Assembly (NCBI GenBank): GCA_016342355.1 | Contig: JAEINP010000008.1 | Location: 1-64,000 of the forward strand | DNA length: 64,000 nt | DNA from: Desulfatibacillum sp. | Lineage (GTDB): Bacteria; Desulfobacterota; Desulfobacteria; Desulfobacterales; Desulfatibacillaceae | Direction of reading: 5' to 3' | Shown here: in pieces, positions 1 to 64,000 of the stretch | How the letters are laid out: each line of letters starts with the position of its first letter | Position numbering within the stretch: the stretch's first letter is position 1 | Made by a program: the position numbers and the translations under genes | Notes under the pieces: model-generated | Told to the model about the DNA's origin: nothing | The model's database searches: none | Seen by the model: the letters and a program-made list of their open reading frames with translations, nothing else

Positions 1-100
1 AAGATAAATCCAAATAACATTCTGATTTTATGTATATATTTAATCACACATGACCTTCAAGCCTGAAACTCCTGTTAGAGCCTCGCTTGGCAACAAAGAA

Positions 101-141
101 AAAAAAATGCCCCGATCCTATATAGAAACGGGGCTTTTTTG
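101..141. terminator. Bidirectional rho-independent terminator
   Basis: A six-pair stem GCCCCG (109-114) / CGGGGC (129-134) is flanked by an A-run (101-107) on one side and a T-run (135-140) on the other, so it can act on both strands. It lies 67 bases beyond the stop of the minus-strand gene ending at 208 and probably ends that transcript. The rest of 1-207 shows no convincing gene. Confidence 0.8.
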
Positions 142-207
142 TTACATCTATGTGCAATCCGGTTCATCCACAGAGGGACGGCGCCGAAAATTTATGCAGG
201 GACTGTG

Positions 208-486
208 CTACTTGGAACCTTTGAGAGAATTGATCTCTTTTTTCAGGTCTTCAATTTCTTGTTTGTAGCGATCCGCATCGCTGGCTCCGCCGCCGAAATC
301 AAAGTCCTCTTCTCCCTGCCATTTATCCTTAAGCTCGTCAAACCCCAGGTATATAGCCAAGGCGCCGCCCAAGAACAGGGTTACGGGAACGACACCGGCC
401 AGGATGCCAAAAAACTCGTTCGACCAGATGGCCATGCCCAACAGACCCAATACAGCCGCGACTGCTCCGCCAACTAACGTTTTCAT
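208..486 (-). CDS. Small two-helix membrane protein with C-terminal coiled coil
   Basis: A 92-residue protein of unknown function. Two hydrophobic segments are visible at about residues 5-22 and 26-48, followed by an acidic, glycine-containing linker and a short charged coiled-coil-like tail (about 72-90). A strong AAGGAGGA ribosome site precedes the ATG. It is followed by the bidirectional terminator at 101-141 and so looks like the last or only gene of its transcript. I do not recognise a named family. The layout suits a small inner-membrane protein that anchors a cytoplasmic helix, but no role can be given from sequence. Confidence 0.7.
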   Translation of the reverse strand: MKTLVGGAVAAVLGLLGMAIWSNEFFGILAGVVPVTLFLGGALAIYLGFDELKDKWQGEEDFDFGGGASDADRYKQEIEDLKKEINSLKGSK

Positions 487-624
487 TAAAAGTCCTCCTT
501 GTAGTTATGTTCTTAAACGTTCCGGCACGTTAAGAAAAGCCATTCGCCGGCAAAATTCTAGTTTCAGCCGTCTTCAAATGAAGGCAGATGGATATCACGG
601 ACTACCTGCGAAAGCAAGCCCATT

Positions 625-987
625 TTATTTTTTTCGATCCATCAGGGAAACCACCTTGCCTTTGCCAGTCCCCTTTTTGGAGGCTTTTTTTCCATCCGAA
701 GACTTTTTCTCCTCCTGCAATTCCTGCCCCGTTCCCTGGGGCCTGAGCGCTTTGGGAGGATCCACCTTTTCCAGGCGCATTTCATCACCGCCCATGGTAA
801 AGATATCCCCGTTGATGTATTCCTCGCGCAATATCCAGGAAAACTCCGAAGAAGGCACCATCAGCGTCAGCATAAGCACATGATACCAACCTGGCTTATG
901 ATCCGCAGTAATATCTTCTATGCGGGCATAAAAGGCCGGTTTCCCCTCATGATGGACCAATACTAAATCGCCAATGGATGTCGCCAT
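625..987 (-). CDS. Hypothetical protein with basic C-terminal tail
   Basis: A 120-residue protein if translation begins at 987. That ATG is preceded by AAAGGA with 9-base spacing, whereas the upstream in-frame start at 1008 has no such site. Residues 1-70 look like a compact beta-rich domain (IGDLVLVHHEGKPAFYARIE), and the last 40 residues are rich in lysine, glycine and serine and probably disordered. The first part resembles a small SH3-like barrel, which is only an impression. No signal peptide or membrane segment is seen. Function unknown. Confidence 0.65.
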   Translation of the reverse strand: MATSIGDLVLVHHEGKPAFYARIEDITADHKPGWYHVLMLTLMVPSSEFSWILREEYINGDIFTMGGDEMRLEKVDPPKALRPQGTGQELQEEKKSSDGKKASKKGTGKGKVVSLMDRKK

Positions 988-1180
988 AAAACTTTTTCCT
1001 TTACACAACTGAATTTATGCCTGACAAATAGTAAATATGCGGTGTAATGTCAAGGACAGGGTCGGACTTTGGTCATAATGCCTGTCCGGGCTTTATTCCG
1101 GCCGCTCCCTATGATATACTATGCAAAAAAAATTAACGGCACATTGATCCTTTATAATTACCCATGTATACAGGTAAGGC

Positions 1181-2188
1181 ATGAAACAAACTGTGGCCTT
1201 TGAGCCCCACGCAAAAAATGTGTTCTTCCATATCCTCACCCAGTGTAACCTGGCGTGCAGGCATTGCTATATCAACCCCAAGCAGCACGGCAACCTTTCC
1301 CTGGACATTGGCACAATATGCAAATGGCTGGACGCTTTTTCAGGCCAGGACTCAGCATCAAACGTAATTTTTCTAGGCGGAGAGCCCACCATGCATCCGG
1401 ATTTGGATAAGGCTATCCGCCATGCCCGGGCCACTGGATATAAATCCATCACTGTGGACACAAACGGCTACTGTTTTCACGATATACTGGATAAAACCGA
1501 CCCGGGGGAAGTGGACGTATTCTCATTCAGCCTGGACGGCCCCACCCCGGAAGTCAATGATCCCCTGCGCGGCAAGGGTTCTTTTGAAACCTGCACCAAA
1601 AACCTGCAAAAGGCAGTGGCAAGAGGATTTGGCATCAGCCTTATTTATACGGTAAGCTCCGGCAACCTCAACTATTTGGATCAAATGCCCGAGCGTCTGG
1701 CGCAATGGGGCGTACAACGATTTTTTATTCAGGTCATTGGCCTTAGAGGAAATGCCGCCTCCGGGAACACCGATCTCACCCAGCTAACCCGAAGCCAATG
1801 GAATGATGTGGTGCCATATGTTGCGGAAAGAGCGGCCAGGCTGGGCATTGAGACCACCTACCCCAAAGTTTTTCTGGACCCTGGCGAATCATTCGAGTGT
1901 GCAGGCAAAGTAGCTGAAAATTTTTTTATCTTTCCCAATGGCAGGGTGTACCGCTGCCCTTTATGCGAGGACTACCCCATCCACTCCCTGGCCTTTGAAA
2001 ACGATACGCTCAAACCGGTCCCGGGTTTACAGGAAGACCGGTTTTTTGAACTCAGCATCCCGGAAGGATGTGTGATGAACAAGCTGATCCAACCCGGGAA
2101 CATGGAATATGACAAGAACGGCGACCCTTTGTACAAAGTGGCATGCTGTCTTCTCAAGGAAAGGGTCAGCCACCCCCATCAACCCTGA
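1181..2188 (+). CDS. Radical SAM domain protein, function unknown
   Basis: A 335-residue radical SAM protein. The CxxxCxxC motif that binds the SAM-ligating [4Fe-4S] cluster is CNLACRHC at about residues 22-29, followed by the family GGEPT motif (FLGGEPTMHP) near residue 66 and a standard partial TIM-barrel pattern. The C-terminal third carries extra cysteines (FECAGK, YRCPLCED, VACCLL), which resembles the auxiliary-cluster region of SPASM/twitch-type enzymes; that is inference. A ribosome site (AGGTAAGG) lies just before the ATG. The glycerate kinase gene follows after 35 bases on the same strand, so the two may be co-transcribed, but no pathway link is obvious. The substrate cannot be inferred. 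Confidence 0.85.
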   Translation: MKQTVAFEPHAKNVFFHILTQCNLACRHCYINPKQHGNLSLDIGTICKWLDAFSGQDSASNVIFLGGEPTMHPDLDKAIRHARATGYKSITVDTNGYCFHDILDKTDPGEVDVFSFSLDGPTPEVNDPLRGKGSFETCTKNLQKAVARGFGISLIYTVSSGNLNYLDQMPERLAQWGVQRFFIQVIGLRGNAASGNTDLTQLTRSQWNDVVPYVAERAARLGIETTYPKVFLDPGESFECAGKVAENFFIFPNGRVYRCPLCEDYPIHSLAFENDTLKPVPGLQEDRFFELSIPEGCVMNKLIQPGNMEYDKNGDPLYKVACCLLKERVSHPHQP

Positions 2189-2223
2189 TGGCGTGTTTTT
2201 CGCCCTATGTGGAGGAAATTGCC

Positions 2224-3549
2224 ATGACACTGACCTTGCGTGACCATGCCCTGGAAATTTTCCAGGCAGGACTGGATGCCGCCAACCCCGAGCAGGCGGT
2301 TCTCAGCGCCTTGCATCATAATGAGGACGGTACACTTTCCATTGGCGACCTGACCCTGGATTTAAACTACTTTAAACGGATTTTTGTGGTAGGTGCAGGC
2401 AAGGCGGCCTGTCCCATGGCCCGGGCTTTGGAAAAAGCCCTCCCCTATGTCACTGAGGGCAGAATCACCACCAAATACGGACATGTTATGGACCTGGATC
2501 AGGTCCGGGTGAAGGAGGCAGGCCATCCCGTGCCGGACGAAAACGGCATGAATGGCGCCCTGGAGATCCTGACCCTCCTGGAGGAAACCACGGAACAGGA
2601 CCTGGTTTTCTGCGTGATTTCCGGGGGGGGCTCCGCGCTCCTGCCCATACCCTCCCGGGGCCTTACCCTGGCCCAAAAACAGGCAGCCACTTCCGCCTTG
2701 CTGGCCTGCGGCGCACCGATTCAGGAAATGAACGCCATCCGCAAGCATCTTTCCGCAATCAAGGGCGGTCAATTGGCGCGGGCCGCATTCCCCGCCACTT
2801 TGGTTACCTTTGTGCTTTCCGATGTCATAGGAGACGATCTGGACATCATCGCCTCCGGCCCTACGGTTCCCGACCCCGACACCTTTAAAAGATGCCTGCG
2901 TATTATCGAGCGGCACGAAATGTGCCTGAATTTTCCCGCAGAAGTCATGGGGCATCTGGAAAGAGGCGCTGCCGGAGCCATTCCCGACACTCCCAAGCAA
3001 GGCGATCCCATCTTTGAAAAGGCCCATACCCTGATTGTGGGATCTTCCCGCCAATCCCTGGCCATGGCCCGTGAAAAAGCCCAACACCTGGGTTACAACA
3101 CCATGATCCTTTCCTCCATGGTGGACGGGGAGGCCAGGGAAGTGGCCAAGGTCCATGCGGCAATCGCCAAGGAAATTGCCGGAACCGGCAACCCCCTGCC
3201 CCGCCCGGCTTGCGTGCTTTCCGGCGGAGAAACCACAGTCACCATCAAGGGCAAGGGCAAAGGAGGCAGGAACATGGAGTTTGCCTTGGCTGCCGCCCTG
3301 GCGATCGGAGGCATGGACAAAACGCTGATTTTCTCGGCAGGCACGGATGGCACAGACGGCCCTACGGACGCGGCCGGAGCTTATTGCCACGGTCAGACCT
3401 ATCCGGGCGCCCTTGCCAAGGGATTGGATGCCTGGGCCTATCTGACCAAAAACGATTCTTACAACTTTTTCAAGAAAATGGACGAATTGGTAATTACCGG
3501 TCCTACCATGACCAATGTTATGGATTTACGCCTTATTCTGATTGGCTGA
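2224..3549 (+). CDS. Glycerate 2-kinase (MOFRL family)
   Basis: This 441-residue protein belongs to the type II glycerate kinase family (GckA/TtuD-like), which uses ATP to phosphorylate D-glycerate to 2-phosphoglycerate. Recognisable parts are the N-terminal GAGKAACPMARALE motif, the glycine-rich SGGGSALLP loop, and a C-terminal MOFRL domain with KGGRNMEFALA and FSAGTDGTDGPTDAAGA. I place the start at 2224 because GGAGGA lies at the right distance before this ATG and the protein then starts in the usual family position. A longer frame from 2143 would overlap the upstream radical SAM gene. It would feed glycerate into lower glycolysis. Confidence 0.93.
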   Translation: MTLTLRDHALEIFQAGLDAANPEQAVLSALHHNEDGTLSIGDLTLDLNYFKRIFVVGAGKAACPMARALEKALPYVTEGRITTKYGHVMDLDQVRVKEAGHPVPDENGMNGALEILTLLEETTEQDLVFCVISGGGSALLPIPSRGLTLAQKQAATSALLACGAPIQEMNAIRKHLSAIKGGQLARAAFPATLVTFVLSDVIGDDLDIIASGPTVPDPDTFKRCLRIIERHEMCLNFPAEVMGHLERGAAGAIPDTPKQGDPIFEKAHTLIVGSSRQSLAMAREKAQHLGYNTMILSSMVDGEAREVAKVHAAIAKEIAGTGNPLPRPACVLSGGETTVTIKGKGKGGRNMEFALAAALAIGGMDKTLIFSAGTDGTDGPTDAAGAYCHGQTYPGALAKGLDAWAYLTKNDSYNFFKKMDELVITGPTMTNVMDLRLILIG

Positions 3550-3590
3550 TTTTTCACTTTGATCTGAAATTCCTCTGAAAGGACTCACTC

Positions 3591-4844
3591 ATGACAGCAG
3601 GTCTCCATTGCGCCCTGGGCTTGGCAGCCATGCCTCTCATCGCCCTGGTTTTTACCGAAAACCGTAAAGCCATCTGCCTGAAAACGGTTTTATCCGCCAT
3701 TGGCCTGCAATGTGTCCTGGCGCTATTTTTATTGAAAATGCCCGGCGCCCAAAGCGTTTTCCTGGCTCTGAACAAAGTTGTGGGCGCCATTGAAAGCGCT
3801 ACCCAGGCAGGCACCACCTTTGTTTTCGGATATCTGGGCGGAGGCAGCAATGTTCCTTTCGAAGTGATCAACCCTGGCGCTTCCTACGTGTTCGGACTAC
3901 GGGGCCTCTGGCTTATCCTGGTTATGAGCGCCCTGTCATCCCTTTTGTTTTACTGGAAAATCCTGCCTCTCATCGTAAAAGGTTTTTCCTGGGTTTTGCG
4001 CCGCTCCCTGGGTGTTGGCGGCGCCGAGGGCCTGGGTCTGGCAGCCAACGTATTCGTGGGCATGATCGAGGCGCCCCTGTTTGTGCGGCCCTATTTGAAG
4101 GATATTTCCCGGGGCGAGCTTTTTGCCCTTATGACCGGGGGCATGGCCACCGTGGCCGGAACCGTCCTGGTCCTGTACGCCAGCTTCCTGGCTCCAGTAT
4201 TGCCCAACGCCCTTGGACATTTGCTGGTGGCCTCCATCATCAGTGCACCGGCAGCCATTGCCATCGCCCGGATCATGATCCCCAGCGATAGCGTCACCGA
4301 GGCGGAAATGAGCATCCCCAACCCGGCGTCCAGCTCCATGGAGGCCATCACCAACGGTGGGACGGAAGGCATGAAGCTCTATCTCAACGTCATCGCCATG
4401 CTGGTGGTGTGCGTGGCCATGGTGGAACTGGTGAACATCTGCCTCACTTGGTTTCCCCAATTGGGCGGAGAAGCAGTCACCCTACAGCGTATCCTGGGCC
4501 TCATCATGGCCCCGGTTGTCTGGCTCATCGGCATCCCCTGGTCCGAATGCATGACCGCCGGAAGCCTTATGGGCACCAAGACCGTACTGAACGAATTCCT
4601 GGCCTACCTGGCCTTGGCGGGCACTCCCCCGGAAGCCCTGTCTCCCCGGTCCGTGCTGATCCTGACCTACGCCATGTGCGGCTTCGCCAATTTGGGGTCC
4701 TTGGGAATCATGATCGGCGGGCTGGGTATGATGGTGCCGGAACGCAGGACCGAAATCGTGGGCCTGGGCTTTAAATCCATTATCGCTGGCACCCTTGCCA
4801 CGCTCATGACCGGCGCCCTGGCGGGTGTTTTGTATTCGGGATAA
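3591..4844 (+). CDS. Concentrative nucleoside transporter (CNT/NupC family)
   Basis: A 417-residue integral membrane protein with eight or more hydrophobic segments. Family signatures are clear: an EAPLFVRPYL motif like the conserved GxxEAPLxIKPYL of NupC, and MGTKTVLNEFLAYL near the C-terminus matching the family GxKxxxNEFxAY motif. CNT proteins are cation-coupled symporters that bring nucleosides across the inner membrane. The exact nucleoside and coupling ion cannot be read from sequence. The gene begins 41 bases after the glycerate kinase stop on the same strand, and GAAAGGA precedes the ATG. Confidence 0.9.
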   Translation: MTAGLHCALGLAAMPLIALVFTENRKAICLKTVLSAIGLQCVLALFLLKMPGAQSVFLALNKVVGAIESATQAGTTFVFGYLGGGSNVPFEVINPGASYVFGLRGLWLILVMSALSSLLFYWKILPLIVKGFSWVLRRSLGVGGAEGLGLAANVFVGMIEAPLFVRPYLKDISRGELFALMTGGMATVAGTVLVLYASFLAPVLPNALGHLLVASIISAPAAIAIARIMIPSDSVTEAEMSIPNPASSSMEAITNGGTEGMKLYLNVIAMLVVCVAMVELVNICLTWFPQLGGEAVTLQRILGLIMAPVVWLIGIPWSECMTAGSLMGTKTVLNEFLAYLALAGTPPEALSPRSVLILTYAMCGFANLGSLGIMIGGLGMMVPERRTEIVGLGFKSIIAGTLATLMTGALAGVLYSG

Positions 4845-4933
4845 TTCTAAAAAACAGGTGTTTTCCGCAAAAAGAAATACCAGCATTCCTGGAAATATTA
4901 ACCGACTGTCTGCAATCAAATATGAGGATGTCG

Positions 4934-5797
4934 ATGACAAAAATCCTATTTGCCCATAAAGAAAAAATGTTACTCGAAACCTCGCAGGAGGTTTTGAATA
5001 TGTGCGGTTACGACAATGTTTTTTCAACCAACAACGCATTAAGCGCTCTTGAAATGTTTGAATCAGAAAGACCAGAAGTGGTTTTCATAGACGTAGATAC
5101 TTGGGAAAATGCGCCTTTCAATCTTTCAAAAGCCTTGCTGCAAATAGACCCCCATGTTGCCTTAGTGGGCTTGACTCAATTTTACGACCCGGATTATTTG
5201 AATAAACTTTCGGAAGCAGGTTTCAACCTGTGCCTGCGTATAATCTATCATAAGGAGGAACTTCTCAAGGCTACTGAGGAAGCTGTAAATATCGCAACGG
5301 CAAAAAGAAATGGGTCTCCCTTGCCTGCTTTTAAGATTATTGTCAGGGAAAGAAAGGACGAGAATCAAACAGGAAAGAAACCAGATCGCCGCAAAACCTT
5401 CAGAAGCCCCCACCAGGGGGCCGAAAAATTCTTGATTGCCTGCCACAATGACATGACTCTCGACTCCCTTGAGGATTGGTTTCATGATATCGGATACGCC
5501 ACCATGGCGGCGAACAACTATGAGGATGCAATTGACCTTAATAAAACGGAACGGCCCAAAGTTGCCTTATTGGATCTGAGTTCAAATGAAATCAATGCCA
5601 TTTCTCTTGCAGAAAGGATGCTCCATGAAAACCCGGACATCATTCTTTTGGGAATCAGATCGCTACACTTTACTCCTGCAGAGCAAGGCTTTTTGGAGGA
5701 TATAGGTTTTAGTGCTTGCATGGGGATGCCCGTTAAACCCGAATGTCTCACAAAGACCGTGGCAAACGCATTCAAAAATGCAGATGCAAAATCATAG
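4934..5797 (+). CDS. Tandem receiver-like protein, no output domain
   Basis: About 287 residues holding two response-regulator receiver-like folds, at roughly residues 1-115 and 150-280, joined by a basic linker (about 120-150). The first fold keeps an aspartate in the phosphorylation-site position (VVFIDVDTWE), but the usual acidic pair is replaced (ILFAHKEK). The second has VALLDLSSNE and MPVKPE but starts LIACHNDM. Both therefore look partly degenerate and may act without phosphorylation. There is no DNA-binding or enzymatic output domain. Of the three close ATGs I chose 4934 because GAGG lies just upstream. It is 90 bases after the nucleoside transporter gene. Confidence 0.75.
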   Translation: MTKILFAHKEKMLLETSQEVLNMCGYDNVFSTNNALSALEMFESERPEVVFIDVDTWENAPFNLSKALLQIDPHVALVGLTQFYDPDYLNKLSEAGFNLCLRIIYHKEELLKATEEAVNIATAKRNGSPLPAFKIIVRERKDENQTGKKPDRRKTFRSPHQGAEKFLIACHNDMTLDSLEDWFHDIGYATMAANNYEDAIDLNKTERPKVALLDLSSNEINAISLAERMLHENPDIILLGIRSLHFTPAEQGFLEDIGFSACMGMPVKPECLTKTVANAFKNADAKS

Positions 5798-6068
5798 ACA
5801 TCCTCAGCTTAGAGCCATGTTAACGTTGGATACCAAAAAATACGCTTATTATTTGACTACTTTCATGGGAAGGGTGTCCCCCCCTTTTCTACATATAAAA
5901 TAGTATTTTTGTGCATTAATCCTACTGAATTAACTTGGTCTCCAATTTTTTCGTATCGGATCTGCACCCGTTTAATTCCAGAAGCTATGCCCACAAGAGC
6001 ATTTTCAATAAAAACATCCAATTCATTTTAAACCTTCAAGATTTGATCCCTATTTGCGGTTAAGGTCA
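5798..6068. other. Convergent intergenic region without a recognised gene
   Basis: The spacer between two genes that converge. It is AT-rich. A weak hairpin AAGGG (5870-5874) / CCCTT (5882-5886) followed by a few Ts could help terminate the plus-strand gene. Nothing else is identifiable. Confidence 0.4.
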
Positions 6069-6611
6069 TCAATCTTCCCTTTTCACACCGGGTTCCAGTT
6101 GGATGTCCAGGGATTCCAGGATGCGGGATACGGCCCCGTAGTACCCAATGGTGACGGTCAGCTCCACGGCGATCCTGTGGCCGAACAGGTCTACGATTTT
6201 TTGAAAGATTTGATCCGAAGCCCGGATATTGGCGTTCACATCGTCGGTATAGGCCAAAACCGCCTTTTCCTCATCATTCAAAATGGATGAATTTTTCCAG
6301 TCCTTGACCGCCTGAATTTTTTCCTCGGACAGACCCAGATGTTTGCCTATGCGCACATGCTGGGTCCACTCGTAATGGGCTTTGTTAACATGGCCGATAC
6401 GTAGGATAGCCAGTTCCCGCAATGTGGGAGACAAATCCCCCTTTGAGAGAATGGCGGTTCCCAACCGCAGAAAATCCCGGCCCATCTTGGGGGTGTGAGC
6501 CAAAGCCTTGAACAGGTTCAAAACCGGGAAACCGCCTGCTTCGGTCTTGGTGTAAAGGTCCTGCATGATGGGGTCTGCCTGGTCTTTTTCCAACAGGGGG
6601 ATGCGAGCCAT
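6069..6611 (-). CDS. Carboxymuconolactone decarboxylase / AhpD-like family protein
   Basis: A 180-residue all-helical protein of the CMD/AhpD superfamily: the sequence from LRELAILRIGHVNKAHYEWTQH is the typical core. The usual redox CxxC-H motif of AhpD is absent, because the corresponding region has no cysteine pair. Peroxide reduction is therefore unlikely, and it is closer to the non-thiol CMD-like group often annotated as 4-carboxymuconolactone decarboxylase family. The start at 6611 is supported by AAGGAGA. It is the last gene in the DUF3786-thiM-thiL run and sits 39 bases after thiL. Substrate unknown. Confidence 0.8.
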   Translation of the reverse strand: MARIPLLEKDQADPIMQDLYTKTEAGGFPVLNLFKALAHTPKMGRDFLRLGTAILSKGDLSPTLRELAILRIGHVNKAHYEWTQHVRIGKHLGLSEEKIQAVKDWKNSSILNDEEKAVLAYTDDVNANIRASDQIFQKIVDLFGHRIAVELTVTIGYYGAVSRILESLDIQLEPGVKRED

Positions 6612-6650
6612 GGTGTCTCCTTGCTTTTTGAGTTGGTCCAACTATGTGGG

Positions 6651-7661
6651 TCAGCCCTGAAAATGGTTCCAACCGGCGGCGTGGGTATTCCAATCCTTGC
6701 CTGCAGGGTCCGTGATTCTAACAACGGGCTCTCCTGGCTCCATGCGACCGATAATGGTCATGGCAAAGCCGGAATCCGCCAGCCGGAATTCCAGGCCTGC
6801 TTTGTTGGCTTCGGGAAAAGTAAACAAAAGCTCGTAGTCTTCCCCTCCGAACAGAGCAAACTCCAGGGGATCACGCCCCAGAGCCTGGGCCACTGCCTGG
6901 CAGGATGGGGACAAGGGTATTTTGTCAGCACGCAGGGTTGCACCAATTTTGGACTCTTCACAGATATGACCCAGATCCTGGGCAGCACCGTCGCTCACAT
7001 CCAGGGCAGCGGTAACGAGCCCGGATACGGACAGGAGGCGGCCTAAGTCTACCTTGGGTTTTGGACATACATGAGCCTGAAAAACTGCTTTGCGGACTTC
7101 TTCATCAACCTGAATTTCCGGATTCAACAGGAGGGCCAGACCCGCGGCGGAACCGCCCAGAGCGCCGCTCACGGCCACAAGGTCCCTTGGCCGGGCTGTG
7201 GAACGATAAAGCGCCCTGCCCTTTTCCACCTGGCCCAGGAGGGTGATGTCGATGAAAGCCCGTTCCGGGCATTGGGCCATATTTCCGCCGATTATGGCGA
7301 TCCCGAAGCTGCCGCACTCCTCCCGGAATCCTTTGTACAGGCCGTCCACAAAGGAGACGGGCGTGGTTTTGGGGAGACCCAGAGAGACCAGCATAAAAGT
7401 GGGCCGTGCGCCCATGGCGGCGATGTCGCTGATATTGATGGCGGCGGCCTTGCGGCCTATCTGTTCCGGGGTCATGAATTGGGTGAGAAAATGGACCCCT
7501 TCCACCTGGGCGTCGCAGGTGATGACAATCTCCATACCCGAGGGGCTTTCAAACACGGCAGCGTCATCGCCGATACCCCTGACCAGGCCGGGAGCCGGGG
7601 TGTCAAGATTTTCCTTGATGCGTTGAATCAGGCCAAATTCACCCAGTTGGGATATGTCCAT
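6651..7661 (-). CDS. thiL: Thiamine-monophosphate kinase
   Basis: A 336-residue ThiL. It phosphorylates thiamine monophosphate to the active cofactor thiamine diphosphate using ATP. The N-terminal GIGDDAAVFE motif, the downstream TCDAQVEGVHF and AAINISDIAAMGA segments, and VSGALGGSAAGLALL are all typical of the AIR-synthase-like fold of ThiL. Length fits the family. It follows thiM by 23 bases on the same strand, so thiazole salvage and the final thiamine activation step are encoded together. I saw no TPP riboswitch upstream. Confidence 0.95.
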   Translation of the reverse strand: MDISQLGEFGLIQRIKENLDTPAPGLVRGIGDDAAVFESPSGMEIVITCDAQVEGVHFLTQFMTPEQIGRKAAAINISDIAAMGARPTFMLVSLGLPKTTPVSFVDGLYKGFREECGSFGIAIIGGNMAQCPERAFIDITLLGQVEKGRALYRSTARPRDLVAVSGALGGSAAGLALLLNPEIQVDEEVRKAVFQAHVCPKPKVDLGRLLSVSGLVTAALDVSDGAAQDLGHICEESKIGATLRADKIPLSPSCQAVAQALGRDPLEFALFGGEDYELLFTFPEANKAGLEFRLADSGFAMTIIGRMEPGEPVVRITDPAGKDWNTHAAGWNHFQG

Positions 7662-7684
7662 GGACTGCCTCCCGGGTTTACGGA

Positions 7685-8491
7685 TCAGGAGAATTCCCGG
7701 ATCCTGCCCCCTTGTTCGATGTCCCTGGTATTCAAGTTGTAAAGGGCGTCATAAAAGGCGGTTTTAAAGCTGGCTGGCCCCTTGGCCCGGGGCGCGGCTA
7801 TTTCCGCTGCCAGCCCGAAGCACATGAGGGCGCAGGCGGAAGCCGTTACCGGGTCCTTTTCAACGGCGGAAAAGGCCGCCACAGCCGTGGTGGAGCTGCA
7901 ACCCGTACCCGTGAGAGTGGTGAGCCACTGGTGTCCGTTATCCACCAGGACGGTGCGGGTTCCGTCGGAAATGACGTCTTCCTTGCCGGTGATGGATACT
8001 GTGCAATTTTGTTTTTGGGCTAGGGTTTTGGCCACATCCACGGCCTCACCTCCAGCGGACACGGATTCCACTCCCCGAACTTCCCCACCCAACCCAGCTA
8101 GGATGGATACTTCGCCCAGGTTGCCGCGAATGACGGAAATGGAAAGCTCTTCCAGAAGGCGGTGGCAGGTTTCGGTACGGTATTGGGTTGCGCCCGCCCC
8201 CACCGGGTCCAGGATTATGGGAATGCCTTTATCGTTGGCGGTTTTTCCCGCAATGACCATGGCCTCGACCCAATGCTTGGAGAGAGTGCCGATATTCAGG
8301 ACCAGAGCTCCGGCAATGGCGGTCATTTCAGCCACTTCCTCCACGGCGTGGGCCATGACAGGAAGGGCTCCCAGGTGCAGGGTCACGTTGGCAGTGTCGT
8401 TGGTAACCACCACATTGGTAATGTGATGAACCAGGGGCTTGGAGGACCTTATGGTCTCCAGGAGGCTGGCTCCGTAGGCATTCCAGTTCAT
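7685..8491 (-). CDS. thiM: Hydroxyethylthiazole kinase
   Basis: A 268-residue ribokinase-like enzyme that phosphorylates 4-methyl-5-(2-hydroxyethyl)thiazole in thiazole salvage. The start LVHHITNVVVTNDTANVTLH is characteristic of ThiM, as are VLDPVGAGA-like ILDPVGAGATQYR, IRGNLGEVSILAG and the catalytic region LTTLTGTGCSSTTAVAAF, where the cysteine near the active site is present. It lies between the DUF3786 gene (27 bases upstream) and thiL, giving a short salvage operon. No thiE or thiD is in the window. Confidence 0.95.
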   Translation of the reverse strand: MNWNAYGASLLETIRSSKPLVHHITNVVVTNDTANVTLHLGALPVMAHAVEEVAEMTAIAGALVLNIGTLSKHWVEAMVIAGKTANDKGIPIILDPVGAGATQYRTETCHRLLEELSISVIRGNLGEVSILAGLGGEVRGVESVSAGGEAVDVAKTLAQKQNCTVSITGKEDVISDGTRTVLVDNGHQWLTTLTGTGCSSTTAVAAFSAVEKDPVTASACALMCFGLAAEIAAPRAKGPASFKTAFYDALYNLNTRDIEQGGRIREFS

Positions 8492-8518
8492 AATTCCTCC
8501 TATGGATGGGGCGGTGTT

Positions 8519-9133
8519 TTACCTGGCCAGGGCCATGAGCCGGTACACAATCATGCCTGCCAGCCATGCAAGGTCTTCGGGGGACAGGATATCCCCGGCG
8601 CTGCTATCAAAGAGTATGTTGGCTTCCGAGGGGAACTCGTCATCGCCCACATAAAGTATCATACGCACCGGCACCCGGGGAAAGGGCTTGAATTCATAGC
8701 CAGCGTCCCCAAACTCAACCTCTGTGGCATCAAGGATTTCCGCCCCGTTATCCAAGCCTTCCAGATTGTGCTCGAACACGCTTTTCAGGGGATCGATGGC
8801 TCTTTTGACAAAGGCTGAAAAATAAAAGGCGGCTCCGGGAATTTCCCTGTACGCAACCCAGTCATCGGAAGGAGTGGCGGTTTTGTCGCCCATGAGATAA
8901 TGGAGGATCAGTACTTGCTCCTGGATGGGAACTTCCTTTTCAGCATCATCCAGGTCCGTAAAATCAAACTGGGGGTACGTGACCTGATAGGTCCGGTTAA
9001 GAAATGGAACAGTCAGGACATTTTCGGATGGGCTTTGGAAGCCGGAACTTGCAGCAAGATCCTTAAAGGATTCGTTGCATAGTGTTTCTACGGCAATTTT
9101 TTTGGCATTAAAATAATCATCGACGCGGGCCAT
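8519..9133 (-). CDS. DUF3786 domain protein
   Basis: A 204-residue soluble protein that matches my knowledge of DUF3786, a family found largely in anaerobes with corrinoid/Wood-Ljungdahl enzymes; its biochemical role is unknown. The conserved-looking stretch is QVLILHYLMGD near residue 75, followed by WVAYREIPGAAFY. A GGAGG ribosome site precedes the ATG. It is the first gene of the transcript that continues into thiM-thiL and begins just after the terminator of the acs operon. The link to CODH/ACS is by proximity only. Confidence 0.8.
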   Translation of the reverse strand: MARVDDYFNAKKIAVETLCNESFKDLAASSGFQSPSENVLTVPFLNRTYQVTYPQFDFTDLDDAEKEVPIQEQVLILHYLMGDKTATPSDDWVAYREIPGAAFYFSAFVKRAIDPLKSVFEHNLEGLDNGAEILDATEVEFGDAGYEFKPFPRVPVRMILYVGDDEFPSEANILFDSSAGDILSPEDLAWLAGMIVYRLMALAR

Positions 9134-9258
9134 GATTTACCTCCGGGAGTGGCTGGGCCACTGCCTCAATACTTAGCTATATAAAAGAAAGCCGGGCCTT
9201 TTGCCAGGATTCCCACTGCAATATCCCACTGGGGTATGTGGCCCATTGCGTTGGGGGC

Positions 9259-9298
9259 AAAAAACAAAGACCCTTCCCCCCAAAGGAGGAAGGGTCTT
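9259..9298 (-). terminator. Rho-independent terminator of the acs operon
   Basis: An 11-pair perfect stem, AAGACCCTTCC (9267-9277) with GGAAGGGTCTT (9288-9298), is followed on the minus strand by a T-rich run (complement of 9259-9266). It begins 18 bases beyond the acsE stop and separates the CODH/ACS operon from the DUF3786-thi genes. Confidence 0.9.
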
Positions 9299-9315
9299 GA
9301 ATTCACGCAGTTTGG

Positions 9316-10197
9316 CTAAATATCGAGCCAGGAGTCGGAGTACAGGGACTCGCCAAGGATAACCTTGGTGGTCTTTACGTAATCGCCGAGTTCCTTGGAG
9401 ATGCTGCCCAGATCAGGCGCGTTGCCGTCCATGACTGCGTAGATGGTATCCACGATGTCCTGACGTCTGCCTTTGGCGATGTCAGTGAGAACGGTGTCTC
9501 TGGGGTCGGAAATGACAGACTCCATGCCGTTTTTCTGGAGCATGACCATGTAGGTCGAATTGAGGATGGGGCGCAGGTGCTCCGGGGGTCCATTGGAGAT
9601 GTTGGACAGACCGCAGGTGCTCCGGGCGCCGGGTGCCATATCCGGAATCATGGCCTGAAAATTCATGAGGCTGATAGCCTGGGGCTGCTGAATGTTCACC
9701 GGAGTGACAATACCATCCACCCAGATTTTTTCGTTGGGAATGCCAGCTTCATTGGCAAAATAAAGAAGCTCAACGCACAGGGCCGCACGCTCGTTTTCGT
9801 CCCTGGGAAGGCCATCAGGTCCCCACATAAGGGCGATGAAGTCAGCATTATATTTCACGGCCAAGGGCATCATTTTTTCGTAGCGCTCGGACCGTGCCAT
9901 GATGGAGTTGATGATGGGGGTGAGCTTGCACACGGGCAGAGCCGCAGCAATAGCGTCGATGTTGGATGTATCCAGGACCAGGGGGACATCGTCCACCACT
10001 TCCTGAACCATTTCAACCACCCAAGGCATCAGTTCATGACCATCTTTTTTGGCAGGACCCAAGTTGATGTCAATGTAGTCCATACCGGCTTCTTTTTGAA
10101 ATACGGCTTCTTCCTGGATAGGTCCTTTATCGCGTTCTTTAAAGGCCTTACCAATTTTTTTGGAAATTACGTTTAAGCTTTCGCCAATGAGTAACAT
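9316..10197 (-). CDS. acsE: Methyl-tetrahydrofolate:corrinoid iron-sulfur protein methyltransferase
   Basis: A 293-residue pterin-binding TIM-barrel protein of the AcsE/MeTr family. It moves the methyl group from methyl-tetrahydrofolate to Co(I) of the corrinoid protein encoded next door. Typical segments are MLLIGESLNVISKKIG at the start, DYIDINLGPAK (the pterin-site DxNxG pattern), PLVLDTSN, and GLSNISNGPP, which matches the family GxSNxSFG motif with local variation. It is the last gene of the operon, 12 bases after acsC, and is followed by a strong terminator. It is slightly longer than the roughly 262-residue acetogen enzyme. Confidence 0.93.
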   Translation of the reverse strand: MLLIGESLNVISKKIGKAFKERDKGPIQEEAVFQKEAGMDYIDINLGPAKKDGHELMPWVVEMVQEVVDDVPLVLDTSNIDAIAAALPVCKLTPIINSIMARSERYEKMMPLAVKYNADFIALMWGPDGLPRDENERAALCVELLYFANEAGIPNEKIWVDGIVTPVNIQQPQAISLMNFQAMIPDMAPGARSTCGLSNISNGPPEHLRPILNSTYMVMLQKNGMESVISDPRDTVLTDIAKGRRQDIVDTIYAVMDGNAPDLGSISKELGDYVKTTKVILGESLYSDSWLDI

Positions 10198-10209
10198 GAT
10201 CGCCTCCCT

Positions 10210-11550
10210 TTACCTGTTCTTTAAAAAGCCCGGAATATGAGCCGCTTCCCGGGGACCAACCGTAATGGTCCAGCCGGGGAGTTCCTCTTCCACGTCACCG
10301 GCGATGGCGGCAGCATATCCGGGAATGATGAGTTCCTGATGCTTGACTTTGTCCATGATCCCGCATTTTTTCACGAACATTCCCACGTCGTCACCGGAAA
10401 ATTTTCCGGCAGCCCAAGCGGTCAGAACGGAGAGACCCTCGGAATCCTTGATAAGCAGCCAGCAAGGCACCTTGCTTCCTTCGATTTCGCCAGAAACGAT
10501 GAAGTAAGTAAGGGCAAAGTTGGTGGTAACCAGAATCGGGGAATTCTCGTCGGGATTGTTGATCTCGTAGATCCCTTCGGTAACAGTCATGGGGCGTTGG
10601 GGATCGGTGAAGATATTCAACCGCTCCAGCAGCAGGGAAAAAATACTCTCACCCTTGAATTCGCTCAGTACAACCATTCCGCCGTATTTGGCGATGAAGG
10701 TAGCGGCGAACATGGTCTCCACAGCCAGGTTGTCGGCCATTTCGCAGGGGAAGGTGATGGTGGGGAAGCCCAGGCTCCGGTTAGCGGATTTAAGGGCGGC
10801 CCTACGGATGATCACCTGATCCTCGAAAGCCTTTTTAATTTCGCGGGCGCCGGAGTCGATGACGATGTCCTTAAGTCCCATTCCCACGAGTTTATCGGTG
10901 AGGGCGATCAGGGCTTCTGGACTATCGGCCTTCACACCAATGGGCAGGCCCATGTCTTTGGCCAGCGCGCCCATGGCGTCGATGTTAGCAGCGGTTGCGC
11001 CATTGAGGAGGGGCCTCTTGGCGGCGCATGCCTCGGCGCCTGCCTTCATCACGTCTACATTCTCGGTGAGAAGGACTACGCAGAATTCGGAAGTTTCGGC
11101 AATGGTTTTGGCTACTTTGGCGAAAGCAGCAGCATCGCCGTTAACATCTTTAACAGCCAGGTATTCGGGGCGAAGGTTCAAGCCAACGCGCTCATACTGG
11201 AGTGCATTGTATTCCTTGAGTTTTTTTGCCAAATCAGCGTCGGAAATGTCCGAAGCAACCAGGGCGCCCAGGGCTGTGGGGTTAAAAAAAGTTTTTTCGT
11301 GACGATACAAAACAGTTTCGCCACCGACAGTGAAAGCACGCACACCATTACCGATCTTGACAGGCCGGATGGGGGGAGCAGAAGCTTCCGCCAATTTTTC
11401 CCTGGCTTCATCAGAAACGTAAGGGCATTGGTCAAGTTCCGCCTTACCGGATGCCAGGTTCATGGCAAAGGCAAGGCAAGTGGGAACCCCACACTCCTTA
11501 CAATTGGTTTTCGGAAGCAGCTTGAATATCTGAATCCCGGTTAATGCCAT
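10210..11550 (-). CDS. acsC: Corrinoid iron-sulfur protein, large (gamma) subunit
   Basis: A 446-residue AcsC/CdhE. Its N-terminal domain holds the [4Fe-4S] cluster in the pattern Cys17, Cys20, Cys25, Cys42 (NCKECGVPTC then DQCPY); a TIM barrel and a C-terminal corrinoid-binding domain follow. With AcsD it carries the methyl group from methyl-tetrahydrofolate to the ACS A-cluster. The C-terminal part, from about residue 320, has the GxxVPxWLLI-like segment seen in the family. It lies between acsB and acsE. A perfect 13-pair hairpin stands between acsB and this gene. Confidence 0.95.
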   Translation of the reverse strand: MALTGIQIFKLLPKTNCKECGVPTCLAFAMNLASGKAELDQCPYVSDEAREKLAEASAPPIRPVKIGNGVRAFTVGGETVLYRHEKTFFNPTALGALVASDISDADLAKKLKEYNALQYERVGLNLRPEYLAVKDVNGDAAAFAKVAKTIAETSEFCVVLLTENVDVMKAGAEACAAKRPLLNGATAANIDAMGALAKDMGLPIGVKADSPEALIALTDKLVGMGLKDIVIDSGAREIKKAFEDQVIIRRAALKSANRSLGFPTITFPCEMADNLAVETMFAATFIAKYGGMVVLSEFKGESIFSLLLERLNIFTDPQRPMTVTEGIYEINNPDENSPILVTTNFALTYFIVSGEIEGSKVPCWLLIKDSEGLSVLTAWAAGKFSGDDVGMFVKKCGIMDKVKHQELIIPGYAAAIAGDVEEELPGWTITVGPREAAHIPGFLKNR

Positions 11551-11588
11551 TTTAGTCTCCTTCTTAATATCATAGAGACGGCTCGTTA

Positions 11589-11620
11589 CCCGGGGAGGTC
11601 CAGAAAAGGACCTCCCCGGG
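11589..11620 (-). other. Perfect 13-pair intercistronic hairpin between acsB and acsC
   Basis: The stem CCCGGGGAGGTCC (11589-11601) pairs exactly with 11608-11620, with the six-base loop AGAAAA. There is no T-run after it on the minus strand, so it is not a typical terminator. It lies 29 bases after the acsB stop and 38 bases before the acsC start. By analogy with other operons, it could protect the 3' end of the upstream message, mark an RNase site or attenuate partly. Confidence 0.8.
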
Positions 11621-11649
11621 ATATAAGCCGCACTTAAAGGCTTGAGGCC

Positions 11650-13860
11650 CTATCCAACAATCGAGTCCATTTCAAGGGCGGGATGACCAACCTTTTGGAG
11701 GAATTCGTAGACTTCCTCTTCGGTGGTTCCCACGGTTTCATCCGCGATCATATCGTAAAAATTGGGAATGCCCATTTCTTCGCCGCGTTTGATGAGTCTG
11801 TCCTTGATTTCTTCCTTGAACATTTTGGGCATCCACACCATGCGTTTGAGTCCGCCGTCGCCCAGGATGAATTTTTTCTGGGTAACGTTGAACTTGGAAT
11901 GGCCGATGAAGCCCGGGGAAGAAGCGCCGCCGCCCATGACGCCTGCCAGGGTGGTGAACTTCATGCCGCAGGGGGTTTCACCCATGTAATCGCGGTTAAC
12001 GGTCATGACGCCGTTGCACATGGGAAGCATGGCTGCAATAGCTTCGCAGCAGCCGCATGTGGTCATGGGGTCTTGAACCATGGAGTAGAAGTTGTAATGG
12101 GTGACATTTCCGCGGGACGCCTTGTACACGAAGTCGTTGACGCCTTTCCACTGTCCCAATTTAGGATCAACGCACTCGCCCTTTTCAATAGGCTGGTTGG
12201 GGCCGGTGGGGTTGATCTCGAAGGAAGCCTTGCAGTCCATCCAGTTGTATGCGCCGCACAGGCCTGTACGCTCGGGGGAGACGGTACAAACATGGTTGGG
12301 AGCAAAGGACTGGCACAGGGTGCAGGAGTAGTAGATTTCCACGGATTCGTCGGTCATGGACTCGACGCGCTCGTCGCGTGTTCTGTACTCGGCGCGGGCG
12401 GTCTTGGTGAGCTTGTCCACGTCCGCCTTGTTGGTGAACAGGGTGATTTCCACCTTGTCTGCGATTTTGGTGAAGTCCTGATGGAACTTGGCGTGGAGGA
12501 CCTTGCCGATGTGGGCCAGAGAGAAACCCTTATCCACTGCGGATTTGCCTACACGAACCCAGGCGATATCACGTTGCCCGATGTGCATGATGCCCTGGAT
12601 GTAGTTGGTCAGATGGTGGATCTGACGCTCCAGGATGGGCTCGAAATCCGTCTGGAATTCGCGGCCGGCAACCTGGACGAAAATACCCAGAGGGTAAGCC
12701 TTGCCCACTTCGCAATCCGCGATATCGGGACCGACAACGGTCACCTTGCCGTCCTCGATTTCGCTCATCTCAGCCATTTTCACGAGCTCGGTGCATTGTT
12801 CCTTGGCGCCGAACTGGCAGTAAAGATCATCCTTGCGAACGCGCTCGCCTTCGAAAGCCGGGCCGTAGGACATGGGGATGTCGATCTCGGAAACCGTGAC
12901 CTTAAGGCCGCGGGTTTCAATGGATTTCTGCACGATTTCGTCGTGGGAAATGTTACCCACAACATGCTCGTAGGTACAGATACCCGTGGGCAGGATTTCA
13001 GGAATGTCGGTGTCGGCGATGGTGGGGAAACCCCAGTTGACGCAACCGGCGGCAGCGGCAGCCCACTCTGCGCCAACATCGCCCAGAGCATTAACAAATG
13101 CAAAGATCCTGTCCTTGTTGTAGATGAGCATGCGTTTGTGATCACCGGCTTCGATACCACCGAAAGCCATGGCAGCGCGATTGGCAAAACCAAGGGCGAA
13201 GATGGCGGAAGAGATGTCGGGACCAAAAGGCACGATACGGGTGTTCCAGCCAATCTGCACGCCAGCTTCGACCAACTGCTCAGCAACGGTGGTGCCGTTC
13301 TGGTTGGCGGCCAGGAAGATGTACAGGTTTTTCTTCTGGTAATCTTCCACGATGTCCTTGGCGATTTCCGGGGTGGGGGCAGCGCCAACGATAGCGGCGA
13401 AACCCGGTGCGGAACCGTCCACGAACTCCACGCCCCTCTTACGGAACACGGTGTCGTCGGCAGCGCCCAGCCAAATCTTGCCATTGTCCAGGTCAACTTC
13501 TTCCTGGGGCAGGTAGAAATCAGGCTCCCGCACATAGCGCAAGGCTTCCTGGATTTCAAAGGCAAATAAAGCGGCCATACCAGCGTCCAACAATGGCCCG
13601 AGGTAAGGAAGATGGTTCACCCTCTTGACGTGGGCGGGCAAAAGTTGCCTGGCGATCTGCAAGGGTTTCTGCATATCTTCAATTGTCTGCACCTTGATTC
13701 CGGTGAGGGAATAGATCACAGGCAGATAGTAGGCCGTGTTAGGAAATTCCACCTTAGTGGAAGCATCGTAGGTGGCCAGGGCTTGCTTAAGCTCACCTTC
13801 TGCTTTGGAAACGATATTGTAGCCACCCTGGATAGCGGCAAAAGCAACCATTTTAGACAT
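11650..13860 (-). CDS. acsB: CO-methylating acetyl-CoA synthase catalytic subunit
   Basis: A 736-residue full-length bacterial ACS, close to the Moorella enzyme in size, so it keeps the N-terminal CODH-contacting domain that archaeal CdhC lacks. The nickel-iron-sulfur A-cluster ligands are all present with the expected spacing: Cys513, Cys516, Cys525 and Cys535 (SCTLC ... HVC ... LC), then Cys602 and Cys604 in TTCGCCEA. It condenses CO, a methyl group and CoA into acetyl-CoA or cleaves it. A GGAGGA site precedes the ATG. It lies 39 bases after acsA/cooS and 100 bases before acsC. Confidence 0.97.
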   Translation of the reverse strand: MSKMVAFAAIQGGYNIVSKAEGELKQALATYDASTKVEFPNTAYYLPVIYSLTGIKVQTIEDMQKPLQIARQLLPAHVKRVNHLPYLGPLLDAGMAALFAFEIQEALRYVREPDFYLPQEEVDLDNGKIWLGAADDTVFRKRGVEFVDGSAPGFAAIVGAAPTPEIAKDIVEDYQKKNLYIFLAANQNGTTVAEQLVEAGVQIGWNTRIVPFGPDISSAIFALGFANRAAMAFGGIEAGDHKRMLIYNKDRIFAFVNALGDVGAEWAAAAAGCVNWGFPTIADTDIPEILPTGICTYEHVVGNISHDEIVQKSIETRGLKVTVSEIDIPMSYGPAFEGERVRKDDLYCQFGAKEQCTELVKMAEMSEIEDGKVTVVGPDIADCEVGKAYPLGIFVQVAGREFQTDFEPILERQIHHLTNYIQGIMHIGQRDIAWVRVGKSAVDKGFSLAHIGKVLHAKFHQDFTKIADKVEITLFTNKADVDKLTKTARAEYRTRDERVESMTDESVEIYYSCTLCQSFAPNHVCTVSPERTGLCGAYNWMDCKASFEINPTGPNQPIEKGECVDPKLGQWKGVNDFVYKASRGNVTHYNFYSMVQDPMTTCGCCEAIAAMLPMCNGVMTVNRDYMGETPCGMKFTTLAGVMGGGASSPGFIGHSKFNVTQKKFILGDGGLKRMVWMPKMFKEEIKDRLIKRGEEMGIPNFYDMIADETVGTTEEEVYEFLQKVGHPALEMDSIVG

Positions 13861-13899
13861 ATTTCATTCCTCCTTCGTTGAGGATTTGTGGTTTTTTTC

Positions 13900-15921
13900 T
13901 TATGCGACGTCCAGTTTCTGCCTGTCAGCCATGTCCATGAGGACTCTTTCCCGGGCTTTGTCAATGCCAAGAGCTTTACGCTTCTTGTCAATGTGGGCAA
14001 TCATCTTATGGGCGTGCTTGATGGGGTCGATCTCGAAATCCCACATTCCGCCGTATATCTTCTCAAAGTCATCGAACAGGTATTTCTGAAAGACAGGAGC
14101 ACCGGTGGTGGGGAAGGTGGTTCCAAACACAGTGTAGATGCCGGAAGCAACCACATATTGGCCGATGCTGATGGCCTTTTCACTCATCCACTCGGGAGCA
14201 GAGCCGGCTGCGGGGATGTCGCTGAGGTCTTTGCCCAGTCCGCCAGCCTTAACTACTTCATTGGCAGCCAAAAGGATCCGGCTGTTATCCACACAGGAAC
14301 CCATATGCAGAACAGGAGGAATGCCAACAGTCTCACAAACTTCCGCAAGGCCGGGTCCGCAGAAGACCTGAGCAGTTTCAGGAGTCAGAAGTCCTTCCAT
14401 GGCGCATGCGATGGCGTTGCACCCGGTGGTGAGGACGATGACGTCATTCTTGATGAGTTCTTTGACAACAGTCAGGTGGGCTTCGTTGTGACGGGTACGG
14501 ACGTTGTTACATCCGACCACGGCGCCGATGCCGCGAATACGGCCGTTGATAATATTATCATTAAGGGTGTAGTAAGACCCCCGGAAAGAACCACCCAGGT
14601 GGTATTCGATGGATTCCACGCCAAAACCGGCGATGACCGGATTTTTGTGTTGGGGAATCACAACGTCTTCGCCACGGTTTTTGAAGTTGTCGATGGCCAT
14701 CTTGACGATGGTCTTTGCGTCTTCAAGGGCATGATGCTCGTCAAATTCGATATGAATGACGTTATCCTGCTCCATCTTGGCGATGGGATGGGTGGTGATG
14801 AGCTTAGTATGGAAGCACTTGGCCACGTTTGCCAGATTCTGGAAGATGCACTGGATGTCCACTACCATGGCGTCACAAGCGCCGGTAACAATGGCCAGTT
14901 CCTGTTGCAGGAAGGTACCTGCCAGGGGCACGCCATGGCGTTGGAGCATTTCATTGGCGGTACAGCAGATGCCGCCCATCTGTATGCCCTTGGCGCCTAC
15001 GGTCTTGCAATAATCGACCATTTCCTGGCTTTGGGCCACTGCCACGATCATTTCGGACAGAATGGGCTCATGGCCATGGATGATGATATTGACATGGTCT
15101 TTTTTCATGATGCCCAGGTTGGCTTCGCTCTGGAGCGGATAAGGCGTGCCAAACAAAACATCTTGAAGATCGGTGGCCAGCATGGAGCCGCCCCAACCGT
15201 CAGCCAAGGCGCATCGCGTGCCCTGTTTCATGAGGTTTTTGTAGTCCTGGTCCACACCGATATGGGTGCGGTGCATGATTTCCACCACTTCCCGGTCGAT
15301 GTTCCTGGGAAGAACGCCTTGCTTCTTCCAGATTTCATAACGCAACGCGGGAGCGCGTTTGAGGTATTTGAGTTCGCCTTCAGCCTTGCCCCATTCTGCC
15401 AGGGCTACTTCGGCGACTTCCAGGGCGATTTCGTCAATGTCGCGATCAACCATTTCGCCGTCTTTTTCCACGGTGATGGCCACGTCCAAATGAGGAGCAA
15501 CCTGAAGGAGCTTCTGGATGTCCTTAATATGGTAAGCGTCGGTTTCCTTCCGTGCTGCAGAAAGGAATACCTCGGCAACGCCGCGTCCGTGATCGGAGTG
15601 GGCGGATGCGCCGGAAGCGATCATACGGATAAAGTTACGGGCTGCAATGGTATTGGGGGTGGCGCCACAGATGCCCTTGCGGGTGTCTTCGCCTTCAATT
15701 CCGCCCTTGGGCAGGGGAAGACGGCAGGGACCCATGCCGCAGTTCTTGCAGCAGATGCCTGTTGCGCCGATAGCACAGGGTTTCAGAGTGACAGCGCGAT
15801 CAAAGCAGGTTTCCACACCCAAATCTTGGGCGCGCTTGATCATTTCCTGGGTAGCTACATCACAAGATGCGGCAATGGGGTCAGCCAATTTTGGGGCTTT
15901 GGCTTTTGTTTCTTCCGCCAT
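13900..15921 (-). CDS. acsA: Carbon monoxide dehydrogenase catalytic subunit
   Basis: A 673-residue Ni-Fe CODH (CooS/AcsA family) that interconverts CO2 and CO for ACS. The N-terminal cysteines for the D and B clusters are visible (ETCFDR, CAIGATGICCKNCGMGPC, KGICGA). C-cluster ligands fit HSDHGRG, GGICCTANE, TGACDAMVVDIQC, VGCNNVRTRHNE, TTGCNAIAC and MGSCVDNSR. Length matches family members that pair with ACS. It sits between acsD and acsB. No CooC-type nickel-insertion ATPase or electron-transfer CooF follows it in this window. The long plus-strand frame opposite is a shadow. Confidence 0.96.
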   Translation of the reverse strand: MAEETKAKAPKLADPIAASCDVATQEMIKRAQDLGVETCFDRAVTLKPCAIGATGICCKNCGMGPCRLPLPKGGIEGEDTRKGICGATPNTIAARNFIRMIASGASAHSDHGRGVAEVFLSAARKETDAYHIKDIQKLLQVAPHLDVAITVEKDGEMVDRDIDEIALEVAEVALAEWGKAEGELKYLKRAPALRYEIWKKQGVLPRNIDREVVEIMHRTHIGVDQDYKNLMKQGTRCALADGWGGSMLATDLQDVLFGTPYPLQSEANLGIMKKDHVNIIIHGHEPILSEMIVAVAQSQEMVDYCKTVGAKGIQMGGICCTANEMLQRHGVPLAGTFLQQELAIVTGACDAMVVDIQCIFQNLANVAKCFHTKLITTHPIAKMEQDNVIHIEFDEHHALEDAKTIVKMAIDNFKNRGEDVVIPQHKNPVIAGFGVESIEYHLGGSFRGSYYTLNDNIINGRIRGIGAVVGCNNVRTRHNEAHLTVVKELIKNDVIVLTTGCNAIACAMEGLLTPETAQVFCGPGLAEVCETVGIPPVLHMGSCVDNSRILLAANEVVKAGGLGKDLSDIPAAGSAPEWMSEKAISIGQYVVASGIYTVFGTTFPTTGAPVFQKYLFDDFEKIYGGMWDFEIDPIKHAHKMIAHIDKKRKALGIDKARERVLMDMADRQKLDVA

Positions 15922-16010
15922 ACGAGGTTCCTCCTCATAATTATAAATTTTAACAGTGAATATATATGCGGCCTGCCAAGTAGGTCCAGGCCGATAAGTC
16001 CTTCCACCTG

Positions 16011-17573
16011 TTACCGTTTATTGGCCCAGTTGATTTTGTCAATGAGCTTGTCCAGCTTGGTTTTCTGGACTTCGGCAGCAGTATGGCTGATTTCCACCGC
16101 ATGGGCTCCAGCCCGCTCGGCATCGCGTTCTGCCTTTTCGGCTGCACGTTTTGCGCGAAGTTCGTTTTCCTCTGCTTCGCGAGCAGCGACTTCCTTGGCT
16201 TTGTCTGCGGCATCGGCTGCGGCTTTAGCTGCAGCGTCGGCTTTGGCCTTGGCTTCGGCATCTGCCTTGGCTTTGGCTTCAGCTGCGACCTTGGCATCGG
16301 CATCCGCCTTGGCTTTGGCTGCGGCGGCTGCCTGGGCATCGGCTGCTGCTTTGGCGGCAACTTCCGGGTCCACTGCAGGAGCGGCTGCGGCAGGAGCAGG
16401 CACAGCAACAATGGTAGCACCTAACCCTGCCGCCTTGGGAGCGGCGGCTTTGGGGGCTTCTGCCTTGGGAGCAGCAGCCTTGGGAGCAGCAGCCTTGGGA
16501 GCAGCAGCCTTGGGAGCGGCTTCTTTTTTGATTTCCGCCATGGTCAGGTCAGCGGCAGGCGCCAGTGCAGCCAAATCGGCTTCATAGGCATCCAGCCTTT
16601 TGGAAATTCCCGCGATGGAAGAGGCTCCGCCGTCCATCATGAGGTCAATATAGCCCTTGACCATACGTACGGACTCGGGATGACGCATGATAAGCACATT
16701 GGAACCGGCCAGCAGGTAGCTGACAGCCGCCGTGGTTTCCATAAGAATGCCGCGGCTTTCGGGGTCGCCCAGAGTGGGAGCATCATCACCGGAGAGCTTG
16801 GCTTCCTTGCACTTCCAGACTTCATGGCCCAGATTGTTGATCAGGGGCATCTGGAGTTTGTCGTCCCCTTGGGACAGGGCTGCCATGGTCAGGCGTTCCA
16901 TAACGGAATAGGAATATTCCAGGCCGTAACCCAGACCACCGGTGGTGGGGTCGATAAGGACCTTATTCATGGGCACGCCCAGGTTTTCCAACAAAATGTT
17001 CACCTGTTTTGCCAGGTTGACGTCGATGGGAGAGGAAGAGATAATGGACTGACGGAAACCCAGGGCGGCAGCGCCGATACCCTTGTGGTTCTTGTCTTCC
17101 ACAGGTCCAATCATCAGGTTCATTCCCTCGCATGCCTCTGCAAGTTTTTTCAGGACTTCTTCATCCTTAACAGGATTGGCGACGCCCCAGACTATCAAAG
17201 GCACCTTGACGGCTCCGGCCACGGCCTTGACAGTGGCGATGGCGGAATCCGCGCTGGCATTCTGATCGTTGGGATCGATGCTTTTGAGTTGAAGAACAAT
17301 CATGTCCGCACCATATTGCTCTACACATTTCTTGGCCCATGCTGCAGGGTTGTCAAGAACGTCGGCAAAAGGCGCTTTGGCAGATTCCGGCCATTCCGGT
17401 GGAACAATGTCCCACACTTCCATGGCGATTTTGGGCTTGTTGGGCATCTTGCCTTCGAAAAGATAGAAGGGATAACAATTTTCCCCTCCCACCTTGACAG
17501 CGGCGTCCCCACTACCCAGGGTCACTTCTTTGATGCTGCCTGTGTACGATTCCTTGTAAACTTCAAATGCCAT
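16011..17573 (-). CDS. acsD: Corrinoid iron-sulfur protein small (delta) subunit with long Ala/Lys-rich tail
   Basis: Residues 1 to about 345 are a normal AcsD/CdhD TIM barrel (for example LKSIDPNDQNASAD, IDPTTGGLGYGLEYSYS, IMRHPESVRMVKGYI), which pairs with AcsC to hold the corrinoid. About 175 further residues follow that the family core does not need. They are an AAPKA repeat tract (351-382), a proline-alanine linker (383-402), a long lysine/alanine/glutamate helix like the TolA stalk (about 403-490) and a short amphipathic end (496-520). The start at 17573 is supported by AAGGAGGA; an upstream in-frame start at 17633 lacks one. The tail may link or space complexes; that is inference. Confidence 0.93.
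   Translation of the reverse strand: MAFEVYKESYTGSIKEVTLGSGDAAVKVGGENCYPFYLFEGKMPNKPKIAMEVWDIVPPEWPESAKAPFADVLDNPAAWAKKCVEQYGADMIVLQLKSIDPNDQNASADSAIATVKAVAGAVKVPLIVWGVANPVKDEEVLKKLAEACEGMNLMIGPVEDKNHKGIGAAALGFRQSIISSSPIDVNLAKQVNILLENLGVPMNKVLIDPTTGGLGYGLEYSYSVMERLTMAALSQGDDKLQMPLINNLGHEVWKCKEAKLSGDDAPTLGDPESRGILMETTAAVSYLLAGSNVLIMRHPESVRMVKGYIDLMMDGGASSIAGISKRLDAYEADLAALAPAADLTMAEIKKEAAPKAAAPKAAAPKAAAPKAEAPKAAAPKAAGLGATIVAVPAPAAAAPAVDPEVAAKAAADAQAAAAAKAKADADAKVAAEAKAKADAEAKAKADAAAKAAADAADKAKEVAAREAEENELRAKRAAEKAERDAERAGAHAVEISHTAAEVQKTKLDKLIDKINWANKR
16434..16527 (-). repeat. 15-base tandem repeat encoding AAPKA in acsD
   Basis: About six copies of a 15-base unit, plus-strand form GCAGCAGCCTTGGGA with variants, run through this stretch. 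They encode successive Ala-Ala-Pro-Lys-Ala pentapeptides at residues 351-382 of AcsD. Such a repeat can expand or contract by slippage, so length may differ between strains. Confidence 0.8.
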
Positions 17574-17928
17574 TGCATCCTCCTTGAATGCTGCTGTTGA
17601 TGGTTCCGATGCAAATAACCGCTCAAGCACCACGAGAGTGCTTCACGTTATTTTATTCATGTCGGCCTTGCCCGGCCATACGTCATTTTGAAAAGCTAAA
17701 AACCTATATTTCATAAGGCTCCCAGGTCCCCAGCCCGGGATGCAAGGCCATACCCAGGCCTTGCCGACCTTTTAATAATAATAAACGTTGCCGTATTACC
17801 AAATAGAGCGTTTTTGTCAATAATAATTCCCAACAAATGCTACTTTTTACCCCCTTGGTCCTGTTTTTACCCATTCCCGCATAGGCTATTTGGCTGGATA
17901 AAGGCCAAAAAACAGGAAACAAAGGCCT
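17574..17928 (-). promoter_or_regulatory. Structured leader and candidate sigma-70 promoter ahead of acsD
   Basis: A 355-base gap inside the acs gene run with no convincing gene. On the minus strand a perfect TTGACA (17820-17815) is followed after 16 bases by TAATAC (17798-17793), a plausible promoter that leaves a leader of about 210 bases. The leader contains hairpins GCAAGGCC (17742-17749) / GGCCTTGC (17757-17764) and AAGCAC (17625-17630) / GTGCTT (17638-17643). I recognise no known riboswitch. The core acsD-to-acsE genes may thus be transcribed separately from the RACo gene upstream. Confidence 0.5.
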
Positions 17929-19890
17929 TTAACTGCCTGATTTTCCTTCTCTCCATGCCTGCCTTGCATCCATGCGGGCCTTAAGCCTGGGAAACTGGCC
18001 CATATCCGTGTGCGGAAGGAAAAGTGCGGCAATATAATTGTCCATGTACGATGAGGTTTCCGATAACTCAAAATTCGTCATTTTATTGGTCACATCCACC
18101 ACATCCTGCCGGAGCCGGTTGGTGAGTATGCTCATACGGGCTCCCAGAAGGGAGCCGTTGCCCACAAAAATGACCTTGTCCGGGTCCAGTTCCGGAAGCA
18201 GGCCGATAGTCATGGCGCTTTCCAGGTCGATATAAGAGCCGAAGCCGCCAGCCAGAATAATCCGGTCCAGAGACTGCATGTCCATGCCCACCTCTTTAAG
18301 GAGGGTCATGCAGCCGGAGTACATGGCGCCTTTGGCGCGGATAAGGTTGTCGATGTCCACTTCGGTCAATACGATATCCCGTTCTATCTGGGTTTCGTCG
18401 GCCCAGGCCACCACGTATTCCCAGATGCCGTCTTTTTCCCGGATTCTCTTGGTGCCCAGGTTCCTGTGAAACTTACCCTGATTGTCAATGACCCCCAGTT
18501 CAAACATGGTGGCCAGCATGATGATGAGACCGGAGCCGCAGATTCCTTTGGGCCGGATATTGCCGATGGTCAGGCTCATGGGCTCGTAGGTGATGGGGTC
18601 CATGGAAAAATCCTCGATGGCTCCCTTGGAGGCCCGCATGCCGTGTTCCACGCCGCCTCCTTCAAAAGCAGGTCCGGCGCTGCATGCGGCGCACATCATC
18701 CAGTCTTTATTTCCCACCACGATTTCAGCGTTGGTGCCAATGTCGATAAACAGAGTGGTTTCCTCGGTCAGGTACATACCCGACCCCATGACGCCGGAAA
18801 CAATGTCTCCCCCCACGTAACTGGAAATGCAGGGGTACACCAGGGCAGTCACATGAGGCGCCAAATCCAGGCCAATATCCGCAGCCTTGATGGGCGGATA
18901 TAGGGTGGCGGCAGGCACATAAGGTGAAAGCCGCAGATGCCTGGTATTAATCTTTAGCAAAAGCTGGGTCATGGTGGTGTTGCCCGCAAGTGCTACGGCG
19001 GAGATATCGTCCACATCTATCTTGGAACGCTTGATCAGCCTGGCGATGACGGTGTTGATGGTGTCAATCACGGCCTGATGCAACTTGTCCAGTCCGCCCG
19101 CCTTTTCCGCATAAACGATGCGGGTGATCACATCCTCGCCATAACTGATCTGGCGGTTGAACTCCCCATATTGAGCCAGGATTTCGCCGGTCAGGCAATT
19201 CACCATCTCGCCATAGATGGTGGTGGTGCCGATATCAATGGCCAGGGCAAAATTCCTGTTGGTGGTATCTCCGGGCTGCACGTTGATAATTCGGGTTTTT
19301 CCGCATTCATTCCTTACGGGACGCGCCAGGGTGAGGGTGGCCTTAAAATTCTCCTGGCGCAATACATCCGGAATTTTGCGTAAAACCGAAAGATTGACTT
19401 CCAGGCCGTGCTCATTTTCCTTGTGACGCAAATGGCTGATTAGGCGGGTCATATCGCAGATATTGTCGCCGTGGCTCGGGGCGGTGAGTTCCACGCATTT
19501 TTTTTCCACCGGAGGAATGAACAGGCCCTGCTCCTTGAGATATTCCATGCTCATTTCTTTGATCTTGGCAGTTCTGCGGGGGGTGGAGGCCATATTCAGG
19601 ACAGCCGAATCCACCGAGCTTTCTACTGGAACCAGGACGAGAATGTCTTCGTTCACGAGGGATTTGCAGGCAAGGCGGTATCCTTTATCCCAATCCTCGG
19701 GACGGAGTTTTTCCTTGCCTCCTCCTTCTACCTGGCCATTTTCAATAAGGACCCGGCACTTGCCGCAAGCCCCTTCCCCTCCGCACGAGGCATTGATATG
19801 CACTCCTGCCTCCATGGCAGCCCTGAGAAGAATGGTTCCAGGCTCTACCTGGATTTCCTTTTCGTGAGGGAGAAAACGAATAGTGACCAT
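17929..19890 (-). CDS. acsV: Reductive activator of the corrinoid iron-sulfur protein (RACo)
   Basis: A 653-residue ASKHA-domain ferredoxin protein (the DUF4445 group). An N-terminal [2Fe-2S] domain has Cys36, Cys42, Cys45 and Cys75 (SCGGEGACGKC ... LAC); a linker and an actin-like ATPase domain follow (AIDIGTTTIYGEM near residue 215, FIDIGTNAEIV near 380, LAGGFGSYID near 540). In acetogens RACo uses ATP to return Co(II) of the corrinoid protein to Co(I), and the placement just before acsD supports that role here. The start at 19890 follows AGGAGG; an upstream frame to 20037 would overlap the radical SAM gene. Confidence 0.92.
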   Translation of the reverse strand: MVTIRFLPHEKEIQVEPGTILLRAAMEAGVHINASCGGEGACGKCRVLIENGQVEGGGKEKLRPEDWDKGYRLACKSLVNEDILVLVPVESSVDSAVLNMASTPRRTAKIKEMSMEYLKEQGLFIPPVEKKCVELTAPSHGDNICDMTRLISHLRHKENEHGLEVNLSVLRKIPDVLRQENFKATLTLARPVRNECGKTRIINVQPGDTTNRNFALAIDIGTTTIYGEMVNCLTGEILAQYGEFNRQISYGEDVITRIVYAEKAGGLDKLHQAVIDTINTVIARLIKRSKIDVDDISAVALAGNTTMTQLLLKINTRHLRLSPYVPAATLYPPIKAADIGLDLAPHVTALVYPCISSYVGGDIVSGVMGSGMYLTEETTLFIDIGTNAEIVVGNKDWMMCAACSAGPAFEGGGVEHGMRASKGAIEDFSMDPITYEPMSLTIGNIRPKGICGSGLIIMLATMFELGVIDNQGKFHRNLGTKRIREKDGIWEYVVAWADETQIERDIVLTEVDIDNLIRAKGAMYSGCMTLLKEVGMDMQSLDRIILAGGFGSYIDLESAMTIGLLPELDPDKVIFVGNGSLLGARMSILTNRLRQDVVDVTNKMTNFELSETSSYMDNYIAALFLPHTDMGQFPRLKARMDARQAWREGKSGS

Positions 19891-19927
19891 AAAAAAACCT
19901 CCTCTTCGCAAACACCCCGGGGGATGT

Positions 19928-20638
19928 TCAGGAAAATATCGCGTCTGCCGCTCCTTGCAGGCGTTTGATTTCTTCTTGCTGGTATGGCCTTGTATGAGCC
20001 ATGACCGGATCCAGGGGTTGCCTGGAATCAAAGGCATTCAGGTCCAGCCGGGAGAACCCCATCTCCTTTATTTGGAGGGCCATTTGGGGAACTTCCTTTT
20101 CACCGCTTATGCCGGGCACCACTGTAGTACGGATAAAATGCCCTGTCTGCATTTTTTTAATTTGGCCGAGGCTTTCCCGAATAATGCTTGCCGGCATGGG
20201 AACTCCCACGGCTTTGGAATAGGATTCATCATCAAGCGGCGCTTTAAGATCCAATAGTATATATTTTAAAATTCCGTTGGTTATAAGATAGTCAAGCATG
20301 TGGGGCTGGGTGCCGTTGGTCTCCAGGCAGGTAGCCAGACCCATGTCCCCAACCTGACGGATCAAATCGGGCAGGCCTCGGTGCATGGTAGGTTCGCCGC
20401 CGGTAAAGCATACGGCCTTCAGTTCAGGATGCTCTTGCCGAATAGCCTCAATTTCTGAAAAAAACACCTGGAGAGGCAGAGTTTCCAGGGTATGGGGCTC
20501 CAGGACCAGTTGTCCGGCGTTGCACCAGGGACAACGCAAATTGCAGTAGGCCAAAAAAACATTGGCGCACGGCATGCCCGACCAATGCCCGTCAGACTGG
20601 AACTCTACACCCTTGATGGGGGGATCAAGTGGACTCAC
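19928..20638 (-). CDS. Radical SAM protein of the NrdG-like activating family
   Basis: A 236-residue radical SAM protein with Cys32, Cys36 and Cys39 in YCNLRCPWC and the GGEPT motif (CFTGGEPTMH). Size and sequence resemble the anaerobic ribonucleotide-reductase activating protein type (often called NrdG2), but no nrdD is nearby. It starts with GTG at 20638, overlapping the TAG stop of gatB by one base (TAGTG), so the two are translationally coupled. It ends 37 bases before the RACo gene. The target may be an unlinked NrdD or something tied to the acs proteins; position alone cannot decide. Confidence 0.85.
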   Translation of the reverse strand: MSPLDPPIKGVEFQSDGHWSGMPCANVFLAYCNLRCPWCNAGQLVLEPHTLETLPLQVFFSEIEAIRQEHPELKAVCFTGGEPTMHRGLPDLIRQVGDMGLATCLETNGTQPHMLDYLITNGILKYILLDLKAPLDDESYSKAVGVPMPASIIRESLGQIKKMQTGHFIRTTVVPGISGEKEVPQMALQIKEMGFSRLDLNAFDSRQPLDPVMAHTRPYQQEEIKRLQGAADAIFS

Positions 20639-22068
20639 TATATATCCAATTTCTCCTTGAGTAATTGGTTTACTGTCTGAGGATTGGCTTTCCCTTTGGT
20701 TTTTTTCATAATTTGGCCCACAAAAAAGCCCATGAGTTTCTTCTTGCCGCCCCGGTACGCTTCCACTTCCTCCGGGCAGGCATCCAGGATTTCCTGGACA
20801 ATGCCATCAATTTCCCCTGTATCGGAAACCTGCACTAGGCCCTTTTCCTTCACGATGGCCCCCGGGTCTCGTCCGTCCGTCTCCATGAATTCGAACACTG
20901 TTTTGGCAATTTTGCCTGAAATGGTCCCATCCTGAATGAGTTTGAGTAAACCTGCCAGCCGTGTGGCTGTTATGGGGGATTCGGTAACGGGAATACTCTT
21001 GGCGTTCAGGAAGGCAGCCAGGGAGCCTGCAACCCAGTTGCAGACCTGTTTGGGGTCGGGAAAGATTCTCACGCAGTCTTCGTAATAATCCGCCATTTCT
21101 TTGGAACCGGTAAGAAAGGCCGCGTCGTCAGGACTGAGTTCGTATTGCTCCAGGAACCTGTTTTTCCGTGCTTCAGGAAGTTCAGGAAGCAGAGCCCTTA
21201 CTTGTTCAATCCATGCCTCATCTATGACTATGGGCACCAGGTCCGGGTCGGGAAAATACCGGTAGTCATGAGCCTCTTCTTTTCCACGCATGGAGAAGGT
21301 ACGGTTTTTATCCACATCCCACAGCCGGGTTTCCTGGATGACCTTACCGCCTTCTTCCACCAAGGATGACTGGCGGTCGATTTCATAGGCTATGGCCCTT
21401 TCCACATTGCGAAAGGAGTTCATGTTCTTGACTTCCGCGCGGGTGCCCAGTTCTTCCTGGCCCCGAGGCCTAACACTCACATTGGCGTCGCACCGGAACG
21501 AGCCCTCCTCCATGTTACCGTCGCAGATATCCAGATACCGGAGAATGGCATGGAGCTGTTTTAAATAAGCTGAAGCCTCGTACGGAGTGCGCATGTCCGG
21601 TTCGCTCACGATTTCTATAAGGGGCGTTCCGGTACGGTTCAGGTCCACCCGGGACACGGGACGGTGGGTATCGTGGGTGAGTTTGCCTGCGTCCTCTTCC
21701 ATATGAATTCGGGTGATGCCTATACGTTTTCTGCCCTGGTCCGTGTCCACCATCAAGTGGCCGTGCTCGGCAATGGGAAGCTCGTACTGGGAAATCTGGT
21801 AGCCCTTGGGCAAGTCAGGGTAAAAATAGTTTTTACGTGCAAACCGGCTGTAGGCAGATATGGAGCAATTGGTGGCCAGTGCCATACGCATGGCATAGTC
21901 CACCACTTTTTTATTCAGGACAGGCAATACCCCGGGCATCCCCAGGCATATGGGGCAGGTATGGTGATTCGGGAGTGCGCCAAAGGCTGTGGAACAGCCG
22001 CAAAAGATCTTGGATTGGGTCTTGAGCTGGGCATGTACTTCCAGTCCGATCACAGCCTCAAATTCCAT
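20638..22068 (-). CDS. gatB: Aspartyl/glutamyl-tRNA amidotransferase subunit B
   Basis: A 476-residue GatB. Together with GatA and GatC it converts Glu-tRNA(Gln) or Asp-tRNA(Asn) to the amidated form. The start [23 protein letters not shown] is diagnostic, as are [27 protein letters not shown] and [12 protein letters not shown]; the C-terminal helical YqeY-like tail ends the protein. GatA and GatC are not in the window. It is the most upstream gene of the minus-strand run into the acs genes, which is probably only a read-through neighbour. Confidence 0.96.
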
Positions 22069-22245
22069 GGTATTCTCTCCGCCCCTTCTGATTGCAAATC
22101 TAAAAATAAAAGAATATTAGGGTGTGCCCTTGCTCCGTTCCCTGACCACACCATTAAAAACCTGTCAACCAATGCCTTTTTTAGTTCAAATGAGGAGGAT
22201 GTCAAGCATGGATTGTCCCTAAGATCCTGTAAGGGGCAATTTGTT

Positions 22246-22274
22246 TTGACAAACAGCCCGGGCATGACTAAATT
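22246..22274 (+). promoter_or_regulatory. Sigma-70 type promoter for DUF2065-hflX
   Basis: TTGACA (22246-22251), a 17-base spacer and TAAATT (22269-22274) on the plus strand give a good housekeeping promoter, with a start of transcription expected near 22281, about 55 bases before the DUF2065 gene. The rest of the divergent gatB spacer shows nothing else I can name. Confidence 0.65.
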
Positions 22275-22334
22275 GTTAGGAATCACGGGCGCTATTCTGG
22301 CAGTCCTGCTCCTGGCTCTATAAATGAGGATTCC

Positions 22335-22520
22335 ATGAAATTCATACTCTGCGTTCTGGGAGCGGCCCTGTTGATTGAAGGCATTCCTTGGTTCGCCAGC
22401 CCTGAAAAATACAGGGAATTTTTGTTACAACTCACTGAGATGCCCCCTTCCTCCTTGCGCAAAATAGGATTGGCCATGATGGCTGGGGGCTTGTTATTGG
22501 CGTATTTGGGAAAATTGTGA
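22335..22520 (+). CDS. DUF2065 (YjeT-like) small membrane protein
   Basis: A 61-residue protein with two hydrophobic helices (about 2-20 and 42-60) around a short polar loop, matching DUF2065, the family of E. coli YjeT. The pattern EGIPWFASPEKYREF and a closing GLLLAYLG are typical. Its TGA stop overlaps the GTG start of hflX by four bases (GTGA), so the two are coupled. In E. coli, YjeT likewise lies near the hflX-hflK-hflC region, and the neighbourhood supports the call. Function unknown. Confidence 0.85.
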   Translation: MKFILCVLGAALLIEGIPWFASPEKYREFLLQLTEMPPSSLRKIGLAMMAGGLLLAYLGKL

Positions 22521-24199
22521 AAAAAGCATATGGGCATACACAGGGGCTTAAGGCCGCCCAACTCAAACACCTGGAAAAATTCTATGACCGGCATGTTGGC
22601 CCGGACCTGATTATTTCCCAGGAACTGGCCCTGGAAATGGGCAGGCTTTCCATGGAAATCCGCCGCCAAATAGGCGTGCTCATCGACCGCCTGGGACGCA
22701 TCCAATTTGTAATGGTCGGGGACGGCTCCCAGATTACCATCCCCAATCTGGAAGATTACCGCGCCGCCATGGGCCGTTTGAAAGGACTGCGTCTGGTCCA
22801 TACTCACCTGAAAGACGAAAGCCTTACAGACGACGACCTCACGGACTTGGCCATGCTGCGCCTGGACCTCATGACAGCCATAACCCTGGACCCAAACGGA
22901 ACTCCCAGCCGTTTTCATGTTGCGCATATGGTTCCCAGCCAGCCGGGGGCGCCGCTTTATGAGGTGATGCCTCCCATGGCGCCCGGAGCGCCGGATATCA
23001 GTTTTCGGGGTTTTATTCGGGAACTGGAGGCGGAGTTAGTGCGTTCCGCCGGAGTGACCCAATCCCAGAAGCAACAGTCCAGCGCATTTTTGGTGAGCGT
23101 CACCAGTGCATCGCGGCGTGAGGCCGCGGATTCCATGGCCGAACTCAAGGAGCTTTGCCGAACCAACAATATCACTGTGGCCGGGGAAATGATCCAGCAT
23201 AGAGGCAAACTGGATGCCCGCTTTCTGTTAGGCCGGGGCAAGGTGCGGGAACTGACTATTGCGGCCATGCAATGCGGAGTGGACCTCGTCATCTTTGACC
23301 AAAACCTGAACCCGTCCCAGATCCAGTCCATCACAGCACAGGTGGAGTTGCCCATTATTGACCGGACCCAGCTTATCCTGGATATTTTCGCCCAACGGGC
23401 CATGACTTCCGAGGGCAAGCTGCAGGTGGAACTGGCCCAGTTGAAATATATGCTGCCCAGGCTGCTGGGCAGGGGTACAGCCATGTCACGCCTGGCTGGC
23501 GGAATCGGAGGCCGGGGACCCGGCGAAACCAAACTGGAGGTTGACAGGCGGCGGGTAAGGGAGCGCATCGACCGTTTGGAAAAATCTTTGAAAACCGTTT
23601 CCAAAAGGCGGCAGACCCAAAAGGCCGCCCGGGAGCGTAAGGGCCTGCCCATTGTATCCATCGTGGGTTACACGAACGCCGGCAAATCCACCATGCTCAA
23701 TACCCTCACCCAGGCTACCGTACTGGCTGAGAACAAGCTCTTCGCCACCCTGGACCCCACCAGCCGCCGCCTACGTTTTCCCGAGGACAAGGAAATCATC
23801 ATCACAGACACGGTGGGGTTTATCCGGGATTTACCCAAGGACCTTGTGACCGCCTTTGCAGCCACCCTGGAAGAATTAAAAAGCGCAGACCTTTTGCTCC
23901 ACGTGATCGACGCCAGCAATCCCAGAATGGCCAACCAGGTGGAGTCTGTGGAAAAGATTCTAAGGGAAATTGGCATTGAGGACATCCCGGTCATAAGGAT
24001 ATTGAATAAAGCCGACAGGGTGGACGTGGAAGAAATGGAAAAACTGTGCCGGGTTTTTGAGGGTATTGGGGTGAGCGCCCTGGACCGTCCTTCTCTTAGG
24101 CCATTGACGGATAGGATAATGGAGCTTCTTTTTAATAATGTTATAGACGAATGGCCCACGACGGATGAGCGGGTACCGGACGGACAGACCATTCATTGA
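22517..24199 (+). CDS. hflX: Ribosome-associated GTPase HflX, long form
   Basis: A 560-residue GTPase of the HflX family, which binds the 50S subunit and splits stalled ribosomes in E. coli. The G domain begins near residue 375, with VGYTNAGKST (G1), DPTSRRL (G2 region), DTVGFIRDLP (G3) and NKAD (G4). The HflX N-domain and the helical linker with GGIGGRGPGETKLE precede it. Roughly 180 residues before that domain are extra compared with the 426-residue E. coli protein; this part is likely a genuine lineage extension because translation is coupled to the upstream gene. Start codon is GTG. Confidence 0.95.
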   Translation: MKKAYGHTQGLKAAQLKHLEKFYDRHVGPDLIISQELALEMGRLSMEIRRQIGVLIDRLGRIQFVMVGDGSQITIPNLEDYRAAMGRLKGLRLVHTHLKDESLTDDDLTDLAMLRLDLMTAITLDPNGTPSRFHVAHMVPSQPGAPLYEVMPPMAPGAPDISFRGFIRELEAELVRSAGVTQSQKQQSSAFLVSVTSASRREAADSMAELKELCRTNNITVAGEMIQHRGKLDARFLLGRGKVRELTIAAMQCGVDLVIFDQNLNPSQIQSITAQVELPIIDRTQLILDIFAQRAMTSEGKLQVELAQLKYMLPRLLGRGTAMSRLAGGIGGRGPGETKLEVDRRRVRERIDRLEKSLKTVSKRRQTQKAARERKGLPIVSIVGYTNAGKSTMLNTLTQATVLAENKLFATLDPTSRRLRFPEDKEIIITDTVGFIRDLPKDLVTAFAATLEELKSADLLLHVIDASNPRMANQVESVEKILREIGIEDIPVIRILNKADRVDVEEMEKLCRVFEGIGVSALDRPSLRPLTDRIMELLFNNVIDEWPTTDERVPDGQTIH

Positions 24200-24307
24200 T
24201 AAAAAAATTGACCTGACGATGAAATACTGATATACTGAATCACTTGGTAGGAATGCGTTTTACTCCAGGCTACCTGGCTGCCCAACTGAAAGTTTGAGAT
24301 ACCTTCC

Positions 24308-24553
24308 ATGACCTATGGGATTAGGAACCTGCCCAGCGTCTACCTGCAAAGATTGACGCCCAAAATCGAGCCTGCCAACAGGCTCAGCAACAGAGGACCG
24401 GACTCGTCCCGGTCTGATCGGTCCAACAGGTCCAAACGCTCTGAAAAGGTGTCTGAAAACCCCATTCCTCTCCGTCTCATAGAAGTGCGCTCCCACGAAA
24501 CAAGCTACTCGGATCCTGCTGGCAAGGGCCGTATCTTAGATCTTTTCGCATAG
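24308..24553 (+). CDS. Small hypothetical protein with Arg/Ser-rich middle (uncertain)
   Basis: An 81-residue frame downstream of hflX on the same strand. The middle (about residues 27-46) is a low-complexity run of arginine, serine, aspartate and lysine, and the end GKGRILDLFA looks like a conserved tail. No good ribosome site is seen, only a weak GAGA. A hairpin GAGCCTG (24368-24374) / CAGGCTC (24379-24385) lies inside the frame. It could be a real small basic protein or chance; the opposite-strand frame (24260-24496) looks less likely. The gap between hflX and the flagellar genes holds nothing else I can support. Confidence 0.35.
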   Translation: MTYGIRNLPSVYLQRLTPKIEPANRLSNRGPDSSRSDRSNRSKRSEKVSENPIPLRLIEVRSHETSYSDPAGKGRILDLFA

Positions 24554-24617
24554 TCCACTCTTCTGAATTTTTTAGCTTTTTTATTGGCATAAATGCCTTT
24601 GCGGCTCCCTATTTTGT

Positions 24618-25241
24618 TCACTCCCGGCTTGCCAGCTTCTGGCCGATTTCGGCAGCCTTGGCCGGGTCCAGAAAAGGTAGGATAGAGGCGACCGTGTCGC
24701 TTTTCATGCGTGAAAACAATTTGATAACCAAATCCATCTCCAATTTGTCGATCATGGGCGCGCTTTTTTTGGCGGGCATTTCGGACAAAATTTTGATGAG
24801 GTGTTTTTCCCGTTTGTCATAATCCCCTTCCAGTTGCTCCAAAAGGGAATAAATTTGTTTTTGCATGGTTTCCAACTCGTCAATTTTACCTTCCACTTCT
24901 GTGCGAAGGAGTTCCAACTCCTTGCGTTCCCTTTCCAGCCTGTTGCTTTCCATTTCAGCAGCGTTCATGGCAATTTTTGCTTCTTCCGGAGTTTCAGCGA
25001 CCGCAGTACTGGCTGCCTGGGAACTGTCTGGTTCAAAGTAATCCTGTCCATCCTCGGGCAATTGCTCCCCTGGGGGGAGCGCTTCCTGGTCCGAAGATTG
25101 GGCCATGGCGTTCCTGGGCTCCAATCTGATGCCTGCGTCGGGATGCACTATCAAAACCAGGGAAATCCCCAATTTTAAAACAATAATGCCAACCACAAGA
25201 ATAAAAATTGGCGTGCCCCTAAAATTGCGTTTTCTTATCAT
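24618..25241 (-). CDS. MotE-like flagellar protein (MgtE N-domain fold)
   Basis: A 207-residue protein with one N-terminal membrane helix (about 10-30), an acidic low-complexity periplasm-facing linker (about 45-85), a coiled coil (about 88-150) and a C-terminal MgtE-N-like helical domain (KILSEMPAKKSAPMIDKLEM ... LDPAKAAEIGQKL). This is the architecture of the MotE family, which in other bacteria acts with the stator MotC/MotB system or as a flagellar chaperone. The ATG shares one base with the fliJ stop (TAATG). It is the last gene of the flgB operon. No motA or motB is in the window. Confidence 0.85.
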   Translation of the reverse strand: MIRKRNFRGTPIFILVVGIIVLKLGISLVLIVHPDAGIRLEPRNAMAQSSDQEALPPGEQLPEDGQDYFEPDSSQAASTAVAETPEEAKIAMNAAEMESNRLERERKELELLRTEVEGKIDELETMQKQIYSLLEQLEGDYDKREKHLIKILSEMPAKKSAPMIDKLEMDLVIKLFSRMKSDTVASILPFLDPAKAAEIGQKLASRE

Positions 25242-25693
25242 TATTCCAACCGCTCCTGCGAAGACCTGTGAAGATTGGCCAGTTCATCGGTTTCCTTTTG
25301 CTCCATGCGACCGGTCTCCAAAAGATACTGGTTAAAACGTTCGTCCCGCAAAAGGTCCATGGACTTCCGGCCCACGGTAACCTTCATGAGGTCTTCCCTG
25401 CGTTGTTCGACCACATCCTGCAATCTTAGTTCATTTTCCACGGTGCGTTTAGTCTGTAACTCCAGACCCCGTATATGGTCCGCGTACATCCTGAATTCCG
25501 TTTCCCACATGCCTTTTTGAAGGCCGCTATCCCAATCGCGCCGAGCCGACTCTTCCTGAATTTTTGATTTTTCCAGCATGGTGCGGCATTCCTGGAGCGC
25601 AGCCTGGGCTTTGGCAAGTTCCATCTGGGCCATGCGCTCTTTGTACTTACGCAATTTCAAAACCGGCTCCAGGCGAAACTGAAATTTTTTCAT
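25241..25693 (-). CDS. fliJ: Flagellar export protein FliJ
   Basis: A 150-residue, nearly all coiled-coil protein beginning KKFQFRLEPVLKLRKYKE, the typical FliJ start. FliJ sits in the FliI ring, links it to FlhA and helps cycle export chaperones. There are no membrane segments. It lies between fliI (116 bases upstream) and the MotE-like gene, with which it overlaps by one base. Size and position match the usual fliG-H-I-J order. Confidence 0.92.
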   Translation of the reverse strand: MKKFQFRLEPVLKLRKYKERMAQMELAKAQAALQECRTMLEKSKIQEESARRDWDSGLQKGMWETEFRMYADHIRGLELQTKRTVENELRLQDVVEQRREDLMKVTVGRKSMDLLRDERFNQYLLETGRMEQKETDELANLHRSSQERLE

Positions 25694-25809
25694 TTAAACC
25701 ACCAGCTCAAACAAATCTGTAAAGAGAAAACATCCTCAAATCAAAAACTATTACCTGCCCATCTTCTATTCAAGTTTCCTGCCACTTTGCCGATTCGGAA
25801 CAAAAAAAC

Positions 25810-27138
25810 TTATTTTTTCTGGGCGGCCTTTGGTTTTCCAAAAAGAGCTTCCAGCTCTTTCAAACATTCTTCATAGGAAACCCCTTCCACCATATCCTGA
25901 CGAAGAAATTTTTTCATTTTGCCGATCATGGCCTTGGCATAGTCCACTTCCGGATCGCTCCCGTCCGCGTATGCTCCAATGGAAATGAGATCCTCCACAT
26001 TCTGATAGCTTGCTAACACTTCCCGGAATCTCTGAGCAAGCCGGGAATGTTCCTCGGAAACAGCAGCCCGCATGACCCGACTCACCGAAGCAAGCACGTC
26101 CACAGCAGGATAATGGCCCTGGTTGGCTAATTTGCGGGACAGCACGATGTGACCGTCCACCACGGACCGGACTGCATCCCCCACCGGATCATTCATGTCG
26201 TCCCCTTCCACCAGCACGGTGTAAATTCCCGTAATGCTGCCTTTGCCCTGGACGCTCCCGGCTCTTTCCAGCAATTTAGGCAGTTTTACAAAAAAGGACG
26301 GAGTGTATCCCTTGACCGTGGGCGGCTCTCCGGCAGCCAAGCCCACATCCCGGGAGGACATGGCGAAGCGGGTGACGGAATCCATCATTAGGATGACGTT
26401 TTTTCCCTGGTCCCGAAAATATTCTGCCAGGGTGGTGGCGAGATAAGCGCCCCGCATGCGCACTAGGGGAGAGTTGTCCGAGGTCGCAGCCACCACGATG
26501 GATCGCTTCATGCCCTCCGGCCCCAGGATGTCGTCCACGAAATCCTTTACCTCCCTGCCCCGCTCTCCGATAAGGGCCACAATGCACACGTCCGAAGCCA
26601 TATGACGGCTGATCATGCCCATGAGAACACTTTTCCCCACACCCGATCCTGCCATAATGGCAACCCGCTGCCCCTGGCCTACTGTGATGAAGGAATTGAT
26701 CACCCGGATTCCCACATCCGAAACCTTAGTGATGGATCTGCGGTGCAGAGCGTTCACCACGTCCGCGTAAAGAGGATACATATCGGTGGAGGCGATAGGC
26801 CCCTTGTCGTCCATGGGCTGACCCAGGCCGTCAATAATCCGTCCTATAAAGGCATCTCCCACGGGAACAAGGGGCTGCTGTTGCCTGGGCACGATGCGAC
26901 ACCCCAACTGGATGCCCCGCATTTCCCCGTATGGCATGAGGAGCATGCGTTTTTCCTTGAAACCCACCACTTCGGCAGGAATGCGAGCGCCGTGGGCCGT
27001 GACTAAATCGCACACAGCGCCCACGCTCATTTGTGGCCCGTACCCCTCGACAATAAGGCCGATAACCTGATCCACTTTCCCTTCAGGCATGATGGGCAAG
27101 GATGCTTGAACCGCATTTTCGTACGCAGAGAAATCCAT
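25810..27138 (-). CDS. fliI: Flagellum-specific ATPase FliI
   Basis: About 442 residues of the F1-beta-like flagellar export ATPase. Walker A is MAGSGVGKS, Walker B is near VILMMDSVTRFAMSSRDV, and DGHIVLSRKLANQGHYPAVDVL is the typical C-terminal region. An earlier in-frame ATG at 27174 would overlap fliH by 26 bases; I prefer 27138 because the protein then starts MDFSAYENAV in the usual family position and AAGG lies upstream. The choice is uncertain. Expected in the cytoplasmic export gate with FliH and FliJ. Confidence 0.95.
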   Translation of the reverse strand: MDFSAYENAVQASLPIMPEGKVDQVIGLIVEGYGPQMSVGAVCDLVTAHGARIPAEVVGFKEKRMLLMPYGEMRGIQLGCRIVPRQQQPLVPVGDAFIGRIIDGLGQPMDDKGPIASTDMYPLYADVVNALHRRSITKVSDVGIRVINSFITVGQGQRVAIMAGSGVGKSVLMGMISRHMASDVCIVALIGERGREVKDFVDDILGPEGMKRSIVVAATSDNSPLVRMRGAYLATTLAEYFRDQGKNVILMMDSVTRFAMSSRDVGLAAGEPPTVKGYTPSFFVKLPKLLERAGSVQGKGSITGIYTVLVEGDDMNDPVGDAVRSVVDGHIVLSRKLANQGHYPAVDVLASVSRVMRAAVSEEHSRLAQRFREVLASYQNVEDLISIGAYADGSDPEVDYAKAMIGKMKKFLRQDMVEGVSYEECLKELEALFGKPKAAQKK

Positions 27139-27148
27139 AGGGAGGGCC

Positions 27149-27865
27149 TTAAACACGCCTGGAGTAATAGACATCCATCATGGCCTGGGCCACCTTGTCC
27201 AGACGGGACTGGATTCGGGCGTCCACTTCGCCGAAATCGGCGCTTATGATACAGCCCCCTTTTTCGACGGAGGAATCGGGCACAATATTGATGGAACGGA
27301 GGGTGTTCACCTTTTCAAAAAATTCAGGGCGCATGTCATCCATAAATTCAAAATCCGTAGGATCTACCCGGATTGTAACCTCCTGCCAGTCCGAAGCGGA
27401 AGCCAGGGCTTCCATGACTGATTTTTTCACGGCTTCGGGGTCCATGTCCACCTGGACTTTGAGAACCTTGCCTGCGATGGCTGCAATGAGGGACAAGAGT
27501 TCCTTTTCATGCAGGTGGACAAATTTTTCATGATAGGAATCCAAATCCTCACAAATCTGTTCGATACGCTCCAGGATTTTCACAAGTTTCATGGAGCCGA
27601 TTTCCTGACCGTCCTTTTCACCCTGTTTAAAGCCCTGTTCATAGGCTTCCCTCTCAATTTCCTCGGCTCGCTTTTTTGCTTCATCCAGAACGGTCTGGGC
27701 CTGGGCGCGGATATCCTCAGGAGAAGGTTCCGGCGGAATATCATTGACCGAATCATGGAGGGGAGCTTCCTTGGAAATGACAGGCACAGAGAGCTCATTA
27801 AGTAGGAATGGCTGATATTGCATATTTTTTCCGTATGTTGGAGTGTTCATATCAGACCAGGACAT
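27149..27865 (-). CDS. fliH: Flagellar assembly protein FliH
   Basis: A 238-residue FliH, the regulator that tethers FliI to the export apparatus. A variable N-terminus is followed by a glutamate/glutamine-rich coiled segment (about 55-105, QTVLDEAKKRAEEIEREAYE, FKQGEKDGQE) and a C-terminal domain resembling the F1 delta subunit (LSLIAAIAGKVLKVQVDMD, ISADFGEVDARIQSRLD). The first ATG overlaps the fliG stop by 14 bases; a second ATG at 27850 is also possible. It is followed directly by fliI. Confidence 0.9.
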   Translation of the reverse strand: MSWSDMNTPTYGKNMQYQPFLLNELSVPVISKEAPLHDSVNDIPPEPSPEDIRAQAQTVLDEAKKRAEEIEREAYEQGFKQGEKDGQEIGSMKLVKILERIEQICEDLDSYHEKFVHLHEKELLSLIAAIAGKVLKVQVDMDPEAVKKSVMEALASASDWQEVTIRVDPTDFEFMDDMRPEFFEKVNTLRSINIVPDSSVEKGGCIISADFGEVDARIQSRLDKVAQAMMDVYYSRRV

Positions 27866-28871
27866 CTTCGGAGCCCCGAGCTATGACCACCTTGCCCTCG
27901 GCTTCCAGTTGGCGTGCAATGCGAATGACGCCCTGCTGGGCAGCTTCCACTTCCGCCAGCCGGGTGGGTCCCATGACCTCCATGTCTTCCCGGAGCATTT
28001 CCGCTGCCCTTTGGGAAAGATTTCCAAAAACCTTGTCCCGCATGCCTTCGGACGCGGACTTGAGGGCCACCACCAGTTCTTGGGTATCCACCTGTTTGAG
28101 GATTTCCCGCATGCCTTTGTCGTCCACCTTGAGGAGATCCTCGAACACGAACATGAGCTGCCGCACTTTTTCGGCGATTTCGGTACGTTCCTCTTCCATG
28201 GTGGTCATGACAGTTTCTTCCGTGGCCTTATCCACTTCGTTAAGAATGTTAGCCAGAGCTTCCGCTCCGCCCACTTCTCTGCCACCAGAATCGGATATGG
28301 AAAGGACTTCCTTTTGGAGAGAGGAATCCACCTCGTGTATGATTTCCACAGGAACCTGGTTAATGTCCGCAACTCGAATGGCGATGTCGGCCTGAACATC
28401 TTTGGGCATGCCGGTGAGCACTGCGGCGGCCTGACTGGGTTTCATGTGCGCCAGGATCAGTGCCACGGTTTGGGGATGTTCCCCTGAAAAGATACGGATC
28501 AATGACTGGGGGTCGATTTTTTCGATATAGGCAAAGGGCTCCTCCCTTTCCTCAGTTTCCAAATCCTTGAAAATGTCCTTGATGGTGGCTTCGTCAAAGG
28601 TGGCGTGGACAACATTTTTAATGAACTTATCCCCCTGGATCATAAGTTCGTCCTTACGTTCCACCTTATCTACAAACTCCTCGTAAACCTTGGTGAGAAC
28701 CTTGGCCGGGACAAATTGAATTTCTTTCATGTGGACGGCTATGCGGTTGATTTCCTTGGGAGCCATGTTCTTCATAATTTTGGCTGCATAATCCTCACCC
28801 ATGGCCAGAAGAAAAATGGCTGCCTTTTGGGGGCCGCTCAAATGGTCGGGATTCAAGTCTTTGCTGTTCAT
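27852..28871 (-). CDS. fliG: Flagellar motor switch protein FliG
   Basis: About 339 residues: N-terminal FliF-binding domain (LSGPQKAAIFLLAMGEDYA), middle domain with an EHPQ motif (FSGEHPQTVALILAHM), and a C-terminal torque domain (MFVFEDLLKVDDKGMREILKQVD). FliG forms the rotor ring facing the stator. I start it at 28871, where the ATG overlaps the fliF TGA (ATGA); the frame continues seven codons upstream but inside fliF. No fliM or fliN is in the window, so the rest of the switch is elsewhere. Confidence 0.96.
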   Translation of the reverse strand: MNSKDLNPDHLSGPQKAAIFLLAMGEDYAAKIMKNMAPKEINRIAVHMKEIQFVPAKVLTKVYEEFVDKVERKDELMIQGDKFIKNVVHATFDEATIKDIFKDLETEEREEPFAYIEKIDPQSLIRIFSGEHPQTVALILAHMKPSQAAAVLTGMPKDVQADIAIRVADINQVPVEIIHEVDSSLQKEVLSISDSGGREVGGAEALANILNEVDKATEETVMTTMEEERTEIAEKVRQLMFVFEDLLKVDDKGMREILKQVDTQELVVALKSASEGMRDKVFGNLSQRAAEMLREDMEVMGPTRLAEVEAAQQGVIRIARQLEAEGKVVIARGSEDVLV

Positions 28872-30427
28872 TGTTCCACCTCTCCCAGCCAACCTCTAAC
28901 GAGCTGCTCCGTTTTTTCAAAATGGTCGGTGGCAAGCTGTCTGGCCCGCAATGAAATTTCTATCTGCTCCACCGCGGCTGGCAGCAGGGCCATTTCTTCA
29001 TGGGCTAGGGCTGGTGTTTCCGCCGCTTCAGGTTCGGGAGGCTTCACACTCTTGAGGATCGGACGCACCACAAAGACGAAAGTCAGGAGCATGAGCAGCA
29101 CCAGCAGGCCCCACTTGCCATACAAATTCAGGTATTTAAGCATGGCGTTGGGGGCTTCTGTTGCAGCCATGTCCGCACCGGGCAGAGCCACAAACTGGAA
29201 GGAAGACACAGTAACCTGATCTTCCCTGTCCTCGGAATAGCCCATGGCGTTTTTAACGATGCTTTCAAACTTTTTGAGTTCATCGACGGTTCGGGGGACA
29301 TACTGGGTGGTGGTTGCGCCGTCGGCCGCTGTGGAGGCCTGATAAGTCCCGTCCAGAACTGCGGCTATGGACAAACGAGTGATTGAAGGCAAAACCTTGG
29401 TAACATGGCGCTGGACCTTGTTGATTTCGTTATTGGTGACTTCATCCTGCTTTTGGGTGCGGGATTGCCCTGTAGCACCCGCGCCGGCCACTCCCGGCCC
29501 GGACAGGGTGTTGACAGTTGAACCGCCGGGCAGTTCCTTGACAGTGTCTTCGGTGCGTCTTTGCTGGCTGCGAATTACCACGGTATCGGGGTCATAGGTT
29601 TCTTCCGAATATTCTTCCTGGTCAAAATCCATTTCAGCCCTGACCCGCACAATGGCTTTGCCTGCTCCCACAATCTGTTCCAGCATGCTCTGGACATGCT
29701 TGGCAAGGCGATCTTCGGTCTGCTGCTGCATTTCCAGACGACCGCTGGCTGCCAGGGCTGCGTCATCCCCTTCTCCCGCGCCTTTGAACCACACTTTACC
29801 GGTGGTATCCACCACGGTAATCTGGTCGGAAGAAAGGCCTTCCACGGCATTGGCCACCAGATTGACGATACCACTCACCTGACTGTTGACAAGGGGCCCG
29901 GACAATTCCAAAAGCACAGAAGCGGTGGCTGGGGAGGTTGTTTCCACAAACACCGTGTCCTTGGTGGGAACGATGAGGACCTTGGCGCTACGCACTTCGT
30001 TGAATTGGCCGATGGTCCGAGCAAGTTCTCCCTGAAGCGCACGCTGGTAATTCAATTTCTGGACAAACTCCGTGGTGGAAAAGCTGGTTTCATCAAAAAT
30101 TTCGAAACCGACACTTCCCCCTTTGGGAAGACCTTCCGTAGCCAGGGACAGGCGCAATTCATACACATTTTCCCCGGGCACCAGTACGGCTGTGCCCCCC
30201 TGAGCCAACTGGTAGGGAATCCTTTGTTCTTGGAGTTTGGAAACAATCTTGCCTGCGTCTTCCTGGCTCAACTGGGCAAAAAGAACTTGGTATTCCGGGG
30301 TTCCCGCCCAAAAGAACATCATTCCAAAAGCCACAACCAAGCCTGCCAGGACAACGATCAGGGAGATCCTGCGCCCCGGAGACATGGCCTGAAAAATTTC
30401 TGCAATTCTACGAAAAATATCGTTCAT
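28868..30427 (-). CDS. fliF: Flagellar MS-ring protein FliF
   Basis: A 519-residue membrane ring protein. An N-terminal membrane helix (about 18-40) leads to the periplasmic ring-building motifs (EYQVLFAQLSQEDAGKIV, RALQGELARTIGQFNEV), a variable glycine/proline-rich loop near residues 300-330, and a second membrane helix (about 436-455) before a cytoplasmic FliG-binding end. It has the length and topology expected for FliF. It follows fliE by 27 bases and overlaps fliG by four. Confidence 0.96.
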   Translation of the reverse strand: MNDIFRRIAEIFQAMSPGRRISLIVVLAGLVVAFGMMFFWAGTPEYQVLFAQLSQEDAGKIVSKLQEQRIPYQLAQGGTAVLVPGENVYELRLSLATEGLPKGGSVGFEIFDETSFSTTEFVQKLNYQRALQGELARTIGQFNEVRSAKVLIVPTKDTVFVETTSPATASVLLELSGPLVNSQVSGIVNLVANAVEGLSSDQITVVDTTGKVWFKGAGEGDDAALAASGRLEMQQQTEDRLAKHVQSMLEQIVGAGKAIVRVRAEMDFDQEEYSEETYDPDTVVIRSQQRRTEDTVKELPGGSTVNTLSGPGVAGAGATGQSRTQKQDEVTNNEINKVQRHVTKVLPSITRLSIAAVLDGTYQASTAADGATTTQYVPRTVDELKKFESIVKNAMGYSEDREDQVTVSSFQFVALPGADMAATEAPNAMLKYLNLYGKWGLLVLLMLLTFVFVVRPILKSVKPPEPEAAETPALAHEEMALLPAAVEQIEISLRARQLATDHFEKTEQLVRGWLGEVEQ

Positions 30428-30454
30428 GAAGACCGTGTTTATCCTTGAAAAAGG

Positions 30455-30754
30455 TTAAAAAGGCATACGCATGATTTCGCGGTACGCATCCAGGACCTTG
30501 TTCCGCATCTGGAGGAGAAAGCGCATGTTGATGTCCGCTTCCTGGAGTGCGATCATGGCTTCGTGGATGCCTGTTTTACCTTCCAGGTTTTGGGTAACGG
30601 CTTGATCCGCATTAATCTGAGAGGTATTCACAGAGTTAAAGACCTGCTTTAAGATCGAACCGAATGAACCATTATCTTGGGATGTTGCCTTGGAAGCCTC
30701 CTGCCTGATGATTGACTGCCCCCCTATCCCGTTTACTCCGTTTACCCCGTTCAT
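30455..30754 (-). CDS. fliE: Flagellar hook-basal body protein FliE
   Basis: A 99-residue FliE, which joins the MS-ring to the proximal rod. The family core is clear: FGSILKQVFNSVNTSQINADQAV, then GIHEAMIALQEADINMRFLLQMRNKVLDAYREIMRMPF at the C-terminus, with the usual EIMRMPF ending. The asparagine/glycine-rich start (MNGVNGVNGIGG) is variable as in other species. It lies between flgC and fliF on one transcript. Confidence 0.95.
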   Translation of the reverse strand: MNGVNGVNGIGGQSIIRQEASKATSQDNGSFGSILKQVFNSVNTSQINADQAVTQNLEGKTGIHEAMIALQEADINMRFLLQMRNKVLDAYREIMRMPF

Positions 30755-30806
30755 AATCCACTCCTATGGTTTTCTGAAAACTTTTGCGGGACTAAACAAA
30801 AACTCA

Positions 30807-31235
30807 TCATTTTCCAATTTCCAAGGCCTTGAGGGCCATGGAACGGGCCGTGCTCAGGGCCGTGGCGTTGGAGTCGTAAATCCTCTTGGCCATGAGCATG
30901 TTGGCCATCTCTGTTATCACGTTCACATTGGGCATTTTCAGAAGGCCGTTTTCATCGGCGTCCGGATGGTCTGGCCTGTACACGGTGGGAAACGGAGTCT
31001 GGTCAGCCACAATTTCCACCAGTTTGACTCCCTGAACCGCCTGCTCGCCCACGGGCAGGTTTTCATGCTCCTCCACAGGAGCCGGGGCCAAGACCATGAA
31101 CTTACGCTGGTAAGGCTGCCCGTTGGCAGTGCGTGTGGTATTGGAGTTAGCCAGGTTTTCGGAAATCACGTTCATTTGAGCCCGGCCCACGGACAGGGCA
31201 GAGGCGCTGGCATGCATGGCGTTTAAAAAGTCCAT
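30807..31235 (-). CDS. flgC: Flagellar basal-body rod protein FlgC
   Basis: A 142-residue proximal-rod protein. It has the N-terminal SASALSVGRAQMNVISENLANSNTT pattern of rod/hook proteins and the family VKLVEIVADQTPFPTVYRPDHPDADENG segment, ending in MANMLMAKRIYDSNATALSTARSMALKALEIGK. It shares one base with the flgB stop (TAATG). Exported through the type III apparatus to form the rod. Confidence 0.95.
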   Translation of the reverse strand: MDFLNAMHASASALSVGRAQMNVISENLANSNTTRTANGQPYQRKFMVLAPAPVEEHENLPVGEQAVQGVKLVEIVADQTPFPTVYRPDHPDADENGLLKMPNVNVITEMANMLMAKRIYDSNATALSTARSMALKALEIGK

Positions 31236-31618
31236 TATTTACCTCCCTCAGAGATGGCATATTTGATAAGGGCGAATTTCCTCAACAAGGATTCCACGCC
31301 GGACCTGTACATCAAATTGTTTTCCGCAAGGTTCGCCATTTCCTTATCGATGTCCACTCCGGCTTTATCCGAGGTTTTGATCTCGGGGTTTGAACCCTCC
31401 ATGACATTGAAGTGCCTGGCATGGGTTTGAGAGAGCCTCTTCTGCCCCCCCTTCATGGCCTGTTCCAGGCTTTGCCTGAAATCAATATCCTGAGTGTGGT
31501 AGTCGGGAGTCTCAATATTGGCAAGGTTTCCGGAAATGAGGCCCTGGCGTTTTCTGGTGATATCCAGGCTACGAACCAAGTCGCTGATTGTTTTTCCCAT
31601 TATCTTTGAATCCGGCAT
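31235..31618 (-). CDS. flgB: Flagellar basal-body rod protein FlgB
   Basis: About 127 residues; starts at 31618, where GGGGA precedes the ATG and the sequence begins in the usual position (MGKTISDLVRSLDITRKRQ). The conserved NLANIETPDYHTQDIDF pattern and the C-terminal MANLAENNLMYRSGVESLLRKF are typical. An upstream extension of the frame to 31753 crosses the sigma-54 promoter and is not coding. First gene of the flgB-flgC-fliEFGHIJ-motE operon. Confidence 0.93.
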   Translation of the reverse strand: MPDSKIMGKTISDLVRSLDITRKRQGLISGNLANIETPDYHTQDIDFRQSLEQAMKGGQKRLSQTHARHFNVMEGSNPEIKTSDKAGVDIDKEMANLAENNLMYRSGVESLLRKFALIKYAISEGGK

Positions 31619-31662
31619 GATTTTCCCCTTTTCTCGTTCCTTTCCGAGTTTCCCATATACAG

Positions 31663-31678
31663 AGCAAATTCCATGCCT
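31663..31678 (-). promoter_or_regulatory. Sigma-54 promoter of the flgB operon
   Basis: On the minus strand AGGCATGGAATTTGCT gives GG and GC exactly ten bases apart, as in the consensus TGGCAC-N5-TTGCW. The expected transcription start is near 31652, 34 bases before flgB. The 140 bases upstream (31740-31880) are very AT-rich, as often seen at sites bent by IHF for activator contact. Confidence 0.65.
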
Positions 31679-31896
31679 GATTTGCCTAAAAAACTGTTTG
31701 CTTGGAAATTTAATACCACCGCACGGATAGACAAACCCCCTACCTTTTGACAATTAAAATCATAACAACAATATTCATCTGATATAATTATATATTCTAA
31801 AAAAAATATCATCATTATTATTTTGATAAATAAAATGGCGCCATATCAAAAAATATTACTATCAAATGGTGATAAAGGCCTGCAGGGCATAAGGAA

Positions 31897-33228
31897 TCAG
31901 GTGCGGGTCTGGTACTCGTTGAGCTTGTTCCGAAGGGTGCGGACACTGATGCCCAGGATTTGGGCGGCATGGGTTCTATTTCCTTCTGTCTGGTCCAGAG
32001 CCTGGTAAATCATTTGTTCTTCCATTTCGCGTAATGTACTGGAAACAGAGGAAATGGACTCTTGCCTTGGCACGGCTGCAGGAGGAGGCGCCTCCATAAA
32101 AAGATCATGGTGGTCAATCCGCTCGCCTCTGCAAAGGAGGACAGCCCGTTCAATGGTGTTTTCCAGTTCCCTTACGTTGCCGGGCCAGTCAAGATTTAGG
32201 AGGGTATCCTGGGCATTTTTCGTCAAACCTTTGACGTTCTTTCCATCCCGAACGTTGTACTTGTGGATGAAGTGGTCTGCCAGCAAGAGCACATCCCGGG
32301 AGCGTTCCCGTAAGGGAGGAAGTTTTAGGGGGATGACGGCAAGTCTATAATAAAGATCGGAACGGAATTTGCCGTCTGCCATGGCCTTTTCCACGTCCCG
32401 ATTGGTTGTGGCGACCACCCGCACGTCCACATTGACAGGAGTGGTTCCCCCTACCCTATCCACTTCAGATTCCTGGAGCACCCTAAGGAGTTTGGACTGA
32501 AGGCCTACGTCCATTTCGGTGATTTCATCCAAAAGGAGGGTTCCTCCATTAGCCAGCTCGAATTTACCGATTTTCCGGTTAATAGCGCCGGTAAATGAAC
32601 CTTTTTCATGGCCAAACAGTTCACTTTCCAAAAGGGTTTCCGGCAGGGCAGCCACATTAACAGCCACAAAATTTTTGTCTTTGCGGGAACTGCTATTGTG
32701 AATGAGGCGGGCGAACAATTCCTTGCCTGTGCCTGATTCACCGGAAATAAGCACCGAGGCTTTGCTGTTGGCCACAGACTCCACCACATCCAGACAGCGT
32801 TTCATCCGCTCATCCTGGGTGATGATGCTCACAGAAGATTTGGTGCGGGTTTTGGCAGAACCATTTGATTTCCCGCCTCCCAGTGCCCGCCCCACCACGG
32901 CCCCGAGAATTTGGGAACTGACTGGTTTGAGAATAAAATCCCTGGCGCCGGATTTCATGGCCTCCACGGCCTGGTCCACGCTGGCGTTGGAGGAAACCAG
33001 GATAACCGGAGTCTTGCCATCCAGTTTTCGTATGATTTCCGAACCGCTGAGCCCCGGGGCCTGATCATTGGCGATAATCAGATCATACTCATTGTTTTTC
33101 ATCCTTTCCAGGGCCAGGGCGCCGTCTCCCACTGCCTGGATATCATAGCCCCTATTTTCGAAAAAATCGGTCCAGGCCAGCCTGTCCTGGTATTCATGTT
33201 CCACCAATAAGATGCTATCTTTTTCCAT
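31897..33228 (-). CDS. Sigma-54 activator response regulator, FlrC/FlbD-like, with odd receiver
   Basis: A 443-residue protein: receiver domain (1-120), AAA+ sigma-54 activation domain (about 140-370) and Fis-type HTH (about 400-440, HAAQILGISVRTLRNKLNEY). Walker A is GESGTGKE. The sigma-54-contact loop reads GSFTGA instead of the common GAFTGA. The receiver keeps an aspartate at the phosphorylation site (IIANDQAPG) but its N-terminal acidic pair is replaced (LLVEHEYQ), so phosphorylation may be impaired. The HTH resembles flagellar FlbD/FlrC. It lies 279 bases upstream of flgB, and so is a candidate activator of the sigma-54 promoters in this region. No partner kinase is adjacent. Confidence 0.9.
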   Translation of the reverse strand: MEKDSILLVEHEYQDRLAWTDFFENRGYDIQAVGDGALALERMKNNEYDLIIANDQAPGLSGSEIIRKLDGKTPVILVSSNASVDQAVEAMKSGARDFILKPVSSQILGAVVGRALGGGKSNGSAKTRTKSSVSIITQDERMKRCLDVVESVANSKASVLISGESGTGKELFARLIHNSSSRKDKNFVAVNVAALPETLLESELFGHEKGSFTGAINRKIGKFELANGGTLLLDEITEMDVGLQSKLLRVLQESEVDRVGGTTPVNVDVRVVATTNRDVEKAMADGKFRSDLYYRLAVIPLKLPPLRERSRDVLLLADHFIHKYNVRDGKNVKGLTKNAQDTLLNLDWPGNVRELENTIERAVLLCRGERIDHHDLFMEAPPPAAVPRQESISSVSSTLREMEEQMIYQALDQTEGNRTHAAQILGISVRTLRNKLNEYQTRT

Positions 33229-33313
33229 AACTGTTTCGCCTAATTGGGGTTTCCCGGGCCGAACCGGACTTCCCTTGAATTTTCCAACGCAGGACCATTT
33301 TACCTGGAATAGG

Positions 33314-35878
33314 TCAACTGGTTTTGTCCCAGGCGCCTTTCACCAGCACCTGCTCCAGCTTTGCTTTTGCTGCCTTTGCCCAAACATTTTGGCCGGATTG
33401 GGCCAGACTTTCCAGGATTTGGGTTGCCCGCTCCATTTGACCCATCAGGGCCAGGCATCGGGCTATTTTGAATTCCAGGGCTGGATAGGAATTAGGGCCT
33501 CCTGCCAGTTCCAGGGCATTTTCATAGCTTTCCACAGCCTTGGGAAGGAGATCCATCTTTTCATAAAGGTCTCCAATCCTTTCGTGGATATCCACGGCCG
33601 CTCCCGTATTGGGCGGGTCTGCTTCCATAACCAGGACAACCGCTTTTTGATAAGCGCTCACAGCCTCTTCGTATTTTTCCTGGTTTTTCAGCATTTTTGC
33701 ATATTTAAACAACAAGTTGAAATCATCGCTATACGGTGTGCCTGGCTGAAGGCAAACCCTTAGGGAATGGATTGCCCGTTCCGAATCATCTCTATCCAGA
33801 TAAATATCCGCCAACTGATAGTGAGCCTCCACATACCTGGGATCACCAGGGTACTGGAGAATAAATGTTTCGAACAGTTTCCGCGCTTTTTCAAATTCCC
33901 CCAAAGATTTGTTGCAATCAGCCATGATAAACAGGATTTCCGCGGGTTTGGGGTCGTCGTAATAGCGGGATATTTTTTCCAATTGGGTTAGCGCCCAGGA
34001 GCACATGCCTGTTTCCCTGTAGGCATTGGCCACAATGAACATGAGTTGGGGCATTTCCTCAAAAGGCACCACATCCCTTACTTTGTCATAATACTCCACG
34101 ATGTGGGCATAATTGCCTTCTTTATGATCTCTTAGGAATATGGCCTCCAGGGAGGCAAGCAGGGCTTCACGCACGTCATCGTGCAATTTGGTGAAAGGAT
34201 GGCGAGCCAGCAGGGACAGAAGAATGGAAACGGATTCCTCATATTTCTTTTCATCATAGGCCAAGCGAGCCAGCTTGATCATGGAAACCTGGGCCAGAGG
34301 GTGATCCGGATTGTTTCGGACAATTTCCTTATGAATATCCCGGGCTGATCGGTCATCCATAATTTCCGTACCGGGATTCTCTTCCATGTAATCTGCCAGG
34401 CGCACCAGGCTGATGAGCCTTCCATCGCTCCCGGGATAGTTGCTGGCCACCATTCGGAATATCATGGCGGCCTTATCAGGGAAGCCCTGTTCCTTGTAAG
34501 TATCTCCAATCTTGGTAAGGACGATGTCTTCATCCTCGGTTTCAGGAAACATATTTATGGTTTCAAATAACAATTCACGGGCTTTGGTGTGGGACCCTAG
34601 TTGATAATAGTTTTCACCCATGTACCGTGCCTGGTCCGGATAGATGAATCTGGCTTGGGGATTTTTGCTTTCAATGGCTTGGAGCATTTCCAGGGATTGC
34701 TTGTAAGCCCTTTCCTCATAGAGAATTTTAGCCTTTTCCAACTGGGTGGGCTCCACATATTCGGAGTCAGGATAGTAACCCAGCAGCATGTCAAAAACGC
34801 CCAGAGCCTGTTCTTTCTGCCCATTGGCCAGGAGGGCCTTGCCGCGAAGAAGCATGAAATCCGGTGTCATTGCAAGGTTTTTATAGCGATCCCAGACCAA
34901 GTCGCAGTAGGCTGCGGCTTCGGGATAGTTGCCTACCGTTAAATACATTTCCGCAAGATGGGCAATGGCCTGGGCGCTGAACTGTGAATCGGGAAATTGT
35001 TTGATGGCCTGCCTGTATTTTTCGGCCACATCCACCAAACGCTTGGAAAGGTTCGGGGTGTATAGTCCGTGATACGCCCTGGCCAAAAGAAAAGTGGCCG
35101 CCTCAATTTTGTCCGATACGGGAAAGTCTTGCTGCAATTGGGTCAGGTCTTGGATAGCTTGTTGCCACTGGCCGGCCTTATACGCCTCCACAGCCTTTGC
35201 ATAAAGCTGCTGGTCCGGGGTTCCTGTGCCAACGAGTTGATTGATTAGGGGGCCATCGTATTTAAAATCGTAGCCTTGCGTAGCCGGGTCATGGGGTTGC
35301 ATGATAGGGTATCGGGCGTCTCCAGGCGGCTTTACCAGGGGTTTGGGGATCTCCGGGGTAATTTCCGGTTCCGGGGGAGGTTGGATTTCATCAGGACCGG
35401 CTGGACGTTCAATGGTAGGTTTGCCTTCCACCTCATAGTTGCCTTGGGATATGATCGGTTCCACAGGCTTTTGGACGATGGCAACGGCCCCTGTCATTTC
35501 CATGGTCAGCATGCTTTTCGCCATGTTCATGGAGTGGGTCAGGGAAAGCGCTGGTTCTTTAAGCAGAGCCAGAATAGAAACAACATCTTGTCGTTTTTGG
35601 GATACCGAGAGTTCCCGGACCAGGGTGTCCTTGGCCAATTTTGGTTTTTTCGCTCCGGAGTCCAAAGTGGTGTCTTGGAAGGCCAGCAGGACTTCATTCT
35701 TGGAAAGACGGATTACCGTATAGGAACTGGGATTGGCCACTGAAACCATAATCTGGGTCTTGCCGTCCTTAAGCTGGGTTTCCACCTTGCGGACCAATCC
35801 CCGGGCTCCGGCCTCCGGTATGCAAACGAGACAAAACATGGCCAGGAAAAGCCATTTATGGACAGTTTGATTATGCAT
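33314..35878 (-). CDS. Large exported TPR-repeat protein
   Basis: About 854 residues. A signal peptide (about 1-26, hydrophobic WLFLAMFCLVCIPEAGA) precedes a beta-rich AMIN-like domain (about 28-130), a proline-rich linker (about 150-210) and then some 600 residues of TPR-type helical repeats with many GxYxxA and A/G-spaced patterns. It should be periplasmic or outer-membrane associated. The ATG at 35878 has no clear ribosome site and overlaps the stop of a small upstream frame (ATGCATAA), suggesting translational coupling. It lies between two sigma-54 activator genes in a flagellar region; a scaffold role in motility or envelope assembly is possible but not shown. Confidence 0.8.
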   Translation of the reverse strand: MHNQTVHKWLFLAMFCLVCIPEAGARGLVRKVETQLKDGKTQIMVSVANPSSYTVIRLSKNEVLLAFQDTTLDSGAKKPKLAKDTLVRELSVSQKRQDVVSILALLKEPALSLTHSMNMAKSMLTMEMTGAVAIVQKPVEPIISQGNYEVEGKPTIERPAGPDEIQPPPEPEITPEIPKPLVKPPGDARYPIMQPHDPATQGYDFKYDGPLINQLVGTGTPDQQLYAKAVEAYKAGQWQQAIQDLTQLQQDFPVSDKIEAATFLLARAYHGLYTPNLSKRLVDVAEKYRQAIKQFPDSQFSAQAIAHLAEMYLTVGNYPEAAAYCDLVWDRYKNLAMTPDFMLLRGKALLANGQKEQALGVFDMLLGYYPDSEYVEPTQLEKAKILYEERAYKQSLEMLQAIESKNPQARFIYPDQARYMGENYYQLGSHTKARELLFETINMFPETEDEDIVLTKIGDTYKEQGFPDKAAMIFRMVASNYPGSDGRLISLVRLADYMEENPGTEIMDDRSARDIHKEIVRNNPDHPLAQVSMIKLARLAYDEKKYEESVSILLSLLARHPFTKLHDDVREALLASLEAIFLRDHKEGNYAHIVEYYDKVRDVVPFEEMPQLMFIVANAYRETGMCSWALTQLEKISRYYDDPKPAEILFIMADCNKSLGEFEKARKLFETFILQYPGDPRYVEAHYQLADIYLDRDDSERAIHSLRVCLQPGTPYSDDFNLLFKYAKMLKNQEKYEEAVSAYQKAVVLVMEADPPNTGAAVDIHERIGDLYEKMDLLPKAVESYENALELAGGPNSYPALEFKIARCLALMGQMERATQILESLAQSGQNVWAKAAKAKLEQVLVKGAWDKTS

Positions 35879-35993
35879 AGACAAAGTGTGCTGTACCGGC
35901 CTTGAAGTATTTGCCCGGTTGGCTGACAGGGCCTTTTCCCGTAATCAGCTTAGGGGGCTTGGTCTGGTGCCATAGGAGAAAGGCAAGGACCAT
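35871..35993 (-). CDS. Small ORF coupled to the TPR gene (candidate)
   Basis: A 40-codon frame if read from the ATG at 35993, or 44 codons from GTG at 36005. The start is hydrophobic (MVLAFLLWHQTKPP; the frame before it reads FLGVSCG), giving one short membrane helix followed by a lysine/proline-rich tail. It ends in ATGCATAA, the same eight bases in which the TPR gene begins. That gene has no ribosome site of its own, which argues that this frame is translated. A weak TAGGTG lies upstream of the ATG. No family recognised. Confidence 0.4.
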   Translation of the reverse strand: MVLAFLLWHQTKPPKLITGKGPVSQPGKYFKAGTAHFVYA

Positions 35994-36122
35994 GCCACAG
36001 GACACACCTAAAAAATAAATGCGTTAACAATCTGAAATAATAATAGAAACAAACAAACAAGCAAGAGGTTCGAGGCGATATGAAAGAGGGCTGGTCTGGT
36101 TTGACGCCAAACCGGGTGTTTG

Positions 36123-36140
36123 TTGTCAAATTTTTGACAA
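36123..36140. promoter_or_regulatory. Operator-like palindrome TTGTCAAA-tt-TTTGACAA
   Basis: A perfect 8-base inverted repeat with a two-base centre lies 16 bases beyond the stop of the response-regulator gene at 36157 and about 120 bases upstream of the small ORF/TPR genes. The centre is too short for a good RNA hairpin, so protein binding is more likely. The rest of 35994-36156 is AT-rich with no gene. Confidence 0.45.
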
Positions 36141-36156
36141 GAGATGCCCGGCCCGG

Positions 36157-37551
36157 TCAGTTGGGCGCATGAATATTTTTCCGTTTCATTTTTTCTACCA
36201 GAGTGGTGCGGTTGATATGGAGAAGCTTCGCTGCCTGGGTTTTAACCCAATTGGCTTCCTCCAATGCCTGGACGATGAGATTTTTTTCATATTCTTCCAC
36301 GGCATGGTCAAAGCGGATACCTCCTGATGGCAGTTTGAGGCCTGCTTCAGGTTCTTTGGTATCCAGGCCCAGGATGGAGGCCGGAAGGTCTTCCCTGCCG
36401 ATGGTATCCCCGTTTGTGAGGATAAGGACCCTTTCCACCACGTTTTCCAGTTCCCTGACATTGCCAGGCCAGTGATGGCCCATGAGGGAGTTCATGGCGG
36501 GCTGGCTGATACGCTTGACGGGCCTATCCTTTTCTACGGACAGCTTATTCATGAAAAAATCAATGAGCAGAGGGATGTCTGTTTTCCGATCTCTTAGAGG
36601 CGGCACTTCAATGGGAATAACGTTGAGGCGATAATACAGGTCTTCGCGGAATTCCCGTTTTTCAACCGCTTCCATGAGGTCTTTGTTGGTGGCGGCAAGA
36701 ATACGAATATCCACTGTCATGGTACGAGTGCTGCCAATGCGCTCAAAGGCCTGTTCCTGTATGACCCGAAGGAGCTTGACCTGAAGGTTGGGGCTCATGT
36801 CCCCGATTTCATCCAGGAAGATGGTTCCACCGTTGGCCACTTCAAAGCGTCCTATGCGGGTTTTGTGAGCGCCGGTAAAGGCGCCTTTTTCATGGCCGAA
36901 AAGTTCACTTTCAAGCAATTCCTCGGGGATGGCGCCACAGTTGATAATGACCATGGGTTCATCCCGCCTGGGACTGTTGTAGTGGATGGCCCTGGCGATA
37001 AGTTCTTTACCTGTGCCCGATTCCCCGGTGATGAGCACCGTGCTGTCGGTGTCGGCAACTTTTTCAATGAGTTCAAAGACTTCTTGGATTTGTGTGCTGT
37101 CACCCACAAAATTTTCAAACCGATATTTTTTCTTAAGCTGCTTTTTTAAAATAGTGTTTTCACGTTCCAGTCGCTTGAATTTGATTGCGGTGGAAACAGC
37201 ATGGAGCAACTCATCAAACTTGACGGGTTTGGTGATATAGTCAAAAGCGCCCATCTTGATGGCTTCCACGGAATTGCGAATGCTGCCAAAGCCAGTGAGG
37301 ACTAAGCACTGGGTTTCCTGGGAGTATTTTTGCAGGTGCTTAAGCACCCCCATTCCGTCTAGTCCGGGCATATTCAGATCCGTCACCACCACGTCGAAGA
37401 ACTGTTTTTCCAGTTCGGCAATGGCGTCAGCGCCATCTGAAGCGGTGTGGGTGCGGTAACCGGCATCTGAAAGGACCTCGGTGAGAGTGGCAAGGACTCC
37501 GGGGTCATCGTCAACCAATAAGATTTTTTCCATCTTCTTTTTTATTGCCAT
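36157..37551 (-). CDS. Sigma-54-dependent response regulator (AtoC/FleQ-like)
   Basis: About 464 residues: an intact receiver (ILLVDDDPG, VVVTDLNMPGLDG, KPVKF), an AAA+ domain with GESGTGKE, a canonical GAFTGA loop and IFLDEIGDM (Walker B), and a Fis-type HTH (LLHINRTTLVEKMKRK) that resembles the FleQ/AtoC group. It should drive sigma-54 promoters when phosphorylated. Starts at 37551 or 37533 are both possible; neither has a strong ribosome site. A sigma-70 promoter lies about 130 bases upstream. It may be the second activator for the -24/-12 promoters found at flgB, cheY and the PilZ-che operon. No sensor kinase is adjacent. Confidence 0.9.
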   Translation of the reverse strand: MAIKKKMEKILLVDDDPGVLATLTEVLSDAGYRTHTASDGADAIAELEKQFFDVVVTDLNMPGLDGMGVLKHLQKYSQETQCLVLTGFGSIRNSVEAIKMGAFDYITKPVKFDELLHAVSTAIKFKRLERENTILKKQLKKKYRFENFVGDSTQIQEVFELIEKVADTDSTVLITGESGTGKELIARAIHYNSPRRDEPMVIINCGAIPEELLESELFGHEKGAFTGAHKTRIGRFEVANGGTIFLDEIGDMSPNLQVKLLRVIQEQAFERIGSTRTMTVDIRILAATNKDLMEAVEKREFREDLYYRLNVIPIEVPPLRDRKTDIPLLIDFFMNKLSVEKDRPVKRISQPAMNSLMGHHWPGNVRELENVVERVLILTNGDTIGREDLPASILGLDTKEPEAGLKLPSGGIRFDHAVEEYEKNLIVQALEEANWVKTQAAKLLHINRTTLVEKMKRKNIHAPN

Positions 37552-37690
37552 GGCAGGATATATTTTCTGGTCCTGATACAGGGGGTTTTCCCCTGACTGG
37601 TATAGAGATTGCCAAAGCCGCCCCGGCAACGACTGGATAAATGCGGAAACGACTTCAACTTTGGGGCGAACCCATGATCGTTATTTATTT

Positions 37691-37719
37691 ATTATATTAC
37701 AAAAAATGGGGGAAATCAA
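37691..37719 (-). promoter_or_regulatory. Sigma-70 promoter of the AtoC/FleQ-like regulator
   Basis: TTGATT (37719-37714), a 17-base spacer and a perfect TATAAT (37696-37691) on the minus strand. The start of transcription would be near 37684, leaving a leader of about 130 bases. The remaining bases of 37552-37893 contain the hairpin described next and no gene. Confidence 0.7.
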
Positions 37720-37804
37720 GAAAAGGAGGCCAGGCTTCCGATTTTTTTTACAAATAGCAAATAACCCTGCTTCCCGGAAGGCTGGAGAGGGCATAGAAAC
37801 TGGC

Positions 37805-37831
37805 GGGCAGGGTGCAAAAATGACCCTGCCC
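37805..37831 (-). terminator. Terminator-like hairpin after the 37894-38334 gene
   Basis: A nine-pair stem GGGCAGGGT (37805-37813) / ACCCTGCCC (37823-37831) with a nine-base loop lies 63 bases beyond the stop. The T-run is poor, so it may end transcription weakly or with help from Rho. Confidence 0.5.
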
Positions 37832-37893
37832 CGAATGGATGGTCCTGACTTAGATGTTTACCCGGTAATAGGGGCCGGAAGGTTAGTCATGAA

Positions 37894-38334
37894 TCAGACG
37901 TAGTCTCCTCGACGGAATTTAATGGCCTCCACGCTGGCATATACCGCCGCCTGATTGACGATCCGACCCACTCCATTATTGGAATCCACATGAGAAAGAA
38001 CCCGTTTGGCCACATTGGCCTCCAGTTCCATCTGGTCTACGACCGGCCCCATGGATTTGAGGGTGGTATCGGGATTTTCCAGGGCGGTTGTGTACTGTTC
38101 CAAAAGCCCCAGGAGTTTGTCTGCCTGCCTTGTGGCCATTTCTTCGTAATCCGCCATGGGCTGAATCGGCATGGGCGCTGACAAGGGCATGGTTTCGGTA
38201 ACATGGGATGCCAGCCCCTTTTGCACCTGATCCAAAATATTGCCAAAGGCGCCGTCTGCTTTGGAGGTTTTGTTCTGGCCCTGGGGGTCAGGCATGAAGT
38301 ATCCGCCGATTTTTGATATGTCAACCATATCCAT
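37894..38334 (-). CDS. Hypothetical protein near cheY
   Basis: A 146-residue protein of unknown family. The N-terminal part has a FliE-like look (GAFGNILDQVQKGLASHV), the middle is helical (ATRQADKLLGLLEQYTTALE), and the end (NQAAVYASVEAIKFRRGDYV) looks conserved. No signal peptide or membrane helix. GGAGATG precedes the ATG, and it sits 133 bases after the cheY stop, so co-transcription with cheY is likely. A flagellar or chemotaxis accessory role is plausible from position only. Confidence 0.7.
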   Translation of the reverse strand: MDMVDISKIGGYFMPDPQGQNKTSKADGAFGNILDQVQKGLASHVTETMPLSAPMPIQPMADYEEMATRQADKLLGLLEQYTTALENPDTTLKSMGPVVDQMELEANVAKRVLSHVDSNNGVGRIVNQAAVYASVEAIKFRRGDYV

Positions 38335-38467
38335 CTCCTTCGTATATTGCTTGACGGAATAATTTCCGGCAGTCGGTTCCTGCCAGGTTCATTCCATTAG
38401 CCGACCAGTTTTTAAGGAACCCGGCCTTAAGTGGCCGGGCCTGAAAAACCTTTCAGCCATCCTGGTT

Positions 38468-38842
38468 TTAGCCCAGGACCTTCTTTAGTTTCTCTTTTAC
38501 CGCATCTGCAGTAAAGGGTTTCACAATATAATTGCTGACTCCTGCCTGGACCGCTTCCACAACCCTGGTTTTTTGGGCTTCGGCGGTTACCATAACAAAA
38601 GGTATGGCTTTGAGTTTATCATCAGCCCTGACTGCTTTCAATAAATCCAGCCCCGACATATTGGGCATGTTCCAGTCACATATAATCAGGTCAACAGGGC
38701 CGGTTTGCAAATGCTTGAGGGCCACTGCCCCGTCTTCAGCCTCTGCAATATTGGTAAAACCGATATCCTTGAGGATATTTTTCACAATACGCCGCATTGT
38801 GGCAAAGTCATCGACAACAAGTACTTTCAAATTCGGATCCAT
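38468..38842 (-). CDS. cheY: Chemotaxis response regulator CheY
   Basis: A 124-residue single-domain receiver very close to classical CheY: LVVDDFATMRRIVKNIL start, phospho-acceptor in LIICDWNMPNMSGL, conserved TAEAQ and KPFTADAVKEKL. CheY-P binds the flagellar switch to change rotation. I start it at 38842, where AAGGAGA lies eight bases upstream. It is transcribed in the same direction as the main che operon but appears to have its own sigma-54 promoter just after cheX. Confidence 0.95.
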   Translation of the reverse strand: MDPNLKVLVVDDFATMRRIVKNILKDIGFTNIAEAEDGAVALKHLQTGPVDLIICDWNMPNMSGLDLLKAVRADDKLKAIPFVMVTAEAQKTRVVEAVQAGVSNYIVKPFTADAVKEKLKKVLG

Positions 38843-38911
38843 TGTTTTGCCTCTCCTTTGGAAAATGTCCACATTTCTGACTTGCCCTTACTTGGCCATG
38901 GCACCCAGTAA

Positions 38912-38927
38912 TGCAAATTCCGTTCCT
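38912..38927 (-). promoter_or_regulatory. Candidate sigma-54 promoter for cheY
   Basis: AGGAACGGAATTTGCA on the minus strand has GG and GC ten bases apart and a perfect TTGCA -12 box. It shares GGAATTTGC with the flgB promoter. The start would be near 38901, about 60 bases before cheY. A second weaker -24/-12 match (TGGCCA ... GGGCA) sits at about 38883-38898. Confidence 0.5.
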
Positions 38928-39430
38928 CATTCTCCCTTACACATGAATTTTCCTCCCGGCAAGGCAAGCCCGGAGGAGGCAAGTCCCCTCACGTGGACGG
39001 ATAAATAATGGTTCTCAACGTCAAAAAACACGTTTAAATCTCTATCATCATTGCAGATATCCAAATCGATCCCTTTTCTGGCCACCGGAATATCTGGCGA
39101 TACTACCCCAGGAAAGGAGCACTCATTTATCAGATTTCCGGTTATAATATTTGCTGCCTCTCGCACCACATCCTCCATTTCCTGCTGGCTAAGCGCTTTG
39201 GCTTCCCCGAACATATTTCCAGCCATTTTCAAACACAAAGCCCCAGACCCGGCAATCATGACCTCCAAGCCGCCATTTTTAAGGACCACGTTGGCAATGT
39301 ATGTTTCATCGCCAGTATGTTTCAAAGCATCTTCCATGCCAATTTCCCGTGGAAACATGAAATACATCTGCTCAAAAACATTGAGCACCACCTGTTTAAG
39401 AATTTCTTTAATAGGGTTTTCAGGTTCCAT
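38927..39430 (-). CDS. cheX: Chemotaxis phosphatase CheX
   Basis: A 167-residue CheX-family protein, the CheC-like class that removes phosphate from CheY-P. The catalytic ExxN pattern is seen in VVREAANIITGNLIN, followed at the expected distance by a proline region (SFPGVVSPDIP). The start at 39430 follows GGAGGT; an in-frame extension to 39592 would overlap cheR. It is the last gene of the PilZ-cheD-...-cheR run. No cheC or cheZ is seen. Confidence 0.88.
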   Translation of the reverse strand: MEPENPIKEILKQVVLNVFEQMYFMFPREIGMEDALKHTGDETYIANVVLKNGGLEVMIAGSGALCLKMAGNMFGEAKALSQQEMEDVVREAANIITGNLINECSFPGVVSPDIPVARKGIDLDICNDDRDLNVFFDVENHYLSVHVRGLASSGLALPGGKFMCKGE

Positions 39431-39509
39431 GATTGCACCTCCGGTATGGGGAAAAATCGATTTTGTATAAAACAGGCGGGTCAATTTTTCCTCCCGGCAC
39501 AATTTTCCC

Positions 39510-39525
39510 GGCATAGGAAGAGCCA
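39510..39525 (-). promoter_or_regulatory. Possible sigma-54 element upstream of cheX
   Basis: TGGCTCTTCCTATGCC has GG and GC ten bases apart and a good -24 box, but only three of five bases in the -12 box. Its start would fall near 39499, some 70 bases before cheX. A match of this quality could be chance. Confidence 0.25.
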
Positions 39526-39588
39526 AAGCGGACCCGGCGCTTGCTCCGCCACCTGGCGCGGAAATGGCGCAGGGCATCTTGCAAAGCG

Positions 39589-40437
39589 TCATTTCCGGTA
39601 CAAAGTGGGCTGCACATAGGTAAAGGGATGTTCAATGTTAGTCAGGCTTTCAGCATGGCCGACAAAAAGGTACCCGCCCCTTCCCAGGTGGTCATAAAAG
39701 CCTTGAACCAGACTATGCTGGGTGGTTTTGTCAAAATAAATCATTACATTGCGGCACATTATCAAGTCAAAGGGTTCCAGGAAACAGCATGACTCCATGA
39801 GGTTATGATACCGAAAGACCACCATGTTTTTCAGGCTGTCCTTCACCTGGTAGAATCCATCCTGCTTGCCAAAACCTTTTCGAAAATAACGCCTGAGCAA
39901 CGTAATGGGAATGCCGTCCAGCTTGGCCTTGGCATAGACCCCCTTTGACGCCTTTTCCAGGATGTCTGTGGAAAGGTCGGATGCCAAAATCCTGGCATCC
40001 AACTCCGGAACGCTACGAAAAAACTCTTGGATACTGATGGCCAGACTGTAGGGTTCCTCTCCGCTGGAGCATCCGGCTGACCAGCAACGAATTTTAACCT
40101 TGTTCCTGTTTTTTTCCAGGAATCCGGGAAAAACCACCTGCTCCAAAAAATCAAAATGGTTTTTCTCCCGAAAAAAGCTGGTCTTGTTCGTGGTAAGGGC
40201 ATCCATCATCCTCACCAGTTCCAATCCTCCCTGGTCATTGTCCAAAAGGTGAAAATATTCCTCAAAACTCTTGCAACCGGTAGCACGCAAGCGTTTGCCC
40301 AAGCGCGCCTTAACCAGTTCCTTTTTACCTTGATGCAGGTTTATCCCGCTTTTGGCATAGACCAGAGTCGTGATTTGCTTGAAATCGCTGTCCGAAAGTT
40401 CCAGTGTCAAATCCGTCCCCCATTGCAGACAAGCCAT
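39589..40437 (-). CDS. cheR: Chemotaxis protein methyltransferase CheR
   Basis: A 282-residue SAM-dependent methyltransferase that methylates receptor glutamates. N-terminal helical domain (LSDSDFKQITTLVYAKSGINL), SAM-binding motif CWSAGCSSGEEPYSLAI near residue 120, and FDLIMCRNVMIYFDKTTQ are standard. The start is uncertain because the ATG at 40437 lacks a clear ribosome site. It follows cheA by 26 bases. No receptor (MCP) gene is in the window. Confidence 0.94.
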   Translation of the reverse strand: MACLQWGTDLTLELSDSDFKQITTLVYAKSGINLHQGKKELVKARLGKRLRATGCKSFEEYFHLLDNDQGGLELVRMMDALTTNKTSFFREKNHFDFLEQVVFPGFLEKNRNKVKIRCWSAGCSSGEEPYSLAISIQEFFRSVPELDARILASDLSTDILEKASKGVYAKAKLDGIPITLLRRYFRKGFGKQDGFYQVKDSLKNMVVFRYHNLMESCCFLEPFDLIMCRNVMIYFDKTTQHSLVQGFYDHLGRGGYLFVGHAESLTNIEHPFTYVQPTLYRK

Positions 40438-40463
40438 GAATCAGGGGGGCGTATATCTGGAAA

Positions 40464-42737
40464 TCATGGGGCTTGCCCGGCTCCCCCTTGGGTTTCCGCC
40501 AGGCTGAAAATCCCCGACACATCCAAAATCATCCCTACCCTGCCATTTGCCAGAATCGCCCCCCCTGCCAGGCCCACCACATTTTTCAGCATGGCGGAAA
40601 GGCTTTTAATCACTACCTCTTGCTTCCCAAGTATTTCATCCACCAAAATGCATTTTTGTTTGCCTTCGCTTTCAGCGATGACCACTATGGCATCCCAGGG
40701 ATTTCGCGTGTTGGGGGCAAAATCGAATAAATCATGGAGTCTGACAAGGGGATACAGGTTCCCGCGAATTTTGATCATCTCCCCTTTATTCGCTACCGTG
40801 TGGCAATCATCCTTGTTAGGCCGGATGGACTCCAGAACGCTCACGGTGGGTACGACGTATGATTGCTCCCCTGCCTTTACAATGATGCCATCAATTACAG
40901 CCAGGGTCAACGGCAACTTGAGAAGGATTGTCGTGCCCTCGCCCATGCGAGACATCACCTCCACCTTGCCCCTCAGTTTATCCAGGACCCCCTTGACTAC
41001 ATCCATGCCCACACCTCTGCCGGAAACATCCGTCACCTTTTTGGCGGTGGAAAATCCAGGATGAAAAATCAGCCCGAAAATATCCTGATCGTTCATGCTG
41101 TCACCGGACTGGATCACCCCTTTTTCAATGGCTTTCGCCACCAGAGCCTTTTTATCCAGGCCCAGGCCGTCATCGGTCACTTCGATAATCATATTGCCGC
41201 CCTTATGGAAGGCATTCAAAATGATCGTCCCGGTTTCCGGCTTTCCCGCAGCCAGTCGGTCCTCCGGTTTTTCGATACCATGATCCGCGGAGTTGCGGAC
41301 CATATGGACCAAGGGGTCGTAAATCATATCCACCATATTGCGGTCGATTTCCGTGTCTTCCCCCATCATTTGCAGTTTGACTTTTTTGCCTGCCTTGTTG
41401 GACAAATCCCGAACCAGACGGATCATTTTTTGGAAGGTACTCTTCATGGGGATCATACGCATGGACATGGATAAGCGTTGGATTTCCGATGTAATCCGGC
41501 TCAACTGGGCCAGGTCCCCGGCAAGGTCCCTGTCCTTGCCCGCTACCATGGCCAGGCGTTGCTTGATAACCGCCTCGTTGATGACCAACTCCCCCACCAT
41601 GTCCACCATATTGTCCAACTTAAGGGTGTCCACTTTGATAAATCCGCCTGTCCCATCTCCTCCGGCGGCAGCCGGGGGTTGACGGGCGCTCTTTTGTTTA
41701 CGCAGGGCTTGGGCCACATCCTTGGCTTTGGCCTTTTTCTCCGAAATCAGGATCTCGCCTATCCTTTTACCGGCGGACTCCCCCGAAGCCTGCTTTTCCA
41801 GGGCCATTTGCAGGTCTTCCGCCTGCACTACCCCCGTTTTGACCAAAATCTCCCCCACATCATTGCCATCGCACTCAGGGACAGACGTTTCAATTTCCCC
41901 CGACAGATCCTCCTCCTGGACCTCGGCAATGGCGCGAAGCCGCTCCAAAAAGGGCTCCAAATTCAGGATCTCAGGTTCACAGCGACCAGTATTAATCCGT
42001 TCCCGGATATCGTCAATCAGCCTGATCACCAAATCCACCCCGTCCAGGACAATATCCACCAGATTGGGGCTGACGGGAATTTTTTTACTCCTGGCATCAT
42101 CCAGAACGGTTTCGATCTGATGGGCAAGTTTGTTGATTTCCATGAGGTTCAAAAAACCCGAAACCCCTTTAATGGTGTGAAATGGCCGGAATATGGCATC
42201 CACCAGTTGAAGATTGTCCGGGTCTTTTTCCAGTTCCAGAACATGGATTTCAATGGTGCCCAAATGCTCCAGAGATTCCTGAATGAATGACTCGATGAGT
42301 TCCCGATCCTGGGACAGGTCCTGGGGCGCCGGCTGAACCCGGGTTGATTGTTCAAGGTTTTTGGGCCAGGAATCAGCTCCGTCTGAACAGAAGTTCAGAT
42401 ATGGGCACTCCACCAGGAAGCTCTGCAATCTTTTCAGGTCCGAGCTATCCTCCGAGGTAATGCAGCGGGTTTCCTGCAACAAGGAGATACCTTTGCCCAG
42501 TTCCTCCAGAGCCTTGTCCGGATCTTCCACTTCAAACAAGGCCATTTGTTCAGCAATGCCCTTGAGCCCGGAACTCAGGGCAATCCATGGTTTTGGCATC
42601 TGATCCCGGACCAATTGATTCACCGTGTCAAAATTATTCAGGATGCTTCCCAGGGCCTGAATATCATCGGGCTCCATGGTCACAACGCAAAGAGCGCTTT
42701 CGTCCAAAATCGTTTGAACTTGATCCCTGTTTTCCAC
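40464..42737 (-). CDS. cheA: Chemotaxis histidine kinase CheA with extra N-terminal regions
   Basis: About 757 residues from a GTG start supported by AAAGGA nine bases upstream. Order: an unusual N-terminal helical region (1-140); HPt domain (about 150-250) with the phosphorylated histidine near residue 187 (RPFHTIKGVSGF); a duplicated segment (about 290-350) with two DVGEILVKTG/KRIGEILISE units resembling GspE-N/MshEN; dimerisation helices (about 375-430); ATPase domain with HMVRNSADHGIE, DDGLGLD and GRGVGMDVV; and a C-terminal CheW-like domain (about 610-755). It phosphorylates CheY and CheB. No separate CheW or CheY-binding P2 is obvious. Confidence 0.95.
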   Translation of the reverse strand: MENRDQVQTILDESALCVVTMEPDDIQALGSILNNFDTVNQLVRDQMPKPWIALSSGLKGIAEQMALFEVEDPDKALEELGKGISLLQETRCITSEDSSDLKRLQSFLVECPYLNFCSDGADSWPKNLEQSTRVQPAPQDLSQDRELIESFIQESLEHLGTIEIHVLELEKDPDNLQLVDAIFRPFHTIKGVSGFLNLMEINKLAHQIETVLDDARSKKIPVSPNLVDIVLDGVDLVIRLIDDIRERINTGRCEPEILNLEPFLERLRAIAEVQEEDLSGEIETSVPECDGNDVGEILVKTGVVQAEDLQMALEKQASGESAGKRIGEILISEKKAKAKDVAQALRKQKSARQPPAAAGGDGTGGFIKVDTLKLDNMVDMVGELVINEAVIKQRLAMVAGKDRDLAGDLAQLSRITSEIQRLSMSMRMIPMKSTFQKMIRLVRDLSNKAGKKVKLQMMGEDTEIDRNMVDMIYDPLVHMVRNSADHGIEKPEDRLAAGKPETGTIILNAFHKGGNMIIEVTDDGLGLDKKALVAKAIEKGVIQSGDSMNDQDIFGLIFHPGFSTAKKVTDVSGRGVGMDVVKGVLDKLRGKVEVMSRMGEGTTILLKLPLTLAVIDGIIVKAGEQSYVVPTVSVLESIRPNKDDCHTVANKGEMIKIRGNLYPLVRLHDLFDFAPNTRNPWDAIVVIAESEGKQKCILVDEILGKQEVVIKSLSAMLKNVVGLAGGAILANGRVGMILDVSGIFSLAETQGGAGQAP

Positions 42738-42774
42738 CTTGGTGTATCCTTTCAAAAACGATTTAGCGTATTAG

Positions 42775-43845
<1,071 letters not shown>

Positions 43846-43863
43846 TCACTCCTGGGTTTCCGA

Positions 43864-44289
43864 TTAGAAGTCCATGCCATCATCATCGACAACGGTATCC
43901 GATTCATGGGATTCCACGCCCAGGGCTCGGGTAAGGGTGTCTCGAATAATTTCGGGTTTAAAGGGTTTCTTCACAAAGTCCCTGGCTCCAAGATTTCGGA
44001 GTTGTTGCAACTTTTCCTCCCTTCCCTCAGTGGTGACCACAATGACAGGGATTTGAGAAAACACGGGATTAGCCCGCAGTGCCGCCAAAAACGCCTCGCC
44101 ATCCATGACAGGCATGTTCAGGTCGCTGAGGATCACATCAACCCATTCCTCATCCAATAGTTTCAAGGCGGCCTTCCCGTCTTCAGCCTCGAAAAACCGG
44201 TCCACGTCAAACCCGGACATTTGAACGGTCCTTTTGACGATGGACCGCATGGATGAGGAGTCGTCCACAATCAAGAGTCTGAATCCCAT
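43864..44289 (-). CDS. CheY-like response regulator
   Basis: A 141-residue single receiver: RLLIVDDSSSMRSIV, VILSDLNMPVMDGEAFL, TTEGR and KKPFKPEIIRDTLTRAL, followed by an acidic tail (SDTVVDDDGMDF). The start at 44289 follows GAGGAGA. A second CheY-type protein besides the one at 38468; it may act as a phosphate sink or address a different target. It lies between the HDOD gene and cheB. Confidence 0.92.
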   Translation of the reverse strand: MGFRLLIVDDSSSMRSIVKRTVQMSGFDVDRFFEAEDGKAALKLLDEEWVDVILSDLNMPVMDGEAFLAALRANPVFSQIPVIVVTTEGREEKLQQLRNLGARDFVKKPFKPEIIRDTLTRALGVESHESDTVVDDDGMDF

Positions 44290-44347
44290 AGTTCTCCTCA
44301 CATTCTATGCAATTGCTGGCAGCCATGCCACCCGATCGGACGGCTTT

Positions 44348-45196
44348 TCACCCCAACATAATAATATCCTGCACTTTCTCATATTCATCCAAAAAACCTG
44401 CCATTATGATCTGCAGATCGGTGTTGTTCATGCCATGCTGTTTCAGGACTTCATCCCGGCCCCGGACATGGAGTCCCTGTCGCCCCACGCCTATGCCCAT
44501 CATGAGGCATAAAATATTGGCCAAATATACAGCCTGGGTGGTGGGATCAGAGTCAGCGCCCTCCTGGGGAGCATGATGGTAGCGGATGGCCCGGACGATT
44601 TCCTTGGGAAAGCCCCAAAGCTCTCCCATGCGGGCGCCCACTTCCGCGTGATCCACGCCCAGGACCTCCTGTTCCGCCTCAGTAAAAGAATATCCTTTTT
44701 CTCCCACCAGAGCGAACATCTGGCTGAAATACTCGTCCACCACCCCATCCAAGATGGTTTTACCCACGTCATGAAGCAGGCCTGCGGTAAACACGGACGA
44801 TTCATCCACACCCTTGAATTTTTTGGATACCAGCCGGGAAATGATGGCCGTGGAAATGGCGTGCTTCCAAAGATCGTGCTTGGACAGGGCATACCCGTCC
44901 ATGGCGTTTTTGTAGTATTTGACTACAGTTCCCGTGAGTATGATTTCCTTGAGCTGCTGGTTGCCCAGCCTTATGACAGCCTCGCGGAGCGAACCCACCT
45001 TGCGGGGCAGGCCGAAATAGGCGGAATTGCATACCTTGAGCACATTGGCGGTGATGGCTTGGTCGTACTGGACCACTTTGACCACATCCATAGCTGAAGT
45101 ATCTGGAGAGTCCAGCAAAGCCATGGCCTGGGTCACCACAGTGGGAAAGGGAGGCAGTTGCTCGATGTCTTTGAGTATGGATTCGATGTCCATCAC
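44348..45196 (-). CDS. HDOD domain signalling protein
   Basis: A 282-residue HDOD protein (a modified HD fold without the catalytic HD pair in its usual form). LPPFPTVVTQAMALL and VLKVCNSAYFGLPRKVGSLREAVIRLG are characteristic; the second half (FTAGLLHDVGKTILD, LGVDHAEVGARMGELW) is the HD-like part. Such proteins sit in chemotaxis and two-component clusters as signalling adaptors of uncertain mechanism. Its GTG start overlaps the cheD stop (GTGA). GAGGAAAGGA lies upstream. Confidence 0.9.
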   Translation of the reverse strand: MMDIESILKDIEQLPPFPTVVTQAMALLDSPDTSAMDVVKVVQYDQAITANVLKVCNSAYFGLPRKVGSLREAVIRLGNQQLKEIILTGTVVKYYKNAMDGYALSKHDLWKHAISTAIISRLVSKKFKGVDESSVFTAGLLHDVGKTILDGVVDEYFSQMFALVGEKGYSFTEAEQEVLGVDHAEVGARMGELWGFPKEIVRAIRYHHAPQEGADSDPTTQAVYLANILCLMMGIGVGRQGLHVRGRDEVLKQHGMNNTDLQIIMAGFLDEYEKVQDIIMLG

Positions 45197-45672
45197 AATA
45201 TCCTTTCCTCCTGGCCCGAAACCTTCATGTTCAGGTTGCCCGTACCTATATGCAGGCGAATGGTTCGGTTAACCATGCCGCCCACATCCTCGGCTGTGAT
45301 CATGACCTTGTTTCTCCAGAACATTTTACGCAGGGCCGCGTAGTTTCGTTTGCCAATATTAAAAAAACCGGATTCGTCCATTAACTGGGCGCCCCCGGCC
45401 ACTTTGATGACCATCCGCTGCTTTTGAGCTCCCAGTTTGTAACAGGCCTTAAAGAGAGCAGGGATTCCCGTGTCTGCGAACATGGCCGGATTTGCCTGGC
45501 TTTTTTCCTTGGATATGCTGGAATCGGGAAGCATATAATGAAGCATTCCACCCACCTTGGCTTCCGGATCATAAATGGCAAGCCCGATGCAAGACCCCAG
45601 AGAATAGGTGACCAAAGTGACATCCGGATTATTACTCACTTTGATGTCAGAAATATCCACGATTATATTCAA
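45193..45672 (-). CDS. cheD: Receptor glutamine deamidase CheD
   Basis: About 160 residues. The catalytic Cys is in YSLGSCIGLAIYD, the His in MLHYMLPD, with GGAQL and IRLHIGTGNL typical of CheD. It deamidates receptor glutamines and in some bacteria partners the CheC/CheX phosphatase. No ATG lies at the expected start. A TTG at 45672 preceded by GGGGTGA, or a GTG at 45660, fits best; the long frame to 45777 overlaps the PilZ gene. Confidence 0.9.
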   Translation of the reverse strand: MNIIVDISDIKVSNNPDVTLVTYSLGSCIGLAIYDPEAKVGGMLHYMLPDSSISKEKSQANPAMFADTGIPALFKACYKLGAQKQRMVIKVAGGAQLMDESGFFNIGKRNYAALRKMFWRNKVMITAEDVGGMVNRTIRLHIGTGNLNMKVSGQEERIL

Positions 45673-45676
45673 ATCA

Positions 45677-46264
45677 TCACCCCGATGATTGTTCTTTCCG
45701 TTTGGCGCGCAAAGACTCCCGTTGGACCCGGAAGGCATAAGCCATGATTTCTTCGGTGCTCTGTTCGTCAAATTCATAAAAGTCTGTGGCCACTTCGTAC
45801 TGTTTGACGCCCTTGGTACTGACGGGAATCACCCGGGTCACAGTACCCAGGATATCCAGGCTTACGACGGGGTAACGACTCACCACAAAGCGCATCTCCA
45901 GGTGCCGACCCTCCTCAATGGCTTGATGGCTGAGAAACTTGATACCCGAACTGCTGATATCCAGGCCATACCCCATCTCCATGCCATTCCTGGGTTTTTC
46001 GTCCAAAAGGCCCAAAATGCGGTCCAGCTTGTCTTCCAGGTGGAGAAGAAAGCGAACCAGATTGGGGTCCACACTGGATTCGGATGATTGTTTGGTCTCT
46101 TCAAATTTTTCGGATACAAGACCGCAGTGTTGGTTGGAGCTCCAATTCTCCCTTTCGCACCGCAGAGCTTGAAACTCTTCTTCGTCCAAAAGACGAAAAG
46201 TCACGTTTCCACGATAGGGAACGCGCACATAATCCCTTTTTTCCGACTCTTCAGAAATAGTCAT
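45677..46264 (-). CDS. PilZ-type c-di-GMP receptor with long helical insert
   Basis: A 195-residue protein. The c-di-GMP-binding RxxxR motif is at residues 10-14 (RDYVR) and the D/NxSxxG motif at 102-107 (DISSSG). In ordinary PilZ domains they are only about 20-35 residues apart; here about 88 separate them, including a heptad-like helix (VRFLLHLEDKLDRILGLL, about 70-87) that recalls the oligomerising insert of tetrameric PilZ proteins. It heads the che operon and has a perfect sigma-54 promoter. The start at 46264 has AGGAGA upstream. It likely ties c-di-GMP to motility. Confidence 0.85.
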   Translation of the reverse strand: MTISEESEKRDYVRVPYRGNVTFRLLDEEEFQALRCERENWSSNQHCGLVSEKFEETKQSSESSVDPNLVRFLLHLEDKLDRILGLLDEKPRNGMEMGYGLDISSSGIKFLSHQAIEEGRHLEMRFVVSRYPVVSLDILGTVTRVIPVSTKGVKQYEVATDFYEFDEQSTEEIMAYAFRVQRESLRAKRKEQSSG

Positions 46265-46306
46265 GGCAATCCGTCTCCTATTAATAGCAATGATGGAAAA
46301 CTTGAA

Positions 46307-46322
46307 AGCAACAAACGTGCCA
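46307..46322 (-). promoter_or_regulatory. Consensus sigma-54 promoter of the PilZ-che operon
   Basis: TGGCACGTTTGTTGCT on the minus strand matches the sigma-54 consensus TGGCACG-N4-TTGCW at every defined position. The expected start is near 46296, 32 bases before the PilZ gene. It would drive PilZ, cheD, HDOD, cheY-like, cheB, cheA, cheR and cheX. Confidence 0.88.
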
Positions 46323-46444
46323 TCGGTCAAGGGACAGGACCGGCCCCTTTGGAGCAAAACGCATGGGGACAGGGCATGAACCGGAAATGAAGCGCAACAA
46401 GGATGACATCTACAATGATTGATAAAGAGACTAAAAGAGGTTTT

Positions 46445-47962
46445 CTATAGGGGACTACTGGTAATTTCGCCTTTTTGAGCAAGGTCTATAAAGGCTTCCA
46501 CAACCTGGGGATCGAACTGGGTACCCGAGTTATTTTTGACAGTCTCAAAAGCCACTTGGTCATCCAGCTTTTTACGATAGGCTCTGTCCGAGGTCATGGC
46601 GTCAAAGGTGTCGGCTACAGACATAATTCTGGAAAAAAAAGGAATGTCCTGGCCTGCCACGCCATGGGGATACCCCTTGCCATCCCAACGCTCATGGTGG
46701 CGAAGTATGACCTGGGTTTCTTCTTTTAAGAGTCCCATATGGCCTACTATGCTGGCCCCGATTTCCGGATGGGTTTTAATAATACGGTATTCCTCATCAT
46801 CCAACCGGCCGTTTTTAAGTAGGATTTTATCGCGTACTCCAATTTTTCCGATGTCGTGGAGTCTGCCCGCAAAGTCCAAAAGGTCCAGTTCCCTGGCCGT
46901 GCAACCCATAGACTTACCGATAATGCATGATACGTCAGCTACTCGGGCGGAGTGTTGTTTGGTGTAGGGATCGCGGGCCTCAATGGCTTCCACAAAGGCA
47001 TACAGGGTGGAAAACAGGTTTTGGCAAAGGTTTTCATAAAGGGCGGTATTCTCCACCACCAAGGCGGCTCGTTTGCCTAAAAAAGACAGATAGTGGAGAT
47101 CTTGTTCGGAGAAACCATTGCTTCCCCCTGCCCGGCATACGGTTAGCACCCCCAGAGGTTTATCCTTTATGTTGAATGGGATGGAGACCGCGGCATGGAT
47201 TGGAGTGACCAGATTGCTATTTCCGTTTTCACGCTGCCATGTGACTGGCCTTGCCCTATCCAAGGACTTTTTAGCTAACAAATTCAAAAAATCCGGGACA
47301 TCCTCTGACGCCAGTTCCTCACGGGCGGCATGGGAGGTCAATGGAAACAGAGCACCGGTGACGTCGTCCAGAATTTGAAAATAACACAAATGGGCGCTGC
47401 TGATTTCACAGGATATTTTGGTCAGTTGGTCGAAAAGATCCCCGCTGTTTTTTTTCCAGTCCACTTTGCGGAGGATGAAGTTGAGTTTTTCCATCTCTTC
47501 CACGGTGGAGGCCAGATCAAAATTGAGAGCTTCCAGTTCTTTTTTGCGGGCGTGTTCGGTTTTTAGGAGAAGATTTTCCACCATCACTTCTTTTTGGGCC
47601 ATAACCTTTTCAATAACAAAATCCACATCCCGTATTTTAAAAGGCTTGACAATGAAATCCACCACGCCCATCTGGAGCGCTGTGATGGTGCTTTCCATGG
47701 AGGGATAGGCGGTCATGATGACGATAGGAACGGTATTGTCTATTTCCAGAATGCGTTTGGACAGGGCAATTCCGTCCATGCCTGGCATGGCAAGGTCAGT
47801 AAAAAGAAAGTCAGGCTGTTCGCGGGTGAAAACGTCCAGGGCGGTGGGACCATCGGAAGCGGTGACCACGTTGTATTGATTGCTATGCTCAAAATAAGCC
47901 TTGAAAACATTCAGGACGCCGGGATCATCATCCACGGCCATGATTTTCAAGTGGTTATGCAT
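46445..47962 (-). CDS. Response regulator with GAF and HD-GYP domains (c-di-GMP phosphodiesterase)
   Basis: About 505 residues: receiver (1-120; MAVDDDPGV, FLFTDLAMPGMDG, KPFKI), coiled linker (about 120-165), a GAF-like sensor (about 175-310), and HD-GYP (about 320-500) with RLHDIGKIGV, EIGASIVGHM and HHERWDGKGYP, so all metal-binding and GYP residues are there. It should hydrolyse c-di-GMP. The ATG at 47962 overlaps the preceding stop by eight bases (ATGCATAA); an in-frame TTG lies at 47971. It ends 181 bases before the PilZ gene. Confidence 0.93.
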   Translation of the reverse strand: MHNHLKIMAVDDDPGVLNVFKAYFEHSNQYNVVTASDGPTALDVFTREQPDFLFTDLAMPGMDGIALSKRILEIDNTVPIVIMTAYPSMESTITALQMGVVDFIVKPFKIRDVDFVIEKVMAQKEVMVENLLLKTEHARKKELEALNFDLASTVEEMEKLNFILRKVDWKKNSGDLFDQLTKISCEISSAHLCYFQILDDVTGALFPLTSHAAREELASEDVPDFLNLLAKKSLDRARPVTWQRENGNSNLVTPIHAAVSIPFNIKDKPLGVLTVCRAGGSNGFSEQDLHYLSFLGKRAALVVENTALYENLCQNLFSTLYAFVEAIEARDPYTKQHSARVADVSCIIGKSMGCTARELDLLDFAGRLHDIGKIGVRDKILLKNGRLDDEEYRIIKTHPEIGASIVGHMGLLKEETQVILRHHERWDGKGYPHGVAGQDIPFFSRIMSVADTFDAMTSDRAYRKKLDDQVAFETVKNNSGTQFDPQVVEAFIDLAQKGEITSSPL

Positions 47963-48650
47963 GCTCGTCAATGCCTTTAAGGATTTCGCTTTTCAGGGCT
48001 ACGAATTCTTTTTCACTCAAAAGGCCTTCCTTACGCCACCGGGTGAGATTTTCCAGGCGTTCGTACTGATTAGTCTGATCCCGGGCAGACTCCATGAGGT
48101 GCAGGCCGGGAAGATGTGTGGCAAAAAAGTTTATGCTTCCCGAATTTTCAATGGGTTCCGAGTCATCTCGCAGAGTGGAACTTTCCTGAGTTTCATCCTG
48201 CTTGACCAAGTCCCGGTAAGCTTCCTTGAGCTTCCACAACAAATGCTTGTTTTCCCGGACTAGACGGATTTTATCCGCCGCATTGTTAAAACAAATCTCC
48301 ATTTCCTGGAGTTTGAAAGGCTTCCTGATGTAGTTATAGGCCCCTTCCTTGATCGCCTCTATGGCGCTTTCCAGGGTGCCGTGTCCGGTAACAATGATGA
48401 CAACCACGTCGGGGTTGGTTTCCTTGGCGCGGCTCAACACCTCCAGGCCGTCCACACCCGGCATCATGAGGTCTGTGATGACAATATCCGCGGGGTTTTC
48501 ACCAATGACTTCAATGGCTTTTCGGCTGTCCGTGAAGGTTTCCACCTCCACATTGTCCCGTCCCACCAATTCCGCCAAAAGCGCTCCAACCGCACGGTCG
48601 TCGTCCACAATGACACATCGAATGCTCTGATCCCCAAAATCCGTGATCAT
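47955..48650 (-). CDS. Response regulator with C-terminal SHOCT-like helix pair
   Basis: About 231 residues: receiver (about 8-125; CVIVDDDRAVG, IVITDLMMPGVDG, KPFKLQ), a coiled coil (about 125-160), a disordered linker, and a short C-terminal unit resembling a SHOCT domain (RLENLTRWRKEGLLSEKEFVALKSEIL). No DNA-binding domain. The start at 48650 follows GGGAGG. Coupled to the HD-GYP gene by overlap, so the two probably act together. Transcribed from a good sigma-70 promoter. Confidence 0.88.
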   Translation of the reverse strand: MITDFGDQSIRCVIVDDDRAVGALLAELVGRDNVEVETFTDSRKAIEVIGENPADIVITDLMMPGVDGLEVLSRAKETNPDVVVIIVTGHGTLESAIEAIKEGAYNYIRKPFKLQEMEICFNNAADKIRLVRENKHLLWKLKEAYRDLVKQDETQESSTLRDDSEPIENSGSINFFATHLPGLHLMESARDQTNQYERLENLTRWRKEGLLSEKEFVALKSEILKGIDEHA

Positions 48651-48687
48651 CTTGCAAGGCCTCCCTAAGTCCAAGGATCGGTTCGTT

Positions 48688-48715
48688 ATTATACTATCGT
48701 AGTCTTTGTACACAA
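48688..48715 (-). promoter_or_regulatory. Sigma-70 promoter of the RR/HD-GYP pair
   Basis: TTGTGT (48715-48710), a 16-base spacer and perfect TATAAT (48693-48688) on the minus strand, about 30 bases before the expected leader end of the gene starting at 48650. The spacer up to flaG also has the small hairpin AGCCTGA (48813-48819) / TCAGGCT (48824-48830), which overlaps the flaG stop. Confidence 0.65.
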
Positions 48716-48823
48716 AAAACCGTCCTTATTCCAGTACAACTTTTTACAAACCGGACACGGCCCCACTACCGTTCCGAAAAAATTCCGGAAAGCCGGTCTG
48801 TAAATGGGATTGAGCCTGAATTC

Positions 48824-49228
48824 TCAGGCTTTGGCGTCGAACAAGACTCCCACCAGTTCTTCCATTTTGTTCACGAGGTCTAGCAAGCGCTCCGAAGGTA
48901 TTTCCCGGATAACCTCATCGGTATCCTTGTCAACCATAGTAACAGTCATGCGTCCGGTGCCTTCGTGGAATCCGTACTCAAAACCGATATTGCGCATGGA
49001 AATGTTTTCTGAGGTATGATCCTTCAGAACTTCCAGCATACCTTTGAGTAATTCCTCTTTAGGCGCCTCTTTGGCTTCATAGGTGTCTCCCACCGGCTCT
49101 TCCCGGACAGGCTTTTTTTCCTCCCTGGCTTTGGGAACCTCCTTCACAGGGGGGGGAGCAGGGGCAACTTGCAGGCCTTTGACAACCTGCATACTTTCCT
49201 TCCGTGGAGTGACAGCTTCCAAAATCAT
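48824..49228 (-). CDS. flaG: FlaG family flagellar protein
   Basis: A 134-residue FlaG-type protein. The C-terminal half is the family core (ENISMRNIGFEYGFHEGTGRMTVTMVDKDTDEVIREIPSE, then LDLVNKMEELVGVLFDAKA); the N-terminal half is a proline/lysine/glutamate-rich disordered stretch. FlaG influences filament length in other bacteria. GGAGG precedes the ATG. Last gene of the fliD-fliS-fliT-flaG set. Confidence 0.9.
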   Translation of the reverse strand: MILEAVTPRKESMQVVKGLQVAPAPPPVKEVPKAREEKKPVREEPVGDTYEAKEAPKEELLKGMLEVLKDHTSENISMRNIGFEYGFHEGTGRMTVTMVDKDTDEVIREIPSERLLDLVNKMEELVGVLFDAKA

Positions 49229-49280
49229 GATTTCAACCTCCTTCCCGACCTAATAAAACGTGGATGATCCCCCTGAGGGG

Positions 49281-49769
49281 TCACCCTATCTGAGAATCCA
49301 CAAATCGCGGCGCCCTTGGTCCGGTTGCCCTGTACCCCTTGAACACTCTTCGTTTTGCTTGCATGTCCAGGAGTCCAGCCTTGGCGGCATCGTACCTTAC
49401 CCGAACCCGGGAAAGGCACTTTTGTTCGTCAGCCACCAGCAGCGAAACAATATCCTCAATGTGTTTTACGGATTCTTCAACCTTTGCCTGGTCCTTTTCG
49501 GACAGGCAATCCATTCGCAGAACAAACATGGCCTGTTCAATTTTCTTGTCCAGGATATTGACTCTCCTGATGACTTCCTGACGCTTTTGTATTCCTATCG
49601 GGACTTTGGAAAAGTCATCCTCATCCAGCGCCTGATTGATTTCCTGGGTGGCATCGGAGTATTTCCCCAAAAGACCGGCTTTCTCCTTGGTCAGGGTGCA
49701 TAGTTCTTCCAGGTATGGGATAACGGCGAGGTTTTCAGGGACCTGTGGATTGTCTTGGGTATGTTTCAT
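49281..49769 (-). CDS. FliT/FlgN-like flagellar export chaperone (probable)
   Basis: A 162-residue, mostly helical protein. EELCTLTKEKAGLLGKYSDATQEINQAL and RQEVIRRVNILDKKIEQAM have the look of FliT/FlgN chaperones, with a basic C-terminal end (RRVFKGYRATGPRAPR). The order fliD-fliS-this gene-flaG is where fliT is usually found, so it probably chaperones FliD or hook-associated proteins. Sequence alone does not decide between FliT and FlgN. It lies 33 bases after fliS. Confidence 0.7.
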   Translation of the reverse strand: MKHTQDNPQVPENLAVIPYLEELCTLTKEKAGLLGKYSDATQEINQALDEDDFSKVPIGIQKRQEVIRRVNILDKKIEQAMFVLRMDCLSEKDQAKVEESVKHIEDIVSLLVADEQKCLSRVRVRYDAAKAGLLDMQAKRRVFKGYRATGPRAPRFVDSQIG

Positions 49770-49802
49770 GGCGTCCTCGCTATGCTTTTATTAGGCCGGC
49801 TT

Positions 49803-50243
49803 TTACACGCAAACCAGGGATGTCGGCCGTTTTTCCCACGCAGGCGTGGATTCGGGCAGAGTAGTCTTCCGGGACTCGCCGTAAAAAATCTCTTTCCAGG
49901 CGGAACCCAGTTCTTCCAACATGTGAATGACCTCGTCAAAAGCCTTGAGGTCTCCCCGTATGTCTCCTTCGGTCAATCGGCGGACCATGTAGTCGTAGAT
50001 GGACTTGAGATTTTTGGCAATATCACCGCCCTTGTCCATATCCAGGGCGCTGTTCAGTTCCCCGATGATCAACATGGCTTTCGAAAGAGCCGAGGATTTG
50101 GCCTCGTAATTGTGTTCAACATAGCGTTCCTTGGCCATCTTGAGATTGAAAATAGCCCCGTCGTAGCACATAATAACGAGCTTTTTGGGATCGGCTGTTT
50201 CCACATTGGTCTTACGATATGCGCCTATGTTATTCCCGTACAT
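49803..50243 (-). CDS. fliS: Flagellin export chaperone FliS
   Basis: A 146-residue FliS, which binds unfolded flagellin before export. The core pattern is plain: NIGAYRKTNVETADPKKLVIMCYDGAI, then SKAMLIIGELNSALDMDKGGDIAKNLKSIYDYMVRRL and a helical end EEVIHMLEELGSAWKEI-like. It sits 123 bases after fliD and before the FliT-like gene. Confidence 0.95.
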   Translation of the reverse strand: MYGNNIGAYRKTNVETADPKKLVIMCYDGAIFNLKMAKERYVEHNYEAKSSALSKAMLIIGELNSALDMDKGGDIAKNLKSIYDYMVRRLTEGDIRGDLKAFDEVIHMLEELGSAWKEIFYGESRKTTLPESTPAWEKRPTSLVCV

Positions 50244-50366
50244 CGGTCACTCCTTCGTTCCAAATTGATGGGGCTTACCCCCTATTTGTTGTTGCCTGTT
50301 AACCTTATCGACCCAATTGGGCCTTTTCTTTAATCTGTAATTATTTTTAGAGGTTCCGGTCCAGGC

Positions 50367-53300
50367 CTAACTCAGGGCACTCAACTGGGAGGTAAGCCAG
50401 TCTCCCTGATTCTGGATTCTCGAAAGGGCCAGTTCCATGGCGATGAAGCGGTTCATCATGGTTTGCGTTTTGGCGTCCAGGCGTGTTTCCATTTTTGCTA
50501 TTCTTTCGTCATAACTCTCTATCCGATCCTCCAGAGAGGTGGTTTTGGCCGTAAGGTATCCGTCCACGTCATCGGTTATGGAAAAAAGCGCCCGGTTAAA
50601 CAATTCGGCAATACCCAGTGTGAGCTTGACGTTGCCTGCGTCTACGTTTTCGGCTGTACCGGTATATTTGATGACCAGGCCTTCCACATTAGCTTGCCCC
50701 TCGTCACCCGTAAGAACCTGACCTGACCCGGTGGCGGACTCCCCGTTGATGGTTCCCGCCACGTCCTTTCCATTTTCCACGGTCTGATCCCCGGTCCAGA
50801 ACAGGTCTGCCGTTTCGGTTACGGTAAAACCGTTGCCGCTTCCGTAATAGTCATGGGTAAGGACCAACTCCCCGGTTGCGCTGGCAGAGGCGGTGACTTC
50901 CAGGGCGTATCGGCCCGTAGTGCCGCCATCATTGGTGGATTCCACTGTGCCGAAATCCAGGCCCCTTCCCAAAGGTTCCTCAATGGCAAGGGAAAGCTGG
51001 CTGTTGCCCGAGCTTCTGTCCGTCACCACAAGGCGCCCGGCGCTGTCCAGCCCGGCGGTCACGTCATCGCCGTACATGGACTCAATTTCAGCCAGGAAAT
51101 CCTGGATGGAATCCGTAGTCACGTCGCTGATGGTGTAGGACCCCTGGACCGTGGTTCCTCCCCGGCTTGTGCCTGAAAAATTGATCACATCACCGTCCAC
51201 CAGGGTGGCCCCGTCTATGCTCTGCCAGGTAAGGGATGAAGATGCGGGCAAGCCTCCGGTCAGGATGGCGTTTTCCGATGCCAGGGTCTGGGTGTATACG
51301 GTGTCAAAGTCTGTATTCAGGGCGTTTACCACGTCGGAAATGGCCATGGATGAGGTCAGGCCTACGGTGGAAACCTTGTCTCCGTCCGTGATGGTGATGG
51401 ATTCGTCACTTCCCAGAGTTCCGGCATAGGCGGTGGTGCTGGTGGCCGTGCTTTGGGTGGCTGCCTGGGTGATGTGGACCCCGTATTCCCCGGAACTGGT
51501 GTCCCGGCCGGACCGTACAAAGGTTAGGGAGCCCGTATCTGTGGCGCCCCTTGCCACAAAAAGATCCCTGATCTCATTGAAGTTGGTTTCCAGGTTTCCC
51601 CTGAGCGCTCCTTCATCAATACTCAACTGGCCATCGGTATCCACAGAGATTCCCACAAGTCCCAGAGTGGAAAAGTCGCTATTCACACCCCAGACCGATT
51701 CCACCAGGACCGAGGTGAGGTTGCGTTTGATGGACGAAAGGGTGCCGTCCCCAAACAGGGGACCGCCGGTCGTCTTATTTTCCGCGTCGTAGGTTTGCTG
51801 GTTGGCGATATAACCGGACACGTCATTATAGGAGTCCACCAGATTCTGTATCTTACCCACAATGGATTCATAGTCGTGGCCGATAGTCAGGGAAATGGTG
51901 GTATCGACGGCCGCTTTTTTGAGGTTGATGGTCACACCGGCCAGGACGTCACTGATGGTATTGTTGGAACTGGTGACCTTAACACCGTCGATATTGACCT
52001 GGGAGTCCGCGCCCTGAACCAGTTCCCTTTGCCGTACCGTATCCAGGGCGGAAAAGGCTCCGAAGTCCAGGGTGGAATTGCCGTCCGCCAGGTTGCTGGT
52101 CAGGCTGACAATGAGGTTGCTGGTTCCTGAAACATTGTCAGCCACTTCAATTTTCCCGTCCGACGTGATGTAGGCGGACACATCCCCAAAAGTGGATTGC
52201 ACAGCGTCCAGGAAATCCTGGAGCGTGGAGGCGGCGGTGATGGTGAATGTGCTGCTTACCGCTCCCCCCGCATGGTCGGTTCCTGCAATGTCTATGGTGT
52301 CCCCGGCTGTGAAGGTGTTGTACCCGTCAATATCGCTTAACAAAGAGGCGGCGGTGATCACGGCGCCTTCGGAGGTGAGGGCATTGCCCCCTGTGGTGCC
52401 GGACACGCTGGACACGCCCTTTTCCAGCACTCCCAGGGTTTCCAGGATATTCTGGTCGTCTGTGAAGGCTTGGGTTCCGTCCACCTGGAGGCGATAGACT
52501 GTGTTGCCGTCGTCGTCGGTCTGGCTGATGATGGACGCGCTCACGCCGGATATGCCTGCGCTGTTTATCTTGGTTTTGATAGTCTCCAGGGAATCCGTGG
52601 AAAGATCCAGGGCCACAGAAGTCCCGCCAATGGTCACATTACCCGATTGATTGGCGGACAGTTCCAACAGGCTTTTTACCACCTGTGTGGAGCTGGCGAA
52701 CTGATCTGACTGAGCGCCGCCGGTTATGGCTGTTTTTACGCTGGAAACGGAATCCTTGAAACCGAATTTTTCCACAAGATCGACAGCGGAGCCATTGGCC
52801 ACGCCCATGCCGTCTTTACCGGTTGCCTGACTGGTGATGACCAAACGGGTGTCGTTGGTTCCATAGCTGACGATACTGGCGGAAATCCCTGAGGGATTGG
52901 CGCCCGAGTTGGCGTTGTTTATTTTGTCGCGCACATCCTTGAGGGTATCAGAAGCAGAAAAATTTACCACTTTGCCGTTGAGCAAAATCTCCCCGGCGTA
53001 ATCCGCGCCCAGAGCTGTGCTGGAGTCGGTAAATGACCCGGAAGAAAGTTTTTGCGCGGTGGCAAGTTTTTCCACCTTGATGTTATAGTCGCCCGACAAT
53101 GCGGAGGAGGTGGTGGACACGGATACCAGGTCCTCGGCGTCCAGGGTGGTGGAGTCGGTGGACATGGTGGAAGAATATAGATAGAAGTCATCCGAAGTGG
53201 TCAGGTCCTCTGCCGCGCCTTTAAGAGACAGGAGACGGGTGTTGAGGGAACGCCATTCGCTGAGCTCATTCTGCACTTGGGACTGTTTGTTGGTCATGAT

Positions 53301-53399
53301 ATTGACCGTGCCGCGCTCCACGTTTATCAACTGCTCCACCATGGAACGCCAGTCAAACCCACTGGCCAAACCAGAAACTGAAGTTGCGCTTGTCGCCAT
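50367..53399 (-). CDS. fliD: Flagellar cap protein FliD, oversized with a duplicated insert
   Basis: A 1010-residue FliD; family members are commonly about 450-700. The N-terminal FliD domain (SGLASGFDWRSMVEQLI, 8-110) and two flagellin-IN-like units (about 134-190 and 253-310) are followed by an extra domain A (about 352-448). The main C-terminal domain starts near 463 and carries a second copy, domain B (about 722-818), before the coiled-coil end (DVDGYLTAKTTSLEDRIESY, 944-963). A and B share GD-I-GT, TI, QDFL, GD-V and DFG positions. FliD caps the growing filament. AGGAGGA precedes the ATG. Confidence 0.95.
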   Translation of the reverse strand: MATSATSVSGLASGFDWRSMVEQLINVERGTVNIMTNKQSQVQNELSEWRSLNTRLLSLKGAAEDLTTSDDFYLYSSTMSTDSTTLDAEDLVSVSTTSSALSGDYNIKVEKLATAQKLSSGSFTDSSTALGADYAGEILLNGKVVNFSASDTLKDVRDKINNANSGANPSGISASIVSYGTNDTRLVITSQATGKDGMGVANGSAVDLVEKFGFKDSVSSVKTAITGGAQSDQFASSTQVVKSLLELSANQSGNVTIGGTSVALDLSTDSLETIKTKINSAGISGVSASIISQTDDDGNTVYRLQVDGTQAFTDDQNILETLGVLEKGVSSVSGTTGGNALTSEGAVITAASLLSDIDGYNTFTAGDTIDIAGTDHAGGAVSSTFTITAASTLQDFLDAVQSTFGDVSAYITSDGKIEVADNVSGTSNLIVSLTSNLADGNSTLDFGAFSALDTVRQRELVQGADSQVNIDGVKVTSSNNTISDVLAGVTINLKKAAVDTTISLTIGHDYESIVGKIQNLVDSYNDVSGYIANQQTYDAENKTTGGPLFGDGTLSSIKRNLTSVLVESVWGVNSDFSTLGLVGISVDTDGQLSIDEGALRGNLETNFNEIRDLFVARGATDTGSLTFVRSGRDTSSGEYGVHITQAATQSTATSTTAYAGTLGSDESITITDGDKVSTVGLTSSMAISDVVNALNTDFDTVYTQTLASENAILTGGLPASSSLTWQSIDGATLVDGDVINFSGTSRGGTTVQGSYTISDVTTDSIQDFLAEIESMYGDDVTAGLDSAGRLVVTDRSSGNSQLSLAIEEPLGRGLDFGTVESTNDGGTTGRYALEVTASASATGELVLTHDYYGSGNGFTVTETADLFWTGDQTVENGKDVAGTINGESATGSGQVLTGDEGQANVEGLVIKYTGTAENVDAGNVKLTLGIAELFNRALFSITDDVDGYLTAKTTSLEDRIESYDERIAKMETRLDAKTQTMMNRFIAMELALSRIQNQGDWLTSQLSALS

Positions 53400-53448
53400 T
53401 ATTTGATCCTCCTCCGCTGAGAATCTTTTCCATTCTTAGAAAAAATTC

Positions 53449-53484
53449 CTGTGGGAAAAATTTTCCACAGACCCCGAATGGGGT
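53449..53484 (-). promoter_or_regulatory. Two adjacent inverted repeats in the fliD leader
   Basis: A 22-base near-perfect palindrome (53449-53470, ends CTGTGG / CCACAG with an AT centre) is followed directly by ACCCC-GAAT-GGGGT (53471-53484). Both lie between the predicted transcription start of fliD and its ribosome site, so they would fold in the leader RNA. They could regulate translation or bind a protein. Confidence 0.5.
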
Positions 53485-53499
53485 GGAAACCTATTATTA

Positions 53500-53526
53500 C
53501 TATCGGAAATTTTTGCCGATATCTTA
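53500..53526 (-). promoter_or_regulatory. Sigma-28 (FliA) type promoter of fliD
   Basis: TAAGATAT (53526-53519), an 11-base spacer and TCCGATAG (53507-53500) on the minus strand match the consensus TAAAGTTT-N11-GCCGATAA at 11 of 16 positions with exact spacing. Transcription would start near 53493, about 95 bases before fliD. Confidence 0.6.
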
Positions 53527-53568
53527 AGGTTTATTAGGAGTTATGCAATAAGCAGGCCGCAATAGGAT

Positions 53569-53603
53569 GGCCCGCCCCCTGAGGAAGTGCGTGGGGGCGG
53601 GCC
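53569..53603 (-). terminator. GC-rich hairpin after flagellin gene 1
   Basis: An 11-pair perfect stem GGCCCGCCCCC (53569-53579) / GGGGGCGGGCC (53593-53603) with a 13-base loop lies 26 bases after the flagellin stop. No T-run follows, so it may stabilise the message or need Rho for termination. Confidence 0.6.
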
Positions 53604-53628
53604 GGTTTGCCGAAGCAAGGGGATCAGT

Positions 53629-54759
53629 TTATCCTATGAGCTGAAGTACTGTCTGGGGCGCCGAATTTGCCTGGGCAAGCATGGCGGTACCGGACTGCAT
53701 CAGGATCTGGTTTTTGGTAAATGACGTCATTTCCGAGGCCATATCCACATCCTGGATGACGGACATGGCGGCAGTGTTGTTTTCGATGGCGATGTTCAGG
53801 TTGGCGAATGTATAGTCCAGCCTGTTCTGAATAGCACCGATTTCCGCCCGGGAAGAGTTGAGGGCGGTCATGGCGTTATCTATCATGTCAATGGAAGACC
53901 GGGCGTTGGCCAGGGTGGAAAGATCCACGCCGCCCACGGACAAACCGTTTTGGTTCATGGCATCCAGCTGGAAGCTGATGCGGTAATCACTGGTATTCTT
54001 TTCACCAACCTGGAAGGTGGCATCAGCGACGGACGCGGTCAAGGTATCGCCCACAGAGGCGACGCTGGTAGCCAGAGCCGCGGAATCCGCTGCCGTGGTG
54101 GTCTTAAAGGACACCCCAAAGGTGCTGAAATCGTAGGAATCGCCGCCAGACCCGACTGTCAGGGTCTGGGTTTCCACAGTGCCGGTTCCGGTGTACACCA
54201 TGGTAATAACCGAGGCTCCGGCAGAGGTGAAGTGAATGCTATCAGCGTCCGTCCCCTTGAAATTGGACACATCGAAGTCATACATGTTACTGACCGACCC
54301 CACACTTCCGGCATCAGCAGCCACCAAGCCCTTGGTGCCGTATCCTGTAAGCAGGGAGGAACCCTGGAAGGTGGTGGTGGTGGCGATCCGGTCCATTTCC
54401 GTAAGCAACTGGGTTGCTTCTGCGTTGAGGTCACTCAGGTTCTGTTCGTTGTTCTTGGATGATGCCTGGGTGGACAGTTCCTTCAACCGCACCAAAATGG
54501 AGTCGATTTGCTCCACGCCGCCTTCTGCGATCTGCAATAGGGAATTGGCCTGGGTGGTGTTGTTGGCAGCGACTGCCTGTGATTTTACTTGTGCGTCGAA
54601 TTTGCGGGACATGGAAAGTCCTGCGGCATCGTCTTTTGCGCGGTTGATCCGTAAACCGGATGATAAGCGTTCCAGGGACTTGCTCACTTTGGAATCAGTG
54701 ATTCCTAATTGCCTGTGCGCAGCGATTGCCGAGATGTTGTTTGCGACTCTGAGACCCAT
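53629..54759 (-). CDS. Flagellin (copy 1)
   Basis: A 376-residue flagellin. Conserved N-terminal D0/D1 (MGLRVANNISAIAAHRQLG ... SGLRINRAKDDAAGLSMSRKF), a short variable middle (about 150-270), and C-terminal D1/D0 (NARSSIDMIDNAMTALNSSRAEIGAIQNRLDYT, then ENTAA-like NNTAAMSVIQDVDMASEM ending PQTVLQLIG). The true start is 54759 (AAGGAGGA upstream); the frame runs further to 54798. About 13 of 376 residues differ from copy 2. The middle is small, so the filament surface domain is modest. Exported and chaperoned by FliS. Confidence 0.97.
   Translation of the reverse strand: MGLRVANNISAIAAHRQLGITDSKVSKSLERLSSGLRINRAKDDAAGLSMSRKFDAQVKSQAVAANNTTQANSLLQIAEGGVEQIDSILVRLKELSTQASSKNNEQNLSDLNAEATQLLTEMDRIATTTTFQGSSLLTGYGTKGLVAADAGSVGSVSNMYDFDVSNFKGTDADSIHFTSAGASVITMVYTGTGTVETQTLTVGSGGDSYDFSTFGVSFKTTTAADSAALATSVASVGDTLTASVADATFQVGEKNTSDYRISFQLDAMNQNGLSVGGVDLSTLANARSSIDMIDNAMTALNSSRAEIGAIQNRLDYTFANLNIAIENNTAAMSVIQDVDMASEMTSFTKNQILMQSGTAMLAQANSAPQTVLQLIG
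54655..54735 (-). other. Diverged codon patch in flagellin copy 1 (codons 9-35)
   Basis: Codons 9-35 use a different codon from copy 2 at 22 of 27 positions, yet only one residue differs (Ala13 versus Ser13). Codons 36-65 differ at only 5 of 30. The equivalent patch in copy 2 is 56188-56268. The boundary looks like the edge of a gene-conversion tract. Confidence 0.75.
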
Positions 54760-54874
54760 GTTAAAATCCTCCTTGAAAATGGCGGCCGGATTCCTCAAAC
54801 CGACAACCTTTTCTGACTTCCTTGCCAGAAGTCCAAAAACTGCTGTGTACTGATCCTGCTTATGATGCTTCGGC

Positions 54875-54885
54875 TCACCTCCTTT
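54875..54885 (-). promoter_or_regulatory. Shine-Dalgarno-like element in flagellin 1 leader
   Basis: AAAGGAGGTGA on the minus strand, an almost perfect match to the anti-16S sequence, lies about 116 bases upstream of the start codon with no usable start nearby. The flagellin 2 leader has the identical element at 56422-56432. A weak sigma-28-like -10 (GTCGATAT, 54931-54924) lies about 40 bases further upstream, while its -35 is poor. The rest of 54760-55161 is AT-rich spacer with hairpins near its far end. Confidence 0.5.
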
Positions 54886-55056
54886 CGAAAACTTCGGAAA
54901 CTTTTACTCTTTCCTTACTTAATATATCGACATTCCGACTTTGTTTCTTGAGATATTATTTATGTTACTTACTGTTTTATTTTATTATTCTCGTACTAAT
55001 TACTACTAAAATTTTAAAAATTTCCCTTTGGATTTTTTACTAACTTTGAGTGAGAT

Positions 55057-55144
55057 GGGCCCGGACGTAGCCCGGGCCCTGAGGTGAAAGTGAGAGTGAA
55101 ATAAAATGCTATGATTTGAATGGGGACCCGGCGGACCGGGTCCC
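55057..55144 (-). terminator. Two tandem GC-rich hairpins after flagellin gene 2
   Basis: Hairpin one: GGGACCCGG (55123-55131) / CCGGGTCCC (55136-55144), 18 bases past the flagellin 2 stop. Hairpin two: GGGCCCGG (55057-55064) / CCGGGCCC (55072-55079). Neither has a clear T-run on the minus strand. They may protect abundant flagellin mRNA or terminate together with Rho. Confidence 0.6.
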
Positions 55145-55161
55145 ATGGATGAGCGTGACGC

Positions 55162-56292
55162 TTAGCCTATGAGGCTGAGTATGTTCTGGGGAGCCGAGTT
55201 TGCCTGGGCAAGCATGGCGGTACCGGACTGCATGAGGATCTGATTCTTGGTGAACGATGTCATTTCCGAGGCCATATCCACATCCTGGATAACGGACATG
55301 GCGGCGGTGTTGTTTTCGATGGCGATGTTCAGGTTGGCGAAGGTGTAATCCAGCCTGTTTTGGATAGCCCCGATTTTGGCCCGGGAAGTATTGAGGGCGC
55401 TCATGGCGTTATCAATCATGTCGATGGAAGACCGGGCGTTGGCCAGGGTGGACATATCCACACCGCCGACTGACAAACCACCTGAGTTCATGGCATCCAG
55501 CTGGAAACTGATGCGGTAGTCACTGGTGTTCTTTTCACCCACCTGGAAGGTGGCATCAGCGACGGATGCGGTCAAGGTGTCGCCCACAGAGGCAACGCTG
55601 GTAGCCAGGGCTGCGGAATCCGCTGCCGTGGTGGTCTTGAAAGACACTCCAAAGGTGCTGAAATCGTAAGTATCGCCGCCGGACCCGACTGTCAGGGTCT
55701 GGGTTTCCACTGTACCGGTTCCAGTGTACACCATGGTGATAACGGAAGCGCCGGCAGAGGTGAAGTGAATGCTATCGGCGTCCGACCCCTTAAAATTGGA
55801 CACGTCGAAGTCGTACATGTTGCTGACCGACCCCACACTGCCGGCATCAGCCGCCACCAAGCCCTTGGTGCCGTACCCTGTGAGCAGGGAGGAACCCTGG
55901 AAGGTGGTGGTTGTGGCGATCCGGTCCATTTCCGTGAGCAACTGAGTTGCTTCTGCGTTAAGGTCACTCAGGTTCTGTTCGTTGTTCTTAGATGATGCCT
56001 GGGTGGACAGTTCCTTCAAACGCACCAAGATGGCGTCAATTTGCTCCACGCCGCCTTCTGCAATCTGCAGCAGGGAGTTTGCTTGGGTGGTGTTGTTGGC
56101 AGCGACTGCCTGGGATTTGACTTGTGCATCGAATTTACGGGACATGGAAAGTCCTGCGGCATCGTCTTTTGCACGGTTGATCCGTAAGCCTGAAGAAAGT
56201 CTTTCTAATGATTTTGAAACCTTGGAGTCGGTGATACCAAGTTGACGGTGGGCGCTTATGGCGGAAATGTTGTTTGCGACTCTGAGACCCAT
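55162..56292 (-). CDS. Flagellin (copy 2)
   Basis: A 376-residue flagellin about 96-97 percent identical to copy 1 by direct comparison. Differences cluster at the C-terminal end (MNSGG versus MNQNG; PQNILSLIG versus PQTVLQLIG) and include Ser13 for Ala13. Same short middle domain. CAAGGAGGATTT precedes the ATG, as in copy 1. It has the better sigma-28 promoter of the pair and is followed by two hairpins. A tandem duplication kept alike by conversion or selection fits. Confidence 0.97.
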   Translation of the reverse strand: MGLRVANNISAISAHRQLGITDSKVSKSLERLSSGLRINRAKDDAAGLSMSRKFDAQVKSQAVAANNTTQANSLLQIAEGGVEQIDAILVRLKELSTQASSKNNEQNLSDLNAEATQLLTEMDRIATTTTFQGSSLLTGYGTKGLVAADAGSVGSVSNMYDFDVSNFKGSDADSIHFTSAGASVITMVYTGTGTVETQTLTVGSGGDTYDFSTFGVSFKTTTAADSAALATSVASVGDTLTASVADATFQVGEKNTSDYRISFQLDAMNSGGLSVGGVDMSTLANARSSIDMIDNAMSALNTSRAKIGAIQNRLDYTFANLNIAIENNTAAMSVIQDVDMASEMTSFTKNQILMQSGTAMLAQANSAPQNILSLIG

Positions 56293-56421
56293 GATAAATC
56301 CTCCTTGATTTGAAGCCGGTATTTTTTTCCCGGCGTTTTTTTAATCGGCATCCGTGCCGAAGTTCTTACTGAAAATTAGGTTGGTGTTTGTTCAAGGTTA
56401 ATCCGTTAGCCTTAAGAAGTC

Positions 56422-56432
56422 TCACCTCCTTT
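56422..56432 (-). promoter_or_regulatory. Shine-Dalgarno-like element in flagellin 2 leader
   Basis: AAAGGAGGTGA, identical to the one ahead of flagellin 1, starts about 25 bases after the predicted transcription start and lies 130 bases before the start codon. Together with the true ribosome site it gives two GGA-containing sites in the leader, an arrangement like the CsrA sites on Bacillus hag mRNA. No csrA or fliW is in the window. Confidence 0.5.
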
Positions 56433-56461
56433 ATTTTCATGTTCCGTATGTCTTAGTTACT

Positions 56462-56488
56462 GTATCGGAACTCGGACAAAGAACTTTA
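56462..56488 (-). promoter_or_regulatory. Sigma-28 (FliA) promoter of flagellin 2
   Basis: TAAAGTTC (56488-56481), an 11-base spacer and TCCGATAC (56469-56462) match TAAAGTTT-N11-GCCGATAA at 13 of 16 positions with exact spacing. The start would be near 56455, giving a leader of about 160 bases. Confidence 0.8.
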
Positions 56489-56510
56489 AGAAAATTCTTT
56501 GCTCCAAACG

Positions 56511-56542
56511 CAAAAAACCTTCCCCAAAGGGAAGGTTTTTTT
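56511..56542. terminator. Bidirectional rho-independent terminator
   Basis: AAAACCTTCCC (56514-56524) / GGGAAGGTTTT (56529-56539) with loop CAAA and A/T runs on both sides. It lies about 30 bases beyond the stop of the Maf gene and separates the glycosylation operon from the flagellin genes. Confidence 0.85.
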
Positions 56543-56571
56543 AAACGCCTGAAATTAATACATTATTCAAA

Positions 56572-58440
56572 TCATGATTGGGAAAGCGCCCTTTCCCCCA
56601 TTTCCAATGCCTCGTTCAACGACAGGCACAATTGGCCAAAAGCCCCCATAAAAAACTCGGCCAGCTTCAGGCGATAGGCGTTGCCCCAGTCCTCATCCTC
56701 GAACCGGTCCAGGGCAACCTCCCACTCCATGACAAGGGGAACGATCTCCGTATGAAAATATTCCTGCAACGAGAATATAAATGGAGACATGGTAAGGTCC
56801 GCGATAATGGAGTCCACGGATTGCATGGCATGATTAACTCCCGCCCTCAACACAAAATCCATGTCCCCCTCCATGGCCTCCAACTTTCGAAGCAAAGGCC
56901 CTACGATTTCCAGCCCTTGTTTGCACCGGGCGATGGCTGTTTCACTGTTTTCCTTCCACTCTTTCAATACATGGAGGTTTTCCTTGGCAGGGTTGGAGCC
57001 CTTGGCCTTGGACACAATGGAAAGAGCCCTGTCCCTGGGGCCGAACTCTTCCGTGCAATATGTGTCGATGGCCTGGGCCAGGGGCATGACCTTGGTCCCC
57101 ACGATCCTTGCTCCCCCTTCCGTGGCGTTGATGACCGTTCCCTCATAGGTGGCGAATCTGGCCTCATAGTCCTTCATGCATTTGTACCAAATTTCACAGG
57201 TAACCACGTCTTCCCCCAGGTTGCCGGGCACAGTAAAGGTGTTACCCGTGAAGGTGCTCTGCTTGGTGCCAAAGGCATTGCCCGCCGCATGGGTAAGGCC
57301 GTTCGGGTCCTGGGCCAGGTCATTGCCCACCAGTATAATAGGGTCGCATCCCATGAGTTTGGCCAGTTCAAACCCGGCGATGGCTGTGGACAGGCCCATA
57401 TCCAGGACGTCCTGGTCCATGCCTAAGTCCAGGAAAAACTTGTACCGTCTCGTCATGAAGAGTTTGGGGCCTTTGTGGGCATGCACAGAACTGGGATGGG
57501 CGAAGGAGGGTACCAGATGGATGGTTTTTTCCATATTTTTCAGGCCTATGAAGAACTTGTCAATGCCCGGGGTGCGCTCGATGGTCGTGGCGAAATGGGG
57601 ATACAAACCCATGTTGTGGAGAATCTTGAGGGACGCATCCACGCTGATAATCACTGCCTTATTGGTGATTAGCTTGAGCTGGTGCATGTTTTTTTTGAGA
57701 GAAGGCCCGGTCGCCACAATGATCGCCGGTTTTTTTTCAAAAGCGTTTTCCACACACCGTAAATTGGGGGACTTGTCATAGAGATCCAGATTGCGGAAAA
57801 AATTTTCGTAGGAGGCCAGAGTGTCGTAGGGCTCATTGCCCCGGAGAGCGATCCAAAGGTCGCCCATGTCGGCAATGGCTTTGCGGGCCGAGTCGTAATA
57901 CTCGGGATCAATCGCCAGGGACGCAGGCCAGGGCGCCCACCTGAGAGCCTTGAAATACCGGTAACAGAGGTTGTCCATGGCTGCCTTGACCTGGGTGAAC
58001 AGGTCGTCTTCACGGCTTTCGCAAAGAATTCTTATGTCCGGATTTTCCAGGGGGCCGGTAAGGTCTGTCACCTCCATGGCCATTTTCAAGCATTCCAGGT
58101 CCTTCTCCACCACAAGCACCCGTTTGAGGCGGCCGGAATCCTTCATGAGGTGATCCAGGAACAAAAGCTGATAACCCAGTCCTACCCCAAAAAGCACCAC
58201 AAAGGGAGCCTTTTCCATGGAGGCGCCTTCAAAGACATTTTTCACATGAAGGAGGGGGGCCATGGTATCATCATAAAATATGACGTTCTTTTCAGGAGTG
58301 GACCAAGCTAGGTTGGGCGGCCCATTATCAGGGGAAGATATAAGGTGATAATTCCCCGAGCCTGCTCCTGCCAAGCGGTGGGCCATCTCCGGGTATCTCT
58401 CCCTCAATTTCTTTAAATTATTAACAAATATCGAATTCAT
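56572..58440 (-). CDS. Motility-associated glycosyltransferase Maf (DUF115)
   Basis: About 622 residues. An N-terminal Maf domain (with FVVLFGVGLGYQLLFLDHL near residue 80) is followed by a DUF115/MptE-like domain (PAIIVATGPSLKKN near 240, then VIISVDASLKILHNMG and TTIERTPG). Maf proteins transfer nonulosonic-type sugars to flagellin in several genera, and the gene sits next to the flagellins. The start at 58440 follows GGAGGG and overlaps the upstream stop as ATGA. It closes the operon before a bidirectional terminator. Confidence 0.9.
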   Translation of the reverse strand: MNSIFVNNLKKLRERYPEMAHRLAGAGSGNYHLISSPDNGPPNLAWSTPEKNVIFYDDTMAPLLHVKNVFEGASMEKAPFVVLFGVGLGYQLLFLDHLMKDSGRLKRVLVVEKDLECLKMAMEVTDLTGPLENPDIRILCESREDDLFTQVKAAMDNLCYRYFKALRWAPWPASLAIDPEYYDSARKAIADMGDLWIALRGNEPYDTLASYENFFRNLDLYDKSPNLRCVENAFEKKPAIIVATGPSLKKNMHQLKLITNKAVIISVDASLKILHNMGLYPHFATTIERTPGIDKFFIGLKNMEKTIHLVPSFAHPSSVHAHKGPKLFMTRRYKFFLDLGMDQDVLDMGLSTAIAGFELAKLMGCDPIILVGNDLAQDPNGLTHAAGNAFGTKQSTFTGNTFTVPGNLGEDVVTCEIWYKCMKDYEARFATYEGTVINATEGGARIVGTKVMPLAQAIDTYCTEEFGPRDRALSIVSKAKGSNPAKENLHVLKEWKENSETAIARCKQGLEIVGPLLRKLEAMEGDMDFVLRAGVNHAMQSVDSIIADLTMSPFIFSLQEYFHTEIVPLVMEWEVALDRFEDEDWGNAYRLKLAEFFMGAFGQLCLSLNEALEMGERALSQS

Positions 58441-60836
58441 GTTCCCTCCTGACCCGAGACCAGGCATACCGCTCCATTTAATAAAAGAAACCGTTCTTCC
58501 ATATGCCCGGTTTTTTCCAGGGCGCTCGCCACTGTCTCCACCTTGGCCATAAAATCCATACCCTGATCAAAAGCAGCCTCCTTGTCCCCCTTGATCAGGT
58601 AGCCGAGGTCCTCCAAGCATGAAAGAGCCCCGTGGACCACCCCCAGGGCGGACAGGGTAAAAAACCTGGAAGCCTGGGCCAAAAGAAAGCCCGGGTCCTT
58701 GTCCAGAACAACCTGCAGCAACTCCACGGCTCCGTCCACATCCTGGCCGCCCAGGCACGCCAATGCCTTGTGGGTAAGGAAGCTCTTTTCCTCATGGGAA
58801 TTTTCAAAGGATTGATCATCGGTTTCAAATTTCAGAGCAGCCAGAGCTTCGAAATCGCTGTTCTTTAATAAATAGGATGCATAAGCATTGAGCACGGGAG
58901 GGGAGTCATGCCCCTTTTCCAGCAGATCCTCGTAATTTTTCCGGGCGAATTCCGGGTCCGTGTCCTCCATCATAAGGGCCAGACGCAGGATCAAGCGCCA
59001 GTTGTCCGATTCCACCGGATGCAACTGGTTGAGAATTCTAAGCCAATGCAGACTTTTTTCCTCGTGGCCTATGGATGAAAAATCTTGCACCGCGTTGGTG
59101 ACAACGGACAGGGAGGGATTTTCCGTTGCGTCATAGGCTTTTTCCTTTCTCATGACCCTGAACTCCCGGCCGTATTCGTCATGGATAACGTTCAGTTGCC
59201 CGGGGGGAATGCTTTTGACGTTGATCTTTAAAGCTGCCAGGGAAGATGCCACAGACTCCACCACCCTGCCCTCAAAACGGATTTCGGGAATCCGGGGAAA
59301 AATCCTTATGGCCGAGGTCTGGGGGATAAAATTATCTGGCAGTGCAGAGATGATAAGCCAGTCCGTAGTGACATCGGTCCGGCCGACAGGCAGTTCATAA
59401 GCCACCCTGGACTGCTTGGACAGGAGGGCCTTTAGAAAAAGCAGATTGATGCGATGGAAAGGAGACAAACGCTCGTCTGCATCCAGAAAAAAAACATAGT
59501 CCCCGGTGGCCTTTTCCATGGCAAGGTTGCGGGGGGCGGAAAAATCATCCCCCCAGGGATGCTCAAAGACCAGAGCTCCCATTTCCCTGGCTATTTCCTT
59601 GGTGTTATCTGCGGAACCCGTATCCACCACAACCATTTCGTCCACCAATCCGGCGACAGAGGCCAAAGCCCTGGGCAGGGCGTCCGCCTCATCCCTGGCG
59701 ATCATACACAGGCTGAGGCGAATGTCCTTTTCCTGGTTGGCTTCCATGCTTTTCATGAAAAAATCTATACCGGACCGCACACCGTCTTCCAGCAAGGGAG
59801 ATTCCAAAGCCTTTTGAAATGCCTCCCGAGCCCTTTGATGCTTCCCGGTAATCAGGTACATTTTCCCCAGATTGAATAAAGCTTCGGGATCTTCCTGATC
59901 CAGGTCCCTGGCCTTTTCAAAATAGTCCATGGCCTCGTCCAGCCTGCCCCGCATGGTTAGGACCGCACCGCATACCTGGGCCAGCATGGGGCTTTGGACA
60001 AACCAATGCCCGGGAACCAAGGGGACCAGTTTTTCGGCGGATTCAAAATCACCCGTGAGGGTGAGGTAATTGAACGCATAGGTAAGAATTTCCGTATTCC
60101 CCAGGCCCTCTTCCATTCCCCGGATGATGCCGGGTATATGGGCCTTCCTGATAAGCAAATACATGGAAGGCGGCCACACAAAACGGGCGCAAAACCGTGT
60201 GTCGTCATAAAACTGCTGATGGCCTTGCTTGAACATTTCCAGGGCAGGGGGTTTTTCCGGAGGCGTTTTAACATATTCGCCTTTGGCAACCAGGGTCAGG
60301 GGCGCGAGTTTTAATTTGATGGCCTGAGGCAGATTATCCACCAAAAGAACGTCCTGCCCCATCCTGGATATGCGCACACTCAATGTTTTGCCCTGAAAAG
60401 CAGCCCGGGGTATGAGACGAGGCTCCTGGGTTATGACCGTGGAAATAAACTCCCCGGGATTGTCGTACACATCCCGGGTTCCCGCCCATTCGTACCTGCT
60501 CAGGATGGAAGCGGACAGACGATTTTTGACTGTCACCAGAAGGGGTTTCTTTTTAGCGCCCGCCAACAGGTCCAGAGCATTTTGCAGGCCCTGAGGATCC
60601 AGGCTTTCCTTCTTGCGGGAGAGCAAAATCCACTCTGTTTTTGCCTGACTCAAATCCAACAGCACACGTTCCCCTTCCCGGGTTGCCCGAATTGACCCAA
60701 GGGTTTCATCAGGCTCCAACTTATCCGGAGAACAAATATGCAGTTCCAGCACGGGCTCTTCCCAAACAGAAAAATCCTCACTGTCCGGGACGGTAACCAG
60801 ACCCAGGATCCGGGAATTTTCATTAGTATTATTCAT
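58437..60836 (-). CDS. Family 2 glycosyltransferase with TPR repeats
   Basis: About 799 residues. The N-terminal 200 residues are an unassigned domain. TPR-type repeats follow (about 285-350, EAMDYFEKARDLDQEDPEALFNLGKMY). A GT2 catalytic domain begins near 374 (LSLCMIARDEADALPRALASV, VVVDTGSADNTKEIA), with the DxD-type LDADER near 452. A C-terminal helical-repeat region closes it. It should add a nucleotide-activated sugar, probably on flagellin, given its place next to Maf. The ATG at 60836 follows GGAGAG and overlaps the preceding stop (ATGA). Confidence 0.88.
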   Translation of the reverse strand: MNNTNENSRILGLVTVPDSEDFSVWEEPVLELHICSPDKLEPDETLGSIRATREGERVLLDLSQAKTEWILLSRKKESLDPQGLQNALDLLAGAKKKPLLVTVKNRLSASILSRYEWAGTRDVYDNPGEFISTVITQEPRLIPRAAFQGKTLSVRISRMGQDVLLVDNLPQAIKLKLAPLTLVAKGEYVKTPPEKPPALEMFKQGHQQFYDDTRFCARFVWPPSMYLLIRKAHIPGIIRGMEEGLGNTEILTYAFNYLTLTGDFESAEKLVPLVPGHWFVQSPMLAQVCGAVLTMRGRLDEAMDYFEKARDLDQEDPEALFNLGKMYLITGKHQRAREAFQKALESPLLEDGVRSGIDFFMKSMEANQEKDIRLSLCMIARDEADALPRALASVAGLVDEMVVVDTGSADNTKEIAREMGALVFEHPWGDDFSAPRNLAMEKATGDYVFFLDADERLSPFHRINLLFLKALLSKQSRVAYELPVGRTDVTTDWLIISALPDNFIPQTSAIRIFPRIPEIRFEGRVVESVASSLAALKINVKSIPPGQLNVIHDEYGREFRVMRKEKAYDATENPSLSVVTNAVQDFSSIGHEEKSLHWLRILNQLHPVESDNWRLILRLALMMEDTDPEFARKNYEDLLEKGHDSPPVLNAYASYLLKNSDFEALAALKFETDDQSFENSHEEKSFLTHKALACLGGQDVDGAVELLQVVLDKDPGFLLAQASRFFTLSALGVVHGALSCLEDLGYLIKGDKEAAFDQGMDFMAKVETVASALEKTGHMEERFLLLNGAVCLVSGQEGT

Positions 60837-61405
60837 GGTTCTCTCCAAAAGCTAAGGGAATCCCGCTGGGATTTTATAGACCCGAACCATAATTCGTCCT
60901 GATATTCACCATAGACCAGCGAGTGTTCCCGCCAACGGCCTTCCTCCACCATGTTTAGGCGTCTTGCGCCCTCCAGGCAGGCTATGTTGCCTTCCAGGAT
61001 GCCCATGTACAGGCGGCGGAGCCCCAACACATCAAAGGCATAGGGGATGATGAGGGATAAAACCGCATGGGCGCATTCCGGGCGGGCGTGCTTTTTATCA
61101 CCAATCATAAGCCCTATGTCTGCGGTGCCGCTAATCCAGTTGATGGCGTTAAGCGTCACATTGCCCACGTGTTTGTCCCTGTCCTGGTGATGGACAATGG
61201 CAAATGCCACGCCTGTTGTAGAGCTGTCAAAACGGGCCACGTATTGGGACAAATCTTCCAGGGTGCATGGAAACTTGCCTACGGTGAGATAGGCGTTGAC
61301 CTCGGGATCGGAAATCCACTTAAGGTATTTGGCATTGGCGTCCTCGGCCATGAGCTTCCTCAGACCGTAACTCCCTAAACGCATGATAATGGGTGCACTA
61401 TCCAT
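60833..61405 (-). CDS. GNAT acetyltransferase (RimJ/PseH-like)
   Basis: A 190-residue N-acetyltransferase of the GNAT fold. The RimJ/RimL-type start KYLKWISDPEVNAYL and the acyl-CoA-binding stretch around GLMIGDKKHARPECAHAVLSL are visible; that stretch lacks the usual Q/RxxGxG/A spacing and is the weakest match. The start at 61405 follows AAGGAGA. In sugar clusters such proteins acetylate amino-sugar nucleotides, as PseH does. Its partner GNAT is encoded at 62827. Confidence 0.8.
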   Translation of the reverse strand: MDSAPIIMRLGSYGLRKLMAEDANAKYLKWISDPEVNAYLTVGKFPCTLEDLSQYVARFDSSTTGVAFAIVHHQDRDKHVGNVTLNAINWISGTADIGLMIGDKKHARPECAHAVLSLIIPYAFDVLGLRRLYMGILEGNIACLEGARRLNMVEEGRWREHSLVYGEYQDELWFGSIKSQRDSLSFWREP

Positions 61406-61415
61406 TTTCCTCTCC

Positions 61416-62834
61416 TTAGCTATCTTCCATGTCCAGATCAATGACGCCCTGCCGGTTCAGTCGATTTTTGGATGGCTCGGGGCAGGAACCCTCGCGTTCC
61501 CGGTAAATCGGGCTGTAATTCAGGTCCACCAAACCCTTTTCATAAAAACGCCGGGCGTACTTGGCCACCCGGTCAAAGCTCAGGTCCAGATCCTGGCTGA
61601 TTTCCAGGACGGATTTGTCTCCTTCAAAGGCCAATAGGATTTGTTCAATGGCATCGTCTTTGTTCAGGTCCTCGTACAGGCCGTATTTGGATAAAAACAG
61701 GTTACCTGTATATTTTCGGGCCGGATACCAATTGGTTTCCAGCATATTGATAAAACGCTTACAGGTGTCCAAAGACTCCTTGATCATTCCCATGCTGATG
61801 ATGTCCGGGGAATCGTCGCTGGTATGGTATTCAGGATATGGCCACCGGGTGAGGGAAATGCAGGGGATGTTGATACCCGGACCATTTATATTGATTTCGT
61901 CGTTGCAAATAACCTTACGGAAAGCACCCACGCCGTAGGGTTTTTCATTATGGGCTACGGCCAGCTCCATGAGTTGATCTATCACGGTGTTTCCCTGGCG
62001 GGAATACTGGATTTTAAGGTGATTCCTGTTGCCAAGCATCTCCAAAAAAACCGCGCCCTTGAAATCAGGAATCAAATGCCGGTTTTTATAAAAATAGCAC
62101 AGGGAGCCAATGTTTTCAGGATGGGTGATGAGCCGATAGGTGAAATGACTGGCCGGAGAACTGGCAAGCCACTTCATGAGCATAAGCCCCAAAGCCACGC
62201 CCGCCAGCCCGTCGTTCACCTGGCCTGGATGGCATAAATGGGCGGACAAGAGGATGGATTCCCGGGATTGGCCCGGAACCACCCACTCCCCCACCTTCAT
62301 TTCACCGGATTCAAAACGGGTGTCCACCACCACATTATAAGGTCCCTCTCCCAGGCCCTTGACCACGTTATATGGCAGGCAAAAGCTCCAGTCCTCTTTA
62401 TAATAATGATAGTGATAGGGAATGGCCGCCGGACGGTCCGGGTTGGTGACCACATGCTTTAACAGTTCCTGTTTATCGAGGTCGCCCCTAAAGGGTATGG
62501 AATAGGAGGACAAATACAGGGGATGGAGAAAAAAATCAGCAATGGTCTTGCCGTCAGCATCCTTTATATAAGCCTCGTTGACCACCCATTTTTTCGGAAC
62601 CTTCCAGGTAAAGACTTCGGCGCCGCTTTTTACGGCATGGACTTTCATGGGCAGGATGTTACCCAGGTAGTCCAGGGCCTTATCGTAATCGTCGGAAACA
62701 AGGGTCCTGTCCAAGATGTGTAGATCCCGGCAAATATCCATGACACCGGCAACCTCCGGGTCATGGGCCAGGTCTTCGCCGGGTATTGCAAGGTCAAAGG
62801 AAGGCTTGAAATCAAATTTCCATTTATTATGCAT
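61416..62834 (-). CDS. DUF4910/DUF2172 aminopeptidase-like protein with winged-helix tail
   Basis: A 472-residue protein of the aminopeptidase-like family that recurs in polysaccharide loci. Zinc-peptidase-like residues lie in SAHLCHPGQVNDGLAGVALG, FLEMLGNR and YHTSDDSPD; the metal-ligand pattern is what M28-like enzymes show. A C-terminal winged helix (about 400-460, QILLAFEGDKSVLEISQDLD) matches the family HTH. It ends 10 bases before the GNAT gene at 60833-61405. A role in hydrolysing an N-acyl or peptide link in a sugar pathway is inference. The start at 62834 overlaps the upstream stop by eight bases. Confidence 0.85.
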   Translation of the reverse strand: MHNKWKFDFKPSFDLAIPGEDLAHDPEVAGVMDICRDLHILDRTLVSDDYDKALDYLGNILPMKVHAVKSGAEVFTWKVPKKWVVNEAYIKDADGKTIADFFLHPLYLSSYSIPFRGDLDKQELLKHVVTNPDRPAAIPYHYHYYKEDWSFCLPYNVVKGLGEGPYNVVVDTRFESGEMKVGEWVVPGQSRESILLSAHLCHPGQVNDGLAGVALGLMLMKWLASSPASHFTYRLITHPENIGSLCYFYKNRHLIPDFKGAVFLEMLGNRNHLKIQYSRQGNTVIDQLMELAVAHNEKPYGVGAFRKVICNDEININGPGINIPCISLTRWPYPEYHTSDDSPDIISMGMIKESLDTCKRFINMLETNWYPARKYTGNLFLSKYGLYEDLNKDDAIEQILLAFEGDKSVLEISQDLDLSFDRVAKYARRFYEKGLVDLNYSPIYREREGSCPEPSKNRLNRQGVIDLDMEDS

Positions 62835-63408
62835 GACAACATCCTGCCTGGGGTTTTTGCCGGGCTTTCCAATCTTCCACCCACAATCCCAGAAGGATTT
62901 CATCCTGGAATTTACAGTCCATGCGCCATTGATTTTTCAAAACACCTTCCCGCGAAAAACCCGCCTTGATAAAGGCCTTTTCCGAGCCCTTATTGTCTGC
63001 ATAGCACCCAGCCCTCACCTTGTTGAGATTGAGAATGTTAAAGGCATATGCAGAAATCAGGGATATGGCTTCGGTGGCGATCCCCTTTCCCCAATAGCCT
63101 GTTTCCCCGATGATCAGGCTGATGTCGCCAAACCCGTGAATCCAATTGATGGGTCCCAACTTGATGTTCCCTATGTGCAGGTTGTTTTCCGGGTCGCAAA
63201 TGGCCAGGAAAATTTCGTTCCTATTGCCGTCCAGGGAGCGTACGTAAGAAAGAATCTGCTCCACAGAATGGGGAACATACCGGACTTCCAGATATTTCGT
63301 AATACCAGGATCATTCATCCACCGGTAATAGTTGTCGTTCACATCGGATTCACGGACTTCCCTCAGATAGATCCTGTCTCCCTTGATGAACTTGGGTTTT
63401 TGGCTCAT
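62827..63408 (-). CDS. GNAT acetyltransferase, sugar-modification type
   Basis: A 193-residue GNAT. IYLREVRESDVNDNYYRWMNDPGITKYLEVR is a typical start, and the acyl-CoA-binding loop is seen in IIGETGYWGKGIATEAISLI, which keeps the GxGIATEA pattern. The ATG at 63408 overlaps the upstream stop (ATGA). With the other GNAT and a formyltransferase-like gene it suggests a set of acyl groups put on amino sugars. Confidence 0.88.
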   Translation of the reverse strand: MSQKPKFIKGDRIYLREVRESDVNDNYYRWMNDPGITKYLEVRYVPHSVEQILSYVRSLDGNRNEIFLAICDPENNLHIGNIKLGPINWIHGFGDISLIIGETGYWGKGIATEAISLISAYAFNILNLNKVRAGCYADNKGSEKAFIKAGFSREGVLKNQWRMDCKFQDEILLGLWVEDWKARQKPQAGCCHA

Positions 63409-64000
63409 GTTTTGGCTCCCTTGGCATCGTATTGGGCGTGAAAGGTCATGGCGGCTTCCAGCCTTTCCATGGGGGTAAAAAAACGCTGCCCTGTGCATAT
63501 GGTTGCGGTGATGTCCGCTCCATGCTCGTCCAGTACGCAGCCCACCACAAGGCTTCCCTGAAGCGAGGCCGCATACACTCCGGTGGAATTCACGCGATAC
63601 ACCAAGCCTGTCATAAAAGGATGAAATGGGCCGTCCAAAGTCTCGGTCCGGACTCTTTTCAACCGTACAACCTGGCCGTCCAGTTCAGTGGAGGCTCCGG
63701 CGTAGGGATCGTCAAAAGCGTTGATAAACAATTCCAGGTCCAGGGTGCTCCAGGACCAGTTGATCCACCCCTGCCTGACCGTGTTCAGCCTGGGAAAATA
63801 CATGGAATACTGCTCCGGCACCGGAGACAGGGTGAAGTCCTGGCCATTTTCCGCCCTATCCATGAACTCCCGGAGAAAGGCCACTTCTTCCTTATGGGCT
63901 GCGTCAAAATAGTCCCGGGGGATTCGGGCGGTGTCAGGATAAGAAAACTCCCTGGCGAAAACAATCTCCCCGGAGTCAAACTCGCCCTGGACCATGAATT
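63405..64000 (-). CDS. Formyltransferase-like protein, C-terminal part (cut by window end)
   Basis: The frame is open to the window edge, so the 5' end is missing and any start seen inside (63995) is probably internal. The visible part resembles the end of the catalytic domain (EFDSGEIVFAREFSYP) and the C-terminal domain of methionyl-tRNA formyltransferase-like enzymes (WINWSWSTLDLELFINAFDDPYAGA). In this setting it may be a sugar N-formyltransferase or related enzyme rather than Fmt. The stop overlaps the next ATG (ATGA). Confidence 0.7.
   Translation of the reverse strand, partial: FMVQGEFDSGEIVFAREFSYPDTARIPRDYFDAAHKEEVAFLREFMDRAENGQDFTLSPVPEQYSMYFPRLNTVRQGWINWSWSTLDLELFINAFDDPYAGASTELDGQVVRLKRVRTETLDGPFHPFMTGLVYRVNSTGVYAASLQGSLVVGCVLDEHGADITATICTGQRFFTPMERLEAAMTFHAQYDAKGAKT

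Follow-up and report, generated by a model that had tools for sequence, protein, structure and literature searches.

Partial concerted evolution of a tandem flagellin gene pair in Desulfatibacillum, with old sequence at both ends of the reading frames

Introduction

Duplicate flagellin genes are known to evolve in concert. In Campylobacter, flaA and flaB swap sequence by recombination within the genome (Meinersmann and Hiett 2000, as cited in PMC5126078). In a large survey of prokaryotes, fla of the Alteromonadales is among 26 concertedly evolving genes, and its tandem copies are closer within than between species; the cases surveyed are full-length and ongoing, and for fla independent tandem duplication could not be excluded (PMC6053082). 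Control of a flagellin gene through its leader has been described for Campylobacter jejuni, in which CsrA-FliW controls the flaA leader, which has two GGA sites of the form CANGGANG (PMC4894983).

Here, we describe a tandem flagellin pair in a 64,000-nucleotide stretch of DNA from Desulfatibacillum sp. (assembly GCA_016342355.1, contig JAEINP010000008.1), referred to below as the window. As in Campylobacter, the copies appear to have exchanged sequence within the genome. In contrast to flaA/flaB, the old ends of the genes can be resolved here against a sister species, and antigenic variation is not implied. The pair also shares with fla of the Alteromonadales a greater likeness within than between species; however, homogenization here is partial, and the unconverted ends and leaders exclude independent duplication. 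The leaders recall that of C. jejuni flaA, except that here both flagellin copies carry the candidate sites, recognized as motifs and predicted hairpins.

Results

The two flagellin genes lie in tandem on the minus strand, copy 1 (the downstream gene) at positions 53629..54759 and copy 2 (the upstream gene) at 55162..56292. Each encodes 376 amino acids with matches to Flagellin_N and Flagellin_C, and the two are of equal length without gaps. A genome-wide search with the flagellin protein (E value of 0.001) returned these two genes in total, and no third flagellin gene was found at that threshold in the draft genome of 142 contigs. Upstream of the pair, positions 56572-62903 hold a Maf/MptE-like gene, a TPR and family 2 glycosyltransferase, an acetyltransferase, and a DUF4910/DUF2172 protein, and the region looks like a flagellin glycosylation cluster. 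Elsewhere in the window, an open reading frame (ORF) of 162 amino acids between flaG and fliS (49281-49769) had no Pfam match at an E value of 0.001. After copy 2, a G+C-rich stem-loop without a T run (55060-55085), found by eye in the alignment, is kept in the sister species.

Copies 1 and 2 differ at 107 of 376 codons and at 124 nucleotides over their whole length, with 35 bases as the longest identical run. The differences are concentrated in codons 9 to 35 (copy 1, 54655..54735; copy 2, 56188..56268; both minus strand), where 22 of 27 codons differ and A13S is the sole amino acid change; in codons 36 to 65, 5 of 30 differ. These counts agree exactly with those of the original prediction, which was made from the sequence of the window. 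Its statement that the codons differ only in this patch was too strong, since most of the differing codons (85 of 107) are found elsewhere in the gene. The remainder of the gene is partly homogenized, not identical: in four blocks covering codons 36 to 362, 17 to 27% of synonymous codons differ between the copies. The clustering is not due to chance. When the 107 differing codons were redistributed over the 376 positions, none of 20,000 shuffles reached the 22 differing codons of the densest 27-codon window (shuffle maximum, 19). Codons 1 to 8 are identical in both copies and in one gene of the sister pair; in the other gene of that pair, 2 of the 8 are different. Throughout, we counted differing synonymous codons instead of using NG86 rates, because within the patch these rates are saturated and two-step serine changes inflate them.

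To place these differences in time, we compared four genes: copies 1 and 2 and the flagellin pair of Desulfatibacillum alkenivorans DSM 16219, the one sister species in a genus represented by 2 genomes, one per species. The sister genes share 86 and 87% identity with copy 2 and have the same neighbors on both flanks. Sites that group the four genes by species were taken as homogenized and sites that group them by gene position as old. Across codons 9 to 35, 10 informative sites grouped by position, none by species, and 2 in neither way. The pattern was reversed in codons 36 to 340 (103 by species, 8 by position, 4 neither), and the few sites in codons 341 to 369 were by species (2, against 0 by position and 1 neither). 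At the very end of the gene, codons 370 to 376, grouping by position returned (8 sites, versus 1 by species). This arrangement along the gene was nonrandom, with 0 of 2,000 shuffles matching it on three measures (7 cross-type sites excluded).

Likelihood tree tests gave the same picture. The by-position tree was preferred, and the by-species tree rejected, for codons 9 to 35 (AU = 0.001) and codons 363 to 376 (AU = 0.022), whereas the by-species tree was preferred for codons 141 to 290, with the by-position tree rejected at AU = 2e-74. For codons 291 to 362, the by-position tree was rejected by the AU test (0.034) but not by the SH test (0.135); for codons 36 to 140, the by-species tree was preferred and the by-position tree was not rejected (AU = 0.12). 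By both site patterns and tree tests, then, the tree changes sharply along the gene. The homogenized interior extends over codons 36 to 369 (copy 1, 53653..54654; copy 2, 55186..56187; both minus strand), decisively so in codons 141 to 290. The last seven codons (copy 1, 53632..53652, ending in QLIG; copy 2, 55165..55185, ending in SLIG; both minus strand) are a second, smaller old remnant, to which the tree test on codons 363 to 376 applies.

Synonymous divergence along the genes, which was predicted to be uneven, proved to be so in both pairs and, between codons 9 and 290, was highest in codons 9 to 35. The fraction of synonymous codons that differ between the copies here is 0.81 in codons 9 to 35, 0.17 in codons 36 to 65, 0.22 in codons 66 to 140, and 0.22 in codons 141 to 290; the corresponding fractions in the sister pair are 0.70, 0.52, 0.28, and 0.05. 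Divergence in the sister pair is thus raised from the gene start to about codon 137, and the boundary of the diverged N-terminal stretch is unlike in the two species. In codons 141 to 290, paralogues within a species are more alike than orthologues between species, synonymous sites included: 31 of 142 synonymous codons differ within the pair here and 7 of 143 within the sister pair, compared with 49 of 113 and 45 of 113 between species. Judged from the within-species counts, homogenization here is older than in the sister pair, but it reaches up to codon 36. Outside the reading frames, the leaders match their sister counterparts at 74 and 70%, and those of copies 1 and 2 match each other at 52% in a forced alignment.

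The genes are therefore mosaics, in which duplication came first and homogenization of the interiors second. Because the ends group by position and the interior by species, the duplication predates the species split, and the interiors were homogenized separately afterwards; the by-position ends and leaders and the shared neighbors all point to this greater age. We estimate at about 80% the probability that an old tandem duplication was followed by gene conversion that homogenized the interiors separately in each species and left out the ends. The tandem duplication occurred before the split from D. alkenivorans, and gene conversion, the process that we infer, would have rewritten one interior from the other by homologous recombination between neighboring copies, independently in each species. 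The ends of the reading frames lie next to unlike leaders and unlike downstream sequence and would have escaped, most simply because the homologous stretch runs out there. The patch in codons 9 to 35 would be what remained at the N terminus: its synonymous differences arose before the species split, and its amino acids would have stayed unchanged because the N-terminal helix of flagellin is strongly constrained. Next to the patch, the downstream copy may have been the donor, overwriting the upstream copy: in the sequence shared by copies 1 and 2 within codons 36 to 140, 24 sites resemble the downstream gene of the sister species, 12 the upstream gene, and 5 neither. This direction is only tentatively suggested, since the shared state in these codons could also be ancestral. 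The original prediction of old paralogues homogenized except for a short N-terminal patch is thus borne out by the four-gene comparison in its main part, although the C-terminal end is unconverted as well and the N-terminal boundary differs between species.

Several points count against the reading of the patch as a conversion leftover. The by-position tree survives the AU test in codons 36 to 140 and the SH test in codons 291 to 362, and the comparison draws on one sister species. In addition, the upstream patch is unusually weakly folded in both species, which that reading does not predict, and diverged N termini are exceptional among other adjacent flagellin pairs. Among 43 such pairs, 20 had a nucleotide identity of at least 0.75, and 4 of these 20 showed an N-terminal excess at an uncorrected p < 0.01 (the sister pair L005, L041, the first pair of L120, and L124); below the identity cut, L119 and L121 showed it also. 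The reverse pattern, a start with little or no change, was seen in L034 (0 of 26) and the second pair of L033 (3 of 26). Diverged N termini thus recur but are not a general rule. In this survey, starts were set by a heuristic that shifted the bins of several pairs through residues extra or missing at the start (L008, L024, L025, L042, L043, and L123 included), and 13 of the regions were picked by eye among the matches listed rather than sampled at random. A Lachnospiraceae pair (L041:367-2799) has a like profile, with 11 of 21 synonymous codons differing in codons 9 to 35, 8 of 13 in the final 14 codons, and 16 to 22% in the interior bins.

The alternative that fares best, although we consider it unlikely, is that selection on the mRNA maintains the patch: a weakly folded, A/T-rich coding start would be needed in the upstream gene but not in the downstream gene, and conversions into codons 9 to 35 would be removed. 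RNA folding of the 5' coding regions is where this idea gains most. When the leader was kept constant, the upstream gene of each species folded more weakly than every one of 200 synonymous redraws; this was not so for the downstream genes. The fold z scores are 3.53 and 2.61 upstream and 1.48 and −0.81 downstream, against a maximum of 2.6 among 40 other ORFs of the window; with each gene's own codons, they are 3.30 and 2.78 upstream and 1.54 and −0.51 downstream, against −3.32 to 2.63 in 14 other flagellins. However, when codons were permuted within the patch, z fell to 1.98 and 1.76, and base composition therefore accounts for much of the weak folding. Well-expressed genes ordinarily have a weakly folded start. 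We also rejected the possibility that the patch was chosen for start-site access, given that the ribosome site was predicted to be equally open with real, redrawn, and swapped patches. Nor is the patch under unusual synonymous constraint: between species, its synonymous codons (13 of 26 and 10 of 23 differ) change as fast as those of the neighboring Maf-like gene (239 of 504) and fliD (379 of 792). Finally, the unconverted stretch is of different length in the sister species. We therefore regard the weak fold of the upstream patch as a probable by-product, with a slim chance of its having contributed to the survival of the patch. We give a similarly low probability to the idea that selection for a weakly folded upstream start acts as a conversion barrier, such that silent codons, not a difference in protein, set where homogenization stops. 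The proposal that the patch is kept different on purpose gains little from these results, with ordinary synonymous change and start-site access that does not depend on the patch; the weak upstream fold keeps it alive at low odds.

Translation control, if it separates or links the two copies, would more likely act in the leaders than in the patch. We examined 170 bases of each leader (minus strand). That of copy 1 (54760..54929) contains two CANGGANG sites, one in a predicted hairpin (54811-54830) and one over the Shine-Dalgarno sequence (54768-54775), and that of copy 2 (56293..56462) likewise contains two, in a predicted hairpin (56345-56360) and over the Shine-Dalgarno sequence (56300-56307). 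All four leaders of the two species have exactly two such sites. The distal site lies at −64 to −68, within a predicted hairpin; the proximal site covers the Shine-Dalgarno sequence and is partly that sequence itself. Among 40 other ORFs hand-chosen from the ORF list of the window, none had two sites and 6 had one. In 14 flagellin loci assigned to the delta group by record labels (L006-L013, L057, L065, L066, L068, L071, and L072, with some close relatives such as L065 and L066), a site was present at −14 to −17 in 14 of 14 leaders and at least two sites in 12 of 14, the second usually 38 to 68 bases before the start. For comparison, 48 other ORFs were picked mechanically from these loci at 200 amino acids or more; 2 of them had two sites and 4 had one at −18 to −13. 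The csrA and fliW genes are adjacent in this genome (G000:C115:38658-38813 and 39017-39388). The paired candidate sites resemble those of CsrA-FliW control of a flagellin leader; we make no claim that paired-site leaders are unpublished. No Rfam match at the gathering score was obtained for a structured RNA at the locus (48000-58000). Upstream of copy 2, a candidate promoter (56462..56489, minus strand) was found by eye in the alignment and is conserved in the sister species; it resembles the sigma-28 consensus.

Two further explanations are far less probable. Horizontal transfer could have brought codons 9 to 35 into one copy from an unrelated third flagellin, as the third-position G+C content of the copy 2 patch might suggest (0.41, versus 0.70 in the rest of the gene). 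However, both patches group with their sister counterparts (10 of 10 decisive sites; AU = 0.001), and therefore neither is a recent import; such a third flagellin was not found in the draft genome at an E value of 0.001. Least probable is an assembly artefact in which two repeats were collapsed or mixed, conceivable in a 142-contig draft but a poor explanation of the spread of the 124 differences throughout the genes and of a layout that recurs, with different boundaries, in the assembly of another species.

Discussion

The Desulfatibacillum pair is a clear example of a known process, concerted evolution, and calls for no new mechanism. It provides a clean case of bacterial tandem genes that have evolved only partly in concert. 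Its unconverted ends rule out independent tandem duplication, the alternative left open for flagellins in the large survey (PMC6053082). Different stretches of one flagellin gene yield opposite gene trees.
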